Positions 1 to 39,500 of a stretch of 39,500 bases of DNA are shown one piece after another. Source of the DNA: Planctomycetota bacterium (GTDB taxonomy: Bacteria; Planctomycetota; Phycisphaerae; Phycisphaerales; UBA1924); NCBI GenBank assembly GCA_024275365.1, contig JAJRZG010000250.1, positions 1-39,500 on the forward strand, written 5' to 3'. Positions within the stretch are counted from its first letter, which is position 1; the number at the start of each line of letters is the position of its first letter. Both the position numbers and the translations under genes were made by a program. The notes below the pieces were generated by a model. It had not been told where the DNA came from, made no database searches, and worked only from the letters and a program-made list of their open reading frames with translations.

Positions 1-377
1 TAACAATCCCCCAGCTCGACCCGTTCGAGCCACGCCTTGACCTTGCGATCAAGGTCCGGCCCGGACATCCCCTTGAGCTTGCCGATGAACTTGAGAAACT
101 TTCCAACCTTCATTTTCTTGTAGACGCCCCGTTCTTCGGGCAGGTAGCCGATCCGGTCCTTGCTCTCGACCGCTGAGGCCTTGCCTAGCACGCTGAGCCT
201 GCCCGAGTCGGGAAAGAGAATCGACATAATCATCCGGATAGTCGTCGTCTTGCCCGCGCCATTGGGGCCGATGAATCCATAGAGCGCCCCCTCGGGCACG
301 ACCAGGTTCATCTCTCGCACAGCGACCTTGGGGCCGAACGACTTGGTGATCCCCTGCATAACAATGGCGTCCGTCAC
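1..377 (-). CDS. ABC transporter ATP-binding protein, N-terminal part (gene runs off the window)
   Basis: This is the nucleotide-binding subunit of an ABC transporter, which hydrolyses ATP on the cytoplasmic side of the membrane. About 125 residues are visible. They contain a Walker A motif, GPNGAGKTT, near residues 35-43, and a Q-loop region reading GYLPEERGVY, in which Glu stands where many families have Gln. That variant is typical of NatA-like ATPases that pair with ABC-2 type permeases. The signature motif and Walker B lie beyond the left edge. I chose the GTG start at 377 because GGGAGG precedes it by a normal distance and the conserved strand 'MQGITKSFG' follows at once. The gene lies 82 bp downstream of rluD on the same strand and may share its transcript. 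The substrate cannot be told from this part. Confidence 0.9.
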   Translation of the reverse strand, partial: MTDAIVMQGITKSFGPKVAVREMNLVVPEGALYGFIGPNGAGKTTTIRMIMSILFPDSGRLSVLGKASAVESKDRIGYLPEERGVYKKMKVGKFLKFIGKLKGMSGPDLDRKVKAWLERVELGDC

Positions 378-459
378 AGAAACCCTCCCGATGTTGAATG
401 GATGAAGAGTTGAACCCGGCATTATTGGCCGTCTGTTCGCATGAGTTTCACACGCGCCC

Positions 460-1686
460 TCACAGCCCAAACCTCGACAGTGGTACCGTCCCCTCCACAT
501 GCACAGACTCTGCCCCGCTCGCTCGCAAATGTGCAATCGCAGCCGCCATATCCACGGGCAGCGGCGCAGTAAAGACCATCGCCTCACCACTGACAGGATG
601 CTCAAACGCCAGCAACCCCGCGTGCAGCATCTGCCGTTCGATCACCGAGCCATCAGCGAGCGCAAGCCGCTTGCCCCCGTACATATCATCCCCCACGATC
701 GGCCAGCCGTTGTAGCCAAGATGCACACGAATCTGATGTGTTCTGCCAGTCTTGAGTTCGAGTTCGACAAGCGAATACCCGCCCGCTCGCTCATGTTCGG
801 GGCTCTGTGCTCCATACCGCTCGCGCACCCGACAGATCGTCACACTCGGCTTGCCCAGGTCATCATGCCGAACAACCTGCTTTTCCCGATACCCCTTCTC
901 CCGCGACGGATGCGGCCCGATCGGCAGATCAATCACCTGCCCCTCAGGCTCGACACGCCCCTGCACGATCGCCAGGTACCGCTTGTCCACCCGTCGTTTT
1001 TCGAACTGCCGCCCGAGCTTCCAGTGCGCCTCGTCGTCTTTGGCAAAGACGATGCACCCGCTGGTGTGTCGATCGAGCCGATGCACCACGCCCGGCCTGG
1101 CAAACTCTTCACCCACCGCAGAAAGCCCCCCACCGGAGACATGCGCAAAGTGCCACGCCAAGGCGTTGATCATCGTGCCCGAGAGTTCCGACCGTGCCGG
1201 GTGGACGATGATGTCTGGCTGTTTGTTGAGCACGATCAGGTGCTGATCTTCAAAGAGCACTTCAAGTGCAATCTCTTCAGGCTTGATCGTCTTCTCTGGC
1301 GGCGGCGGCACCACCACCTCGACCCGGTCCCCCAGCACAAGCTTGGTTGAGGGTTTGGCTTGGCGGCCGTTGACCGTGACACCGCCCGATTCGATCAGGC
1401 GTTGGAGCTGCGTTCGGCTCATAAAGGTGATCCGGCTGGTGAGATATTTATCGAGCCGGGTCTGCAGATCTCGCTTGAGCGTCAAGGTCACACGGGGCAG
1501 TTGTTCATCTGCGCTGTCTTCACCCGCATCGAGCGCACGAGCGTGGGCCTCTTCAATCGCTTTCTGGATCGCAACTGGGTCTACCTTGCCCCCGGGCAGC
1601 AGCAGATCGTCCCCGATCGATGCCTGGACATCGTCATCGGCGTTGGGGCCAGCCCGTTCATCCCGCTGCTGGCGTGGATCGGTCAT
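460..1686 (-). CDS. rluD: RluD-family 23S rRNA pseudouridine synthase
   Basis: The product isomerises uridine to pseudouridine in structured RNA. RluD/RluA members act on 23S rRNA or tRNA. Residues about 76-125 form an S4 RNA-binding domain (RLDKYLT to GDRVEV). The catalytic domain carries the signature HRLDRHTSG at 202-210, with the catalytic Asp at 205, and a later KTGRTHQIRVHL motif. At 408 residues it is longer than usual because of a polar N-terminal extension of about 65 residues. Its ATG overlaps the TGA of the upstream TPR gene in an ATGA arrangement, which suggests translational coupling. Family membership is certain. RluD rather than RluA or RluC rests on the S4 domain and overall layout, and the RNA target is inferred. 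Confidence 0.92.
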   Translation of the reverse strand: MTDPRQQRDERAGPNADDDVQASIGDDLLLPGGKVDPVAIQKAIEEAHARALDAGEDSADEQLPRVTLTLKRDLQTRLDKYLTSRITFMSRTQLQRLIESGGVTVNGRQAKPSTKLVLGDRVEVVVPPPPEKTIKPEEIALEVLFEDQHLIVLNKQPDIIVHPARSELSGTMINALAWHFAHVSGGGLSAVGEEFARPGVVHRLDRHTSGCIVFAKDDEAHWKLGRQFEKRRVDKRYLAIVQGRVEPEGQVIDLPIGPHPSREKGYREKQVVRHDDLGKPSVTICRVRERYGAQSPEHERAGGYSLVELELKTGRTHQIRVHLGYNGWPIVGDDMYGGKRLALADGSVIERQMLHAGLLAFEHPVSGEAMVFTAPLPVDMAAAIAHLRASGAESVHVEGTVPLSRFGL

Positions 1687-2657
1687 TGCCCGCCGTCGTC
1701 GGAGGTCTCGCCGTTCGAGGTGGTATCGCCTTCGACTTTTCGGCCTGTGGTATCGTCCTTCGTTTGGCTGCCCGCCTCACCGGTTTCGTCTGCCGGGGGT
1801 GCTTGGGCGTTCTCACCACCATCACCCTCTCCAGCAGCGTCGCCTTCACCCTCTGGGGCTTGAGGCCCGACAACAGGCCCATCCACAGAAACCCCATCAA
1901 TCACGGGGATTTCGGGCACGATCGGCTTGAGAGCCGGGATCTCCGGCAGGTCGTTCTTCCTCACGAGTGTCATCGGGGCACCGAGCGTGGGCAATGCTGC
2001 GATCCGCGCCTGAATGATCGCGCTGTGCTCCATATACCCGTGCTTCTCGGCAAGTGCCGCCGCCTGTTCGAGGACATTCTGTGCTGCCTCAAGATCACCC
2101 CGAGATTCTGACACCGCGGCAAGCCCATAGAGCGCCCCGAGCGTGTGCAGGCTCAGGTTCGGCTTGTCCACCGTCTCGGCGTGGACCTGCTTGTAGAGCG
2201 TCTCGGCCTCACTCAAAAAGCGGTCTCGGTCTTCGGCTGTCAGCAGGTCAGCCTCATCGACAAACTCACCTGTCGTCGGATCGATCGGCGATGCCGGCTT
2301 GATGCCCCGCAGCACCGCCCGCAGATATTCATCAGCAGCCCCCATCGTTGCGATCAGGTGGACGCCCTCGACATCCTTAAAATCTTCCGCGATCCGCCGA
2401 AGCGCATCGGGAGAGGGCGACCCGGTCTCCAGCGAGAGGTTCAGCTGCTGGAACGCCTCATCAATATGGGCCTGTCTGGCTTCGATCCGCTTGTTGTTGA
2501 GGAAGTAGCCCAGCGCGAGGAGAGCCGCCACCAGGAGCACCGGTGTGCTCCACTTGCGGATAAAGTCGATGAACTCCTGGTTGATCCGGGAGTCCTCGAG
2601 GCCTGCGCCTTCCTTGATTTCTCCGAGCCGAATGTCGAGGTCTTTGTCTTTTGCCAT
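1683..2657 (-). CDS. Membrane-anchored TPR protein, YfgM-like
   Basis: This 324-residue protein has a short charged cytoplasmic N-terminus, one membrane segment (about residues 34-53, PVLLVAALLALGYFL) and an extracytoplasmic part with helical TPR-like repeats. One such repeat is the stretch around GALYGLAAVSESRGDLEAA. A long acidic, Pro/Gly-rich low-complexity tail follows residue 250. The layout matches the YfgM/TPR_21 family, in which E. coli YfgM is an ancillary SecYEG subunit that works with periplasmic chaperones. That role is only an analogy here. I chose the ATG at 2657 (MAKDKDL) because it directly precedes the charged cytoplasmic segment; an in-frame ATG at 2735 would add 26 unlikely residues. 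It overlaps rluD by 4 bp. Confidence 0.75.
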   Translation of the reverse strand: MAKDKDLDIRLGEIKEGAGLEDSRINQEFIDFIRKWSTPVLLVAALLALGYFLNNKRIEARQAHIDEAFQQLNLSLETGSPSPDALRRIAEDFKDVEGVHLIATMGAADEYLRAVLRGIKPASPIDPTTGEFVDEADLLTAEDRDRFLSEAETLYKQVHAETVDKPNLSLHTLGALYGLAAVSESRGDLEAAQNVLEQAAALAEKHGYMEHSAIIQARIAALPTLGAPMTLVRKNDLPEIPALKPIVPEIPVIDGVSVDGPVVGPQAPEGEGDAAGEGDGGENAQAPPADETGEAGSQTKDDTTGRKVEGDTTSNGETSDDGGQ

Positions 2658-2747
2658 TCCACCGCACTCCGCAGCGACTGCCTGTGCTTCGCCCGAGGAT
2701 AAAGAACGCTGTCTACATATCGGCCCTACTTGCACCAGAGGCCCGGC

Positions 2748-3782
2748 TCAGAGTGTAGCGCCACCCGCTGCGGGAGACCCAGAGGCCGCCTCTGGCCAGA
2801 ACCGCCAGGGCAGCGGCGAGGCGAGAGCCTCATCTGAGACCAGCCTCCGACGCAAGAGCACGACCAGATCCGCCATGCCCGAGCCGGTGGCGGCCGAGAC
2901 CGCTATGTGGTGTGCCCACCCCGGCACGCCCAGATCGGCGCGGAGGGCGATCACCAATGGGGCGGGCGTTCCAGCCCGCGACTGTGGCGGGGGTGTTCCC
3001 CGATCACCAAGTTCCAGCACCAGATCCGCCTCTGCCAGCAGCCCCCTGGCGATGGCCATCGCCTCCTGCTCAGAAGCCGGGGCATCATCCCGCTGGCCCG
3101 GGGTATCGACATACCGCACGACCAGCCCGTCAAGATCGATCAGCGACCCCACATGGTCGCGGGTGGTGCCGGGCTCGTCTGCGGTCGCAGCCACCACCCG
3201 GCCACAGAGCCGATTGAGCAGCGTCGACTTCCCGATATTCGACGCCCCCACCGCCACGACCAACGGCGGCACGATGAGCCGGTCAAGCTGGCGGGAGTGG
3301 GCCTGGTCTGGTGCTGGGGTTGCAAGGTCTGGCGCGGGCGAGCCGAGCGAGGCCCACCGCCTGGGCTGATCAAGCAAGAGGTCCACGGCCCGGGGGCTTG
3401 CTGCCCGGGCGACCGCGTCGAGCAGCTCGGCCTCAAAGGGGGATCGAGCCTCGGGGAACCGAGTAGCCGCCGAGGGTGTGGTGTCGTGGACGATGCCCGC
3501 CTGCCCGAGCACTTGGCACAGTTGCCTGATGACCTCCTGCCCGCCGTGGGGCATGAGGAGAGCCTGGTCTTGCTTCACGCGGGCGACCACACCCCGATCG
3601 ACACCCGCGAGGTTTCGCAGCCGCATCTCCCCCACTGCGACTGGGGCGATGCCCAACCGCACCAACGCGCCCTCGACATCACCCCGCAACTGGAGAATGG
3701 CGATCGCCCCAGCCCGCTGGGGAGGTGTCGAGAGCCGCCAGGTGGTTGCCAGTGGCGGAGAGGTGCCCATCGGACTACCCAT
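2748..3782 (-). CDS. Compact MnmE/TrmE-like GTPase lacking the C-terminal Cys motif
   Basis: The N-terminal part resembles the TrmE folate-binding domain: AGAIAILQLRG near residue 25 and MPHGG near 77. A Ras-like G domain follows, with G1 GASNIGKS (179-186), G2 DEPGTTRD (202-209) and G3 DTPG (226-229). Canonical MnmE is about 450 residues, with a long helical domain and a C-terminal CxGK whose Cys is needed for tRNA wobble-uridine modification with MnmG. This protein has about 344 residues, a shortened linker and no CxGK, so it may not do that reaction. The start is uncertain: ATG 3782 overlaps coaX by 8 bp, with AAGAAGG just before it, and ATG 3770 is an alternative. A canonical mnmG lies at 21937-23976. 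It is best called an MnmE-related GTPase of uncertain function. Confidence 0.75.
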   Translation of the reverse strand: MGSPMGTSPPLATTWRLSTPPQRAGAIAILQLRGDVEGALVRLGIAPVAVGEMRLRNLAGVDRGVVARVKQDQALLMPHGGQEVIRQLCQVLGQAGIVHDTTPSAATRFPEARSPFEAELLDAVARAASPRAVDLLLDQPRRWASLGSPAPDLATPAPDQAHSRQLDRLIVPPLVVAVGASNIGKSTLLNRLCGRVVAATADEPGTTRDHVGSLIDLDGLVVRYVDTPGQRDDAPASEQEAMAIARGLLAEADLVLELGDRGTPPPQSRAGTPAPLVIALRADLGVPGWAHHIAVSAATGSGMADLVVLLRRRLVSDEALASPLPWRFWPEAASGSPAAGGATL

Positions 3783-4587
3783 CGCCTTCTTGCACCACCG
3801 CCTCGATCGTCCGCTGGACCCCGATGAGCTGGAGGTCCGGGATGATCCGCTCGACAAACTCGTCGGCCTCAAAGAGGGCCGCCGCGTCGCCGCCCGTCCC
3901 GAGGACGCGCGGGAATGCCTCATAAAACACGGCAAACTGCTCGACAATGTCCCGCACCAGGCCCCTGGCAGCCGCGGCCACACCGAGCTGCATGGCGTGC
4001 GCCGTGTCCCGCCCGAAGGGTTCTTTGCTCTCCCTGTCAGAGGCCGCGGGGTCAAAGGCGAGGTCGGGCAGGGCTGCGGTCTGTTCGTGCAAGGCCTGGA
4101 GCATCATCGCGCACCCCGGCGCGATCGCCCCGCCATGGAATGTGCCCTCGCCGTCCACAAAGTCCACTGTGATCGCAGACCCTGCATCGACCACCGCCAC
4201 CGCCGATTCGACCAGCGAGAAGGCCGCGAGGGCATTGAGCACACGGTCGATCCCCAGCGTGGAGGCATCCTCGAGCGTGTGCTTGAGCGGGGGGTGGACA
4301 TCGCGCCCCACTCGGACAATGGGGAGCCCACACCCCGCGAGCCCGGCCTCGATCTCGGCTGCTGCGCGGTCGTTGACGCTGGCCAGGGCGATGGTGTCGG
4401 GGCTGGTCCGCTCGGCTATCTGCCTGAGGAGGTCGATCGCCTCTTCGCAGGTGGCCGCCCCGCCGGGGGTCAGCTCGCGGCCCACAAAGACCCCCCACCG
4501 GGCGCGGGTGTTGCCCACGGTGACGGCCAGGAGCGTCACGGAAGATGCTGACGAGGGGGGGTGTGTGGATGGGGTGTTGCTGACCAT
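3775..4587 (-). CDS. coaX: Type III pantothenate kinase
   Basis: The enzyme phosphorylates pantothenate, the first step of coenzyme A synthesis. The 270-residue product has the family's ASKHA-fold motifs: VGNT at 24-27, GIDR at 112-115, DAGSAITVD at 134-142, GGAIAPG at 152-158 and GTGGDA near the C-terminus. The first motif normally reads DxGNT, but here the Asp is replaced by Thr23 (TVGNT). The other phosphate- and metal-binding residues are kept. I chose the ATG at 4587. The frame stays open upstream to 4764, but only through a 21-bp tandem repeat that would give a heptad-repetitive leader. No clear Shine-Dalgarno is seen. It ends in TAG and overlaps the MnmE-like gene, so the two are probably cotranscribed. 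Confidence 0.85.
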   Translation of the reverse strand: MVSNTPSTHPPSSASSVTLLAVTVGNTRARWGVFVGRELTPGGAATCEEAIDLLRQIAERTSPDTIALASVNDRAAAEIEAGLAGCGLPIVRVGRDVHPPLKHTLEDASTLGIDRVLNALAAFSLVESAVAVVDAGSAITVDFVDGEGTFHGGAIAPGCAMMLQALHEQTAALPDLAFDPAASDRESKEPFGRDTAHAMQLGVAAAARGLVRDIVEQFAVFYEAFPRVLGTGGDAAALFEADEFVERIIPDLQLIGVQRTIEAVVQEGDG

Positions 4588-4637
4588 GGGGTGAGGGTAG
4601 TTCGCCTTTGCGGGATGAGTCTTGAGGCTTGCGGCCG

Positions 4638-4742
4638 GGAAAGAGGCGCTGGTGGGCAGGAAACATGCGCTGGCGGGCAGGAAAGACGCGCCGGCAGCCA
4701 GGAAAGAGGCGCTGGCAGCCGGGAAACATGCGCTCGCAACGC
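4638..4742. repeat. 21-bp tandem repeat, five units, upstream of coaX
   Basis: Five consecutive 21-bp units begin GGAAA and share a GCGC core (aggcgctgg, atgcgctgg, acgcgccgg, aggcgctgg, atgcgctcg). They differ at a few positions, so the array is not freshly amplified. It lies between the divergent coaX (minus) and the gene at 4912 (plus). The rest of the interval up to 4911 is pyrimidine- and proline-codon-rich sequence in which I see no gene. A period of 21 bp equals two DNA helical turns, and a second 21-bp array lies at 39189-39341. Confidence 0.85.
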
Positions 4743-4911
4743 CCCATAACGCCTGTTTCGGCACAAAACCATGGGGAACCTCTCAAAAAGAGCCCGATAC
4801 CAGAGCGCCCCGCCTCACCCCCCAACCCCCAACCCTCATGCCTCACCCCTCACCCCCCAAGACTCACGCCTCGCAGAGCCCCGCCACCTTCCCCCCCTAC
4901 ACTCCGCCCAC

Positions 4912-5904
4912 ATGGTGACCTGCATGGTGGATGCATCGCTGACTCGGGTGAAGATGGGGGGGCTCGCCTTCCCCCTCGGGGCCTATCCCGTGGAGACCAT
5001 GACCCCAAAACAAGGCTACGACATCATCTTCGAGGCCGCCGATGGCGACAACGAGGGGGAGTGGGAGGAATGGCCCGACCGGTATGTCTTCGATATCGTG
5101 ATCTCCGCAGAGCGCGTCGAGTCGCTGGTTCGGCACTTGCTCTCCATCCTGCCCGGGCGGGTCTACCCGATTCTCGATATCCTCGGGCACGATGCGTACC
5201 GCGAGGTGGACCCCTATATCTCGTACGAACTGGTCGGGCTCGACCGCTTCACCGACACCATCCGGCGGTTCCGGGGGTTTTTCTTCGAGGACGGCCTGGT
5301 TGGATTCGGGGCGATGAGCGACGAGCCGTTCGTCTACCTGTTTGTCGATGAGCACAAGATCGTGACCATCCGGTGCCAGATAGAACAACGGGACAAGGTC
5401 GAGGCGATCCTCCGGGCGTTTGATCTCGAGGAGGTCGAAAAACCCGCCGGGGCAGATGCGGCACTCCACGAGCACCGCTCGGTCCTGGTTGCTCCCCCTG
5501 AGAACGAGGAAATCCTGGGGTTTGAGGAGATCATCGAGGAACTCCGGGGGCACTGGCAGCTCTTGCTCAATGTGGACCCCGAGAGCAATGTGGATGATGA
5601 GGGGAATGAGCTGGGAATCACTGAGTGGCGGCTGCTGGCCCGGGTCGAGTATGAAACTGAGCCCGTGATCCGGTATGTGGAGGTTTTTCTCAGGGCTTCG
5701 TGCCTGGGAGAGGCGGAGGCTCTCGGTCGGGAGGCTGCCGATGCCTTGTTTGATGCGGACCAGCGGGAGCCGTCGCTTGCCGCGGTGGTCGAAATCGATC
5801 GGATTGGCCCAAAAGATTTCGGGGCAATACTCCATGAGATTGATCCCAATCACGCCACGATCCCCACCGGAACAGGTGTTGTTTTTGCCCGATGGGCTGG
5901 GTAG
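4912..5904 (+). CDS. Conserved-looking protein of unknown function
   Basis: I do not recognise this protein of about 330 residues. It is acidic, soluble in appearance and has no signal peptide or membrane span. Visible features are an N-terminal half rich in aromatic and acidic residues (EGEWEEWPDRYVFDIV, then YEL and FFFEDG) and a C-terminal half with alternating charged helices. The coding signature is good throughout. The start is uncertain. ATG 4912 gives the longest plausible protein, ATG 4924 and 4954 are possible, and ATG 4999 (MTPKQGYD) has the best ribosome-binding site (GTGGAG five bases before). It is divergent from coaX and ends in TAG. It precedes the secretin by about 350 bp, so a shared operon is doubtful. 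Confidence 0.7.
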   Translation: MVTCMVDASLTRVKMGGLAFPLGAYPVETMTPKQGYDIIFEAADGDNEGEWEEWPDRYVFDIVISAERVESLVRHLLSILPGRVYPILDILGHDAYREVDPYISYELVGLDRFTDTIRRFRGFFFEDGLVGFGAMSDEPFVYLFVDEHKIVTIRCQIEQRDKVEAILRAFDLEEVEKPAGADAALHEHRSVLVAPPENEEILGFEEIIEELRGHWQLLLNVDPESNVDDEGNELGITEWRLLARVEYETEPVIRYVEVFLRASCLGEAEALGREAADALFDADQREPSLAAVVEIDRIGPKDFGAILHEIDPNHATIPTGTGVVFARWAG

Positions 5905-6031
5905 CGCGTGGCTCGACGGTCAACCAGTGAAACTTCGGGCGAGCCGTGTGTGCAACCGAATCAGGGAATCGGGAGAATACGAGAAGAAGTCCCAAATCTG
6001 TACGGACCCCACAAAGGATTGGCCCGTACAG

Positions 6032-6060
6032 TTGCGTTCTTCGGTCGGACGGGTTATCTT
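6032..6060 (+). promoter_or_regulatory. Candidate sigma-70 promoter for the secretin gene
   Basis: TTGCGT (6032-6037) and TATCTT (6055-6060) are separated by exactly 17 bp within the 354-bp non-coding stretch 5905-6258. Transcription would start near 6067 and give a leader of about 190 nt. I recognise no riboswitch or RNA motif in that leader. The match is moderate and could arise by chance. Confidence 0.35.
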
Positions 6061-6258
6061 CTCATCCCAAGAGCAGGGCGTGCCGTGCTCAGGGGGAAGG
6101 GCTCATCGACCGGGAGACCGGGAAAAGGGTGGTGCGACAGCCGCCTCGAAGAGATCCATCGTGCAGATACCCCGTCTCGCTTCGTCGAAGCGGACGATTC
6201 GAAGAGTGACACGCGACGGGCGCATCGTCGCGGAGCCGGGCCAGTTTGGAGATCAGTT

Positions 6259-9200
6259 ATGCTTCAGCGTTCACCTCGTCGTGTCGGTTCATTGCTCGCA
6301 GCGGCTGCTGCGATGGCCGGTGTTCATGGAATGGTCGCTGCCACTGCTGCGGCCCAGACCATCCAACCGACCACCGCCCAAGAGATCGCGGCACCATCTG
6401 CTGTCATCGACCGTGCCCGGTTGCTCGCAGATGACGGCAAGCTCGTCCACGCCTATGAGACGCTCAGCGACCTGCTGGCAGCCTCGGGTGTTGATCTGCC
6501 CGATGCCGAGCGTACACGGGCGATCGAGCTGAGCACGACGCTCAACCGCCGCATCGCGAACCTCGACTCTTACGAGGTCAGCCTGCAGAAAGCCGAGTAC
6601 TCGCTGGGTCTCGACGACCTCAAGGCTGCCGAGCACCATGCCAGGGCGATCGCGAGCTCTGGCACAGCCGCTGCTCATCAGGCTGCCCGGGCTGAGGGCA
6701 TTCTCCGCAAGGTCGAGGCTCGCAAGGCCCAGCTCAGCCCCATCATGCGTGACCGGCTCGCCTCGGCTGTCGCAGCGATGGAAGCCGGGGAGTATGGCCA
6801 TGCCAAACGCGACCTCAGCGCGGTCAACCGTTCAGGCATCACGCTTTCTGCCAAAGACCGCGAAACACTCGCCTCCGCCTCGGAGCAGATTCTGCTCCTT
6901 GAGGTTGCGCGTGGTGCGAGGTTTGACAGCCCGTACGCCGCTGCCGGCATGATGCAGCCGGGCGTCGTGACCCGCGAGGGTGACGAGGCTCAGCCCGAAA
7001 CTGACGATGAGGGCGTCGAGGAAGTGGTCGAGGTGCAGCCCGAATCCGAGGCAGAAGCCAGCCAGCCGGAGACTGAGGAAGCCCCGCCCGCCGAGGATGA
7101 GCAGCCTGACTTCCTGCAAGTCGCTCGCCAGCTTGAGGCAGGCAGCACGCTTGCCGAGGCTGATATCGCCTTTGCCGAGAGTCGATGGGCGGATGCCAGA
7201 GCCAAGTATCAGCGGGCGTTGACCGAGTTTGGCGATGTACTCGATGCCGACCAGTCTGCCAGGGCTCGCAGCCGAGTGACCGAGGCCGAGATCAAGATGG
7301 GTGCCAATCAGGGGGGATTGCTCGAACAGTTCATCTCGATAAGCGGAGCCGCTGCCGACCAGAAGCGGGCGCAGCTGCGGACGCAGGTTGAGCAGGCTCG
7401 TCGGGCACTCTCGACCGGCGACACCAACGCCGCCCGCGATCACGCTGCTGCGGCCCAACTGACCTGGTCTTCAGCCAAGAGCGGGCAGCTCTTCCCCGAG
7501 AGCGAGCTTGCCGACTGGGCGAGCCAGCTCACGAATCTCCGGGGTGATATCAACCACGAGGTCGAGCGAAACCGGCTGGCCGAGCAGGCCCGCCAGGAGA
7601 CCGATTCAGCCAAGGCTGCTGTGCTTGCGTCCCTCAACCGCGAGCGCGAGCGGTCCCGCAAGATCACCGAGGCAATCGACCGCGCCCGAGCCTTGCAGGC
7701 CGAGATGAAGTATGACGATGCGCTTGAAATCGTCGAGAGCCAGATCCTCTTCCTCGACCCGATCAACCCGTCGGGGTTGCTCCTGCGTGATGCGTACCGC
7801 GACATCTTGATCTACCAGAACCATAACGCGATGACGGTGGAGAAGAACTTCGACATCGCCTATCAGCAAGGCGAGAACAGCAAGGCATTCCTCCCGCCCA
7901 AGGGCATCATCAACTACCCGACCGATTGGCCCGCGCTAAGTATCTTGCGGGCTGGCATCGAGAGCGTAAACGAGACCCCGGCCGATCGGCGTGTGCTCAC
8001 AACGCTCGAGAGCACCACCCTGCCAGCCCAGTTTGCTGACAATACACTCGAACAGGCTCTCGACTACTTCGCCCAGATGACCACGCTGGATATGGACATC
8101 GATTGGGATTCACTCGAAGAGATCGGGATCGACCGGGAGACCACGGTCTCGCTCAATCTCAAGAAGGCCAACGCCCGGACCGTGCTCGAACGGCTGCTTG
8201 ACAAGGTATCGACCGACCCGGTCACCCAGGCCGACTGGGCAGTGATGGATGGCATGATCCAGATCGCAAACGAGGACCGGATCCGTCGTCACACGGTGCT
8301 CGAGATCTACGACATCCGTGACCTGGTTTTCGAGGTTCCCGACTACGAGGAATCACCGACGATCGACCTCCAGAGCGTGCTGCAGAGTTCGAGAGGTGGG
8401 AGTGGTGGGCAGAGCCCGTTCACGAACACCCAGCAGCAGAACCAGGACCGCGACAACCGTATCCCGCTCGAAGAACGCATCGATCGGATCAAGGAGATCA
8501 TCGTCGCCAATGTCGATGAGGAGAGTTGGCCCGAGGGCGGCGGCACGACCGGCGCGATGTATGACCTCAACGGGAATCTCATCATCCGGAACACTCCCAA
8601 GAACCACCGCGAGATCCGCTCCCTGCTTGGCAAGCTGCGTGAATCCAAGGCTATGCAGATCAATGTCGAGACCCGCTTCCTGCTGGTTGCGCAGGACTTC
8701 TTCGAGCAGATCGGGTTTGATCTGGATGTCTACTTTAATGCCGAGAACAACCAGTTCCGGACTGCCCATGGTGCAGATCAGACCGTAATGCCAAGCGATT
8801 TCTTTGACTTCAGTGAAGGTCCTGGCCTGAAGCGATCTATTACATCTGAGGGCGATTTTACACCCGGGCAGGTTGGTGCCCCGGACTTCTTTACACAGGG
8901 TGTTGTCAACCCGGCTCCCTGGTCGCCAATCGCTTCTGCCCAGGATTCACTCGGCTTGGCTTCTGGCCTGATGCCCGGTGAGGGTATTGCAGCGACCATC
9001 CTCGGCGGGGCACCAGCGCTCGGTATTGCTGGCCAGTTCCTCGACGATATCCAGGTTGACTTTCTGGTCAAAGCGACCCAGGCCGATCGCCGGAGCACGC
9101 AGCTCACCGCGCCCCGCCTGACCTTTACCAACGGACAGACCTCCAACATCTATATCGTCACCCAGCAGTCGTTTGTCTCTGACCTCCAGCCGATCGTGTC

Positions 9201-9696
9201 CGACTCAGCGGTGGGCTTTGACCCGACCCTGGCGGTTGTTGCGGAGGGTGTCGTGATGCTGGTGACTGGGCAGGTCACTGCTGATCGCCGATATGTGCTG
9301 CTCGATGTCGATACCTCCGTCTCGCAGATCGATGGTTTCGCCCAGCAGCCGGTGACGGCGGTCGCGGGGGGGCAGCTCGTGACCTCTTCAGACACGCAGT
9401 CGTTCATCCAGCTGCCGACCGTCACGGTCACACGGGTGCAGACGACGGTCACCGTCCCCGACCAGGGCACCGTGCTCCTGGGCGGTCAGAGGCTGATCAA
9501 CGAGACCGAGGTCGAGACCGGTGTCCCTGTCCTGAGCAAAATCCCGATCCTCAACCGGTTCTTCAGCAACCGGATCGAGTCCCGCGAGGAACAGACACTG
9601 CTCATTCTCATCAAGCCCACGATCCTGATCCAGAACGAGCAGGAGGGCGAGGCGTTCCCGGGTCTTTCCCAGACAATGCGTGGGCTGGGAGGCTGA
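6259..9696 (+). CDS. Large secretin (GspD/PilQ superfamily) with TPR-like N-terminal region
   Basis: Secretins form the outer-membrane channel of type II secretion and type IV pilus machines. The 1145-residue protein starts with a signal peptide (residues 1-33, AAATAAAQT near the cleavage site). Helical, TPR-like repeats cover about 40-560 and are interrupted at 239-283 by an acidic, proline-rich linker. An STN/N0-like domain lies at about 583-670, an N1-like domain at 737-795 (NGNLIIRNTPKNHREI) and the secretin domain at about 934-1128, with its signature VPVLSKIPILNRFFSNR near 1089. It is about twice the length of a typical GspD because of the N-terminal repeats. I chose ATG 6259 because GGAG lies seven bases before it and the signal peptide follows. 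No other assembly genes adjoin it, and its partner system is unknown. Confidence 0.9.
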   Translation: MLQRSPRRVGSLLAAAAAMAGVHGMVAATAAAQTIQPTTAQEIAAPSAVIDRARLLADDGKLVHAYETLSDLLAASGVDLPDAERTRAIELSTTLNRRIANLDSYEVSLQKAEYSLGLDDLKAAEHHARAIASSGTAAAHQAARAEGILRKVEARKAQLSPIMRDRLASAVAAMEAGEYGHAKRDLSAVNRSGITLSAKDRETLASASEQILLLEVARGARFDSPYAAAGMMQPGVVTREGDEAQPETDDEGVEEVVEVQPESEAEASQPETEEAPPAEDEQPDFLQVARQLEAGSTLAEADIAFAESRWADARAKYQRALTEFGDVLDADQSARARSRVTEAEIKMGANQGGLLEQFISISGAAADQKRAQLRTQVEQARRALSTGDTNAARDHAAAAQLTWSSAKSGQLFPESELADWASQLTNLRGDINHEVERNRLAEQARQETDSAKAAVLASLNRERERSRKITEAIDRARALQAEMKYDDALEIVESQILFLDPINPSGLLLRDAYRDILIYQNHNAMTVEKNFDIAYQQGENSKAFLPPKGIINYPTDWPALSILRAGIESVNETPADRRVLTTLESTTLPAQFADNTLEQALDYFAQMTTLDMDIDWDSLEEIGIDRETTVSLNLKKANARTVLERLLDKVSTDPVTQADWAVMDGMIQIANEDRIRRHTVLEIYDIRDLVFEVPDYEESPTIDLQSVLQSSRGGSGGQSPFTNTQQQNQDRDNRIPLEERIDRIKEIIVANVDEESWPEGGGTTGAMYDLNGNLIIRNTPKNHREIRSLLGKLRESKAMQINVETRFLLVAQDFFEQIGFDLDVYFNAENNQFRTAHGADQTVMPSDFFDFSEGPGLKRSITSEGDFTPGQVGAPDFFTQGVVNPAPWSPIASAQDSLGLASGLMPGEGIAATILGGAPALGIAGQFLDDIQVDFLVKATQADRRSTQLTAPRLTFTNGQTSNIYIVTQQSFVSDLQPIVSDSAVGFDPTLAVVAEGVVMLVTGQVTADRRYVLLDVDTSVSQIDGFAQQPVTAVAGGQLVTSSDTQSFIQLPTVTVTRVQTTVTVPDQGTVLLGGQRLINETEVETGVPVLSKIPILNRFFSNRIESREEQTLLILIKPTILIQNEQEGEAFPGLSQTMRGLGG

Positions 9697-9742
9697 TCCT
9701 CGGGGGAATGCGTGGCTTCACCGGGGCTAGGACATCAATACC

Positions 9743-9772
9743 GGGCCGTTCGGCAGCGTCGGGCGGCCCTTT
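9743..9772 (+). terminator. Weak hairpin after the secretin gene
   Basis: GGGCCG (9743-9748) pairs with CGGCCC (9764-9769) across a 15-nt GC-rich loop, followed by only three T. The stem is perfect but the T-tract is poor, so it is at best a weak intrinsic terminator. Confidence 0.35.
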
Positions 9773-9790
9773 CGTTGGGAGTCTTTCTCA

Positions 9791-9819
9791 GAGAGTTTGC
9801 ACACTCTCCTTTCGAGAGT
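9791..9819 (+). promoter_or_regulatory. Two mutually exclusive hairpins in the leader of the STAS gene
   Basis: The segment ACTCTC (9803-9808) can pair perfectly with GAGAGT on its left (9791-9796, loop TTGCAC) or with GAGAGT on its right (9814-9819, loop CTTTC). The two stems exclude each other, as in attenuators. The site lies about 105 nt upstream of the STAS start. It may be functional or a chance repeat. Confidence 0.3.
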
Positions 9820-9923
9820 CCCCCCACGGCTTGCTCAAGGTGGTTACACTATCGTCGGTGGTCAAGATTTTGAGTTTCGTGGGGTACCCCGGGCAGGGGC
9901 GTGCAGGCACAGGAGGTGTAGCG

Positions 9924-10283
9924 ATGGCAGGGAGTGACTCTCGTATCCGGGTCAAACAGGCCGATGGGGTTACGCAGATCGAGTTTATCGATCGCAACAT
10001 CCTCGATGAGGCCAACATCCAGGCTATCGGCGAGGAGATCGGGACAATCATCGACAGCTCGCCCAAGCCCAAGCTGCTCATTAGCTTTGCCAATGTGGAC
10101 CACCTCTCGTCGGCGGCCCTTGGGACGCTTATCACGGTCAATACCAAGATTCGCAACAAGGGCGGCAAGCTGTGCCTTGCCAACATTGACCCGCAAATCT
10201 ACGAGGTTTTCGTCATCACCCGGCTCAACCATCTCTTTGAGATCAAAGATTCCACCGACGAGGCGCTCAAGGTTTTTTGCTGA
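9924..10283 (+). CDS. STAS-domain anti-sigma factor antagonist
   Basis: This 119-residue protein is a single STAS domain of the SpoIIAA/RsbV type. In partner switching, such proteins bind an anti-sigma kinase when unphosphorylated, and so release a sigma factor or another target. The region VDHLSSAALGTL, near residues 57-68, carries the serine that is phosphorylated in this family. I chose ATG 9924 because a strong AGGAGG lies eight bases upstream. An in-frame extension to 9708 has no support. The RsbW-like ATPase follows 88 bp downstream, which makes an antagonist/kinase pair. No PP2C phosphatase or cognate sigma factor adjoins, so the output is unknown. Confidence 0.9.
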   Translation: MAGSDSRIRVKQADGVTQIEFIDRNILDEANIQAIGEEIGTIIDSSPKPKLLISFANVDHLSSAALGTLITVNTKIRNKGGKLCLANIDPQIYEVFVITRLNHLFEIKDSTDEALKVFC

Positions 10284-10371
10284 GTTCACCTTTGGCTGAA
10301 ATGCCTTTGTCTGAGAGTGTTGTACGATTATCCTGTGGGCGAGTCACACCGATTCCATGCCAGGGTCACCC

Positions 10372-10773
10372 ATGTCAGGCCGAGTTTCTCTTGTCAACAA
10401 TCGGGATGAGATATCTGCGCTTCAGGATCTGGTCGTCGAGCGGGCTGAGGATCTGGGCTATTCCAAGGCATCACTCTTCGCACTCCGGCTGGCAATCGAA
10501 GAAGCTATCGCCAACGCCTTTCACCACGGGCACCGCGAGCTGCCCGTCGAGACACCCATAGACATCGAGTACGACCTCTCAGATGTGCGGATTTCAGTCA
10601 TCGTCGAGGACAAAGGCCCCGGGTTCACCCCCGCAGCGGTGCCTGATCCGACGCTCGATGAAAACCTCGAAACACCCGGCGGGCGGGGGCTCGTCCTCAT
10701 GCGGGCCTACATGACCCGGATCGAGTACAACGAGACAGGCAACCGTGTCGAGATGGAACTGCGTCGGCCCTAA
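10372..10773 (+). CDS. RsbW-like serine kinase / anti-sigma factor (HATPase_c)
   Basis: The product is a GHKL-fold ATPase of the RsbW/SpoIIAB group. These proteins phosphorylate a STAS partner and bind a sigma factor or other effector. The N-box reads EEAIANAFHHG, the G1 box EDKGPGF and the G2 box GGRGLVLM. No other domain is present. I chose ATG 10372 (MSGRVSL, AGGG six bases upstream). ATG 10357, in the same frame, would add five residues. It lies directly downstream of the STAS gene and ends in TAA. The isc promoter starts 85 bp later. The kinase-antagonist role follows from the family, and the target is unknown. Confidence 0.9.
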   Translation: MSGRVSLVNNRDEISALQDLVVERAEDLGYSKASLFALRLAIEEAIANAFHHGHRELPVETPIDIEYDLSDVRISVIVEDKGPGFTPAAVPDPTLDENLETPGGRGLVLMRAYMTRIEYNETGNRVEMELRRP

Positions 10774-10857
10774 TCGATCTGAGATGCATGACTCGCATTT
10801 CTTATGGATGCCGACACTGAGTCTGTGTCCATTGATCGCAGAGAAGACGAGTCTGTC

Positions 10858-10886
10858 TTGCCCCACGCCCTCTGACCTGATACAAT
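10858..10886 (+). promoter_or_regulatory. Candidate sigma-70 promoter of the isc operon
   Basis: TTGCCC (10858-10863) and TACAAT (10881-10886) are separated by exactly 17 bp, about 65 bp upstream of iscS. Transcription would begin near 10893. Confidence 0.55.
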
Positions 10887-10907
10887 AGAATGATTCTAAA
10901 TCTCGAT

Positions 10908-10922
10908 TCCGGACAATCCGGA
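10908..10922. promoter_or_regulatory. Candidate operator TCCGGA-CAA-TCCGGA before iscS
   Basis: Two copies of the palindrome TCCGGA flank CAA, just downstream of the predicted transcription start and 30 bp before iscS. The position suits a repressor of Fe-S genes, but no such regulator is in the window and the sequence does not match a site I know. Confidence 0.3.
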
Positions 10923-10951
10923 CATTCGCCTGCCCAATGCGGAGATATCTG

Positions 10952-12184
10952 ATGCACCTGCCTATTTATTTTGACCATGCTGCCACCACCCCCTGCGACC
11001 CCAGGGTTGTCGAGGCGATGCTGCCGTTCTTTACTGAGGTCTTTGGCAACCCGGGCAGCCGAAACCATGCCTTTGGGTGGGCGGCTGAGGGGGCAGTCGA
11101 TACCGCCCGTCGGCAGGTGGCCGACCTGCTCGGTGCCGACCGCAAGGAGATCATCTTCACAAGTGGTGCGACAGAGGCCAACAACATCGCGCTCAAGGGG
11201 GCGGCCTACATGTACGCCCATGCCCCGGCTGGCAGCGAGAAACGCGGGCACATCGTCTCCAACATCATCTAGCACAAGGCTGTGCTCGACCCGTGCAATC
11301 GGCTCGCCAAGGAGGGATTTGATGTCTCGTTTCTCGAGCCCGGTGAGGACGGGATCATCACCCGCGAGATGGTCGAGGGCGCAATGCGTGAGTACACCAT
11401 TCTCGTCAGCATCATGTGGGCCAACAACGAGATCGGGACGATCAATGAGATTCCCGAGATCGGCAGCCTCTGCCACGATCGCGGCGTGGTCTTTCATACC
11501 GATGCGACCCAGTGGGCGGGTAAGATGCCCGTCGATGTCAAGGCCGACAATATCGACCTGCTCAGCATGAGTGGGCACAAGATTTATGGCCCCAAGGGGG
11601 TCGGGGTGCTCTATGTCCGCAGGCGCCGCCCTCGCGTCCGGCTCCAGGCACTCGTGGATGGTGGAGGTCAGGAGCGGGGGTTCCGCCCCGGAACGCTCAA
11701 TGTCACCGGGATCGTCGGCATGGGCAAGGCGTGCGAGATCGCCAAAGCCGAGATGGACACAGACCGGGAGAGGCTCTATACCCTGCGGAAAAAGCTCGAA
11801 GACAGGGTGACCGCTGAGCTTGGTGTCGTGCAGATCAACGGCCACCCGGAGAGACGCCTGCCACACATGACCAACATCTCGTTTGGGTTTGTAGAGGGTG
11901 AGGGGCTGATGATGGCGTGCAAGGATATCGCGATGAGTTCGGGCTCTGCGTGTACGAGCGCGAGCCTTGAGCCGAGCTATGTGCTCAAGGTGCTGGGCGT
12001 GGGTGATGATCTGGCGCACAGCTCGCTTCGGCTGAGCCTGGGCAGGTGGACGACCGAGGAAGAGGTCGACTTTGCCGCTGCAAACATCATCGAGGGCGTG
12101 ACCAAGCTCCGCCAGCTCAGCCCGCTCTATGACATGCACAACGAGGGGATCGACATCACCAAGATCGAGTGGGGAGCGCACTAG
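10952..12184 (+). pseudogene. iscS: Cysteine desulfurase IscS/NifS, interrupted by one in-frame TAG
   Basis: IscS takes sulfur from cysteine with pyridoxal phosphate and passes it to IscU. The full frame encodes about 410 residues with FDHAATTP at the N-terminus, [14 protein letters not shown], the PLP lysine motif SGHKIYGPKG and the active-site cysteine loop SSGSACTS. A TAG at 11270-11272 breaks the frame between SNII and HKAVLD. The family has Glu there (EHKAVLD), so a single G-to-T change from GAG explains it, and the frame continues without a shift. I chose ATG 10952 because GGAG lies seven bases before it. The 3' part could in theory restart at GTG 11282, but that fragment lacks the N-terminal domain. 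The lesion may be a base-calling error, a real mutation or a readthrough codon. Confidence 0.9.
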
Positions 12185-12186
12185 CA

Positions 12187-12274
12187 ATGGCAAAGCAGCA
12201 AAGAGCACATGGCAAATCAGGAAGACCCCTCTTTGAGAGCGGCTCGGATTTGCTCTTTGCTCTTTGCTATTTGG
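12187..12274. repeat. Imperfect palindromic repeat between iscS and iscU (family P1)
   Basis: The left arm (GGCAAAGCAGCAAAGAGC, then ATGGCAAATCAGGA) is an imperfect inverted copy of the right arm (GATTTGCTCTTTGCTCTTTG, then CTATTTG). The 14-mer ATGGCAAATCAGGA and the 13-mer ATTTGCTCTTTGC recur in the palindrome inside mnmG (23384-23476). The iscU ribosome-binding site follows directly. Confidence 0.75.
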
Positions 12275-12283
12275 AGGTTTGAT

Positions 12284-12726
12284 ATGGCATACAGCGAAAA
12301 GTCGTCGATCACTACGACAACCCACGCAATGTGGGCAACTTTGGCACCACAAGCGAGGTGAAGGACCGCACCGATATCGGTGTCGGACTCGTCGGCGCTC
12401 CTGAGTGCGGCGATGTGATGCAGCTCCAGATCCAGGTCGATGAGACGACCGGGAAGATCAAGGACGCAAAGTTTAAGTGCTTTGGGTGCGGGTCGGCAAT
12501 CGCGTCAAGCTCTCTCGCGACCGAGTGGCTCAAGGACCGCACCCTCGAAGAGGGGCTTGCGATCAAGAACACCGAGATCGTGGAAGAGCTCAGCCTGCCC
12601 CCGGTCAAAATCCACTGCTCGGTCTTGGCAGAAGATGCCATCAAGGCGGCAATCGCCGACTACAAGACCAAGCACGCGGATGCTTCCATGAAAGATGCCC
12701 CCGAGGGGACAGAGAAGCCTTCCTGA
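12284..12726 (+). pseudogene. iscU: Fe-S scaffold protein IscU with an apparent one-base deletion at codon 6-7
   Basis: IscU is the scaffold on which IscS-derived sulfur and iron form a cluster. The cluster cysteines are present: APECGD, FGCGSA and IHCSV. The natural start is ATG 12284, with GGAGG seven bases upstream, encoding MAYSEK. The frame then needs one extra G after AAAAG (at 12300/12301) to read VVDHYDNPRNVGNFG, the highly conserved IscU N-terminus. As given, the first frame fails, and the remaining frame is open only from the GTG at 12331. A one-base deletion next to a run of A is a common sequencing error. The tail after residue 125 is slightly extended and charged. The gene lies between iscS and iscA in the operon. 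Confidence 0.88.
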
Positions 12727-12795
12727 ACACCCCTCGGGAGCTGCGCGTAGTATCCCAGACAGACCACCACCTCGAAGCACCGTTGGAGACCGACA

Positions 12796-13152
12796 ATGTC
12801 CGAAGCCCATGCCACTGAGACCGGGATTATCCTGACCGAGACCGCTGCCCGCGAGATCACGACGATCATCGAGCAGCAGGAACTCGACACGGACAAGGTC
12901 CGCCTCCGCCTGGGTGTCAAGGGGGGCGGGTGCTCGGGGTTTAGCTATGTCCTCGACCTGACCGAGAAGGAAAAGGAGACCGATGAAGTCTTCGAGCAGC
13001 ACGGGATCAAAATCGTCTGCGATCCCAAGAGCCTGCTCTACCTCAACGGCACGACCGTAGATTTCCGTGACGAAATCATGGGGCGTGGTTTTGTCTTCAA
13101 TAATCCTAACGCGACCAGCAGTTGTGGCTGCGGGTCGAGCTTTACTGCCTGA
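12796..13152 (+). CDS. iscA: IscA/HesB-family iron-sulfur cluster assembly protein
   Basis: A-type carriers receive clusters from IscU and deliver them to apoproteins. The 118-residue product has the three family cysteines: one in GGGCSGFSY (near residue 50) and the pair in the C-terminal SCGCGSSF. The length is normal. I chose ATG 12796 because GGAG precedes it at a good distance. It is the last gene of the operon, 69 bp after iscU, and a strong intrinsic terminator follows. Unlike iscS and iscU, it is intact. Confidence 0.93.
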   Translation: MSEAHATETGIILTETAAREITTIIEQQELDTDKVRLRLGVKGGGCSGFSYVLDLTEKEKETDEVFEQHGIKIVCDPKSLLYLNGTTVDFRDEIMGRGFVFNNPNATSSCGCGSSFTA

Positions 13153-13186
13153 CCGTCTCCTCCTTTCTCTTCAGTATTTCCAACAA

Positions 13187-13216
13187 CACCCCCATCCTCA
13201 GGATGGGGGTGTTTTT
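13187..13216 (+). terminator. Strong intrinsic terminator of the isc operon
   Basis: An 11-bp perfect stem (CACCCCCATCC / GGATGGGGGTG) with a TCA loop is followed by five T, 35 bp after the iscA stop. Confidence 0.93.
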
Positions 13217-13482
13217 GATTCTCCTTGCCCGCCCAGTCCCCGAACCTCGGCAGAAGTTCCAAGCTTTATGGGAGCCGTGGCGTGCGATTCTGAGCGGGAG
13301 GCTTTCCGGGCTTTGCTCTATCCGGTATGCTATGTGGAGCGTAGAATACATCAGTTGGCTGTGTGCATCTGTTGCTTGTATGGATACACCTCATCCGAGC
13401 GGTTTGCAGCATGTCTGGGTCGATTGCGGGAAGAGTCCAAAGCTTGTCCCTGTTGAGACACCCCGGCCCAGGAAGGAAGCGC

Positions 13483-13965
13483 ATGAGTGAGGCAGCGACG
13501 CCTGTTGAAACAGCCCAGAGCTATTCACCCCCCACCGTCACGCAACTCAGCGTGTTTCTCGATAACCGCGTCGGGAGGCTCTATGACCTTGTCGAGGCAT
13601 TTGCTGATTCACCTGATTGCACTATTTGTGCTCTGAGCGTCCACGAGGCTGCTGACCATGCGGTGGTTCGGCTGATTACTGATAATGCCCGTGCTGCGAT
13701 CGACCTGCTCCGCGACCACAAGCTGCCCTTCTGTGCGATGGATGTGCTCATCGTCGAGTTTACCAAGGGGCACACACTCAGCGGTATGTGCCTCAACCTG
13801 CTGGCAGCGGAGTTGAATATCCAGTTTGCGTATCCGCTGATGGTCCGCCCCAACAGCTCGCCGACGATCGCCCTTGCTGTCGATGACAAGTTTCTCGCGG
13901 GTCAGATTCTCAGGCGCAAGGAGTTCCGGTTGCTTGGTGAAGCAGACATCATGGATATGCATTAG
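13483..13965 (+). CDS. ACT-domain protein, probably two ACT modules
   Basis: This 160-residue protein has an ACT-like fold: TQLSVFLDNRVGRLYDLVEAF near residues 18-40, a core strand VVRLITDNARAAIDLL, and a second similar unit from about 85 onward. ACT domains bind amino acids and usually control enzymes or regulators. No catalytic domain is attached, so this is a stand-alone sensor or regulator of unknown target. I chose ATG 13483 because AGGAAGG precedes it. The 266 bp between the isc terminator and this start hold no gene that I can support. A foldback element begins 9 bp after the TAG stop. Confidence 0.8.
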   Translation: MSEAATPVETAQSYSPPTVTQLSVFLDNRVGRLYDLVEAFADSPDCTICALSVHEAADHAVVRLITDNARAAIDLLRDHKLPFCAMDVLIVEFTKGHTLSGMCLNLLAAELNIQFAYPLMVRPNSSPTIALAVDDKFLAGQILRRKEFRLLGEADIMDMH

Positions 13966-13974
13966 AGCGGGCTG

Positions 13975-14195
13975 ATACGCATCCCGGATGATACTCGTGC
14001 GTCGCAGCGGGAAGGCCGGATCAACAGAGCCCGGAGCGCAAGCGACGGGTTGGCGGGTGCTGGCACATGCCGATCCACCGAAACCGGTCGCGTGCACTCG
14101 CGGCTCTGTTCGATGCATGGCCGAACGCGGAGATGACTGTGGCGCGGCTCTCCTCTCCCCCCCGTTGACGCACGAGTTTCAAGCGGGATGCGTAT
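13975..14195. mobile_element. MITE-like foldback element, copy A
   Basis: This 221-bp non-coding segment is bounded by imperfect inverted repeats of about 30 bp: ATACGCATCCCG...ACTCGTGCGTC at the left and the same sequence inverted at the right end (CGCACGAGTTTCAAGC...GATGCGTAT). Inside is a second inverted pair built on GAGCCCGGAGCGCAAGC and GGTCGCGTGCACTCGCGG. A clearly related 233-bp copy lies at 19492-19724. There is no transposase and no clear target duplication. Confidence 0.7.
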
Positions 14196-14236
14196 GAGTG
14201 TGGTACGGCTCACGCACAATTTCTATGCGTCTTTGC

Positions 14237-14312
14237 GAGCCTTGCTCGCCGGTAACGGGTTGGGACCGATGGAAACACTCGAAAGCAAACCCGTCACTTG
14301 CGCTCTGGGCTC
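14237..14312. repeat. REP-like palindrome near the 3' end of trxB
   Basis: ACGGGTT and AACCCGT form a stem with outer GAGCC/GGGCTC arms. The right arm, ACTTGCGCTCTGGGCTC, matches the inverted core of the foldback elements. It ends 12 bp before the trxB stop and may stabilise that mRNA. Confidence 0.6.
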
Positions 14313-14323
14313 TTTTCGAGCTT

Positions 14324-15364
14324 CTACGCGAGCCCCTTGTCACCCAACCACCGTTCTGCATCGATGGCGGCCTGGCACCCCATACCCGCAGCCGTGATTG
14401 CCTGACGGTATTCGGCATCGGCGACATCCCCCGCAGCAAACACGCCGTCGATGTTGGTCGCGCTGTGGCGGTGTTTGAGGTGGATATATCCCGCGTCGTC
14501 AAACTCGAGCCCAGAATCGCGGAGGAACCTGGTCGCCGGCGTGTGACCGATCGCGACAAACAACCCCTTCACCGTCAACTCGGACCGCTGGCCGGTCTTT
14601 GTGTCTTCGAGCACGATCGCCCGGAGTTTCTCGTTTTTGCCGACCTCGCCCACGCTGAGACACTCGACGACGACCTTGTTCCATTCCACCTTGGCGTTGG
14701 CTTTGGAGAGGAACCGTTCCTGCATGACCTTGCTCGCCCGCAGTTCATCGCGGCGATGGATGACATGGACCATCGAGGCAAACTTGGTGAGGTAGATCGC
14801 CTCTTCCATCGCGGTATCGCCGCCTCCCACGACCGCGAGCGGTTGGTCGCGGAAGACCGGGAGCGCCCCATCGCAGACTGCGCACGCCGAAACGCCACCA
14901 CCCGCTCGAGCAAGGCGCATCTCACTCTCAAGACCCATCCAGTTGGCGGTCGCGCCGGTCGCGATGATGACGGTGTGCGCTCGCACTTCTGAGCCGTTGG
15001 CAGCGTGGAGGACATGGGGCGAGTCGCTGTCGTTGGCAAAGTCGCACCGGGTGATGTCGTCGCCGACGATCTTTGTCCCAAACCGCTCAGCCTGAGCCTG
15101 GAACTTGGCCATCATCTCGGGGCCTTCGATGCCGTCGGGGAAACCGGGGTAGTTCTCGACCTCGGTCGTCATCATGAGTTGCCCGCCCGGGAGGATCGGC
15201 CCGGGGTCTTGCTTTGGGATACCGACATAGACGACGGGGTCAAGGCTCGCGCGGGCGGCATAGATTGCAGCGGTCCACCCGGCAGGGCCGGAACCGATGA
15301 TCACGAGCTTGTGGATGGTTTCTGTCATATCTGTCTTGTCTGTCTTCTCTGTCTTCTCTGTCAT
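14324..15364 (-). CDS. trxB: Thioredoxin-disulfide reductase
   Basis: The enzyme is a cytoplasmic FAD protein that uses NADPH to reduce thioredoxin. The FAD motif GSGPAG is at residues 24-29, the redox-active CAVC at 161-164 (more often CATC), the NADPH motif GGGDTAMEE at 180-188 and the C-terminal FAD motif GVFAAGDVAD near 310. The length of 346 is slightly above the usual 310-320. The first 12 residues (MTEKTEKTDKTD) come from a short 9-bp tandem repeat, and ATG 15328 (MTETIHKL) may be the true start. Neither has a clear ribosome-binding site. It stands alone, 60 bp downstream of the secreted-protein gene on the same strand. Confidence 0.94.
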   Translation of the reverse strand: MTEKTEKTDKTDMTETIHKLVIIGSGPAGWTAAIYAARASLDPVVYVGIPKQDPGPILPGGQLMMTTEVENYPGFPDGIEGPEMMAKFQAQAERFGTKIVGDDITRCDFANDSDSPHVLHAANGSEVRAHTVIIATGATANWMGLESEMRLARAGGGVSACAVCDGALPVFRDQPLAVVGGGDTAMEEAIYLTKFASMVHVIHRRDELRASKVMQERFLSKANAKVEWNKVVVECLSVGEVGKNEKLRAIVLEDTKTGQRSELTVKGLFVAIGHTPATRFLRDSGLEFDDAGYIHLKHRHSATNIDGVFAAGDVADAEYRQAITAAGMGCQAAIDAERWLGDKGLA

Positions 15365-15424
15365 GGACGAGTATTCACACTCGGCTCGCTGGTTCTATTC
15401 CCAAGGTCTCTCGCGGGTCCTCGA

Positions 15425-17062
15425 TCAGTTGAAGGCTCCAGCCTCGGTCAGCGTCTCTCGTACGATCGAGAGCACCGGGGGCCAGAGGAGATAGTCACGC
15501 CCGGCTGGCGCATCGGGCGTGTTCTGCACCTCGTCGGCCCAGTCTGCTGCCCCGTCGGCACCTGTCGAGAAGAGCACAAACTGGTCGGCCTTGAGCTGGA
15601 TTTCGACATTCGGCGCATCGGGCACGATCACACTGATCCTGTGCGGCGGCACTGTCTCGCGGGCCGAGTACCGATCTTTCGTGTCGCGGACAGGCACAAA
15701 GAACACAAGCGGCGGACTCAGCCCATCGGCAACACCGGGATGGAACGGATCGGTCTCGAGCTCGGTCACAAACCGGGGGCGGATGCCGGAGAGATCAAGC
15801 GGGTAGGCGTTGTTCTCTGCATGGAAGCCGACCAACCCGAGCGCGTCGCGTGTGCCGATGATCTCGGTCCGGAGCAGGAGGCGGAGCGTGAATAACTCTC
15901 GCATGTCGGGCACGCTGTAGGTCACAACCGCGACCCCGTTTCGAGCCAGTTCATGCTCTGCGTACATCTCGACAACGAAGGGCTGTGCCAGCAGCGGGTC
16001 GAACTTGTTCCTCGGCCAGCGAAACTCGTAATCGTCTCGGAGTGATGAGAGTGTGATGTTGGCCGAGAACCAGTCGACATGCGTAGCCGCAATCTGCTCC
16101 CATCGGGCCGCCTCGCCGAAGAGACGGAGCGGTCGTTTGGTCGAAGCAAGCCGTGCCATGGTGGGTGCAAAGAGTTCGGGGCGAACTTTACCACGGGGGG
16201 TCATCACGCTTGCGATGAGCTGCTCGGCACCGAGAAAATCGCCCTTGGGCAGCTGGATACGGTCCAGGGACATCGGGCCACGCCTGTCCGCAAGACGCCC
16301 GATGACTTTCTTGATCTGCTCGCCGGTGAGCGATTGTGCGGTTCGGAAATCAACATAGGCGACATCGCGCATACGCTCGACGGCAAGGATCATGGTGTCA
16401 AACGCCCAGGCTTTTTCGGCAAAGAACTCGCGGTCGAGAACTTGTCGCCCGAAGTAGACCCAATCAGCGAGGAGGTCCATCGCGCTGGCGGGGTCATCGG
16501 CAGCGAGGCGACGGGTGGCCTCGACATGGACCAGGCATGCTGCCTGATCGAACCGGGCAAGATAGAGGTGACGGGCTGCTGCGAGCAGCGCCGGGTCGCC
16601 GAGGTCGGTATAGAGCCCTTCGGCGATAAAGGCGATCTGCTCTGCGCTGGACCCCAACTCGGCCAAGCCATACGGCTGGGCGAAGACCATCGCCCTGCGG
16701 ATGTCGTCTTCCTGTGTGATCTGGTCGAGGGCTTCAAGGAACGCGACCTGGCTCGGGGCTGTGGCCCATGCCTCGGCTGCCGACCATGCAGCGCCCGAGG
16801 CGGGCTGTAGGGCAGCCGCCCGTGGTGTCTCGACACCCGCGGGGGGGGGCGTGAGGTCGGCAAGAACTGTGAGGATGATCTGGTCACTCCGCCTGGTGTC
16901 GCTGACATCCGCAAACTCGGCGTTGAGCCGATCGACGAACTCGTCAGCATGGGCGGGGGCGATCAGCGAAGCGATCACAACTACAGCCAGAGCCAACGGG
17001 CGAGCCAGGAAAGAGACACACGAACCCATGCCGCGCGTGGCGGCTGCATGCTGATTCATCAT
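15425..17062 (-). CDS. Secreted or periplasmic protein of unknown function
   Basis: I do not recognise this 545-residue protein. It begins with a typical signal peptide (residues about 12-38, LALAVVVIASLIAPAHADE). The mature part is helical, with alternating Ala/Leu-rich segments in the N-terminal half, then mixed alpha/beta sequence, and no cysteine-rich, catalytic or membrane motif I can name. I chose ATG 17062, with 17059 equally possible, because the signal peptide follows. The frame extends upstream to 17161 but would run through a terminator. No ribosome-binding site is evident. The gene follows the sigma-factor terminator and may share a transcript with trxB. Confidence 0.7.
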   Translation of the reverse strand: MMNQHAAATRGMGSCVSFLARPLALAVVVIASLIAPAHADEFVDRLNAEFADVSDTRRSDQIILTVLADLTPPPAGVETPRAAALQPASGAAWSAAEAWATAPSQVAFLEALDQITQEDDIRRAMVFAQPYGLAELGSSAEQIAFIAEGLYTDLGDPALLAAARHLYLARFDQAACLVHVEATRRLAADDPASAMDLLADWVYFGRQVLDREFFAEKAWAFDTMILAVERMRDVAYVDFRTAQSLTGEQIKKVIGRLADRRGPMSLDRIQLPKGDFLGAEQLIASVMTPRGKVRPELFAPTMARLASTKRPLRLFGEAARWEQIAATHVDWFSANITLSSLRDDYEFRWPRNKFDPLLAQPFVVEMYAEHELARNGVAVVTYSVPDMRELFTLRLLLRTEIIGTRDALGLVGFHAENNAYPLDLSGIRPRFVTELETDPFHPGVADGLSPPLVFFVPVRDTKDRYSARETVPPHRISVIVPDAPNVEIQLKADQFVLFSTGADGAADWADEVQNTPDAPAGRDYLLWPPVLSIVRETLTEAGAFN

Positions 17063-17123
17063 AGAGCGGATCGTAGCACAACCCCCGCGAGCAGGCCCGT
17101 CAGGAAATATCCCCATCCCCCAC

Positions 17124-17150
17124 AAAAAACCACCCCGATCTCCGGGGTGG
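17124..17150 (-). terminator. Intrinsic terminator of the sigma-factor gene
   Basis: On the minus strand, CCACCCCG, a short loop and CGGGGTGG form a perfect stem followed by six T. It lies about 55 bp after the restored sigma-factor stop. Confidence 0.9.
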
Positions 17151-17205
17151 CAGTTGTGCATGGCATGGTGTTTTTTGTCTCAAGACTCAGGTCTCAAAGC
17201 TCTCC

Positions 17206-18177
17206 TCAGGACATCGCCTTTCGGGCTCGGGCACGGACCCGGCGCGCCTCCTCGTAGGCTTCGAGTTCTTCGGTGGGGTCTGCAACCCCTGGCCGGCGAT
17301 TCTCCCGGTAGAACCGGGTCGGCTTGGCATCGTTGATCTGGGCGTTGAGCTTCGTCAGCGACTCATCCACGATCTGCCGAACTCGTTCTCGGCTGATGCC
17401 GACCGAATCGGCGATCTGTTTGAGGGTCAGCGGCTGCTCGCCATCGAGTCCGAACCGGAGGCGGAGTATCTGGGCTTCACGCTAGTCGATTGCTTCGAGG
17501 AGCCGACGAAGGATCGCAAGCTCTTCATTCTGAAAGACTGCCGCTTCGGGCGGAGCCGAGTTCGTGTCGGCGATCAGTTCACCCAGGCCGATCATGCTGC
17601 TGTCGATGTCTGAAGCCTCTTGCGGCATCGCCTGCATCGCCTTCATCGCCCGCCTGATGATCTTGACTTTCTTGGCGGGCAGGTCCATATGGGCAGCAAG
17701 CTCGTCCACCGTTGGCTGGCGACCGAGCTCGGCATCGAGCGTCCTGGCTGCGACCTTCCACTTGGCGATCAGCTCGACCATGTATGCGGGGATGTGGATC
17801 GTCTGGGTGGCATTGATGAGCGCACGCTTGATGCCCTGCTTGATCCACCAGCTCGCGTAGGTGCTAAACCGTGCGCCTTGGGCGGGGTCAAAGCCCTCGA
17901 CCGCACGCATCAGTCCGATGTTTCCCTCTTCGATGAGGTCTGTCAGCGGGAGCCCTCGCCTCGAATAGTTTTTGGCGATTGCAACCACCAGCCGAAGGTT
18001 CGCACGGATCATCCGTTCGCGAGCCGCCGGGCAGTTGTCGTTGATGATTGCCCAACCGAGTTCGCGTTCGTCCTCAGCGCTCAACAATGGGGTCTTGTTG
18101 ATCTCGCGGAGATACAACTGCAGATCCGATTGCACACCCGCCCCAGCAGGGGCAGACTTTGCTTGATAACCACTCAC
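17206..18177 (-). pseudogene. RNA polymerase sigma-70 factor (RpoD/group 2), interrupted by an in-frame TAG
   Basis: The factor directs RNA polymerase to promoters. Region 1.2 (LQLYLREINKTPLLS), region 2 (RLVVAIAKNY, LIEEGNIGLMRAVEGFD, FSTYASWWIKQGI), region 3 and region 4 are recognisable. A TAG at 17482-17484 cuts the frame just before region 4.2. Directly after it, the same frame reads REAQILRLRFGLDG and then the helix-turn-helix TLKQIADSVGISRERVRQI, ending at TGA 17206, so only one codon is wrong. A truncated protein would lack -35 recognition. I chose GTG 18177 (SGYQAKS follows; GGTGGAGAA upstream). A TTG at 18243 would extend it by 22 residues. With about 323 codons and no long N-terminal region 1.1, it looks like a group 2 or short primary sigma factor. 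Confidence 0.88.
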
Positions 18178-18233
18178 TTCTCCACCCAACCTTTCACAGC
18201 CAAATAATATAGAGGCCGGCCCACTCAACTCAC

Positions 18234-18261
18234 TGTAGCACAAAACTACTCATTTGCTACA
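18234..18261. promoter_or_regulatory. Inverted repeat in the divergent sigma / UVR-protein intergenic region
   Basis: TGTAGCA (18234-18240) and TGCTACA (18255-18261) form a perfect 7-bp inverted repeat with a 14-bp spacer. It lies in the 313-bp region 18178-18490, which separates two divergent genes and otherwise holds only AT-richer sequence with no convincing -35/-10 pair. It could be an operator. Confidence 0.3.
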
Positions 18262-18490
18262 CCTGAATATTCGTTTCTGTGGTTGCTTCGGTTGCATCGG
18301 GGCGCAAGGAATGCCACTTCAATCCAGTTTGCGCCCCAAAGACTGGTTGGTGTTCGGCAGCAAGACCTGCGCTATCTGGGCCGATTGGGAGGAAACCCCT
18401 CCCTTCTGTACCGTTTTTTCCGATTTTGCTGGCACACCCAAAATCTCGTCGTATATTGCCTCGTTTGAAACGGCCGATCTACTATCAGCC

Positions 18491-19435
18491 ATGGATGTCG
18501 ATCTGACAAAAATTTTGAGCCAGTGGCCCTTTGAGCCCGGAAAAATCAATGTCCGACTGATCGAGGGGGAGGATGGAGAGCACAAAATCCAGGTTCGGCT
18601 CGATCTGGGCATCCTCCAGATGGAGCTTGATTGGCGTCCAGATGGCGTGAGGCCGCATGGCTTTGACAGCCTTCTGGAGTATTACGAGAGCCGCCTTGAT
18701 CAGGCCATGCGTGGGGGAGAACCGCCGCTTGACCCAGAAGAGCTTGTCGAGGCTGAGCCCTCACAGAGCGGCGAGGATGTTCTCCCGGATGAACCGGGAG
18801 ATGGAACTCCGATGCCATCTGATGCCCCCATCGATCTCGATGATATGGGTGAGGACAATATGCCCGATAATGATGGTGGGTTTGCCGATGAGGAAAGTGA
18901 AACTGGGCAAGATGCAGTACCGTTTGTGCTGACCGAGAGTGACTGCCGAGCCTTGCGTGAAGAAGCGGTGCAGTATTACCACCGCTATGTCTCGCTGCTG
19001 GTGCTGGAGGACTTTGACCGGGTCATCCGCGACACGACTCGCAACCTTCGGCTGCTCGACCTGTGCGGAGAGTATGCCCAAACCGAGGCAGACCGCACGC
19101 TGCTCGAACAGTTCCGTCCCTACATCACGATGATGCGGGCACGGGCCTTGGCAAGCCAGGCACTGCGCGACAACGAGACCAAGGCTGCGCTCCACGCCAT
19201 CGATGAGGGTATCGAGACACTCCGAAAGTACTTTGCCGATCAGGACTCAAGCGAGCTCTTTGAGTCCTCCAACGAGGTGCAGACGCTGATGGGGATGCGC
19301 GACTCGCTGATACCCAAGCTCCCGGTGAGCCAGAAGTCGGAACTCCGCCAACGGCTGCGACGCGCGATCGAGGATGAGAACTATGAACTGGCCTCGATCC
19401 TTCGCGACGAACTCAAGATGTTGCCCGATTCATAG
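18491..19435 (+). CDS. UVR-motif (UvrB/UvrC motif) protein
   Basis: This 314-residue protein ends with a UVR motif (ELRQRLRRAIEDENYELASILRDEL, about residues 282-308 by position, quoted in parts: RQRLRRAIEDENYE and ASILRDEL). That helical hairpin mediates protein contacts in UvrB, UvrC, ClpC and McsA. The N-terminal 60 residues (DLTKILSQWPFEPG; VRLDLGILQMELDWRPDG) form a separate globular unit. An acidic linker spans about residues 75-140, and helical repeats follow. No nuclease or ATPase motif is present, so it is not UvrB or UvrC. I chose ATG 18491. The frame is open upstream, but that part looks non-coding. No clear ribosome-binding site is seen. It ends in TAG. Confidence 0.75.
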   Translation: MDVDLTKILSQWPFEPGKINVRLIEGEDGEHKIQVRLDLGILQMELDWRPDGVRPHGFDSLLEYYESRLDQAMRGGEPPLDPEELVEAEPSQSGEDVLPDEPGDGTPMPSDAPIDLDDMGEDNMPDNDGGFADEESETGQDAVPFVLTESDCRALREEAVQYYHRYVSLLVLEDFDRVIRDTTRNLRLLDLCGEYAQTEADRTLLEQFRPYITMMRARALASQALRDNETKAALHAIDEGIETLRKYFADQDSSELFESSNEVQTLMGMRDSLIPKLPVSQKSELRQRLRRAIEDENYELASILRDELKMLPDS

Positions 19436-19491
19436 AGCTTGACTTTCTCTGTGCCCATTGTACCTGTTCGGTCTGCGACTCTCGTGGTGTG

Positions 19492-19724
19492 ATACGCATC
19501 CCGTTTCATTCTCGTGCGTGGCAGCGGGAAGGTAGGCTCAACAGAGCCCTGAGCGCAAGCGACGGGTTGGTGTCTGCTGGCACAAACCGACCCACGGAAT
19601 CCGGTCGCTTGCGCTCGCGGCTCTATTCGACGCTTGGCCGAACGCGGAGATCACTGCTCGCATGGCTCTCCCTTTCACTCCACCCACTCCCCGTTGACGC
19701 ACGAGTTTCAAGCAGGATGCGTAT
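19492..19724. mobile_element. MITE-like foldback element, copy B
   Basis: This is a 233-bp relative of the element at 13975-14195. It has the same order of blocks: ATACGCATCCCG end, CTCGTGCGT, AGCGGGAAGG, AACAGAGCCC, GAGCGCAAGCGACGGGTTGG, GGCCGAACGCGGAGAT and GTTGACGCACGAGTTTCAAG. The inverted ends are kept. The differences, spread along the length with a few indels, indicate an old insertion. It is non-coding. Confidence 0.7.
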
Positions 19725-19732
19725 GACTCAAC

Positions 19733-19800
19733 GAGCCCCGAGCGCAAGCGGGGGCATGGTGTGGACCCTGCTCCCGCTCCCTCGCTTGCGCGAGGGGCTC
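19733..19800. repeat. REP-like palindrome
   Basis: GAGCCCCGAGCGCAAGCG at the left and CGCTTGCGCGAGGGGCTC at the right form a long stem. The GAGCGCAAGCG core is shared with the foldback elements and with the repeat at 14237-14312. Confidence 0.65.
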
Positions 19801-19813
19801 TGTATAGGCGGGA

Positions 19814-19920
19814 ATACTACGAGTCCCGTCAAGAACTCGTGCAGAGGAGAAGGAGAAAACGGAAGATCGCTCCGGAGGAGCGAAGTACCCATGAGCACGA
19901 GTTCTCATCGGAATCCGTAT
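19814..19920. repeat. Foldback element related to copies A and B by its ends
   Basis: The arms ATACTACGAGTCCCGTC...GAACTCGTGC and GCACGAGTTC...GGAATCCGTAT are inverted copies. The terminal pattern ATACG-AT-CCG...AACTCGTGC resembles the ends of the A and B elements, but the inside differs and holds the hairpin TCGCTCC-GGA-GGAGCGA. Together with copy B and the REP, it fills the 539-bp interval 19436-19974, in which I see no gene. Confidence 0.55.
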
Positions 19921-19974
19921 TCATGATGGCAACAACACACCATATTTGGCATCATGGCATCCCGTGGACACACA

Positions 19975-21762
19975 CTATTCTGATGTTGCTGCATCGTGCG
20001 AATCGTCGGCAGTCGTCCGTGCCTTCTCGGCCAACCGGCCGTGCAGCCGATCGCACACTTCCTCTGCCATCATGGCAGCTGTAGCGATCTCATCAATCGT
20101 CACATGGTCGGCTCCCACCCCTCTGGCCTGCATCCCCCGGCTGAGATAGCCCGAACGCACCGCGAGGAAGCACTCGGGCGCAAGCGACCGCGATAAACGA
20201 CACGCCCGGAGCACCGCTTCATGGTCGGGCATGGTCAGGAGCACCGCATCGATTCCCAGGATTCCCGCTTCTTCGAGCACCTCGGCGTTCGCGGCATCGC
20301 CATAGATCACCGAACGCCCCAGCCCGCGTTGCTTCTTAACTGTCTCTGGGTTGAGCTCGATCACCGTCACCTCAAAGCCAACCCGTTCAAGCCGAGTCGT
20401 GATCTCACGCCCGACAGGACCATACCCGGCGACGATCGCCCGCATCGCTTCGGGCTTGCGGGTTGTTCTCCTCCCGGCGATATCTCGCAGCGCCCGGCGA
20501 CGCCACGGGGCGGGTCGCACCCAGACAAACGCCCGAGCCAGATGAGGCGCAACATGGAACAGCGTCGGCGTGACCATCAGCGTGATGCCAACCACCACAC
20601 CCACTACTGCGGCTGTCGGCGTGGAGACAAGCCCGCTGACGACACCCGCGCCAACGACGACGAGGGTGAACTCTCCGGTCTGCGCCAGGATCGTCCCCGT
20701 CATGGCTGAGACAGGACCGGCCATCCCGAAAACCCACGCCGAGAAACCAATCACTATGGCTTTGAGCAGAAGGATGGTCGGCACAGCAATCAGAATGATC
20801 CACCAGCTGTCCACAACAACCGACAGGTCGAGCCCGAGCCCGACCGAGACAAAGAAAATGGGGAGGAAGAGGTCACGCACGGGTGCGAGCTGCCCCATGA
20901 GTTGGTGACGCGCGGGTGTCGCTGCCAGCAGGAAGCCGGCAAGGAACGCGCCCAGCTCTGGGCTGAGCCCAAGTGCTGCGGTGGCGGCTGCCGATCCAAG
21001 AGCTGCCCCAGCGCCGACAATGAGCACTTGCTCGGCACCGCCATCGCGTCCTGCCAGATAGAGCACCCTCGGCAGCACGAGCCTCCCAAAGAACACGATC
21101 GCTGCGATACCGGCAACCGCAAGTGCTGCCTGAGACATCATCCCCCCGATGCCCGTATGGACTACGCCCTCTGGTCCCTGTCCAACACTCTGCCCTGCCC
21201 TCTCCCAGGCAATGAGCACAGGGATTGCTGCCAACACAATCACAGCGTAGAGGTCCTGCACGATGAGCGTGCCGAACGCCATGCGGCCGTGGAGGTCGCG
21301 GAGCTCTCGGCGCTGCTGGAGCAGACGCATCACCGCAGCAGTTGATGACATCGAAATCGCGGCAGCAACGAGCATCGAGGATGGCAGCGATTCACCAAAG
21401 AGCATCACCAGCGGCGTGACGATGATGGTCATCAGGATGCACGCAAGGATGCCCATCCCCATAATCGGTGTCAGCTCGCTGCGGATCTCGCTCGTGTCCA
21501 TGTGCAGCCCGATGCCAAACATCAGGAGGATGATCGCCAGGTGCGAGATGCTCTCAATCTCTTCGGCTCCGGAGATAAATCCCAGGAGCCCCGGCCCGAT
21601 GATGACCCCGGCAACCAGGTAGGCGGGGATCGATGCCAGCCTCAGGCGGTGAAAGACAAGGCTCACCACGGCTGTGGTCGCCAGGATCAGCACGAGACCG
21701 CCCAGCATCTGGTTGGCTTGGGCTGCTGCGAGTGTGAGTGAGAGGGAGAGCATTGGGCACAT
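19975..21762 (-). CDS. Kef-type cation:proton antiporter (CPA2) with TrkA-N domain
   Basis: This is an inner-membrane monovalent cation/proton antiporter of about 595 residues. Some dozen hydrophobic segments span about residues 10-400. They include the LAGVIIGPG-like loop (AGVIIGPGLLGF), the ISMSSTAAVMRLL segment and ELGAFLAGFLLA, all typical of the CPA2/KefB family. A cytoplasmic Rossmann RCK domain starts near residue 430 (IVAGYGPVGREI) and binds nucleotide. No C-terminal RCK-C (TrkA-C) domain is obvious. I chose ATG 21762; ATG 21753 is possible, and neither has a clear ribosome-binding site. A potassium or sodium substrate cannot be decided. The gene is downstream of mnmG on the same strand, with 174 bp between. 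Confidence 0.9.
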   Translation of the reverse strand: MCPMLSLSLTLAAAQANQMLGGLVLILATTAVVSLVFHRLRLASIPAYLVAGVIIGPGLLGFISGAEEIESISHLAIILLMFGIGLHMDTSEIRSELTPIMGMGILACILMTIIVTPLVMLFGESLPSSMLVAAAISMSSTAAVMRLLQQRRELRDLHGRMAFGTLIVQDLYAVIVLAAIPVLIAWERAGQSVGQGPEGVVHTGIGGMMSQAALAVAGIAAIVFFGRLVLPRVLYLAGRDGGAEQVLIVGAGAALGSAAATAALGLSPELGAFLAGFLLAATPARHQLMGQLAPVRDLFLPIFFVSVGLGLDLSVVVDSWWIILIAVPTILLLKAIVIGFSAWVFGMAGPVSAMTGTILAQTGEFTLVVVGAGVVSGLVSTPTAAVVGVVVGITLMVTPTLFHVAPHLARAFVWVRPAPWRRRALRDIAGRRTTRKPEAMRAIVAGYGPVGREITTRLERVGFEVTVIELNPETVKKQRGLGRSVIYGDAANAEVLEEAGILGIDAVLLTMPDHEAVLRACRLSRSLAPECFLAVRSGYLSRGMQARGVGADHVTIDEIATAAMMAEEVCDRLHGRLAEKARTTADDSHDAATSE

Positions 21763-21883
21763 CGTATCGGGTGTTGAGGAGCAAAGAGATGATGCGCTCG
21801 GTGTGCGCCTTTGCCCCGCTCTCCCGAGTGTGCCATGACGATCTTGGCCGTACAGGACCTGCGGCGTGCAATGGGCCAGACGA

Positions 21884-21902
21884 CACGGCTGACAGAGCCG
21901 TG
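21884..21902. repeat. Short hairpin repeat CACGGCT/AGCCGTG
   Basis: A perfect 7-bp stem with a GACAG loop is flanked by GGCACACC. A similar hairpin (CGGCTC-TCC-GAGCCG, flanked by GTGGCA and GTGTGTCGGG) lies inside mnmG at 23825-23839, which suggests a dispersed family. No T-tract follows it in the mnmG direction. Confidence 0.45.
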
Positions 21903-21936
21903 GCACACCGCCAAAAAAACATTGGTGCATACGGCA

Positions 21937-23976
21937 TTACGACGAACCGGATGAGAGCATGGTGTCCGACTTCACCCGCCGGGCACGCTCGACAAGCACC
22001 GCGAGCAGCGTGAGATCAGCCGGGGTCATCCCTTCGAGCCGAGATGCCTGCCCAAAGGTTGCCGGGCGGAAGCGGGTGAGCGCGTCACGAGCCTCGTTCC
22101 GCAACGAGGGGAGTGCGGCGTAATCGAGCCACTCGGGCAGGGCGCGGCGTTCCATCCCGGCGTGGCGTTTGATCTCGGCCTGTTGACGCAGGATGTAGCC
22201 CTCGTAGCGGAGTTCTGCGTGAAGTGGTGCGACGACACCCTTTGCACGCTCCGAGCCCCAAAGCCCCCCCACCACTCTTGCAAGTTGCTCCGCGAGTTGG
22301 GCCGTATCGAGCCGATCTTGCTTGACGAGTTGCTCGAGTGAGACACCATCATGCCTGATGTTTCGCATCGCATCACGCCCGTCTGCCAACGCCCTCTCAC
22401 GCTCTGCATAGCCTGCGGCGCGCGCCCGGCCAAGGTCGGTCGAGTCGAGCAGGCCGAGGTCCCGGGCGATCGGGGTCAGTCGATCCGGCGCATTGTCAGC
22501 CCTGAGCAACAGCCGATGCTCGGCCCGACTCGTAAACATGCGGTAGGGCTCGACGGGGGTTTTTGTCACCAGGTCATCCATGAGCACGCCGATGTACGCC
22601 TCATCGCGGCCGAGCGTCCACGCAGGCTGCCCGAGTGCATACCGCACCGCGTTGACCCCTGCGACGAGCCCCTGGGCTGCAGCCTCTTCGTAGCCGCTGG
22701 TGCCATTGATCTGCCCAGCGAGAAAGAGCCCCTCGACGAGCTTGGTCATGCCTGTGGCGTGGATCTGATGGGGACGAACGATGTCATACTCGACCGCATA
22801 GCCGTAGCGGGTGATGACCGCGTGCGCACAGCCGGGCATCATGCGGACGAGCCTGTCCTGGACATCGGCGGGGAGGCTCGTCGAGATGCCGTTGCAATAG
22901 ACCTGGTCGTCGCGGAGGCTCTCGGGTTCGAGAAAGACACCATGGGCATCACGGCCGGCGAACCGCACGACCTTGTCCTCGATGCTCGGACAATACCGCG
23001 GCCCGGTTGATGCAATCGCACCCGAATAGATCGGTGCGCGGTCGAGGTTTGCCCGGATCAGGTCGTGCATCTCGGGTGTGGTGTGTGTCTGACGACACTC
23101 GACCTGAGGCAGTTCCGGGAAGCGGTCTGTCGGCATCTCACTAAAGGGCGTGGGCACAGCATCGCCGAGGTCTATTGGCAGACTCTCCCAGTCGATCGAC
23201 TCCCTGGTGATCCTCGGTGGCGTGCCGGTCTTGAGCCTGCCGAGCGTAAAACCCATGCGTTCAAGGCACCCGCTGATCCCCTCGGCTGCCCCCTCGCCCA
23301 CACGCCCGCCCGGCGTGCGCTCGGCACCTGTGTGCATGAGCCCTCGCATGAAGGTGCCGGTGGTGAGGATGACCGTGGGGGCGGAAATCGCAAATGGCAA
23401 ATGGGCAAATGGCAAATCAGGAGCCGGACTTTCCTCCGTCTTATTTGCCAATTGCCCATTTGCTCTTTGCCATTTCTTCCCCAGCACGCCGCATATCCGG
23501 CCCTGCTCAACGAGAAACTCCTCGACACTGCCTGCGATCACCTCGATCTCGGGACGGGAGGCGATGAGGGCCTGTACCTTCTCGGCATAGGCGTGCTTGT
23601 CGCTCTGGCAGCGGGGGCCTCGGACCGCAGCGCCCTTGGAGGCGTTAAGCACCTTGAACTGGATCCCTGTCGCGTCGGCAGCGAGCCCCATGAGCCCACC
23701 GAGGGCATCGATCTCACGAACAAGCTGCCCCTTGGCGAGCCCCCCGATTGCGGGGTTGCAGGACATGACACCGATGGTGGCCGGATTGAGCGTGACCAGG
23801 GCGACGGTGGCACGGGCGGTGGCACGGCTCTCCGAGCCGAGTGTGTCGGGTCCTGAAAGGTCCCGCCCCTTCTGGCCTGGGCCTCGCCCCGTGGGCAGCA
23901 GGTTAGCAGCTGCCCATGCAGCCTCAACGCCAGCATGGCCGCCGCCGATCACGATGACTTGATAGTGCCGGGGCAT
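21937..23976 (-). CDS. mnmG: tRNA uridine-5-carboxymethylaminomethyl modification enzyme MnmG, with two repeat-derived insertions
   Basis: MnmG is an FAD protein that, with MnmE, modifies the wobble uridine of several tRNAs. The FAD motif GGGHAG is at residues 11-16, and MSCNPAIGGLAKGQLVREIDALGG starts at 71 (quoted in parts: CNPAIGGLAKGQ and REIDALGG). The C-terminal helical region is complete. The length of 679 exceeds the usual 620-630. The excess lies in two blocks without counterpart in E. coli MnmG: about residues 26-55 (Pro/Gly/Arg-rich, TGRGPGQKGRDLSG) and about 167-198 (KKWQRANGQLANKTEE and following). The second block coincides with a near-perfect DNA palindrome. Both keep the frame. 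ATG 23976 has no clear ribosome-binding site but gives the conserved N-terminus. The stop is TAA. Confidence 0.94.
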   Translation of the reverse strand: MPRHYQVIVIGGGHAGVEAAWAAANLLPTGRGPGQKGRDLSGPDTLGSESRATARATVALVTLNPATIGVMSCNPAIGGLAKGQLVREIDALGGLMGLAADATGIQFKVLNASKGAAVRGPRCQSDKHAYAEKVQALIASRPEIEVIAGSVEEFLVEQGRICGVLGKKWQRANGQLANKTEESPAPDLPFAHLPFAISAPTVILTTGTFMRGLMHTGAERTPGGRVGEGAAEGISGCLERMGFTLGRLKTGTPPRITRESIDWESLPIDLGDAVPTPFSEMPTDRFPELPQVECRQTHTTPEMHDLIRANLDRAPIYSGAIASTGPRYCPSIEDKVVRFAGRDAHGVFLEPESLRDDQVYCNGISTSLPADVQDRLVRMMPGCAHAVITRYGYAVEYDIVRPHQIHATGMTKLVEGLFLAGQINGTSGYEEAAAQGLVAGVNAVRYALGQPAWTLGRDEAYIGVLMDDLVTKTPVEPYRMFTSRAEHRLLLRADNAPDRLTPIARDLGLLDSTDLGRARAAGYAERERALADGRDAMRNIRHDGVSLEQLVKQDRLDTAQLAEQLARVVGGLWGSERAKGVVAPLHAELRYEGYILRQQAEIKRHAGMERRALPEWLDYAALPSLRNEARDALTRFRPATFGQASRLEGMTPADLTLLAVLVERARRVKSDTMLSSGSS
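23384..23476. repeat. 93-bp palindromic repeat inside the mnmG coding sequence (family P1)
   Basis: The left arm (GAAATCGCAAATGGCAAATG, continuing to CAGGAG) and the inverted right arm (GAAATGGCAAAGAGCAAATG, continuing to GGAG) match at most positions over about 40 bp, with a loop of about 10 bp. The length is a multiple of three, and the element encodes residues about 167-198 of MnmG. Shared sequence with 12187-12274 (ATGGCAAATCAGGA) and 38325-38355 (ATTTGCTCTTTGCCATTTC) shows that it is dispersed. Confidence 0.88.
23812..23901. repeat. Second repeat-like in-frame insertion in mnmG
   Basis: This segment encodes MnmG residues about 26-55, which have no counterpart in the compact N-terminus of E. 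coli MnmG between the FAD motif and VxLxT. It contains the hairpin CGGCTC-TCC-GAGCCG (23825-23839), whose flanks resemble the intergenic hairpin at 21884-21902. The boundaries are approximate. Confidence 0.5.
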
Positions 23977-24010
23977 GGGTAAGTTTATGCGCGGTGCAGT
24001 GGCGGGCGGG

Positions 24011-24040
24011 CCACCCCCTCCGCAGGGCGGAGGTGGATCG
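24011..24040. repeat. GC-rich palindrome between the 93-residue unknown gene and mnmG; second copy at 24530-24559
   Basis: CCACCCCCTCCGC and GCGGAGGTGG form a bulged stem followed by ATCGG. A near-identical unit (CACCCCTCCGCAGGGTGGAG, then TGGATCGG) lies at 24530-24559. The 303-bp interval 24324-24626 holds this second copy and further GC-rich hairpins such as GGGCGGGCGAGACGCCC. I see no gene there. Confidence 0.6.
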
Positions 24041-24041
24041 G

Positions 24042-24323
24042 CTATTTCAGTGTTGAATCACTCAGGCCAGCGATCGAGCCGGACTTCTGACTTGCATCCT
24101 CGCGGGCGAGTTTGATCAGGAGCTGCTCGCCCCGTTCAGCTAGGGTGAGTGCCCGGCCGTCGCCGTTTGCGAGGTAGCCCTGCCGCACCAGCGCGATCTT
24201 GAGCGGCTGCCACCCGTCACCGAACCCAAGCCAGAGGGAGTCCTCGAACCGCTTTGCATCGCCAGTATTGAGGGCTGCCAGTGCGCGGGCGAGCCATCCT
24301 TGCTGTTCACTATCGAGCCTCAT
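24042..24323 (-). CDS. Small protein of unknown function (93 residues)
   Basis: I do not recognise the family. The protein is soluble-looking and mostly helical. The segment PLKIALVRQGYLANGDGRAL followed by TLAERGEQLL has the look of a winged-helix end (helix, short wing, then a 'LTxRG' strand-turn), which would hint at nucleic-acid binding, but this is weak. I chose ATG 24323 because GAGGAGAA lies at a good distance upstream. The frame continues to 24392 without support. It lies upstream of mnmG on the same strand, 65 bp apart, and could be cotranscribed. It ends in TAG. Confidence 0.65.
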   Translation of the reverse strand: MRLDSEQQGWLARALAALNTGDAKRFEDSLWLGFGDGWQPLKIALVRQGYLANGDGRALTLAERGEQLLIKLAREDASQKSGSIAGLSDSTLK

Positions 24324-24626
24324 GGGACGCTTCTCCTCGATCCCGCATACATCTCTATACGGACAACGCCGCAGAAGGATGCGACACTGCACTCTGACAC
24401 AGAAATAGTGGTCCAGCCACGAAAGTGTTGCCCCAGAACGGGGATCGCACTATACGGACGAACCGGGTTTGCAGTTCCCGGACGGTACGCGAAAGGTTCC
24501 GCACTTCCCCCGCCCATCGATGCGTTTGGTCACCCCTCCGCAGGGTGGAGTGGATCGGGCGGGCGAGACGCCCGTCCACGAATAGCCGAAGCGGGCGGGA
24601 CGCCCACCCCACCGGGAGACACTATG

Positions 24627-26102
24627 CTAATGGGCGTTGCGGTGGGCAAACCCACGGAAGATCGTCAGCCAGAGAATCTTCAGGTCAAACCCCAGCGACC
24701 AGTGGCGGATGTAGTGCAGGTCGTAGCGCAGTCGTCGTCGGAGGGAGGTGTCGCCCCGCAAGCCGTTGACTTGGGCCCAGCCGGTCATGCCCGCCTTGAC
24801 ATGCTGGCGGAGCATGTAGCCTCGCCAGTCTTCTCTGAACCTGGGGATCAGTTCAGGGCGTTCGGGTCGTGGCCCGACGAGCGACATCTGCCCTTTGAGC
24901 ACATTGAGCAGTTGTGGCAGTTCATCGAGGCTGGTCTGCCTCAGGAACCGCCCGAAGCGTGTGACGCGAGGATCATCGCGGGAGGTCCATGTCGCGTCGC
25001 CGGGAGCTTGTTCGTCCTCGATACAGCGCATCGTGCGGAACTTATAAATCTTGAAGGTCTCACCAGCGATCGAGACGCGGCGTTGCTTGAAGATGATCGG
25101 CCCCGGGCCTGACAACCGCACACCGATGGCGCACACAATCATGATCGGCGAGAACACAAGTATCCCCGCCAGCGACCCGACCACATCGAGCCCTCTCTTG
25201 AGCACGCCGCCCAGCCCCTGGGTCGGGCACTCGCGGTAGCTCAGGATCGGCATGCCGTCAAGCTCGCTGACGGCCATGCTCTGGGCCTGATACTTGGGCA
25301 AGACATCGGGAATCACCCGCACCTCGACGGTGAACCGTTCGAGGCGACGGAGGAGCCCCGGCAGGCGGTTGGCCCGCGAGCTGGGCATCGCCAGATAGAC
25401 CGCATCGACCGGGTGCCTTTCGAGCGTGCGTTCGAGATCGGCAAGCCCGCCATGGATCGGTCGGCCAAGACAACTCGGCCGCTCGCTCTGTTCGGCAGCG
25501 GAGATAAAGTAGGCGACGCTCAGCCCGGTCCAACTGTTCCGCTCGATCGTTCGGCAGGCGACCTGCCCGAGCCGACCGATGCCGACGACCGCGACATGGC
25601 GGAGGTTGTGCCCGCGTTTGCGAAGCTGACGGAGCGTCCAGCGGAAGAGAGTCCGGTGGGTGCAAAGCAACAAAGGCAGCGCAACTGCAAGGGCAAGCAA
25701 CTGCACACGCCCCGCGTCAGGTGTCGTGCCCACGATGCCATCATCGAGCACCGTCGTCTGTGCTGCGTCGATGATCTTGACCCGCAAGAGCCAGAGCAGG
25801 ACGATCATCGTGGGAATGGCAACGATCGTCGCACGGAGGATCGCGCCGTATTCGCTCCAGAGCGATTTGTCCCGCCTCGGCTTGTATAGGCTACAGAACC
25901 ACATCGCCCCGATGGTGATGGGGATCGCATAGAGACTGAGCGAGCCGCGGACCGAAGCCTCCCAATCGCCGGGCAGACTCGGTAACGGCTGCCCGAGCGT
26001 CGAGAGGCGGAAGAGCCACGCGATATAACACGCCGCGGTGATGACGAGCACATCAACAAGGACGAGGAATGACTAAAAGAGTTGGTGTTGCTGCTTGAGC
26101 AT
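24627..26102 (-). CDS. Undecaprenyl-phosphate sugar phosphotransferase (exopolysaccharide initiation), in-frame TAG at codon 10
   Basis: The family (WcaJ/WbaP-like) transfers a sugar 1-phosphate to undecaprenyl phosphate to start exopolysaccharide or O-antigen synthesis. Four or five N-terminal membrane spans are followed by a Rossmann-like CoA-binding_3 domain ([14 protein letters not shown]) and a further membrane segment near [13 protein letters not shown]. The catalytic domain follows, with [27 protein letters not shown] and [12 protein letters not shown]. The best start is ATG 26102, with GGAG seven bases upstream, encoding MLKQQHQLF. Codon 10 is then TAG (26073-26075), after which the frame continues as [15 protein letters not shown], the expected first span. 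Otherwise translation would begin at GTG 26051, without a clear ribosome-binding site. The substrate sugar is unknown. Confidence 0.88.
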
Positions 26103-26278
26103 CCGGAGTCTCCATTCCGGCGGGGTGAGGTGGCCATCCGTGGCCTAGTGTAGTTTCAGGGCTGGCGCAGTGTTTGTCAACACGCCACCCCAAGAGCCTA
26201 GGCCGGGCGGGGCTCCCGCTGTGTCTCAATGTGATCGGCACTTGCCCGGGCGATCGGCTGAGCCGCATCTGGTTCGAG

Positions 26279-27262
26279 TCAGTCGGTGTGGTCATCCGCG
26301 GTGCCGGGTGTCGCTGGCCACGGGGGTCCCGATCTCAGATCGGGGGTGTGGCGGGCGATTGCTTCGAGCGTCTTGCGCTCAGCCTCAGAGCGTGTACCAG
26401 CTTCCGGCGGCACAATCTTGACCACGGCGTAGAGATCACCGGCCCTGCCTGTCCGGTCACTGAGCCCCTTGCCTTTGACCCGAAGCTTTCGGCCGCTGGG
26501 TGAGCCAGGCTGGACGACCAACTCGACCGACCCATCGAGTGTCGGCACGCCCACAGTCGCTCCAAGAGTTGCCTCGGCGAGCGTCAGCGGCAGGTCGAGG
26601 TAGAGGTCGAGCCCTCTGCCAAACTCCTCACCATCGCCGCGACGAAAGACCGGGTGCCCACCCACCTTGACCCGCAGCAGCACGACCCGCCCCTCGACAC
26701 CCTTGACGCGGAGCTTGGTCCCGGGCTCAACCGCGGGAGGCACTTGCACCTCCAGTGAAGTCTCGCGCCCGGCAACCGTCAGGCGGACGCGCTCTTTCCC
26801 ACCCTTGGCGGCTGTCATAAAAGAGATGGACAACTCGACCTCGACCGGCGGTGCAGCCCTTGGCCGCCTTGGAGCCCCAGGGCCTCTTGGCTGTTGACCG
26901 GACCGAAACCCACCCGGGTTCGTCTGCCGCCCGCGCCCTCCACCCTGGCCACCACTGCCGAAGAAGGTATCAAACATCGAGCCGAGATCATCAAGATCAA
27001 CATTGAACCCGCCCTGACCGCCAGACCACTCGCCTGTAACAGCCGGACCAGAGTGCCCATGCTGGTCGTAGAGCTTGCGTTTCTTGGCATCAGAGAGGAT
27101 GCCATACGCCTCCTGGACCTCGGCGAACCGCTTCTCGGCATCGGGGGCTTTGCTGACATCAGGGTGATATTGGCGGGCCAGTTTCCGGTAGGCCGCCTTG
27201 ATCTCCTCAGCGGTTGCCGTGCGGGAGACACCCAAGATGTCGTAATAGTCACGCTTTGGCAT
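26279..27262 (-). CDS. CbpA-like J-domain protein (DnaJ type II)
   Basis: This co-chaperone stimulates DnaK ATPase through its J domain (residues 4-70, with HPD at 33-35). A Gly/Phe-rich stretch follows ([30 protein letters not shown]). Then come two C-terminal beta-sandwich substrate-binding domains ([31 protein letters not shown]). No CxxCxGxG zinc fingers are present, so it is a CbpA-type (327 residues) and not a true DnaJ. I chose ATG 27262 ([12 protein letters not shown]). The open frame upstream to 27427 is non-coding in character. No DnaK or GrpE gene adjoins. The end differs from CbpA by a short polar tail. Confidence 0.9.
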
Positions 27263-27492
27263 TGGCAAAGACTCTAGCGCTGGGTGCAAGGATTCGTAAG
27301 AGACGAATGGCAAGAAGAGGTGTGCGTATTGACGAGCCGTATGTACGAGCACAGGTTTGGAGTATGTCAGAGACGACCAGCCATCCTTTATCCCGAGCTT
27401 GCGCTCGAGGCCCGTAAAAACACGCACGAGTATTGTGCAAACGGAATAACTCCATGATTGGATGCCGAGCGTAGGCGACTGCTCTATCCAAG

Positions 27493-27521
27493 AAAAACCG
27501 CCCGTCGAGCTGACGGACGGC
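27493..27521 (-). terminator. Intrinsic terminator after the CpeT/FKBP gene
   Basis: On the minus strand, GCCGTCCGTC and GACGGGCGGT form a stem with one G-T pair and an AGCTC loop, followed by five T. It lies 24 bp beyond the TAA stop. The remaining 230 bp to the J-protein start hold no gene that I can support. Confidence 0.85.
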
Positions 27522-27544
27522 TGATACTCGGAGTATTTCGACCT

Positions 27545-28684
27545 TTATTCACTTGCGGGCTTGGTCACCGGCCTGGTCACTGGAGCAAGGAGCCCCGCCT
27601 GAACCGAGACACACTCAGCCTCGAAGATAAGCGTTGAGTTGGCGGGGATCGCACCGCGAGCAGCCGTCTTGTTGCCATAGCCAAGCTCTGGAGGCACGAT
27701 GAACTTCCGCCAATCACCCTGACTCATGCCCGCTGTCCCGATCGACCACCCCGGGATGAGGCTGCCGGGAACTGTGTAGCTCAGGGGTTTCCCGCCCTGC
27801 CTACGGGAAGAATCAAAGAGTCGTCCATTGGTCAGCCAACCGGAATACTGGAACGCCACCTTGTCTCTGTCAGACATAGGCTCGCTCTCGGCATTTTCCC
27901 GGAGCGTGATGATCTGCACGCCATTCTCGAGCCGGGTGACGGTGATGGGGGAATCAATGCGCTCAAACGAGTATTGATCGCCTGTGCTGTCCCCCCAGAC
28001 AATCGAGCCGTCTGCTGCATACCCGCGATCGGCGGTTTCAATGCGTCCGTCTGCGATCTTCATTTCTGAAGTCATCTCGACCGCGCCGCCGACTGCTGTG
28101 GGATAGGGGTTGGGAGTCTGGCCGACCCAGGTATCACCAACCTTTGTAAACTCAAGATCAAGCGTTGCGATCATCGCTTTTTGAGGGATATCTGGGATGA
28201 ACTCGGGGGCTGCCCAGAGCCCGATGAGCAGTTTGTTGACCGATGCGCCGGGTGCCCTGACCTCGAGCGTGCGGAGACGGATCTCGCCCTGCCTGCGGTA
28301 GAGTTGCAGGAACGCTGAGCGGTAGGGGTTCTCGATCGAATCACTGCGAGCAGTCTCGATATAGAGAGTATTGGGCAGCTCCGTCAGATTGGCAGGCGCG
28401 ATCGACATGACAACAAGGGAAGTCTGCGTCGGGTCATCGGCCTGCGCGACGGGGCTTGTTGTCTGCCAGGAGCCGATCATCATCTCGGCGATGGCAGCAA
28501 AGTCCGGCTCACTCCACACCATGGGGCCGCGCTCGGGTGCCGGTGGGGGTGCGGGTGCAGTGATCGGCTGGGCTGGCACAACCTCATTGCCGTGGTTGTG
28601 GCCGGTGTGGTCCTGGCCCATCACCATGGCGGGGAGGCCAAGAAGCAACGCACTGGTCAGAGCAAGTGTTGGTCTGTTTTTCAT
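27545..28684 (-). CDS. Secreted CpeT-like / FKBP-type peptidyl-prolyl isomerase fusion
   Basis: The C-terminal domain (about residues 272-362) is an FKBP peptidyl-prolyl isomerase: VAFQYSGWLTNGRLFDSS, PGWSIGTAGMSQGDWRKF and IPPELGYGNK-like VPPELGYGNK. It speeds cis-trans prolyl isomerisation. The N-terminus has a signal peptide (residues 1-23) and a His-rich stretch (DHTGHNHG). Residues about 65-235 resemble the CpcT/CpeT bilin-lyase fold (GSWQTTSP; YIETARS; NPYRSAFLQLYR). CpeT proteins attach chromophores in cyanobacteria, and this organism shows no sign of phycobilins, so the role is unknown. ATG 28684 is supported by GAGGA and the signal peptide. The TAA stop precedes an intrinsic terminator. 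It lies 96 bp downstream of mdh. Confidence 0.82.
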   Translation of the reverse strand: MKNRPTLALTSALLLGLPAMVMGQDHTGHNHGNEVVPAQPITAPAPPPAPERGPMVWSEPDFAAIAEMMIGSWQTTSPVAQADDPTQTSLVVMSIAPANLTELPNTLYIETARSDSIENPYRSAFLQLYRRQGEIRLRTLEVRAPGASVNKLLIGLWAAPEFIPDIPQKAMIATLDLEFTKVGDTWVGQTPNPYPTAVGGAVEMTSEMKIADGRIETADRGYAADGSIVWGDSTGDQYSFERIDSPITVTRLENGVQIITLRENAESEPMSDRDKVAFQYSGWLTNGRLFDSSRRQGGKPLSYTVPGSLIPGWSIGTAGMSQGDWRKFIVPPELGYGNKTAARGAIPANSTLIFEAECVSVQAGLLAPVTRPVTKPASE

Positions 28685-28780
28685 CGGAGTTCCTCGTGTT
28701 CTTTCTGTGTGGTCGTCTTGGGATTCTGCCCCCGTTTGGCATCTGACGCCCTCGCGAGGTGTTGAGTTCCAGCATATGGG

Positions 28781-29731
28781 TCAGGCAAGTTCGGGAAACA
28801 TCTTTTTGACGACCGCGACGAGGTCCTTGACATGCGAGGCAGACTCGTTAAACAAGGCCTGCTCGTCATCGGTGAGGACAAACTCGATTACCTTCTCCAT
28901 GCCCCCGGTGCCGAGCACCGCAGGCACGCCTACGAAGTACCCTCCCACGCCGAACTCCTTGTCACAGAAGGCGGCGGTGGGGATGATGCGTTTTTTATCC
29001 TTGATAATGGCTTCTGCCATCTGGACAGAGCCGCTGGCGGGGGCGTAGAAGGCGCTTGTGCCCATGAGCTTGACGATTTCGCCGCCTCCGGCCTTGGCTC
29101 GATCGACGCAGGCGGTGACTGTTTCCATCGGCAACAGATCGGTGATCGGGACGCCATGCACACTCGTCAGGCGGGGCAGGGGGACCATGTCGTCGCCGTG
29201 CCCACCGAGGAGGAGGGCGGAAATGTCCTCAATCGAACAGCCGATCTCCATCGCCAGGAAGGCGCGGTAGCGGGCAACATCGAGCGCACCAGCCTGGCCC
29301 ATCACGCGGTTGGTCGGGAACCCCGTCACCTTCCAGGCGGTGTAGACCATTGCATCAAGCGGGTTGCTCACGACGATAATCGTGGAATCCGGCGCAAACT
29401 CGGCGATTTTTTCAGAGACAGAACGCACGATCTTGACATTGGTCTGGATGAGGTCATCGCGGCTCATGCCCGGCTTGCGGGGCAGGCCCGCGGTCAGGAT
29501 GATGACCTCAGAGCCCGCGATGTCCTTGTAGTCACTGGTGCCGACGATGTTGGCATCGAACCGTTCGAGTGGGCCACAGCAGGCCAAGTCGAGTGCCTTG
29601 CCCTGTGCAACACCGACCTTGTCGGGGATATCAAGCAGGACAATGTCACCGAGTTCTTTGGTTGCTGCCCAGTGGGCACAGGTCGCACCGACATTCCCGG
29701 CACCGATAATCGAGATTTTCGACCGCTGCAT
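28781..29731 (-). CDS. mdh: Malate dehydrogenase
   Basis: The enzyme interconverts malate and oxaloacetate with NAD in the TCA cycle. Of the LDH-like MDH type, it has the dinucleotide motif GAGNVGA (10-16), Asp34 at the end of the second strand (NAD preference), the mobile loop with Arg85 and Arg91 (RKPGMSR), Asn123 in SNPLD and the catalytic His178 in GGHGD. The Arg in the loop (not Gln) favours malate over lactate. The length of 316 is normal. ATG 29731 is preceded by GGAG about 12 bases upstream. It may share a transcript with the CpeT/FKBP gene downstream. Confidence 0.95.
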   Translation of the reverse strand: MQRSKISIIGAGNVGATCAHWAATKELGDIVLLDIPDKVGVAQGKALDLACCGPLERFDANIVGTSDYKDIAGSEVIILTAGLPRKPGMSRDDLIQTNVKIVRSVSEKIAEFAPDSTIIVVSNPLDAMVYTAWKVTGFPTNRVMGQAGALDVARYRAFLAMEIGCSIEDISALLLGGHGDDMVPLPRLTSVHGVPITDLLPMETVTACVDRAKAGGGEIVKLMGTSAFYAPASGSVQMAEAIIKDKKRIIPTAAFCDKEFGVGGYFVGVPAVLGTGGMEKVIEFVLTDDEQALFNESASHVKDLVAVVKKMFPELA

Positions 29732-29970
29732 GTGTTTAGTCTCCGTTAGGCGTTGTCGAATGAACCGGCAGTGAGCCGGGAGTTCCAGATTATAGGCCTC
29801 AACAGTCGCTATTCAGACATCTGGAGTTCGAGATCATCAGGCCATAAATGGTTGTAAATATTTGCGAATAATCGAAGTGGATGAGCACGCGATCGCGTCC
29901 TGGTTGTAGAATGGGCGTATCCCTGCAAGGGTTGGTATTCACAGTGTTCAGGAACACAGGAGGGTTTGAG

Positions 29971-30759
29971 ATGAGAAGTCACACAGTATTGCTTGGGGTC
30001 TTGATCGGGTGCGCGACAGCGGCCACCGCTGAACCCGTCTTTTTGGCATTCACAAACAACACGATGCACCGCTTCACACTCAATGTACAGATCGAGTCCA
30101 TCCAGATGAGCGACTCGATGATGAGCCTTGCTCGTCGCGGGGATGGGGCACTCGTCGGCCACAGCCCCCGCGGCACGGGAGAGCAGATGTGGCAATCGTA
30201 TGAGCTGCTCGACCCGCTCGGGGCACCGTCGCTCTCCCTCCTGAGCGATCAGATCGGTGGGCCACGGGGCACGCTGAGCTTTGTCGGCTCGCAAGGATTC
30301 GCCATCGGGAATGTCGATGAACTGATGACCGTCGATTCCAATACACTTGAGCAGACCGGGACGGTTGGGAACATGGGGTTGCCGATCAATTCCAACGGCT
30401 CTGGATACGACGCGGTCAACGATGTCCTTTACATCATCAACGGCACTGATGACGCACTCTATCGTGTCGATTACAACAACGCCACACCAACGCTTGTGGG
30501 TCAGCTCGGCAATAACTACCTGTTCGGTGGGGCCGAATACTATGACGGCACGCTGTATGCACTGCTCCAGGACACTGGACTCGAGCAGTTCGTGCTTGGT
30601 TCAGTCGATACAACAACGGGGCAGTTTACTGCTTTGCAGGTCGTTGCCGCCTATGACCCCAACGAGAACACCTTTGCAAGCCTTGCTGTTATCCCCTCGC
30701 CCTCGGTGATCGCGGTGCTCGGTATGGGTGGGTTGCTTGCATCCCGCAGACGGCGATAA
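29971..30759 (+). CDS. Secreted protein with PEP-CTERM-like sorting tail (beta-propeller-like)
   Basis: This 262-residue protein has a signal peptide (MRSHTVLLGVLIGCATAATAE) and a C-terminal sorting tail: PSPS, a hydrophobic stretch (VIAVLGMGGLLA) and SRRRR. In PEP-CTERM systems, such tails are thought to be processed by an exosortase. The middle has repeated Gly/Asn-rich strands with 'LYxI' and 'LYxL' patterns (DVLYIINGTDDALYRVD, TLYALLQDTG), like beta-propeller blades of the kind seen in surface proteins. ATG 29971 follows AGGAGGG. An intrinsic terminator follows the TAA stop. No exosortase gene is in the window. Confidence 0.85.
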   Translation: MRSHTVLLGVLIGCATAATAEPVFLAFTNNTMHRFTLNVQIESIQMSDSMMSLARRGDGALVGHSPRGTGEQMWQSYELLDPLGAPSLSLLSDQIGGPRGTLSFVGSQGFAIGNVDELMTVDSNTLEQTGTVGNMGLPINSNGSGYDAVNDVLYIINGTDDALYRVDYNNATPTLVGQLGNNYLFGGAEYYDGTLYALLQDTGLEQFVLGSVDTTTGQFTALQVVAAYDPNENTFASLAVIPSPSVIAVLGMGGLLASRRRR

Positions 30760-30794
30760 CCCGATACCACTGGTGAACTTCATACCATTTTGAC

Positions 30795-30825
30795 ACACCC
30801 GGTCCACGCGGCGCGGGTGTTTTTT
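30795..30825 (+). terminator. Intrinsic terminator after the first sorting-tail protein
   Basis: ACACCCG and CGGGTGT form a 7-bp stem around a GC-rich 12-nt loop, followed by a run of T. Confidence 0.8.
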
Positions 30826-30868
30826 CATGCGGTGTGCCTGTCTGCATACTATCTATCGGAGCACGCCT

Positions 30869-30899
30869 AAAAAAACACCAGGCCGCAGATGCTGCGGCC
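30869..30899 (-). terminator. Intrinsic terminator after the second sorting-tail protein
   Basis: On the minus strand, GGCCGCAG-CAT-CTGCGGCC is a perfect 8-bp stem. TGGTG and seven T follow, about 32 bp after the TAG stop. It lies back to back with the plus-strand terminator. Confidence 0.9.
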
Positions 30900-30930
30900 C
30901 GGCGGGGAGGAACAGGATTTTCGTGCTTCT

Positions 30931-31665
30931 CTAGCGGCGACGACGCACCATGAGAAGCCCGCCGAGAGAAATCAATGCCAGGGAAGATGGTGCCGGAATG
31001 ACAACAAAGACACTCGTCCCACTGGCCTGATCGTTTGCTGAGAGCTCGAAGCTCCATTCAACCGACATATCGGAAACATCACCCATGGCGGCAAAGGCAC
31101 CACCATCAGGGTACTCATCTGTTGTAGAGATTGTCCCGAAAGCATCGCCCGTAGTGAATGGCCCTGTAAGCAGGTTGGCAAATGTGCTCCCGCTGTTGAA
31201 ATCGGCGCGGAACATGGTCCCACCAGCCTGAAGCCCTGTGATAGAAGCTGTGTCGCCGTTGCTTTCGGTCAGGGTCATGCCTCCCGAGGTACGGCCCTGG
31301 GCGTTGAATATGGTGTCAAAGGTCAGGGTTGTAGATGTGATCGTGAATGTGGTATCAAAGTCTTCGGCAAACACCGCAAACCCAAGCCCGATGACTGGGG
31401 CCATTTCAAAGAATGCCGAGCCCTGCGTCATCGTGACGATCAGGTCGCCGGAATCGGTATATATCTCGATAGGCTCAAACGCCATCCAGAACCAACGATC
31501 ACCGTCCCAGGCACCATCGGCCTGATTGACAATAAACGAACCACTGCCCATGGCATTCGATGCCTCGTACACAAGTACGGGATCACCGATATCACCCCAT
31601 GCTGATGAAGCACCTGCAAGGGCGATCGCACCGACAGTCAACGCGATCTCTCTTGTGCGTTGCAT
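30931..31665 (-). CDS. Secreted protein with PEP-CTERM-like sorting tail (paralogue 1)
   Basis: This 244-residue protein begins with a signal peptide (MQRTREIALTVGAIALAGAS, then SAWGD) and ends with PAPSSLALISLGGLLMVRRRR in which 'PAP', a hydrophobic stretch and RRRR are the tail. The mature part is beta-rich, low in charge and full of Thr, Ser, Gly and Asp. It shares motifs with the next gene: SGSFIV/SGSFVAL, NxQ..T.F..TS, DEYP-GG-FA and a closing W(S/T)FxLSAxDxASGTSxFVV. I chose ATG 31665 because AGGAG lies nine bases upstream. A 9-bp hairpin (31689-31712) stands just before. The surface role is inferred only from the tail. Confidence 0.85.
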   Translation of the reverse strand: MQRTREIALTVGAIALAGASSAWGDIGDPVLVYEASNAMGSGSFIVNQADGAWDGDRWFWMAFEPIEIYTDSGDLIVTMTQGSAFFEMAPVIGLGFAVFAEDFDTTFTITSTTLTFDTIFNAQGRTSGGMTLTESNGDTASITGLQAGGTMFRADFNSGSTFANLLTGPFTTGDAFGTISTTDEYPDGGAFAAMGDVSDMSVEWSFELSANDQASGTSVFVVIPAPSSLALISLGGLLMVRRRR

Positions 31666-31688
31666 GCGGAAACTCCTCTCACTGTGTA

Positions 31689-31712
31689 CCCGCACTCCTT
31701 GAAGAGTGCGGG
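31689..31712 (-). promoter_or_regulatory. Hairpin in the leader of sorting-tail paralogue 1
   Basis: CCCGCACTC and GAGTGCGGG form a perfect 9-bp stem with a 6-nt loop, 23 bp upstream of the start. No T-tract follows on either strand. It may be an mRNA processing or stability element between the two paralogues, or a weak terminator of the upstream one. Confidence 0.4.
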
Positions 31713-31770
31713 CAGTTGTGTTCTTGCGAGCGCATCGGCAACACGAGATTGTCGACACGGTACACACTAC

Positions 31771-32517
31771 TCAGCGGCGGCGGCGGAGAACCACGAGCCC
31801 TGCCATTCCAAGCAACCCAAAACCTGCGGGGGTGGGCACAACCACAAAGGTGCTTGTGCCGCTGGCGACATCGAATGCCGAGAGTGTGAAGGTCCATGCG
31901 GCACTCATGCTGACGATGGGCTCACCGATGTTGGCGAAGTTTCCGCCACCGGGGTACTCATCTGAACCAGAGCCAGACTGGAACGCGCCAGCCGTGACCG
32001 GGCTGCTCAGCAGGTCGGCAAAGGGTGTCCCGTTGGGATAGTCACCGTTGTACTGCGAGGCATACATGTAGCCGCCATCGGGTGAGAGTGTTGCACCGTC
32101 GCCATTGAGATCCGTGACAGTGACACCAGCCGAGGCCCGGCCGATCGGCGAGCTGATCTCGGGGAAGCTCAGGAGCCCAGAGGTCACCGAGAAGATGGTG
32201 TTCTGGTTGGAAGCCTGAACATTGAAGTTCATGCTGATGATCGGGTCGGCGATGACAATCAGCGAGGCATTGCTCAGTGTCGCAAGCATGAGCCCATTGT
32301 CGGAATAGATATCGACCGCCGCTTCGAGCGTCCAGTAAAAGTTGCCCTGATCGTCGAAGTAGCCGTCATCGATCAATGCAACAAACGACCCACTCTGGCC
32401 ATCCACAGTGGCATTGAGGGTAAACACATCGGTCGAGAGATCGGCGTGTGCCACCGAAACACCCAAACCGGCAACCAGCGCAATAGCGCACGCCTTGACT
32501 GCGTTCCTGTTCTTCAT
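31771..32517 (-). CDS. Secreted protein with PEP-CTERM-like sorting tail (paralogue 2)
   Basis: This 248-residue paralogue of the preceding gene has a signal peptide (MKNRNAVKACAIALVAGLGV, then SVAHA) and the tail PTPAGFGLLGMAGLVVLRRRR, quoted here as 'PTP', 'LLGMAGLVVL' and RRRR. The mature domain is beta-rich and acidic. The shared SGSF, DEYPGGGNFA and ASGTSTFVV motifs show tandem duplication with divergence. ATG 32517 follows GGAGGAG. A consensus-like promoter lies 111 bp upstream. The gene ends 106 bp before paralogue 1, so both may be read from this promoter. Confidence 0.86.
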   Translation of the reverse strand: MKNRNAVKACAIALVAGLGVSVAHADLSTDVFTLNATVDGQSGSFVALIDDGYFDDQGNFYWTLEAAVDIYSDNGLMLATLSNASLIVIADPIISMNFNVQASNQNTIFSVTSGLLSFPEISSPIGRASAGVTVTDLNGDGATLSPDGGYMYASQYNGDYPNGTPFADLLSSPVTAGAFQSGSGSDEYPGGGNFANIGEPIVSMSAAWTFTLSAFDVASGTSTFVVVPTPAGFGLLGMAGLVVLRRRR

Positions 32518-32627
32518 AATCGGTCTCCTCCGATGCGTCCCTACCTTTGTGGCAGCGTGCATCACAATCCGGTTGATGCCTCTCAACCCAGAAGATTCTC
32601 TAAGTGAAGGCCTTGTCTCTCGACGGG

Positions 32628-32656
32628 ATAATGACAGATCTCGGACCTTGTGTCAA
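32628..32656 (-). promoter_or_regulatory. Sigma-70 promoter for the paralogous pair of sorting-tail genes
   Basis: On the minus strand, a perfect TTGACA (32656-32651) and CATTAT (32633-32628) are 17 bp apart. This is the best promoter match in the window. The leader would be about 105 nt. Confidence 0.75.
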
Positions 32657-32770
32657 GATCAAATGCCCTGTTAGACGATTTTTTTGGCATTTTACTTACA
32701 ATTCTCAAACACCTGAATCCCGGTGTTTTCGCCTGAATTGGCCTGAGAGCTTGCAAACGCACCATTGCCC

Positions 32771-32799
32771 TTGTTATCACTCTCTGTTTTTGGTATCAT
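32771..32799 (+). promoter_or_regulatory. Sigma-70 promoter for the subtilase gene
   Basis: TTGTTA (32771-32776) and TATCAT (32794-32799) are separated by exactly 17 bp. Transcription would start near 32806, inside the 25-bp tandem duplication. The 351-bp interval 32518-32868 holds this promoter, the divergent one at 32628 and the duplication. Confidence 0.65.
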
Positions 32800-32802
32800 A
32801 AA

Positions 32803-32852
32803 GGCTGCTCGGAACCCCAAATTCGAGGGCTGCTCGGAACCCCAAATTCGAG
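32803..32852. repeat. Perfect 25-bp tandem duplication in the subtilase leader
   Basis: Two identical 25-bp units (each starting GGCTGCTCGGAACCCC and ending AAATTCGAG) lie head to tail between the -10 box and the ribosome-binding site. Identity without any change suggests a recent slippage event. Confidence 0.95.
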
Positions 32853-32868
32853 CGAGGAGAGACTTGCC

Positions 32869-34428
32869 TTGTTTTATCACACCGCCGCAGCGATCCTGCT
32901 GGGTTGCTTTCTGCCCGGAAATTTCCCTGTCGCAGCCCCCCCGATTTCCGAACTACCGGCTGCTTCGCTCATCGTGCTGGCAACCCCAGAGGGGCGATCG
33001 GCACTTGAAAGACTCATCGAGAATGACGGGGTTGACTCCCTCGATACAGCATCGGTGCTCGATCTGCCGGGCACGCTCCGTCCGATGCTCCGCCACGCAG
33101 CGGCAAACCCAGAACTTGCTGCTGCTCTCAGACTCGATCGTGCTTTCATACTCGAAGGGCTCGAACCATCGGACCTCGCTGCCGCGACACTGGAACTCAA
33201 CGAGAGCGGTTTGTTCGAGGCGGTCTCGATCAATCACACGATCTGGTCACACTCCTCCGATGATTCGAACACCCTGCCAAACGACCCGCTCTTTGCGCAG
33301 CAGTACGCCCTGCTCAACACGGGGCAGACTGTCGGCGGACAAACAGGTTTGCCGGGTGCTGATATCAACGCCCTCGGTGCGTGGAACATCGCACGGCACA
33401 ATCAAGACATCACCGTTGCGGTCTTTGATGCCGGCCTGAGTGAGAGCCACCCGGACATCGCACCCCAACTCGTCAACGGGTGGAACTTCCAGGACGATTC
33501 AAGCAACACCGACGACCTGTACACCTCTCACGGCACGCATGTCGCGGGGATCATCTCCGCTGTCACTTCCAACCGTGAGGGGATCGCCGGGCTCAGTTGG
33601 AACACCAAGCTCATGCCCATCGTGGTGCTCAACAGGTTCGGCTTTGGGAATGTTGGGACGCTTGCCGAGGCGATTGTCTGGACGGCCGATCAGGGAGTCC
33701 AGGTCGCCTCGATCAGCCTTGGGTTTAGCCCTATCAAGGGCGATGCCGACGACCTTGCACTCAGTGCCGCGGTGCAATACGCAACCCAGCAGGGCATGCT
33801 GATCTGCGCATCCTCAGGCAATGTCGGGACGGCCCCAATCGGTGCTCCTGCCCGATATCCCGAGACAATTGCAGTCGGCGCAACCGACAACCGCGACAAT
33901 CTCTGGAGCGGCACATCCACCGGCCCCGAGATGAGCGTTGTTGCACCGGGTGTCAATATCCTCTCCACCTGGGATTCGGTCCTGGCCGATGGCCCGGGTG
34001 AAGACACCTATTACACCCGCACCGGGACCTCGCAGGCAGCGCCCCATGTCGCGGGTCTTGCTGCTCTTTTGCTCTCGATCAACCCGGGTCTCGAACCGGA
34101 TGACCTCATGCTCATCATCCAACGCACCGCGAAGCGCATCAGAACCTCCGAAAGCAACTGGGACCCAGGGTACGGCTATGGCCGGATTGATGCCGCAGCT
34201 GCTGCTATTGACGCGCTCACCTATATTGATCGTGATCTCGGCTTTGGAGACCCCAACTGCACCGCCGACTTCAATCATGACGGGCTGGTCAACTCCCAGG
34301 ACTTCATTCAGTATCTCTCTGCCTATCAGGCACGCGACCCACGGGCAGATATCGCCGAGCCGTTCCGAGTCTTCAATGTGCAGGATGTGATCGCCTTCCT
34401 TCAGGCGTATGCAGTAGGGTGCGAATAG
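32869..34428 (+). CDS. Subtilisin-like serine protease (S8) with GC-type dockerin-like C-terminus
   Basis: This secreted endopeptidase has 519 residues. A signal peptide (FYHTAAAILLGCFLPGN) and an inhibitor-like propeptide of about 100 residues come first. The catalytic triad is Asp187 (VAVFDAG), His221 (SHGTHVAG) and Ser388 (GTSQAAPHVAG, with Gln where Met is usual), and the oxyanion Asn lies in SSGNVG. From residue 464, two EF-hand-like repeats (CTADFNHDGLVNSQDF; then FRVFNVQDVIAF) end in AYAVGCE, as in the GC-type dockerin cassettes of Phycisphaerae. The second repeat has lost its calcium-binding Asp residues. The start is TTG 32869, with AGGAGA eight bases upstream. It ends in TAG. Confidence 0.9.
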   Translation: MFYHTAAAILLGCFLPGNFPVAAPPISELPAASLIVLATPEGRSALERLIENDGVDSLDTASVLDLPGTLRPMLRHAAANPELAAALRLDRAFILEGLEPSDLAAATLELNESGLFEAVSINHTIWSHSSDDSNTLPNDPLFAQQYALLNTGQTVGGQTGLPGADINALGAWNIARHNQDITVAVFDAGLSESHPDIAPQLVNGWNFQDDSSNTDDLYTSHGTHVAGIISAVTSNREGIAGLSWNTKLMPIVVLNRFGFGNVGTLAEAIVWTADQGVQVASISLGFSPIKGDADDLALSAAVQYATQQGMLICASSGNVGTAPIGAPARYPETIAVGATDNRDNLWSGTSTGPEMSVVAPGVNILSTWDSVLADGPGEDTYYTRTGTSQAAPHVAGLAALLLSINPGLEPDDLMLIIQRTAKRIRTSESNWDPGYGYGRIDAAAAAIDALTYIDRDLGFGDPNCTADFNHDGLVNSQDFIQYLSAYQARDPRADIAEPFRVFNVQDVIAFLQAYAVGCE

Positions 34429-34434
34429 AGCGCG

Positions 34435-35673
34435 TCACGCATCGTTCTGTCCGGGTGTGCCCTCTGAGTCTCGCATCGCAGCCTCAAACGATCGCTCGAT
34501 CTGCCCGGGTGTCCAGAGTTCGGCGTAGTGCTGCCCATCACACACCTGCCTCATAAACAGATAGAGCAGCGTCCCCGCCGTGAGCACCATGCTCACGACA
34601 TAGGACGCTGCCACGACCCGCAAGACCGAGCCCCAGAACCCGACCATCCACGCAGATGCTGTCGCAAGAGTGCCGATCTCAAGCACCTTGCCCTCTGCAT
34701 CAACCGCCGCACTCGCCGGAAAGCTGCCTGTGATCTCGGCAGCCCCATGGAAAGAAACCCACGCCCCGGCCACGCCCTCGGTAAACGCAGCTGCACCGTT
34801 GGCGATCGCTATCGCAATGCCCCCCGCGACCACACAGACGAATCCCGTGACGATCAGATACATCACAAGCCTTGCCGGTCTGGCGATGGCGTACGCCAGC
34901 GCCCGGCCCGCTGCGTCGATCGCGTCGGTCCCCTCGCACGCTGCTGCGGGTAGAAGCATCGGCCACGCCAGCGAGAGCAACACCAGCAGCACCACCGCGC
35001 CGAGCCCAAGCATCAGCCCAACCCCAAAGACCAACCCGCCAACAAGCTCAAGCCCCGGCACAACATTGAAAAACACAAACCCGCCCACAGCAAGCACCAG
35101 CGCAATCACGCCAAGGACCCCGATCGGGAGCGCGAGCACCCCCACCATCGACCGCCAACGCGAGACCGCAAACCCGAGTTGCTGCGTCCAGGGGAGAGTG
35201 ATCTCAAGGGCATATTCACACGCCACCGATCGGCAGACCGCCCCGGCAAGCACCGCAAACACGAGCAGGATCGGAACACCCAGGACAACCAACTCGATGG
35301 GGTACTCGGTCAATGCAAGCGTCGGCACGACGGCTATCAGATTCGCATACCCCTCAGATGCCGCCTGCACATCAAGCCCAGCCGCCCCCCGCCACACCTG
35401 GCCGAACGCCTCGAGCCCTGCCCCGAGCACCGCATCGAGAAACGCCGGCGACTCTGCATCCCGCCAGGGCAGGCGCAGCCCCCCGAGAAACCCGACCAGC
35501 ACGACAAGAAAGAGCGACAACATCACCCGCTGCGGGCGCGCAGCCAGGGCGGGCACACGCAGGAACCGTGTCCACAAGAGCGCTTCGCCGGCCTCATGCA
35601 CCCACGAGAGCCCGGGTCCGCCTGTTGCTGCCCTGCCCTCGCTCGACGGTGCCGGTGTGTCTTTCGCGTGCAT
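34435..35673 (-). CDS. Polytopic membrane protein of unknown function
   Basis: I do not recognise this 412-residue protein. After about 50 soluble residues (HEAGEALLWTRFLRVPALA), it has roughly six or seven membrane segments: LSLFLVVLVGFLGGL, ELVVLGVPILLVFAVLAGAV, VLALPIGVLGVIALVLAVGG, GLVFGVGLMLGLGAVVLLVL, LVMYLIVTGFVCVVAGGIAI and VVAASYVVSMVLTAGTLLYL. The tail is soluble. No transporter or enzyme motif is visible. I chose ATG 35673 (AGAGG seven bases upstream). Further upstream the frame runs through a 12-bp tandem repeat. It is convergent with the subtilase (6 bp apart) and divergent from lemA. Confidence 0.75.
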   Translation of the reverse strand: MHAKDTPAPSSEGRAATGGPGLSWVHEAGEALLWTRFLRVPALAARPQRVMLSLFLVVLVGFLGGLRLPWRDAESPAFLDAVLGAGLEAFGQVWRGAAGLDVQAASEGYANLIAVVPTLALTEYPIELVVLGVPILLVFAVLAGAVCRSVACEYALEITLPWTQQLGFAVSRWRSMVGVLALPIGVLGVIALVLAVGGFVFFNVVPGLELVGGLVFGVGLMLGLGAVVLLVLLSLAWPMLLPAAACEGTDAIDAAGRALAYAIARPARLVMYLIVTGFVCVVAGGIAIAIANGAAAFTEGVAGAWVSFHGAAEITGSFPASAAVDAEGKVLEIGTLATASAWMVGFWGSVLRVVAASYVVSMVLTAGTLLYLFMRQVCDGQHYAELWTPGQIERSFEAAMRDSEGTPGQNDA

Positions 35674-35738
35674 CGGTGTACCTCTTGCAAAGAAATCAAG
35701 CCCGATCAATCCCAAACAACATATCATACAGGGTTCAC

Positions 35739-35791
35739 GGGGGGCCGTCGTGGGGGCCGTCGTGGGGGCATCGTGGGGGCCGTCGTGGGGG
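35739..35791. repeat. 12-bp GC-rich tandem repeat, about four units
   Basis: Units of the form TGGGGGCCGTCG are repeated head to tail, one with a shortened centre (GGGGGCATCG). They lie between the divergent membrane-protein and lemA genes. G-runs of five at 12-bp spacing could form a G-quadruplex on the plus strand. Confidence 0.85.
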
Positions 35792-35860
35792 ACAGCCGTC
35801 ACGCTGCGTGGCGGGGTGGTATTCTTTCTTCTGACACCAACTCACACAGGAGGGTCACAC

Positions 35861-36439
35861 ATGGGTCCGCTCATCATCGGTTTCGTCGCACTCGGCATCT
35901 TTGTTGTGCTGCTCTTCATCATTATGGGGATGTACAACGGGCTGGTCCGCGCCAGGGTCGAATGCGACAACGGCTGGGCCCAGATTGATGTCCAGCTCAA
36001 ACGCCGCTACGACCTGATCCCCAACCTCGTCGAGACGGTCAAGGGGTATGCCGGTCACGAGAAGGGCACGCTCGAAGCGGTCATCCAGGCCCGCCAGCAG
36101 GCGGTCGCGATCACCTCTGATTCGGCCCACGCTGCCCAGAAGGCGGACGCGGAGAACATGATCTCGCAAACCCTCGGGCGGCTCTTTGCACTGAGCGAGT
36201 CCTACCCCGAGCTCAAGGCCGACGCCAACTTCCGCCAGCTCCAGGAAGAGTTGACGAGCACCGAGAACAAGATCGGGTTCGCCCGTCAGCACTTCAACGA
36301 CACCGTGGGCAGCTACGAGGAACGCCGTCAGATGTTTCCTACCAACCTCATCGCCGCGATGTTTAACTTTGATGAACGAGAGTACTTCGAGCTTGGGGAC
36401 ACCTCCGAGCGTGAGGCTCCCAAGGTCTCGTTCTCGTAA
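35861..36439 (+). CDS. lemA: LemA family protein
   Basis: LemA proteins are inner-membrane proteins with a long helical bundle facing outward or inward. Their function is poorly known, but they often sit next to M48 proteases. The 192 residues have one N-terminal membrane segment (about 4-24, IIGFVALGIFVVLLFIIMGM), the family signature NGLVRARVECDNGWAQIDVQ and YDLIPNLVETVKGYAGHE, and the closing FNFDEREYF. The length is typical. ATG 35861 follows AGGAGGG at six bases. The M48 peptidase gene lies 87 bp downstream, with a hairpin between. Confidence 0.95.
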   Translation: MGPLIIGFVALGIFVVLLFIIMGMYNGLVRARVECDNGWAQIDVQLKRRYDLIPNLVETVKGYAGHEKGTLEAVIQARQQAVAITSDSAHAAQKADAENMISQTLGRLFALSESYPELKADANFRQLQEELTSTENKIGFARQHFNDTVGSYEERRQMFPTNLIAAMFNFDEREYFELGDTSEREAPKVSFS

Positions 36440-36459
36440 GACATGCAAGTGCGTCCCTC

Positions 36460-36489
36460 CGTGTGGCATGGCCTCGGCTTTGCCACACG
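36460..36489 (+). promoter_or_regulatory. Intercistronic hairpin between lemA and the M48 protease gene
   Basis: CGTGTGGCA and TGCCACACG form a perfect 9-bp stem with a 12-nt loop. No T-tract follows, so it may protect or process the shared mRNA and set unequal expression. Its position supports a start downstream, at GTG 36527. Confidence 0.5.
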
Positions 36490-36526
36490 AATCTTGATCT
36501 CTCAACCTCCAAGAGATACTCCCGCC

Positions 36527-37576
36527 GTGGCTGAACGCACTTCCAAACCCGAGACCCGAGCCGACCGCCTCGCGCGGGATATCAGCGTCTACCCCGGCAC
36601 CACCACCTTCCGCGACCTCATCCGCAAGAACAAACGCCAGAGTGTCCTGCTGATCCTGCTCATGCTCTGCCTCGGTGCGGTGGTCGGGGCGGCCCTTGGC
36701 GCGCTCGCCGGGGTCTATGGCGGGCGGGGCGACCTGCCGAGCCTGCTGCCCTCGGTCATACTCGGGTCGGTTGCAGCCTTCCTCGTCGGGGGCGGCGGCG
36801 CACTGTGGAGCTGGTTTCGCGGCTCAAACGCCATCCTCCGCATGATGGGTGCGATCGAGATGCACAAGGAGGACGACCCCGAACTCTTCAATGTCGTTGA
36901 CGAGATGCGGATCGCCGGCGGCCTGCCGATGCCCAAGATCTACCTCATCAACGACACCGCCCTCAACGCCTTTGCCACCGGTCGCGACCCCGAGCACGGT
37001 GTCGTCGCGGTCACCAAGGGCCTGCGAGAAAGGCTCACCCGCGACCAGCTCCAGGCGGTCATCGCCCACGAGATGGCCCACATCCGGCACCTCGACATTC
37101 GCTTTGCCATGCTCATGGCCACCATGGTCGGCCTCATCGTCTTTGCGTGCGATGCCTTCTGGCGCATCGCCTTCTACAGCCGTCTCAGTGGAGGCCGCCG
37201 ATCGAGCAACCGGAGCAGCAGCGGCGGTGGAGGCGGGATCGTCATCCTCATCATCATCGTCGCGGTCATCCTTGCGATCGTCGCCCCGTTGCTCGCCCGG
37301 CTCATCCAGATGACCTACAGCCGCGAGCGCGAATACCTCGCCGATGCTGGTGCTGTCGAGCTCACGCGCAACCCCGAGGCCCTTGCCTCTGCGCTTGCCG
37401 CGATTGCCGGTGATGACGAGCCCCTCGTCGAGGTCGCCAACCGTGGCACCGCCCACATGTTCATCGCCAACCCGCTCAAGAAGGCGAGGCAGGCCCACCA
37501 GACCCGCAACTCCCTCTTTGCCAGCCACCCTCCGATGGACAAACGCATCGCCCGCATCCTCGCGCTGACGCGGTGA
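36527..37576 (+). CDS. htpX: M48-family zinc metalloprotease, HtpX-like
   Basis: HtpX-type proteases are membrane zinc endopeptidases that degrade damaged membrane proteins. The 349-residue product has two N-terminal membrane segments (SVLLILLMLCLGAVVGAALG and VILGSVAAFLVGGGGALWSW), the zinc site HEMAH at 181-185, and two more spans (MLMATMVGLIVFACDAFW; IVILIIIVAVILAIVAPLLA). The third ligand Glu is in REREYLADAGAVELT. A Ser/Gly-rich linker (SGGRRSSNRSSSGGGGG) separates the last two spans. The start is GTG 36527 or ATG 36443. I prefer GTG because the upstream part contains the intercistronic hairpin. Pairing with lemA is common. The symbol is by similarity. Confidence 0.9.
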   Translation: MAERTSKPETRADRLARDISVYPGTTTFRDLIRKNKRQSVLLILLMLCLGAVVGAALGALAGVYGGRGDLPSLLPSVILGSVAAFLVGGGGALWSWFRGSNAILRMMGAIEMHKEDDPELFNVVDEMRIAGGLPMPKIYLINDTALNAFATGRDPEHGVVAVTKGLRERLTRDQLQAVIAHEMAHIRHLDIRFAMLMATMVGLIVFACDAFWRIAFYSRLSGGRRSSNRSSSGGGGGIVILIIIVAVILAIVAPLLARLIQMTYSREREYLADAGAVELTRNPEALASALAAIAGDDEPLVEVANRGTAHMFIANPLKKARQAHQTRNSLFASHPPMDKRIARILALTR

Positions 37577-37681
37577 TACGCTGGCCTTGGGATCGCAGGA
37601 GGCGGGAAAGAAGATTGGCCCCCCCAACAGCCTCGGGCACAGCACCCGTTTCCGCTACACTGTGACCAGGAGGTTTTAGTC

Positions 37682-38110
37682 ATGAACAGCCACAGACAGA
37701 AATCACGGGTCGCACGCAGAGGCAACGCCGCGTTCGGCCTCATCGGCATTCTCGTGGTGATGGCGATCATCCTGTACCTCATGTTCGGCAACATGGGCGG
37801 GACCACCTCCATGGACGAGGTGAACAAGGCCAGGAAGCAGGGCGAGCAGGTCAGCATCGACATGCAGGCCCAGCAACTGCTGACCAGCGTCACGCAGTAT
37901 CAGTTGGCCAACGATGCGCTGCCCCAGTCGATGGAGGACCTCGAGGCCCCGGCCAAGGCGTACCTCGACCCCTGGGGCTTGCAGGTGCGGTTCACCTGCG
38001 AGAAGGATCTGCGCTCGGGCAAGGGGCTGCTCCACATCGTCAGTGCCGGGCCCGATGGCGAGTTTGAGACCGAGGACGACCTGACGATGACAAAGGATCT
38101 GCCCATGTGA
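37682..38110 (+). CDS. Degenerate type II secretion pseudopilin-like protein (GspG-like)
   Basis: This 142-residue protein has one N-terminal hydrophobic helix (about 15-36, AAFGLIGILVVMAIILYLMF) and a C-terminal domain that matches the GspG tail: DPWGLQVRF, then VSAGPDGEFETEDDL, which in GspG binds calcium. A normal prepilin has G-F-T-L-I-E after the leader. Here the segment reads AAFGLIGILV, with no Glu at +5 and no clear leader peptidase site. It may be a membrane-anchored relative that is not assembled into a pseudopilus. ATG 37682 follows AGGAGG at 7-8 bases. No other gsp gene adjoins, and the only secretin here is 28 kb away. Confidence 0.8.
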   Translation: MNSHRQKSRVARRGNAAFGLIGILVVMAIILYLMFGNMGGTTSMDEVNKARKQGEQVSIDMQAQQLLTSVTQYQLANDALPQSMEDLEAPAKAYLDPWGLQVRFTCEKDLRSGKGLLHIVSAGPDGEFETEDDLTMTKDLPM

Positions 38111-38136
38111 GGTCCGCCCTTCGCGGAGGAAGGCAG

Positions 38137-38271
38137 TTCACCACAGAGGACACAGAGGGACACAGAGGGGGGGAGGGGAGAGGAGGATGTGGTCAGGCGA
38201 AGCCTGTCCATGCAAACTCGTGTTCTGCTTTCTCTGTCTTTCCTCTGTGAACCTCTGTGTCCTCTGTGGTC
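38137..38271. repeat. Inverted pair of CACAGAG-type repeats
   Basis: TTCACCACAGAGGACACAGA and following (38137-38168) is inverted at 38241-38271 (CTCTGTGAACCTCTGTGTCC, then TCTGTGGT). The arms match over about 30 bp, with about 70 bp of G-rich sequence between. A further left arm lies at 39467-39500. I recall such CACAGAG repeats from many bacterial genomes. Confidence 0.85.
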
Positions 38272-38311
38272 AAAAAGAAAGCGACGCGGGAACCCCTCGG
38301 CCCCGCGTCGC
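38272..38311 (-). terminator. Strong intrinsic terminator of the FN3-like gene
   Basis: On the minus strand, GCGACGCGGG and CCCGCGTCGC form a perfect 10-bp stem, followed by TTTCTTTTTG. It lies about 45 bp beyond the TAG stop. Confidence 0.92.
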
Positions 38312-38324
38312 GCATGTCTTCATG

Positions 38325-38355
38325 TGCGATTTGCGATTTGCTCTTTGCCATTTCC
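38325..38355. repeat. Half copy of palindromic repeat family P1
   Basis: ATTTGCTCTTTGCCATTTC is identical to the right arm of the palindrome inside mnmG (23458-23476). Only one arm is present, next to the stop of the FN3-like gene. Confidence 0.75.
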
Positions 38356-39006
38356 CTACGCCGCGATGCTCAGGCCCGTGTTCTCGGGTTCGACGCCGAG
38401 CCGGATGATGATGGGCTCTGAGCCTGCGCTGGTCTCGTTGCCCCGCTTGGCGCGGACGCGGTATTGGACACCGGTGCAGCCGGTGCTGAGTGTGTTGTCC
38501 AAAAACTTCTTGTCGCCGACACTTGCAATGAGGTTCCAGACCGTCTCGTCATCGACCTTGCGGAGGATTTCATAGAAGGTCGAGAAGGCGAGCGTACCCT
38601 TCCACGAGAGCTCGACAGCGCCGTCGCCATTGATAAACCCGCCGACATCGGTGGGTGTCTCGGGCGGCCCGGCGGGGGTGGGGTCGGCCGGCGGCGGGAT
38701 GCTCGCCTTGGAATAGACACTGTCGTCTTCGGTGGACTGGGCGAACGCCTTGATCTCTTTGATAAGCCCCCGGCCGGTGGTGGCCATGGTGCCGGTGTCG
38801 GTATGGAAATCGACGGTGCCATCGCGCGAGGCGATGCGGGCGGCCTGGGCGAGATTATAAGAAGCGCGGGCGGCGCTTGTTTGTGTCGCAAGGTCGGCAA
38901 CCTGCGGCGCGGTCAGCCCGATCGCGGCGGGGTCTGCGGCCCACGCGCCGAGTCGCTGCTCGAAAAACTCGATCTGCTGGAGGAGGGAGGAGGGTAAAAC
39001 AGACAT
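38356..39006 (-). CDS. Small protein with helical N-terminus and fibronectin III-like domain
   Basis: The 216-residue protein has a helical, Ala-rich N-terminal half (QQIEFFEQRLGAWAADPAAIGLTAPQVADLA in parts), a segment IKEIKAFAQSTEDDSVYSKA, a Pro-rich hinge (PPPADPTPAGPPETPTD) and a C-terminal FN3-like beta domain (GAVELSWKGT, FYEILRKVDDETVWNLI, VQYRVRAKRG). There is no signal peptide or membrane span, so a structural or binding role is likely. Small proteins of this layout occur in planctomycetes, and their function is unknown to me. I chose ATG 39006 because AGGAG lies eight bases upstream. The frame continues upstream to 39483, but only through a 21-bp tandem array. It ends in TAG. Confidence 0.8.
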   Translation of the reverse strand: MSVLPSSLLQQIEFFEQRLGAWAADPAAIGLTAPQVADLATQTSAARASYNLAQAARIASRDGTVDFHTDTGTMATTGRGLIKEIKAFAQSTEDDSVYSKASIPPPADPTPAGPPETPTDVGGFINGDGAVELSWKGTLAFSTFYEILRKVDDETVWNLIASVGDKKFLDNTLSTGCTGVQYRVRAKRGNETSAGSEPIIIRLGVEPENTGLSIAA

Positions 39007-39188
39007 TGCTGATCTCCTGATGCGTGCCCCACGGCAGGAGCGTGGTGGGGCGTGGTGTGGTGTGCTGCATCCGGCATCGCCTCTGGCGGGCGGGCTCTGG
39101 CAGTGATGTGTGAAGTCGTCCCGCTCGGGATCGGACTCAAGCCGAGGAGAGAAAAGAGAGCAAAAAAGGGCGGCTTTACACCTCGCAC

Positions 39189-39341
39189 CGATCGTTTGTG
39201 TGACCAACACGGTCGTCGAGACGACACAAACGATCGTTTGGATGACACAAACGATCGTCGAGACGACACACACGATCGTTGAGACGACGAAAACGATCGT
39301 TTGGCTGACCCAATCGGTCGTTGAGATGAGACAATCGATCG
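39189..39341. repeat. Array of eight CGATCG-type palindromic cores at exact 21-bp spacing
   Basis: Cores start at 39189, 39210, 39231, 39252, 39273, 39294, 39315 and 39336. Six read CGATCG and two CGGTCG, most within AACGATCGTT-like palindromes. Spacing is exactly 21 bp throughout, while the bases between vary (GAGACGACA or TGGATGACA types). The array lies about 180 bp upstream of the FN3-like gene. There are no unique spacers, so it is not a CRISPR array. Confidence 0.92.
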
Positions 39342-39358
39342 CTGGAAAGCCCCCCGGG

Positions 39359-39455
39359 TGCCGGGTGCCATGGTCACGGCTCGGCGTGACCATGACCAAC
39401 ACCCGTTGAGGCTTCAGATCGTGGCCACCCAAAGCTGTGGCCACGGCACCCGGCA
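39359..39455. repeat. Nested palindromic repeat
   Basis: The outer arms TGCCGGGTGCC (39359-39369) and GGCACCCGGCA (39445-39455) match perfectly over 11 bp. Inside are a 10-bp hairpin, CATGGTCACG/CGTGACCATG (39369-39394), and a GTGGCCAC pair (39421-39444). The sequence looks like a folded, non-coding element. Confidence 0.8.
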
Positions 39456-39466
39456 GGGAAGGCAGA

Positions 39467-39500
39467 TTCACCACAGAGGACACAGAGTTTCACAGAGGGA
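39467..39500. repeat. CACAGAG-type repeat, cut by the window end
   Basis: TTCACCACAGAGGACACAGA is identical to the left arm at 38137, then diverges slightly. The inverted partner, if present, lies outside. Confidence 0.85.

Follow-up and report, generated by a model that had tools for sequence, protein, structure and literature searches.

A dispersed family of 21-bp tandem arrays with a GATCG core in intergenic DNA of two congeneric Planctomycetota bacteria

Does a phased array of short palindromes standing before a gene serve this particular gene, or is it one of the copies of a repeat that has its own history? The question is raised by one end of a 39,500-bp stretch (the window), which is one whole contig of the source genome, G000 (3.22 Mb, 350 contigs). 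Its preliminary description, made from the letters alone, reported eight CGATCG palindromes exactly 21 bp apart upstream of an FN3-like gene, and implied that the array belongs to this gene.

The array and its genomic neighbourhood

The features considered are as follows.

39189 to 39341, no strand: tandem array with a 21-bp period, made up of seven complete units plus the core of the eighth
38356 to 39006, minus strand: FN3-like gene (216 aa), with the array 183 bp upstream of its start
39014 to 39018, minus strand: ribosome-binding site AGGAG of the FN3-like gene, recognised by sequence
38270 to 38311, minus strand: terminator of Rho-independent type of the FN3-like gene, stem 38281–38290/38302–38311, T-rich tail
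39102 to 39188, no strand: stretch between the end of homology with the congener G002 (39101) and the array, delimited by sequence comparison
39359 to 39454, plus strand: flanking dispersed repeat with an inverted repeat ATGGTCACG...CGTGACCAT at 39370–39393

All eight core positions are in step, with starts at 39189, 39210, 39231, 39252, 39273, 39294, 39315 and 39336, so that the spacing was described correctly. Eight phased sites are indeed present, but the hexamer CGATCG itself occupies six of them, while 39210 and 39315 carry CGGTCG. The GATC methylation site noted in the same description is there trivially, as in any CGATCG; genes of D12-type methylases are present in the genome. At step 21 the summed core match reached 46 of 48 bases, while none of 100 dinucleotide shuffles of the window exceeded 31; for steps of 15–20 and 22–29 in the same 500 bp it was at most 26. 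Tandem Repeats Finder assigned to the array 7.3 units of 21 bp with 73% match and, in addition, a 63-bp period with 81% match; the array thus has the at least four tandem units of 10–200 nt by which satellites were defined in PMC6749651. General excess of CGATCG was rejected as an explanation, since in this genome the hexamer occurs at 0.86 of its Markov expectation. The statement that the core is kept while the bases between vary is true by count (2 mismatches of 42 in the core versus 24 of 105 in the spacer, Fisher p = 0.008), but the core was chosen post hoc, and if columns are permuted and any run of six may win, p for the window array alone becomes 0.29, so that within this array the contrast is weak. 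In a 768-kb sample of G000 (partly N) the hexamers AACGTT, GACGTC and TACGTA are absent, and GTGCAC and GTCGAC are strongly depleted, which, judged by composition, looks like restriction-site avoidance.

The protein of the neighbouring gene was modelled (pLDDT 89) with a long helical N-domain and a C-domain folded as a seven-strand sandwich, which matches FN3 domains in PDB. A Pfam search with this protein gave no convincing family, and its relatives were not found in the viral contigs searched. The gene belongs to a paralog family with eight matches in G000, 12 in G002 and 43 in G025. Its position downstream of the array, its own ribosome-binding site before the ATG and its strong terminator had all been described before and can be retained, the latter as a 10-bp GC stem with a run of T seen by eye; the terminator scan did not list this hairpin because of its 11-nt loop. 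The contig ends 159 bp past the array, inside a copy of a CACAGAGGACACAGAG-type intergenic repeat, which stands at 38139–38169, 38238–38272 and 39470–39500 and once forms an inverted pair.

Related arrays in two congeners

A DNA search over 61 genomes, supplemented by a search for the unit pattern, revealed array-like clusters only in G000 (contigs C162 and C284) and in its congener G002 (C16, C17 and C43). A search of the genome for further arrays, proposed in the preliminary description, has therefore added a second related place in G000 and three in G002, and the arrays stand at several genome places, as in dispersed non-coding satellites. The oriented unit is roughly GATCGNNGAGNNGACNNANNN. 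The arrays of C16, C43 and C284 show a 42-bp alternation with high lag-2 identity, and in three arrays, with both species represented, a similar terminal unit GA(T/C)CGNGTGAGA...CCCAC (GTGAGA...CCCAC) was found. No description of this 21-bp family was met in the literature searched (open-licence papers only).

The array of G002:C16 (L096) occupies the orthologous place: the gene and its upstream DNA are 82% aligned up to position 39101 of the window, and in both genomes the array starts 88 bp past the end of flank homology. Its unit differs from that in the window, being GATCGAGGAGCAGACAAAAGT in alternation with GATCGAGGAGAAGACCTACTC. Conservation of spacing and core at the same locus in relatives, suggested earlier as a check, was thus observed in this congener for the 21-bp step and GATCG.

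Gene contexts of the family are varied. The arrays before the FN3-like gene, in the window and in G002:C16, lie in a gap between tandem genes, as does the array of C284 in the M20/M48 gap of G000, while in G002 the array of C43 is situated between divergent purF and rpsD, and that of C17 between convergent DinB and MBL (all these gene names are our interpretation of translations). A relative of the repeat at 39359–39454 also flanks the array on C17. The M20–M48 gap, which bears the array in G000, is short and free of the unit in G002, G001 and G003, and the purF–rpsD gap, which bears it in G002, is likewise short and without the unit in G001 and G003. The DinB–MBL gap of G001 is short and has no unit within the stretch inspected; DinB and MBL genes match different contigs in G003, and the synteny of both purF–rpsD and DinB–MBL is broken in G000. 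Direct comparison with congeners was made for two of the three non-shared places (M20–M48 and purF–rpsD). Neither a transposase nor a target-site duplication was identified at the family arrays.

Unit-free gaps in congeners, taken together with the shared end units, fit copying of whole elements plus slippage and make it less likely that the array is an FN3-gene operator. We consider it fairly probable that the array in the window is one copy of a genus-level family of non-coding dispersed 21-bp satellites (minisatellites), which would have no dedicated role at the FN3-like gene. Such an element may be copied as a whole array into other intergenic sites, which is a simpler account of the shared end unit than separate expansions. 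Once in place, the arrays would grow, shrink and homogenise through slippage or unequal recombination, processes that would lead to the 42-bp alternation, and the fixed 21-bp step may be an inheritance from the founding unit. Passive spread is the simplest account of this family.

Conservation of the unit and other explanations

The 48 units pooled from five arrays of G000 and G002 have invariant G1 and G5, while A18, G13, C4 and C15 are kept in 45–47 of them. The near-invariant columns fall into two clusters approximately half a period apart, GATCG at 1–5 and GAC..A at 13–18, an arrangement expected of sites lined up along one face of the helix, with protein binding being so far a prediction. 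Together with retention at the orthologous place these columns hint, at the level of alignment, at a constraint on DNA, which is not proven by the 48 units since they share ancestry, homogenise and hence are not independent.

A lag scan covered 768 kb of G000, 409 kb of G002 and 400 kb of G001. In G000 more tandem arrays had period 21 than any other (5 of 28, other periods being represented by at most two), and units of these arrays are unrelated, which hints that 21 bp itself is favoured. The G002 sample, which includes three known array places, contained one array at 21 and four at 42 bp, and no 21-bp array was found in G001. One of these five, in the window at 4627–4738, has an unrelated unit GCTGGCGGGCAGGAAAGAGGC and lies just upstream of a minus-strand reading frame with the likely start at about 4588. 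Elsewhere in G000, the array of C265 (L016, 10780–10952) has CGATCG/CAATCG cores and 42-bp alternation with a spacer unlike that of the window array; the array of C17 (L043, 16219–16405) changes orientation midway, GGCCGTCC giving way to the reverse complement GGACGGCC, and that of C231 (L022, 4014–4116) has the unit GTGCGTGGCTCTTCCGTCCTT.

Among 149 genomes of the phylum, 21-bp arrays were registered in the source genome (two places) and in one other, the remaining matches being chance-looking; 24-bp control arrays in the same genomes gave nothing array-like. In the whole collection four CGATCG at 21-bp steps occur in at least 118 stretches from many phyla, many of which, situated in long open reading frames, are possibly coding. 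The three-core pattern gave 37–143 matches each in one Phycisphaerae MAG (AS06rmzACSIP_467), two Intrasporangium genomes and one Virgibacillus, and the one locus examined per group (L248, L218 and L257, respectively) was intergenic. Arrays of these bacteria share with our family the 21-bp step and CGATCG in the unit, but their spacers are unrelated and the copies are far more numerous. With core and step both imposed by the search, its matches are no evidence that 21 bp or CGATCG is favoured, nor do they imply common origin. In the AS06 MAG, permutation of columns showed the core to be better conserved than the spacer (p < 0.01). Of the AS06 arrays (L202, L205, L248, L259 and L266) three share internal unit order and two of these both flanks, with A-rich units on the left and T-rich ones on the right; an array of this type is also borne by L251, a contig labelled as belonging to a Methanofastidiosia archaeon, due to mis-binning or transfer.

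According to a tentative and clearly less probable explanation, the dispersed arrays provide binding platforms to which a structural or nucleoid protein attaches, touching GATCG and GAC..A from one helix face every 10–11 bp; with the same reservation, selection would then hold the step and position relative to genes would be irrelevant. The exact step and its retention with GATCG at the orthologous G002 place speak for such a platform, as do the half-period distance between the two clusters, the presence in G000 of other 21-bp arrays with unrelated units and the conserved core of AS06. Against it are the small number of arrays per genome in G000 and G002, the two non-shared places empty in congeners, the lack of a candidate protein and the non-significant core test for the single array, while the period is conserved in tandem arrays automatically. 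It is unlikely that intergenic arrays which are dispersed, keep an exact two-turn (21-bp) step and have a conserved GATC-type core make up a recurrent class of bacterial architectural DNA, undescribed so far, and that this class arose in several phyla separately, each time as a platform to which a phased DNA-binding protein attaches.

It is improbable that the array is transcribed and folds into a series of RNA hairpins with a terminator-like or stabilising role. The plus strand of the window array folds with a z-score of −3.6, and values of about −2 were obtained for its minus strand and in G002, but any palindrome array tends to give such folds, changes in the stems are mostly uncompensated (CTCGACC versus GATCGAG), arrays also occur between divergent genes, and Rfam offered no family above threshold, just sub-threshold miRNA noise. 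Control of the FN3-like gene by an operator array, the reading suggested in the preliminary description, is very improbable, even if the array precedes this gene in both G000 and G002. Tandem, divergent and convergent contexts give no constant position relative to gene start, the arrays found adjoin only one of many FN3 paralogs in G000 and G002, a promoter-like site was not found by the scan, and, with two non-shared places unit-free in congeners, the link implied earlier is not supported. Least credible is that the array encodes a small protein of heptad repeats (seven codons per 21-bp unit): one frame of the plus strand stays open from end to end of the arrays, gives heptads such as VIDEETHSIEEKAQ and in three arrays stops at TGA in the shared end unit, but a consistent start codon or ribosome-binding site is lacking and the variable columns are not third codon positions. 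Coding heptads were rejected because variation by codon phase is flat (0.69–0.91 bits in each phase of every frame) and start codons are inconsistent, and the family arrays can be considered non-coding as far as their sequence allows one to judge.

Relation to known repeats

Direct repeats of about two helical turns are typical of plasmid iterons, which stand beside the rep gene or origin; the 21-bp family resembles them in the length of the repeat and differs in standing at several places, with no rep gene noticed next to its arrays. The TAACTGA heptamers of Beggiatoaceae (PMC4679880) are likewise dispersed intergenic direct repeats with patchy occurrence across phyla, but their unit is 7 bp and they are mostly situated just before start codons, to which the 21-bp arrays are not tied. 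Closest in organisation are dispersed non-coding satellites of prokaryotes, described as rare and found in Leptospira interrogans, Methanocella conradii and Chloroflexus aurantiacus (Subirana and Messeguer 2019, PMC6749651). They are also tandem and non-coding, with related arrays at several intergenic places, while the 21-bp unit, GATCG core and 42-bp alternation distinguish the family considered here; in that study, units of the non-coding long-repeat families exceed 30 nt, and the family of Chloroflexus stands apart as one with short repeats.

To these reportedly rare families the exact two-turn step makes an unusual addition. Being present in two congeners, at places of which some are shared and others not, this satellite family can serve to test the way in which such arrays spread, and whether selection holds the helical step or the step is simply inherited.
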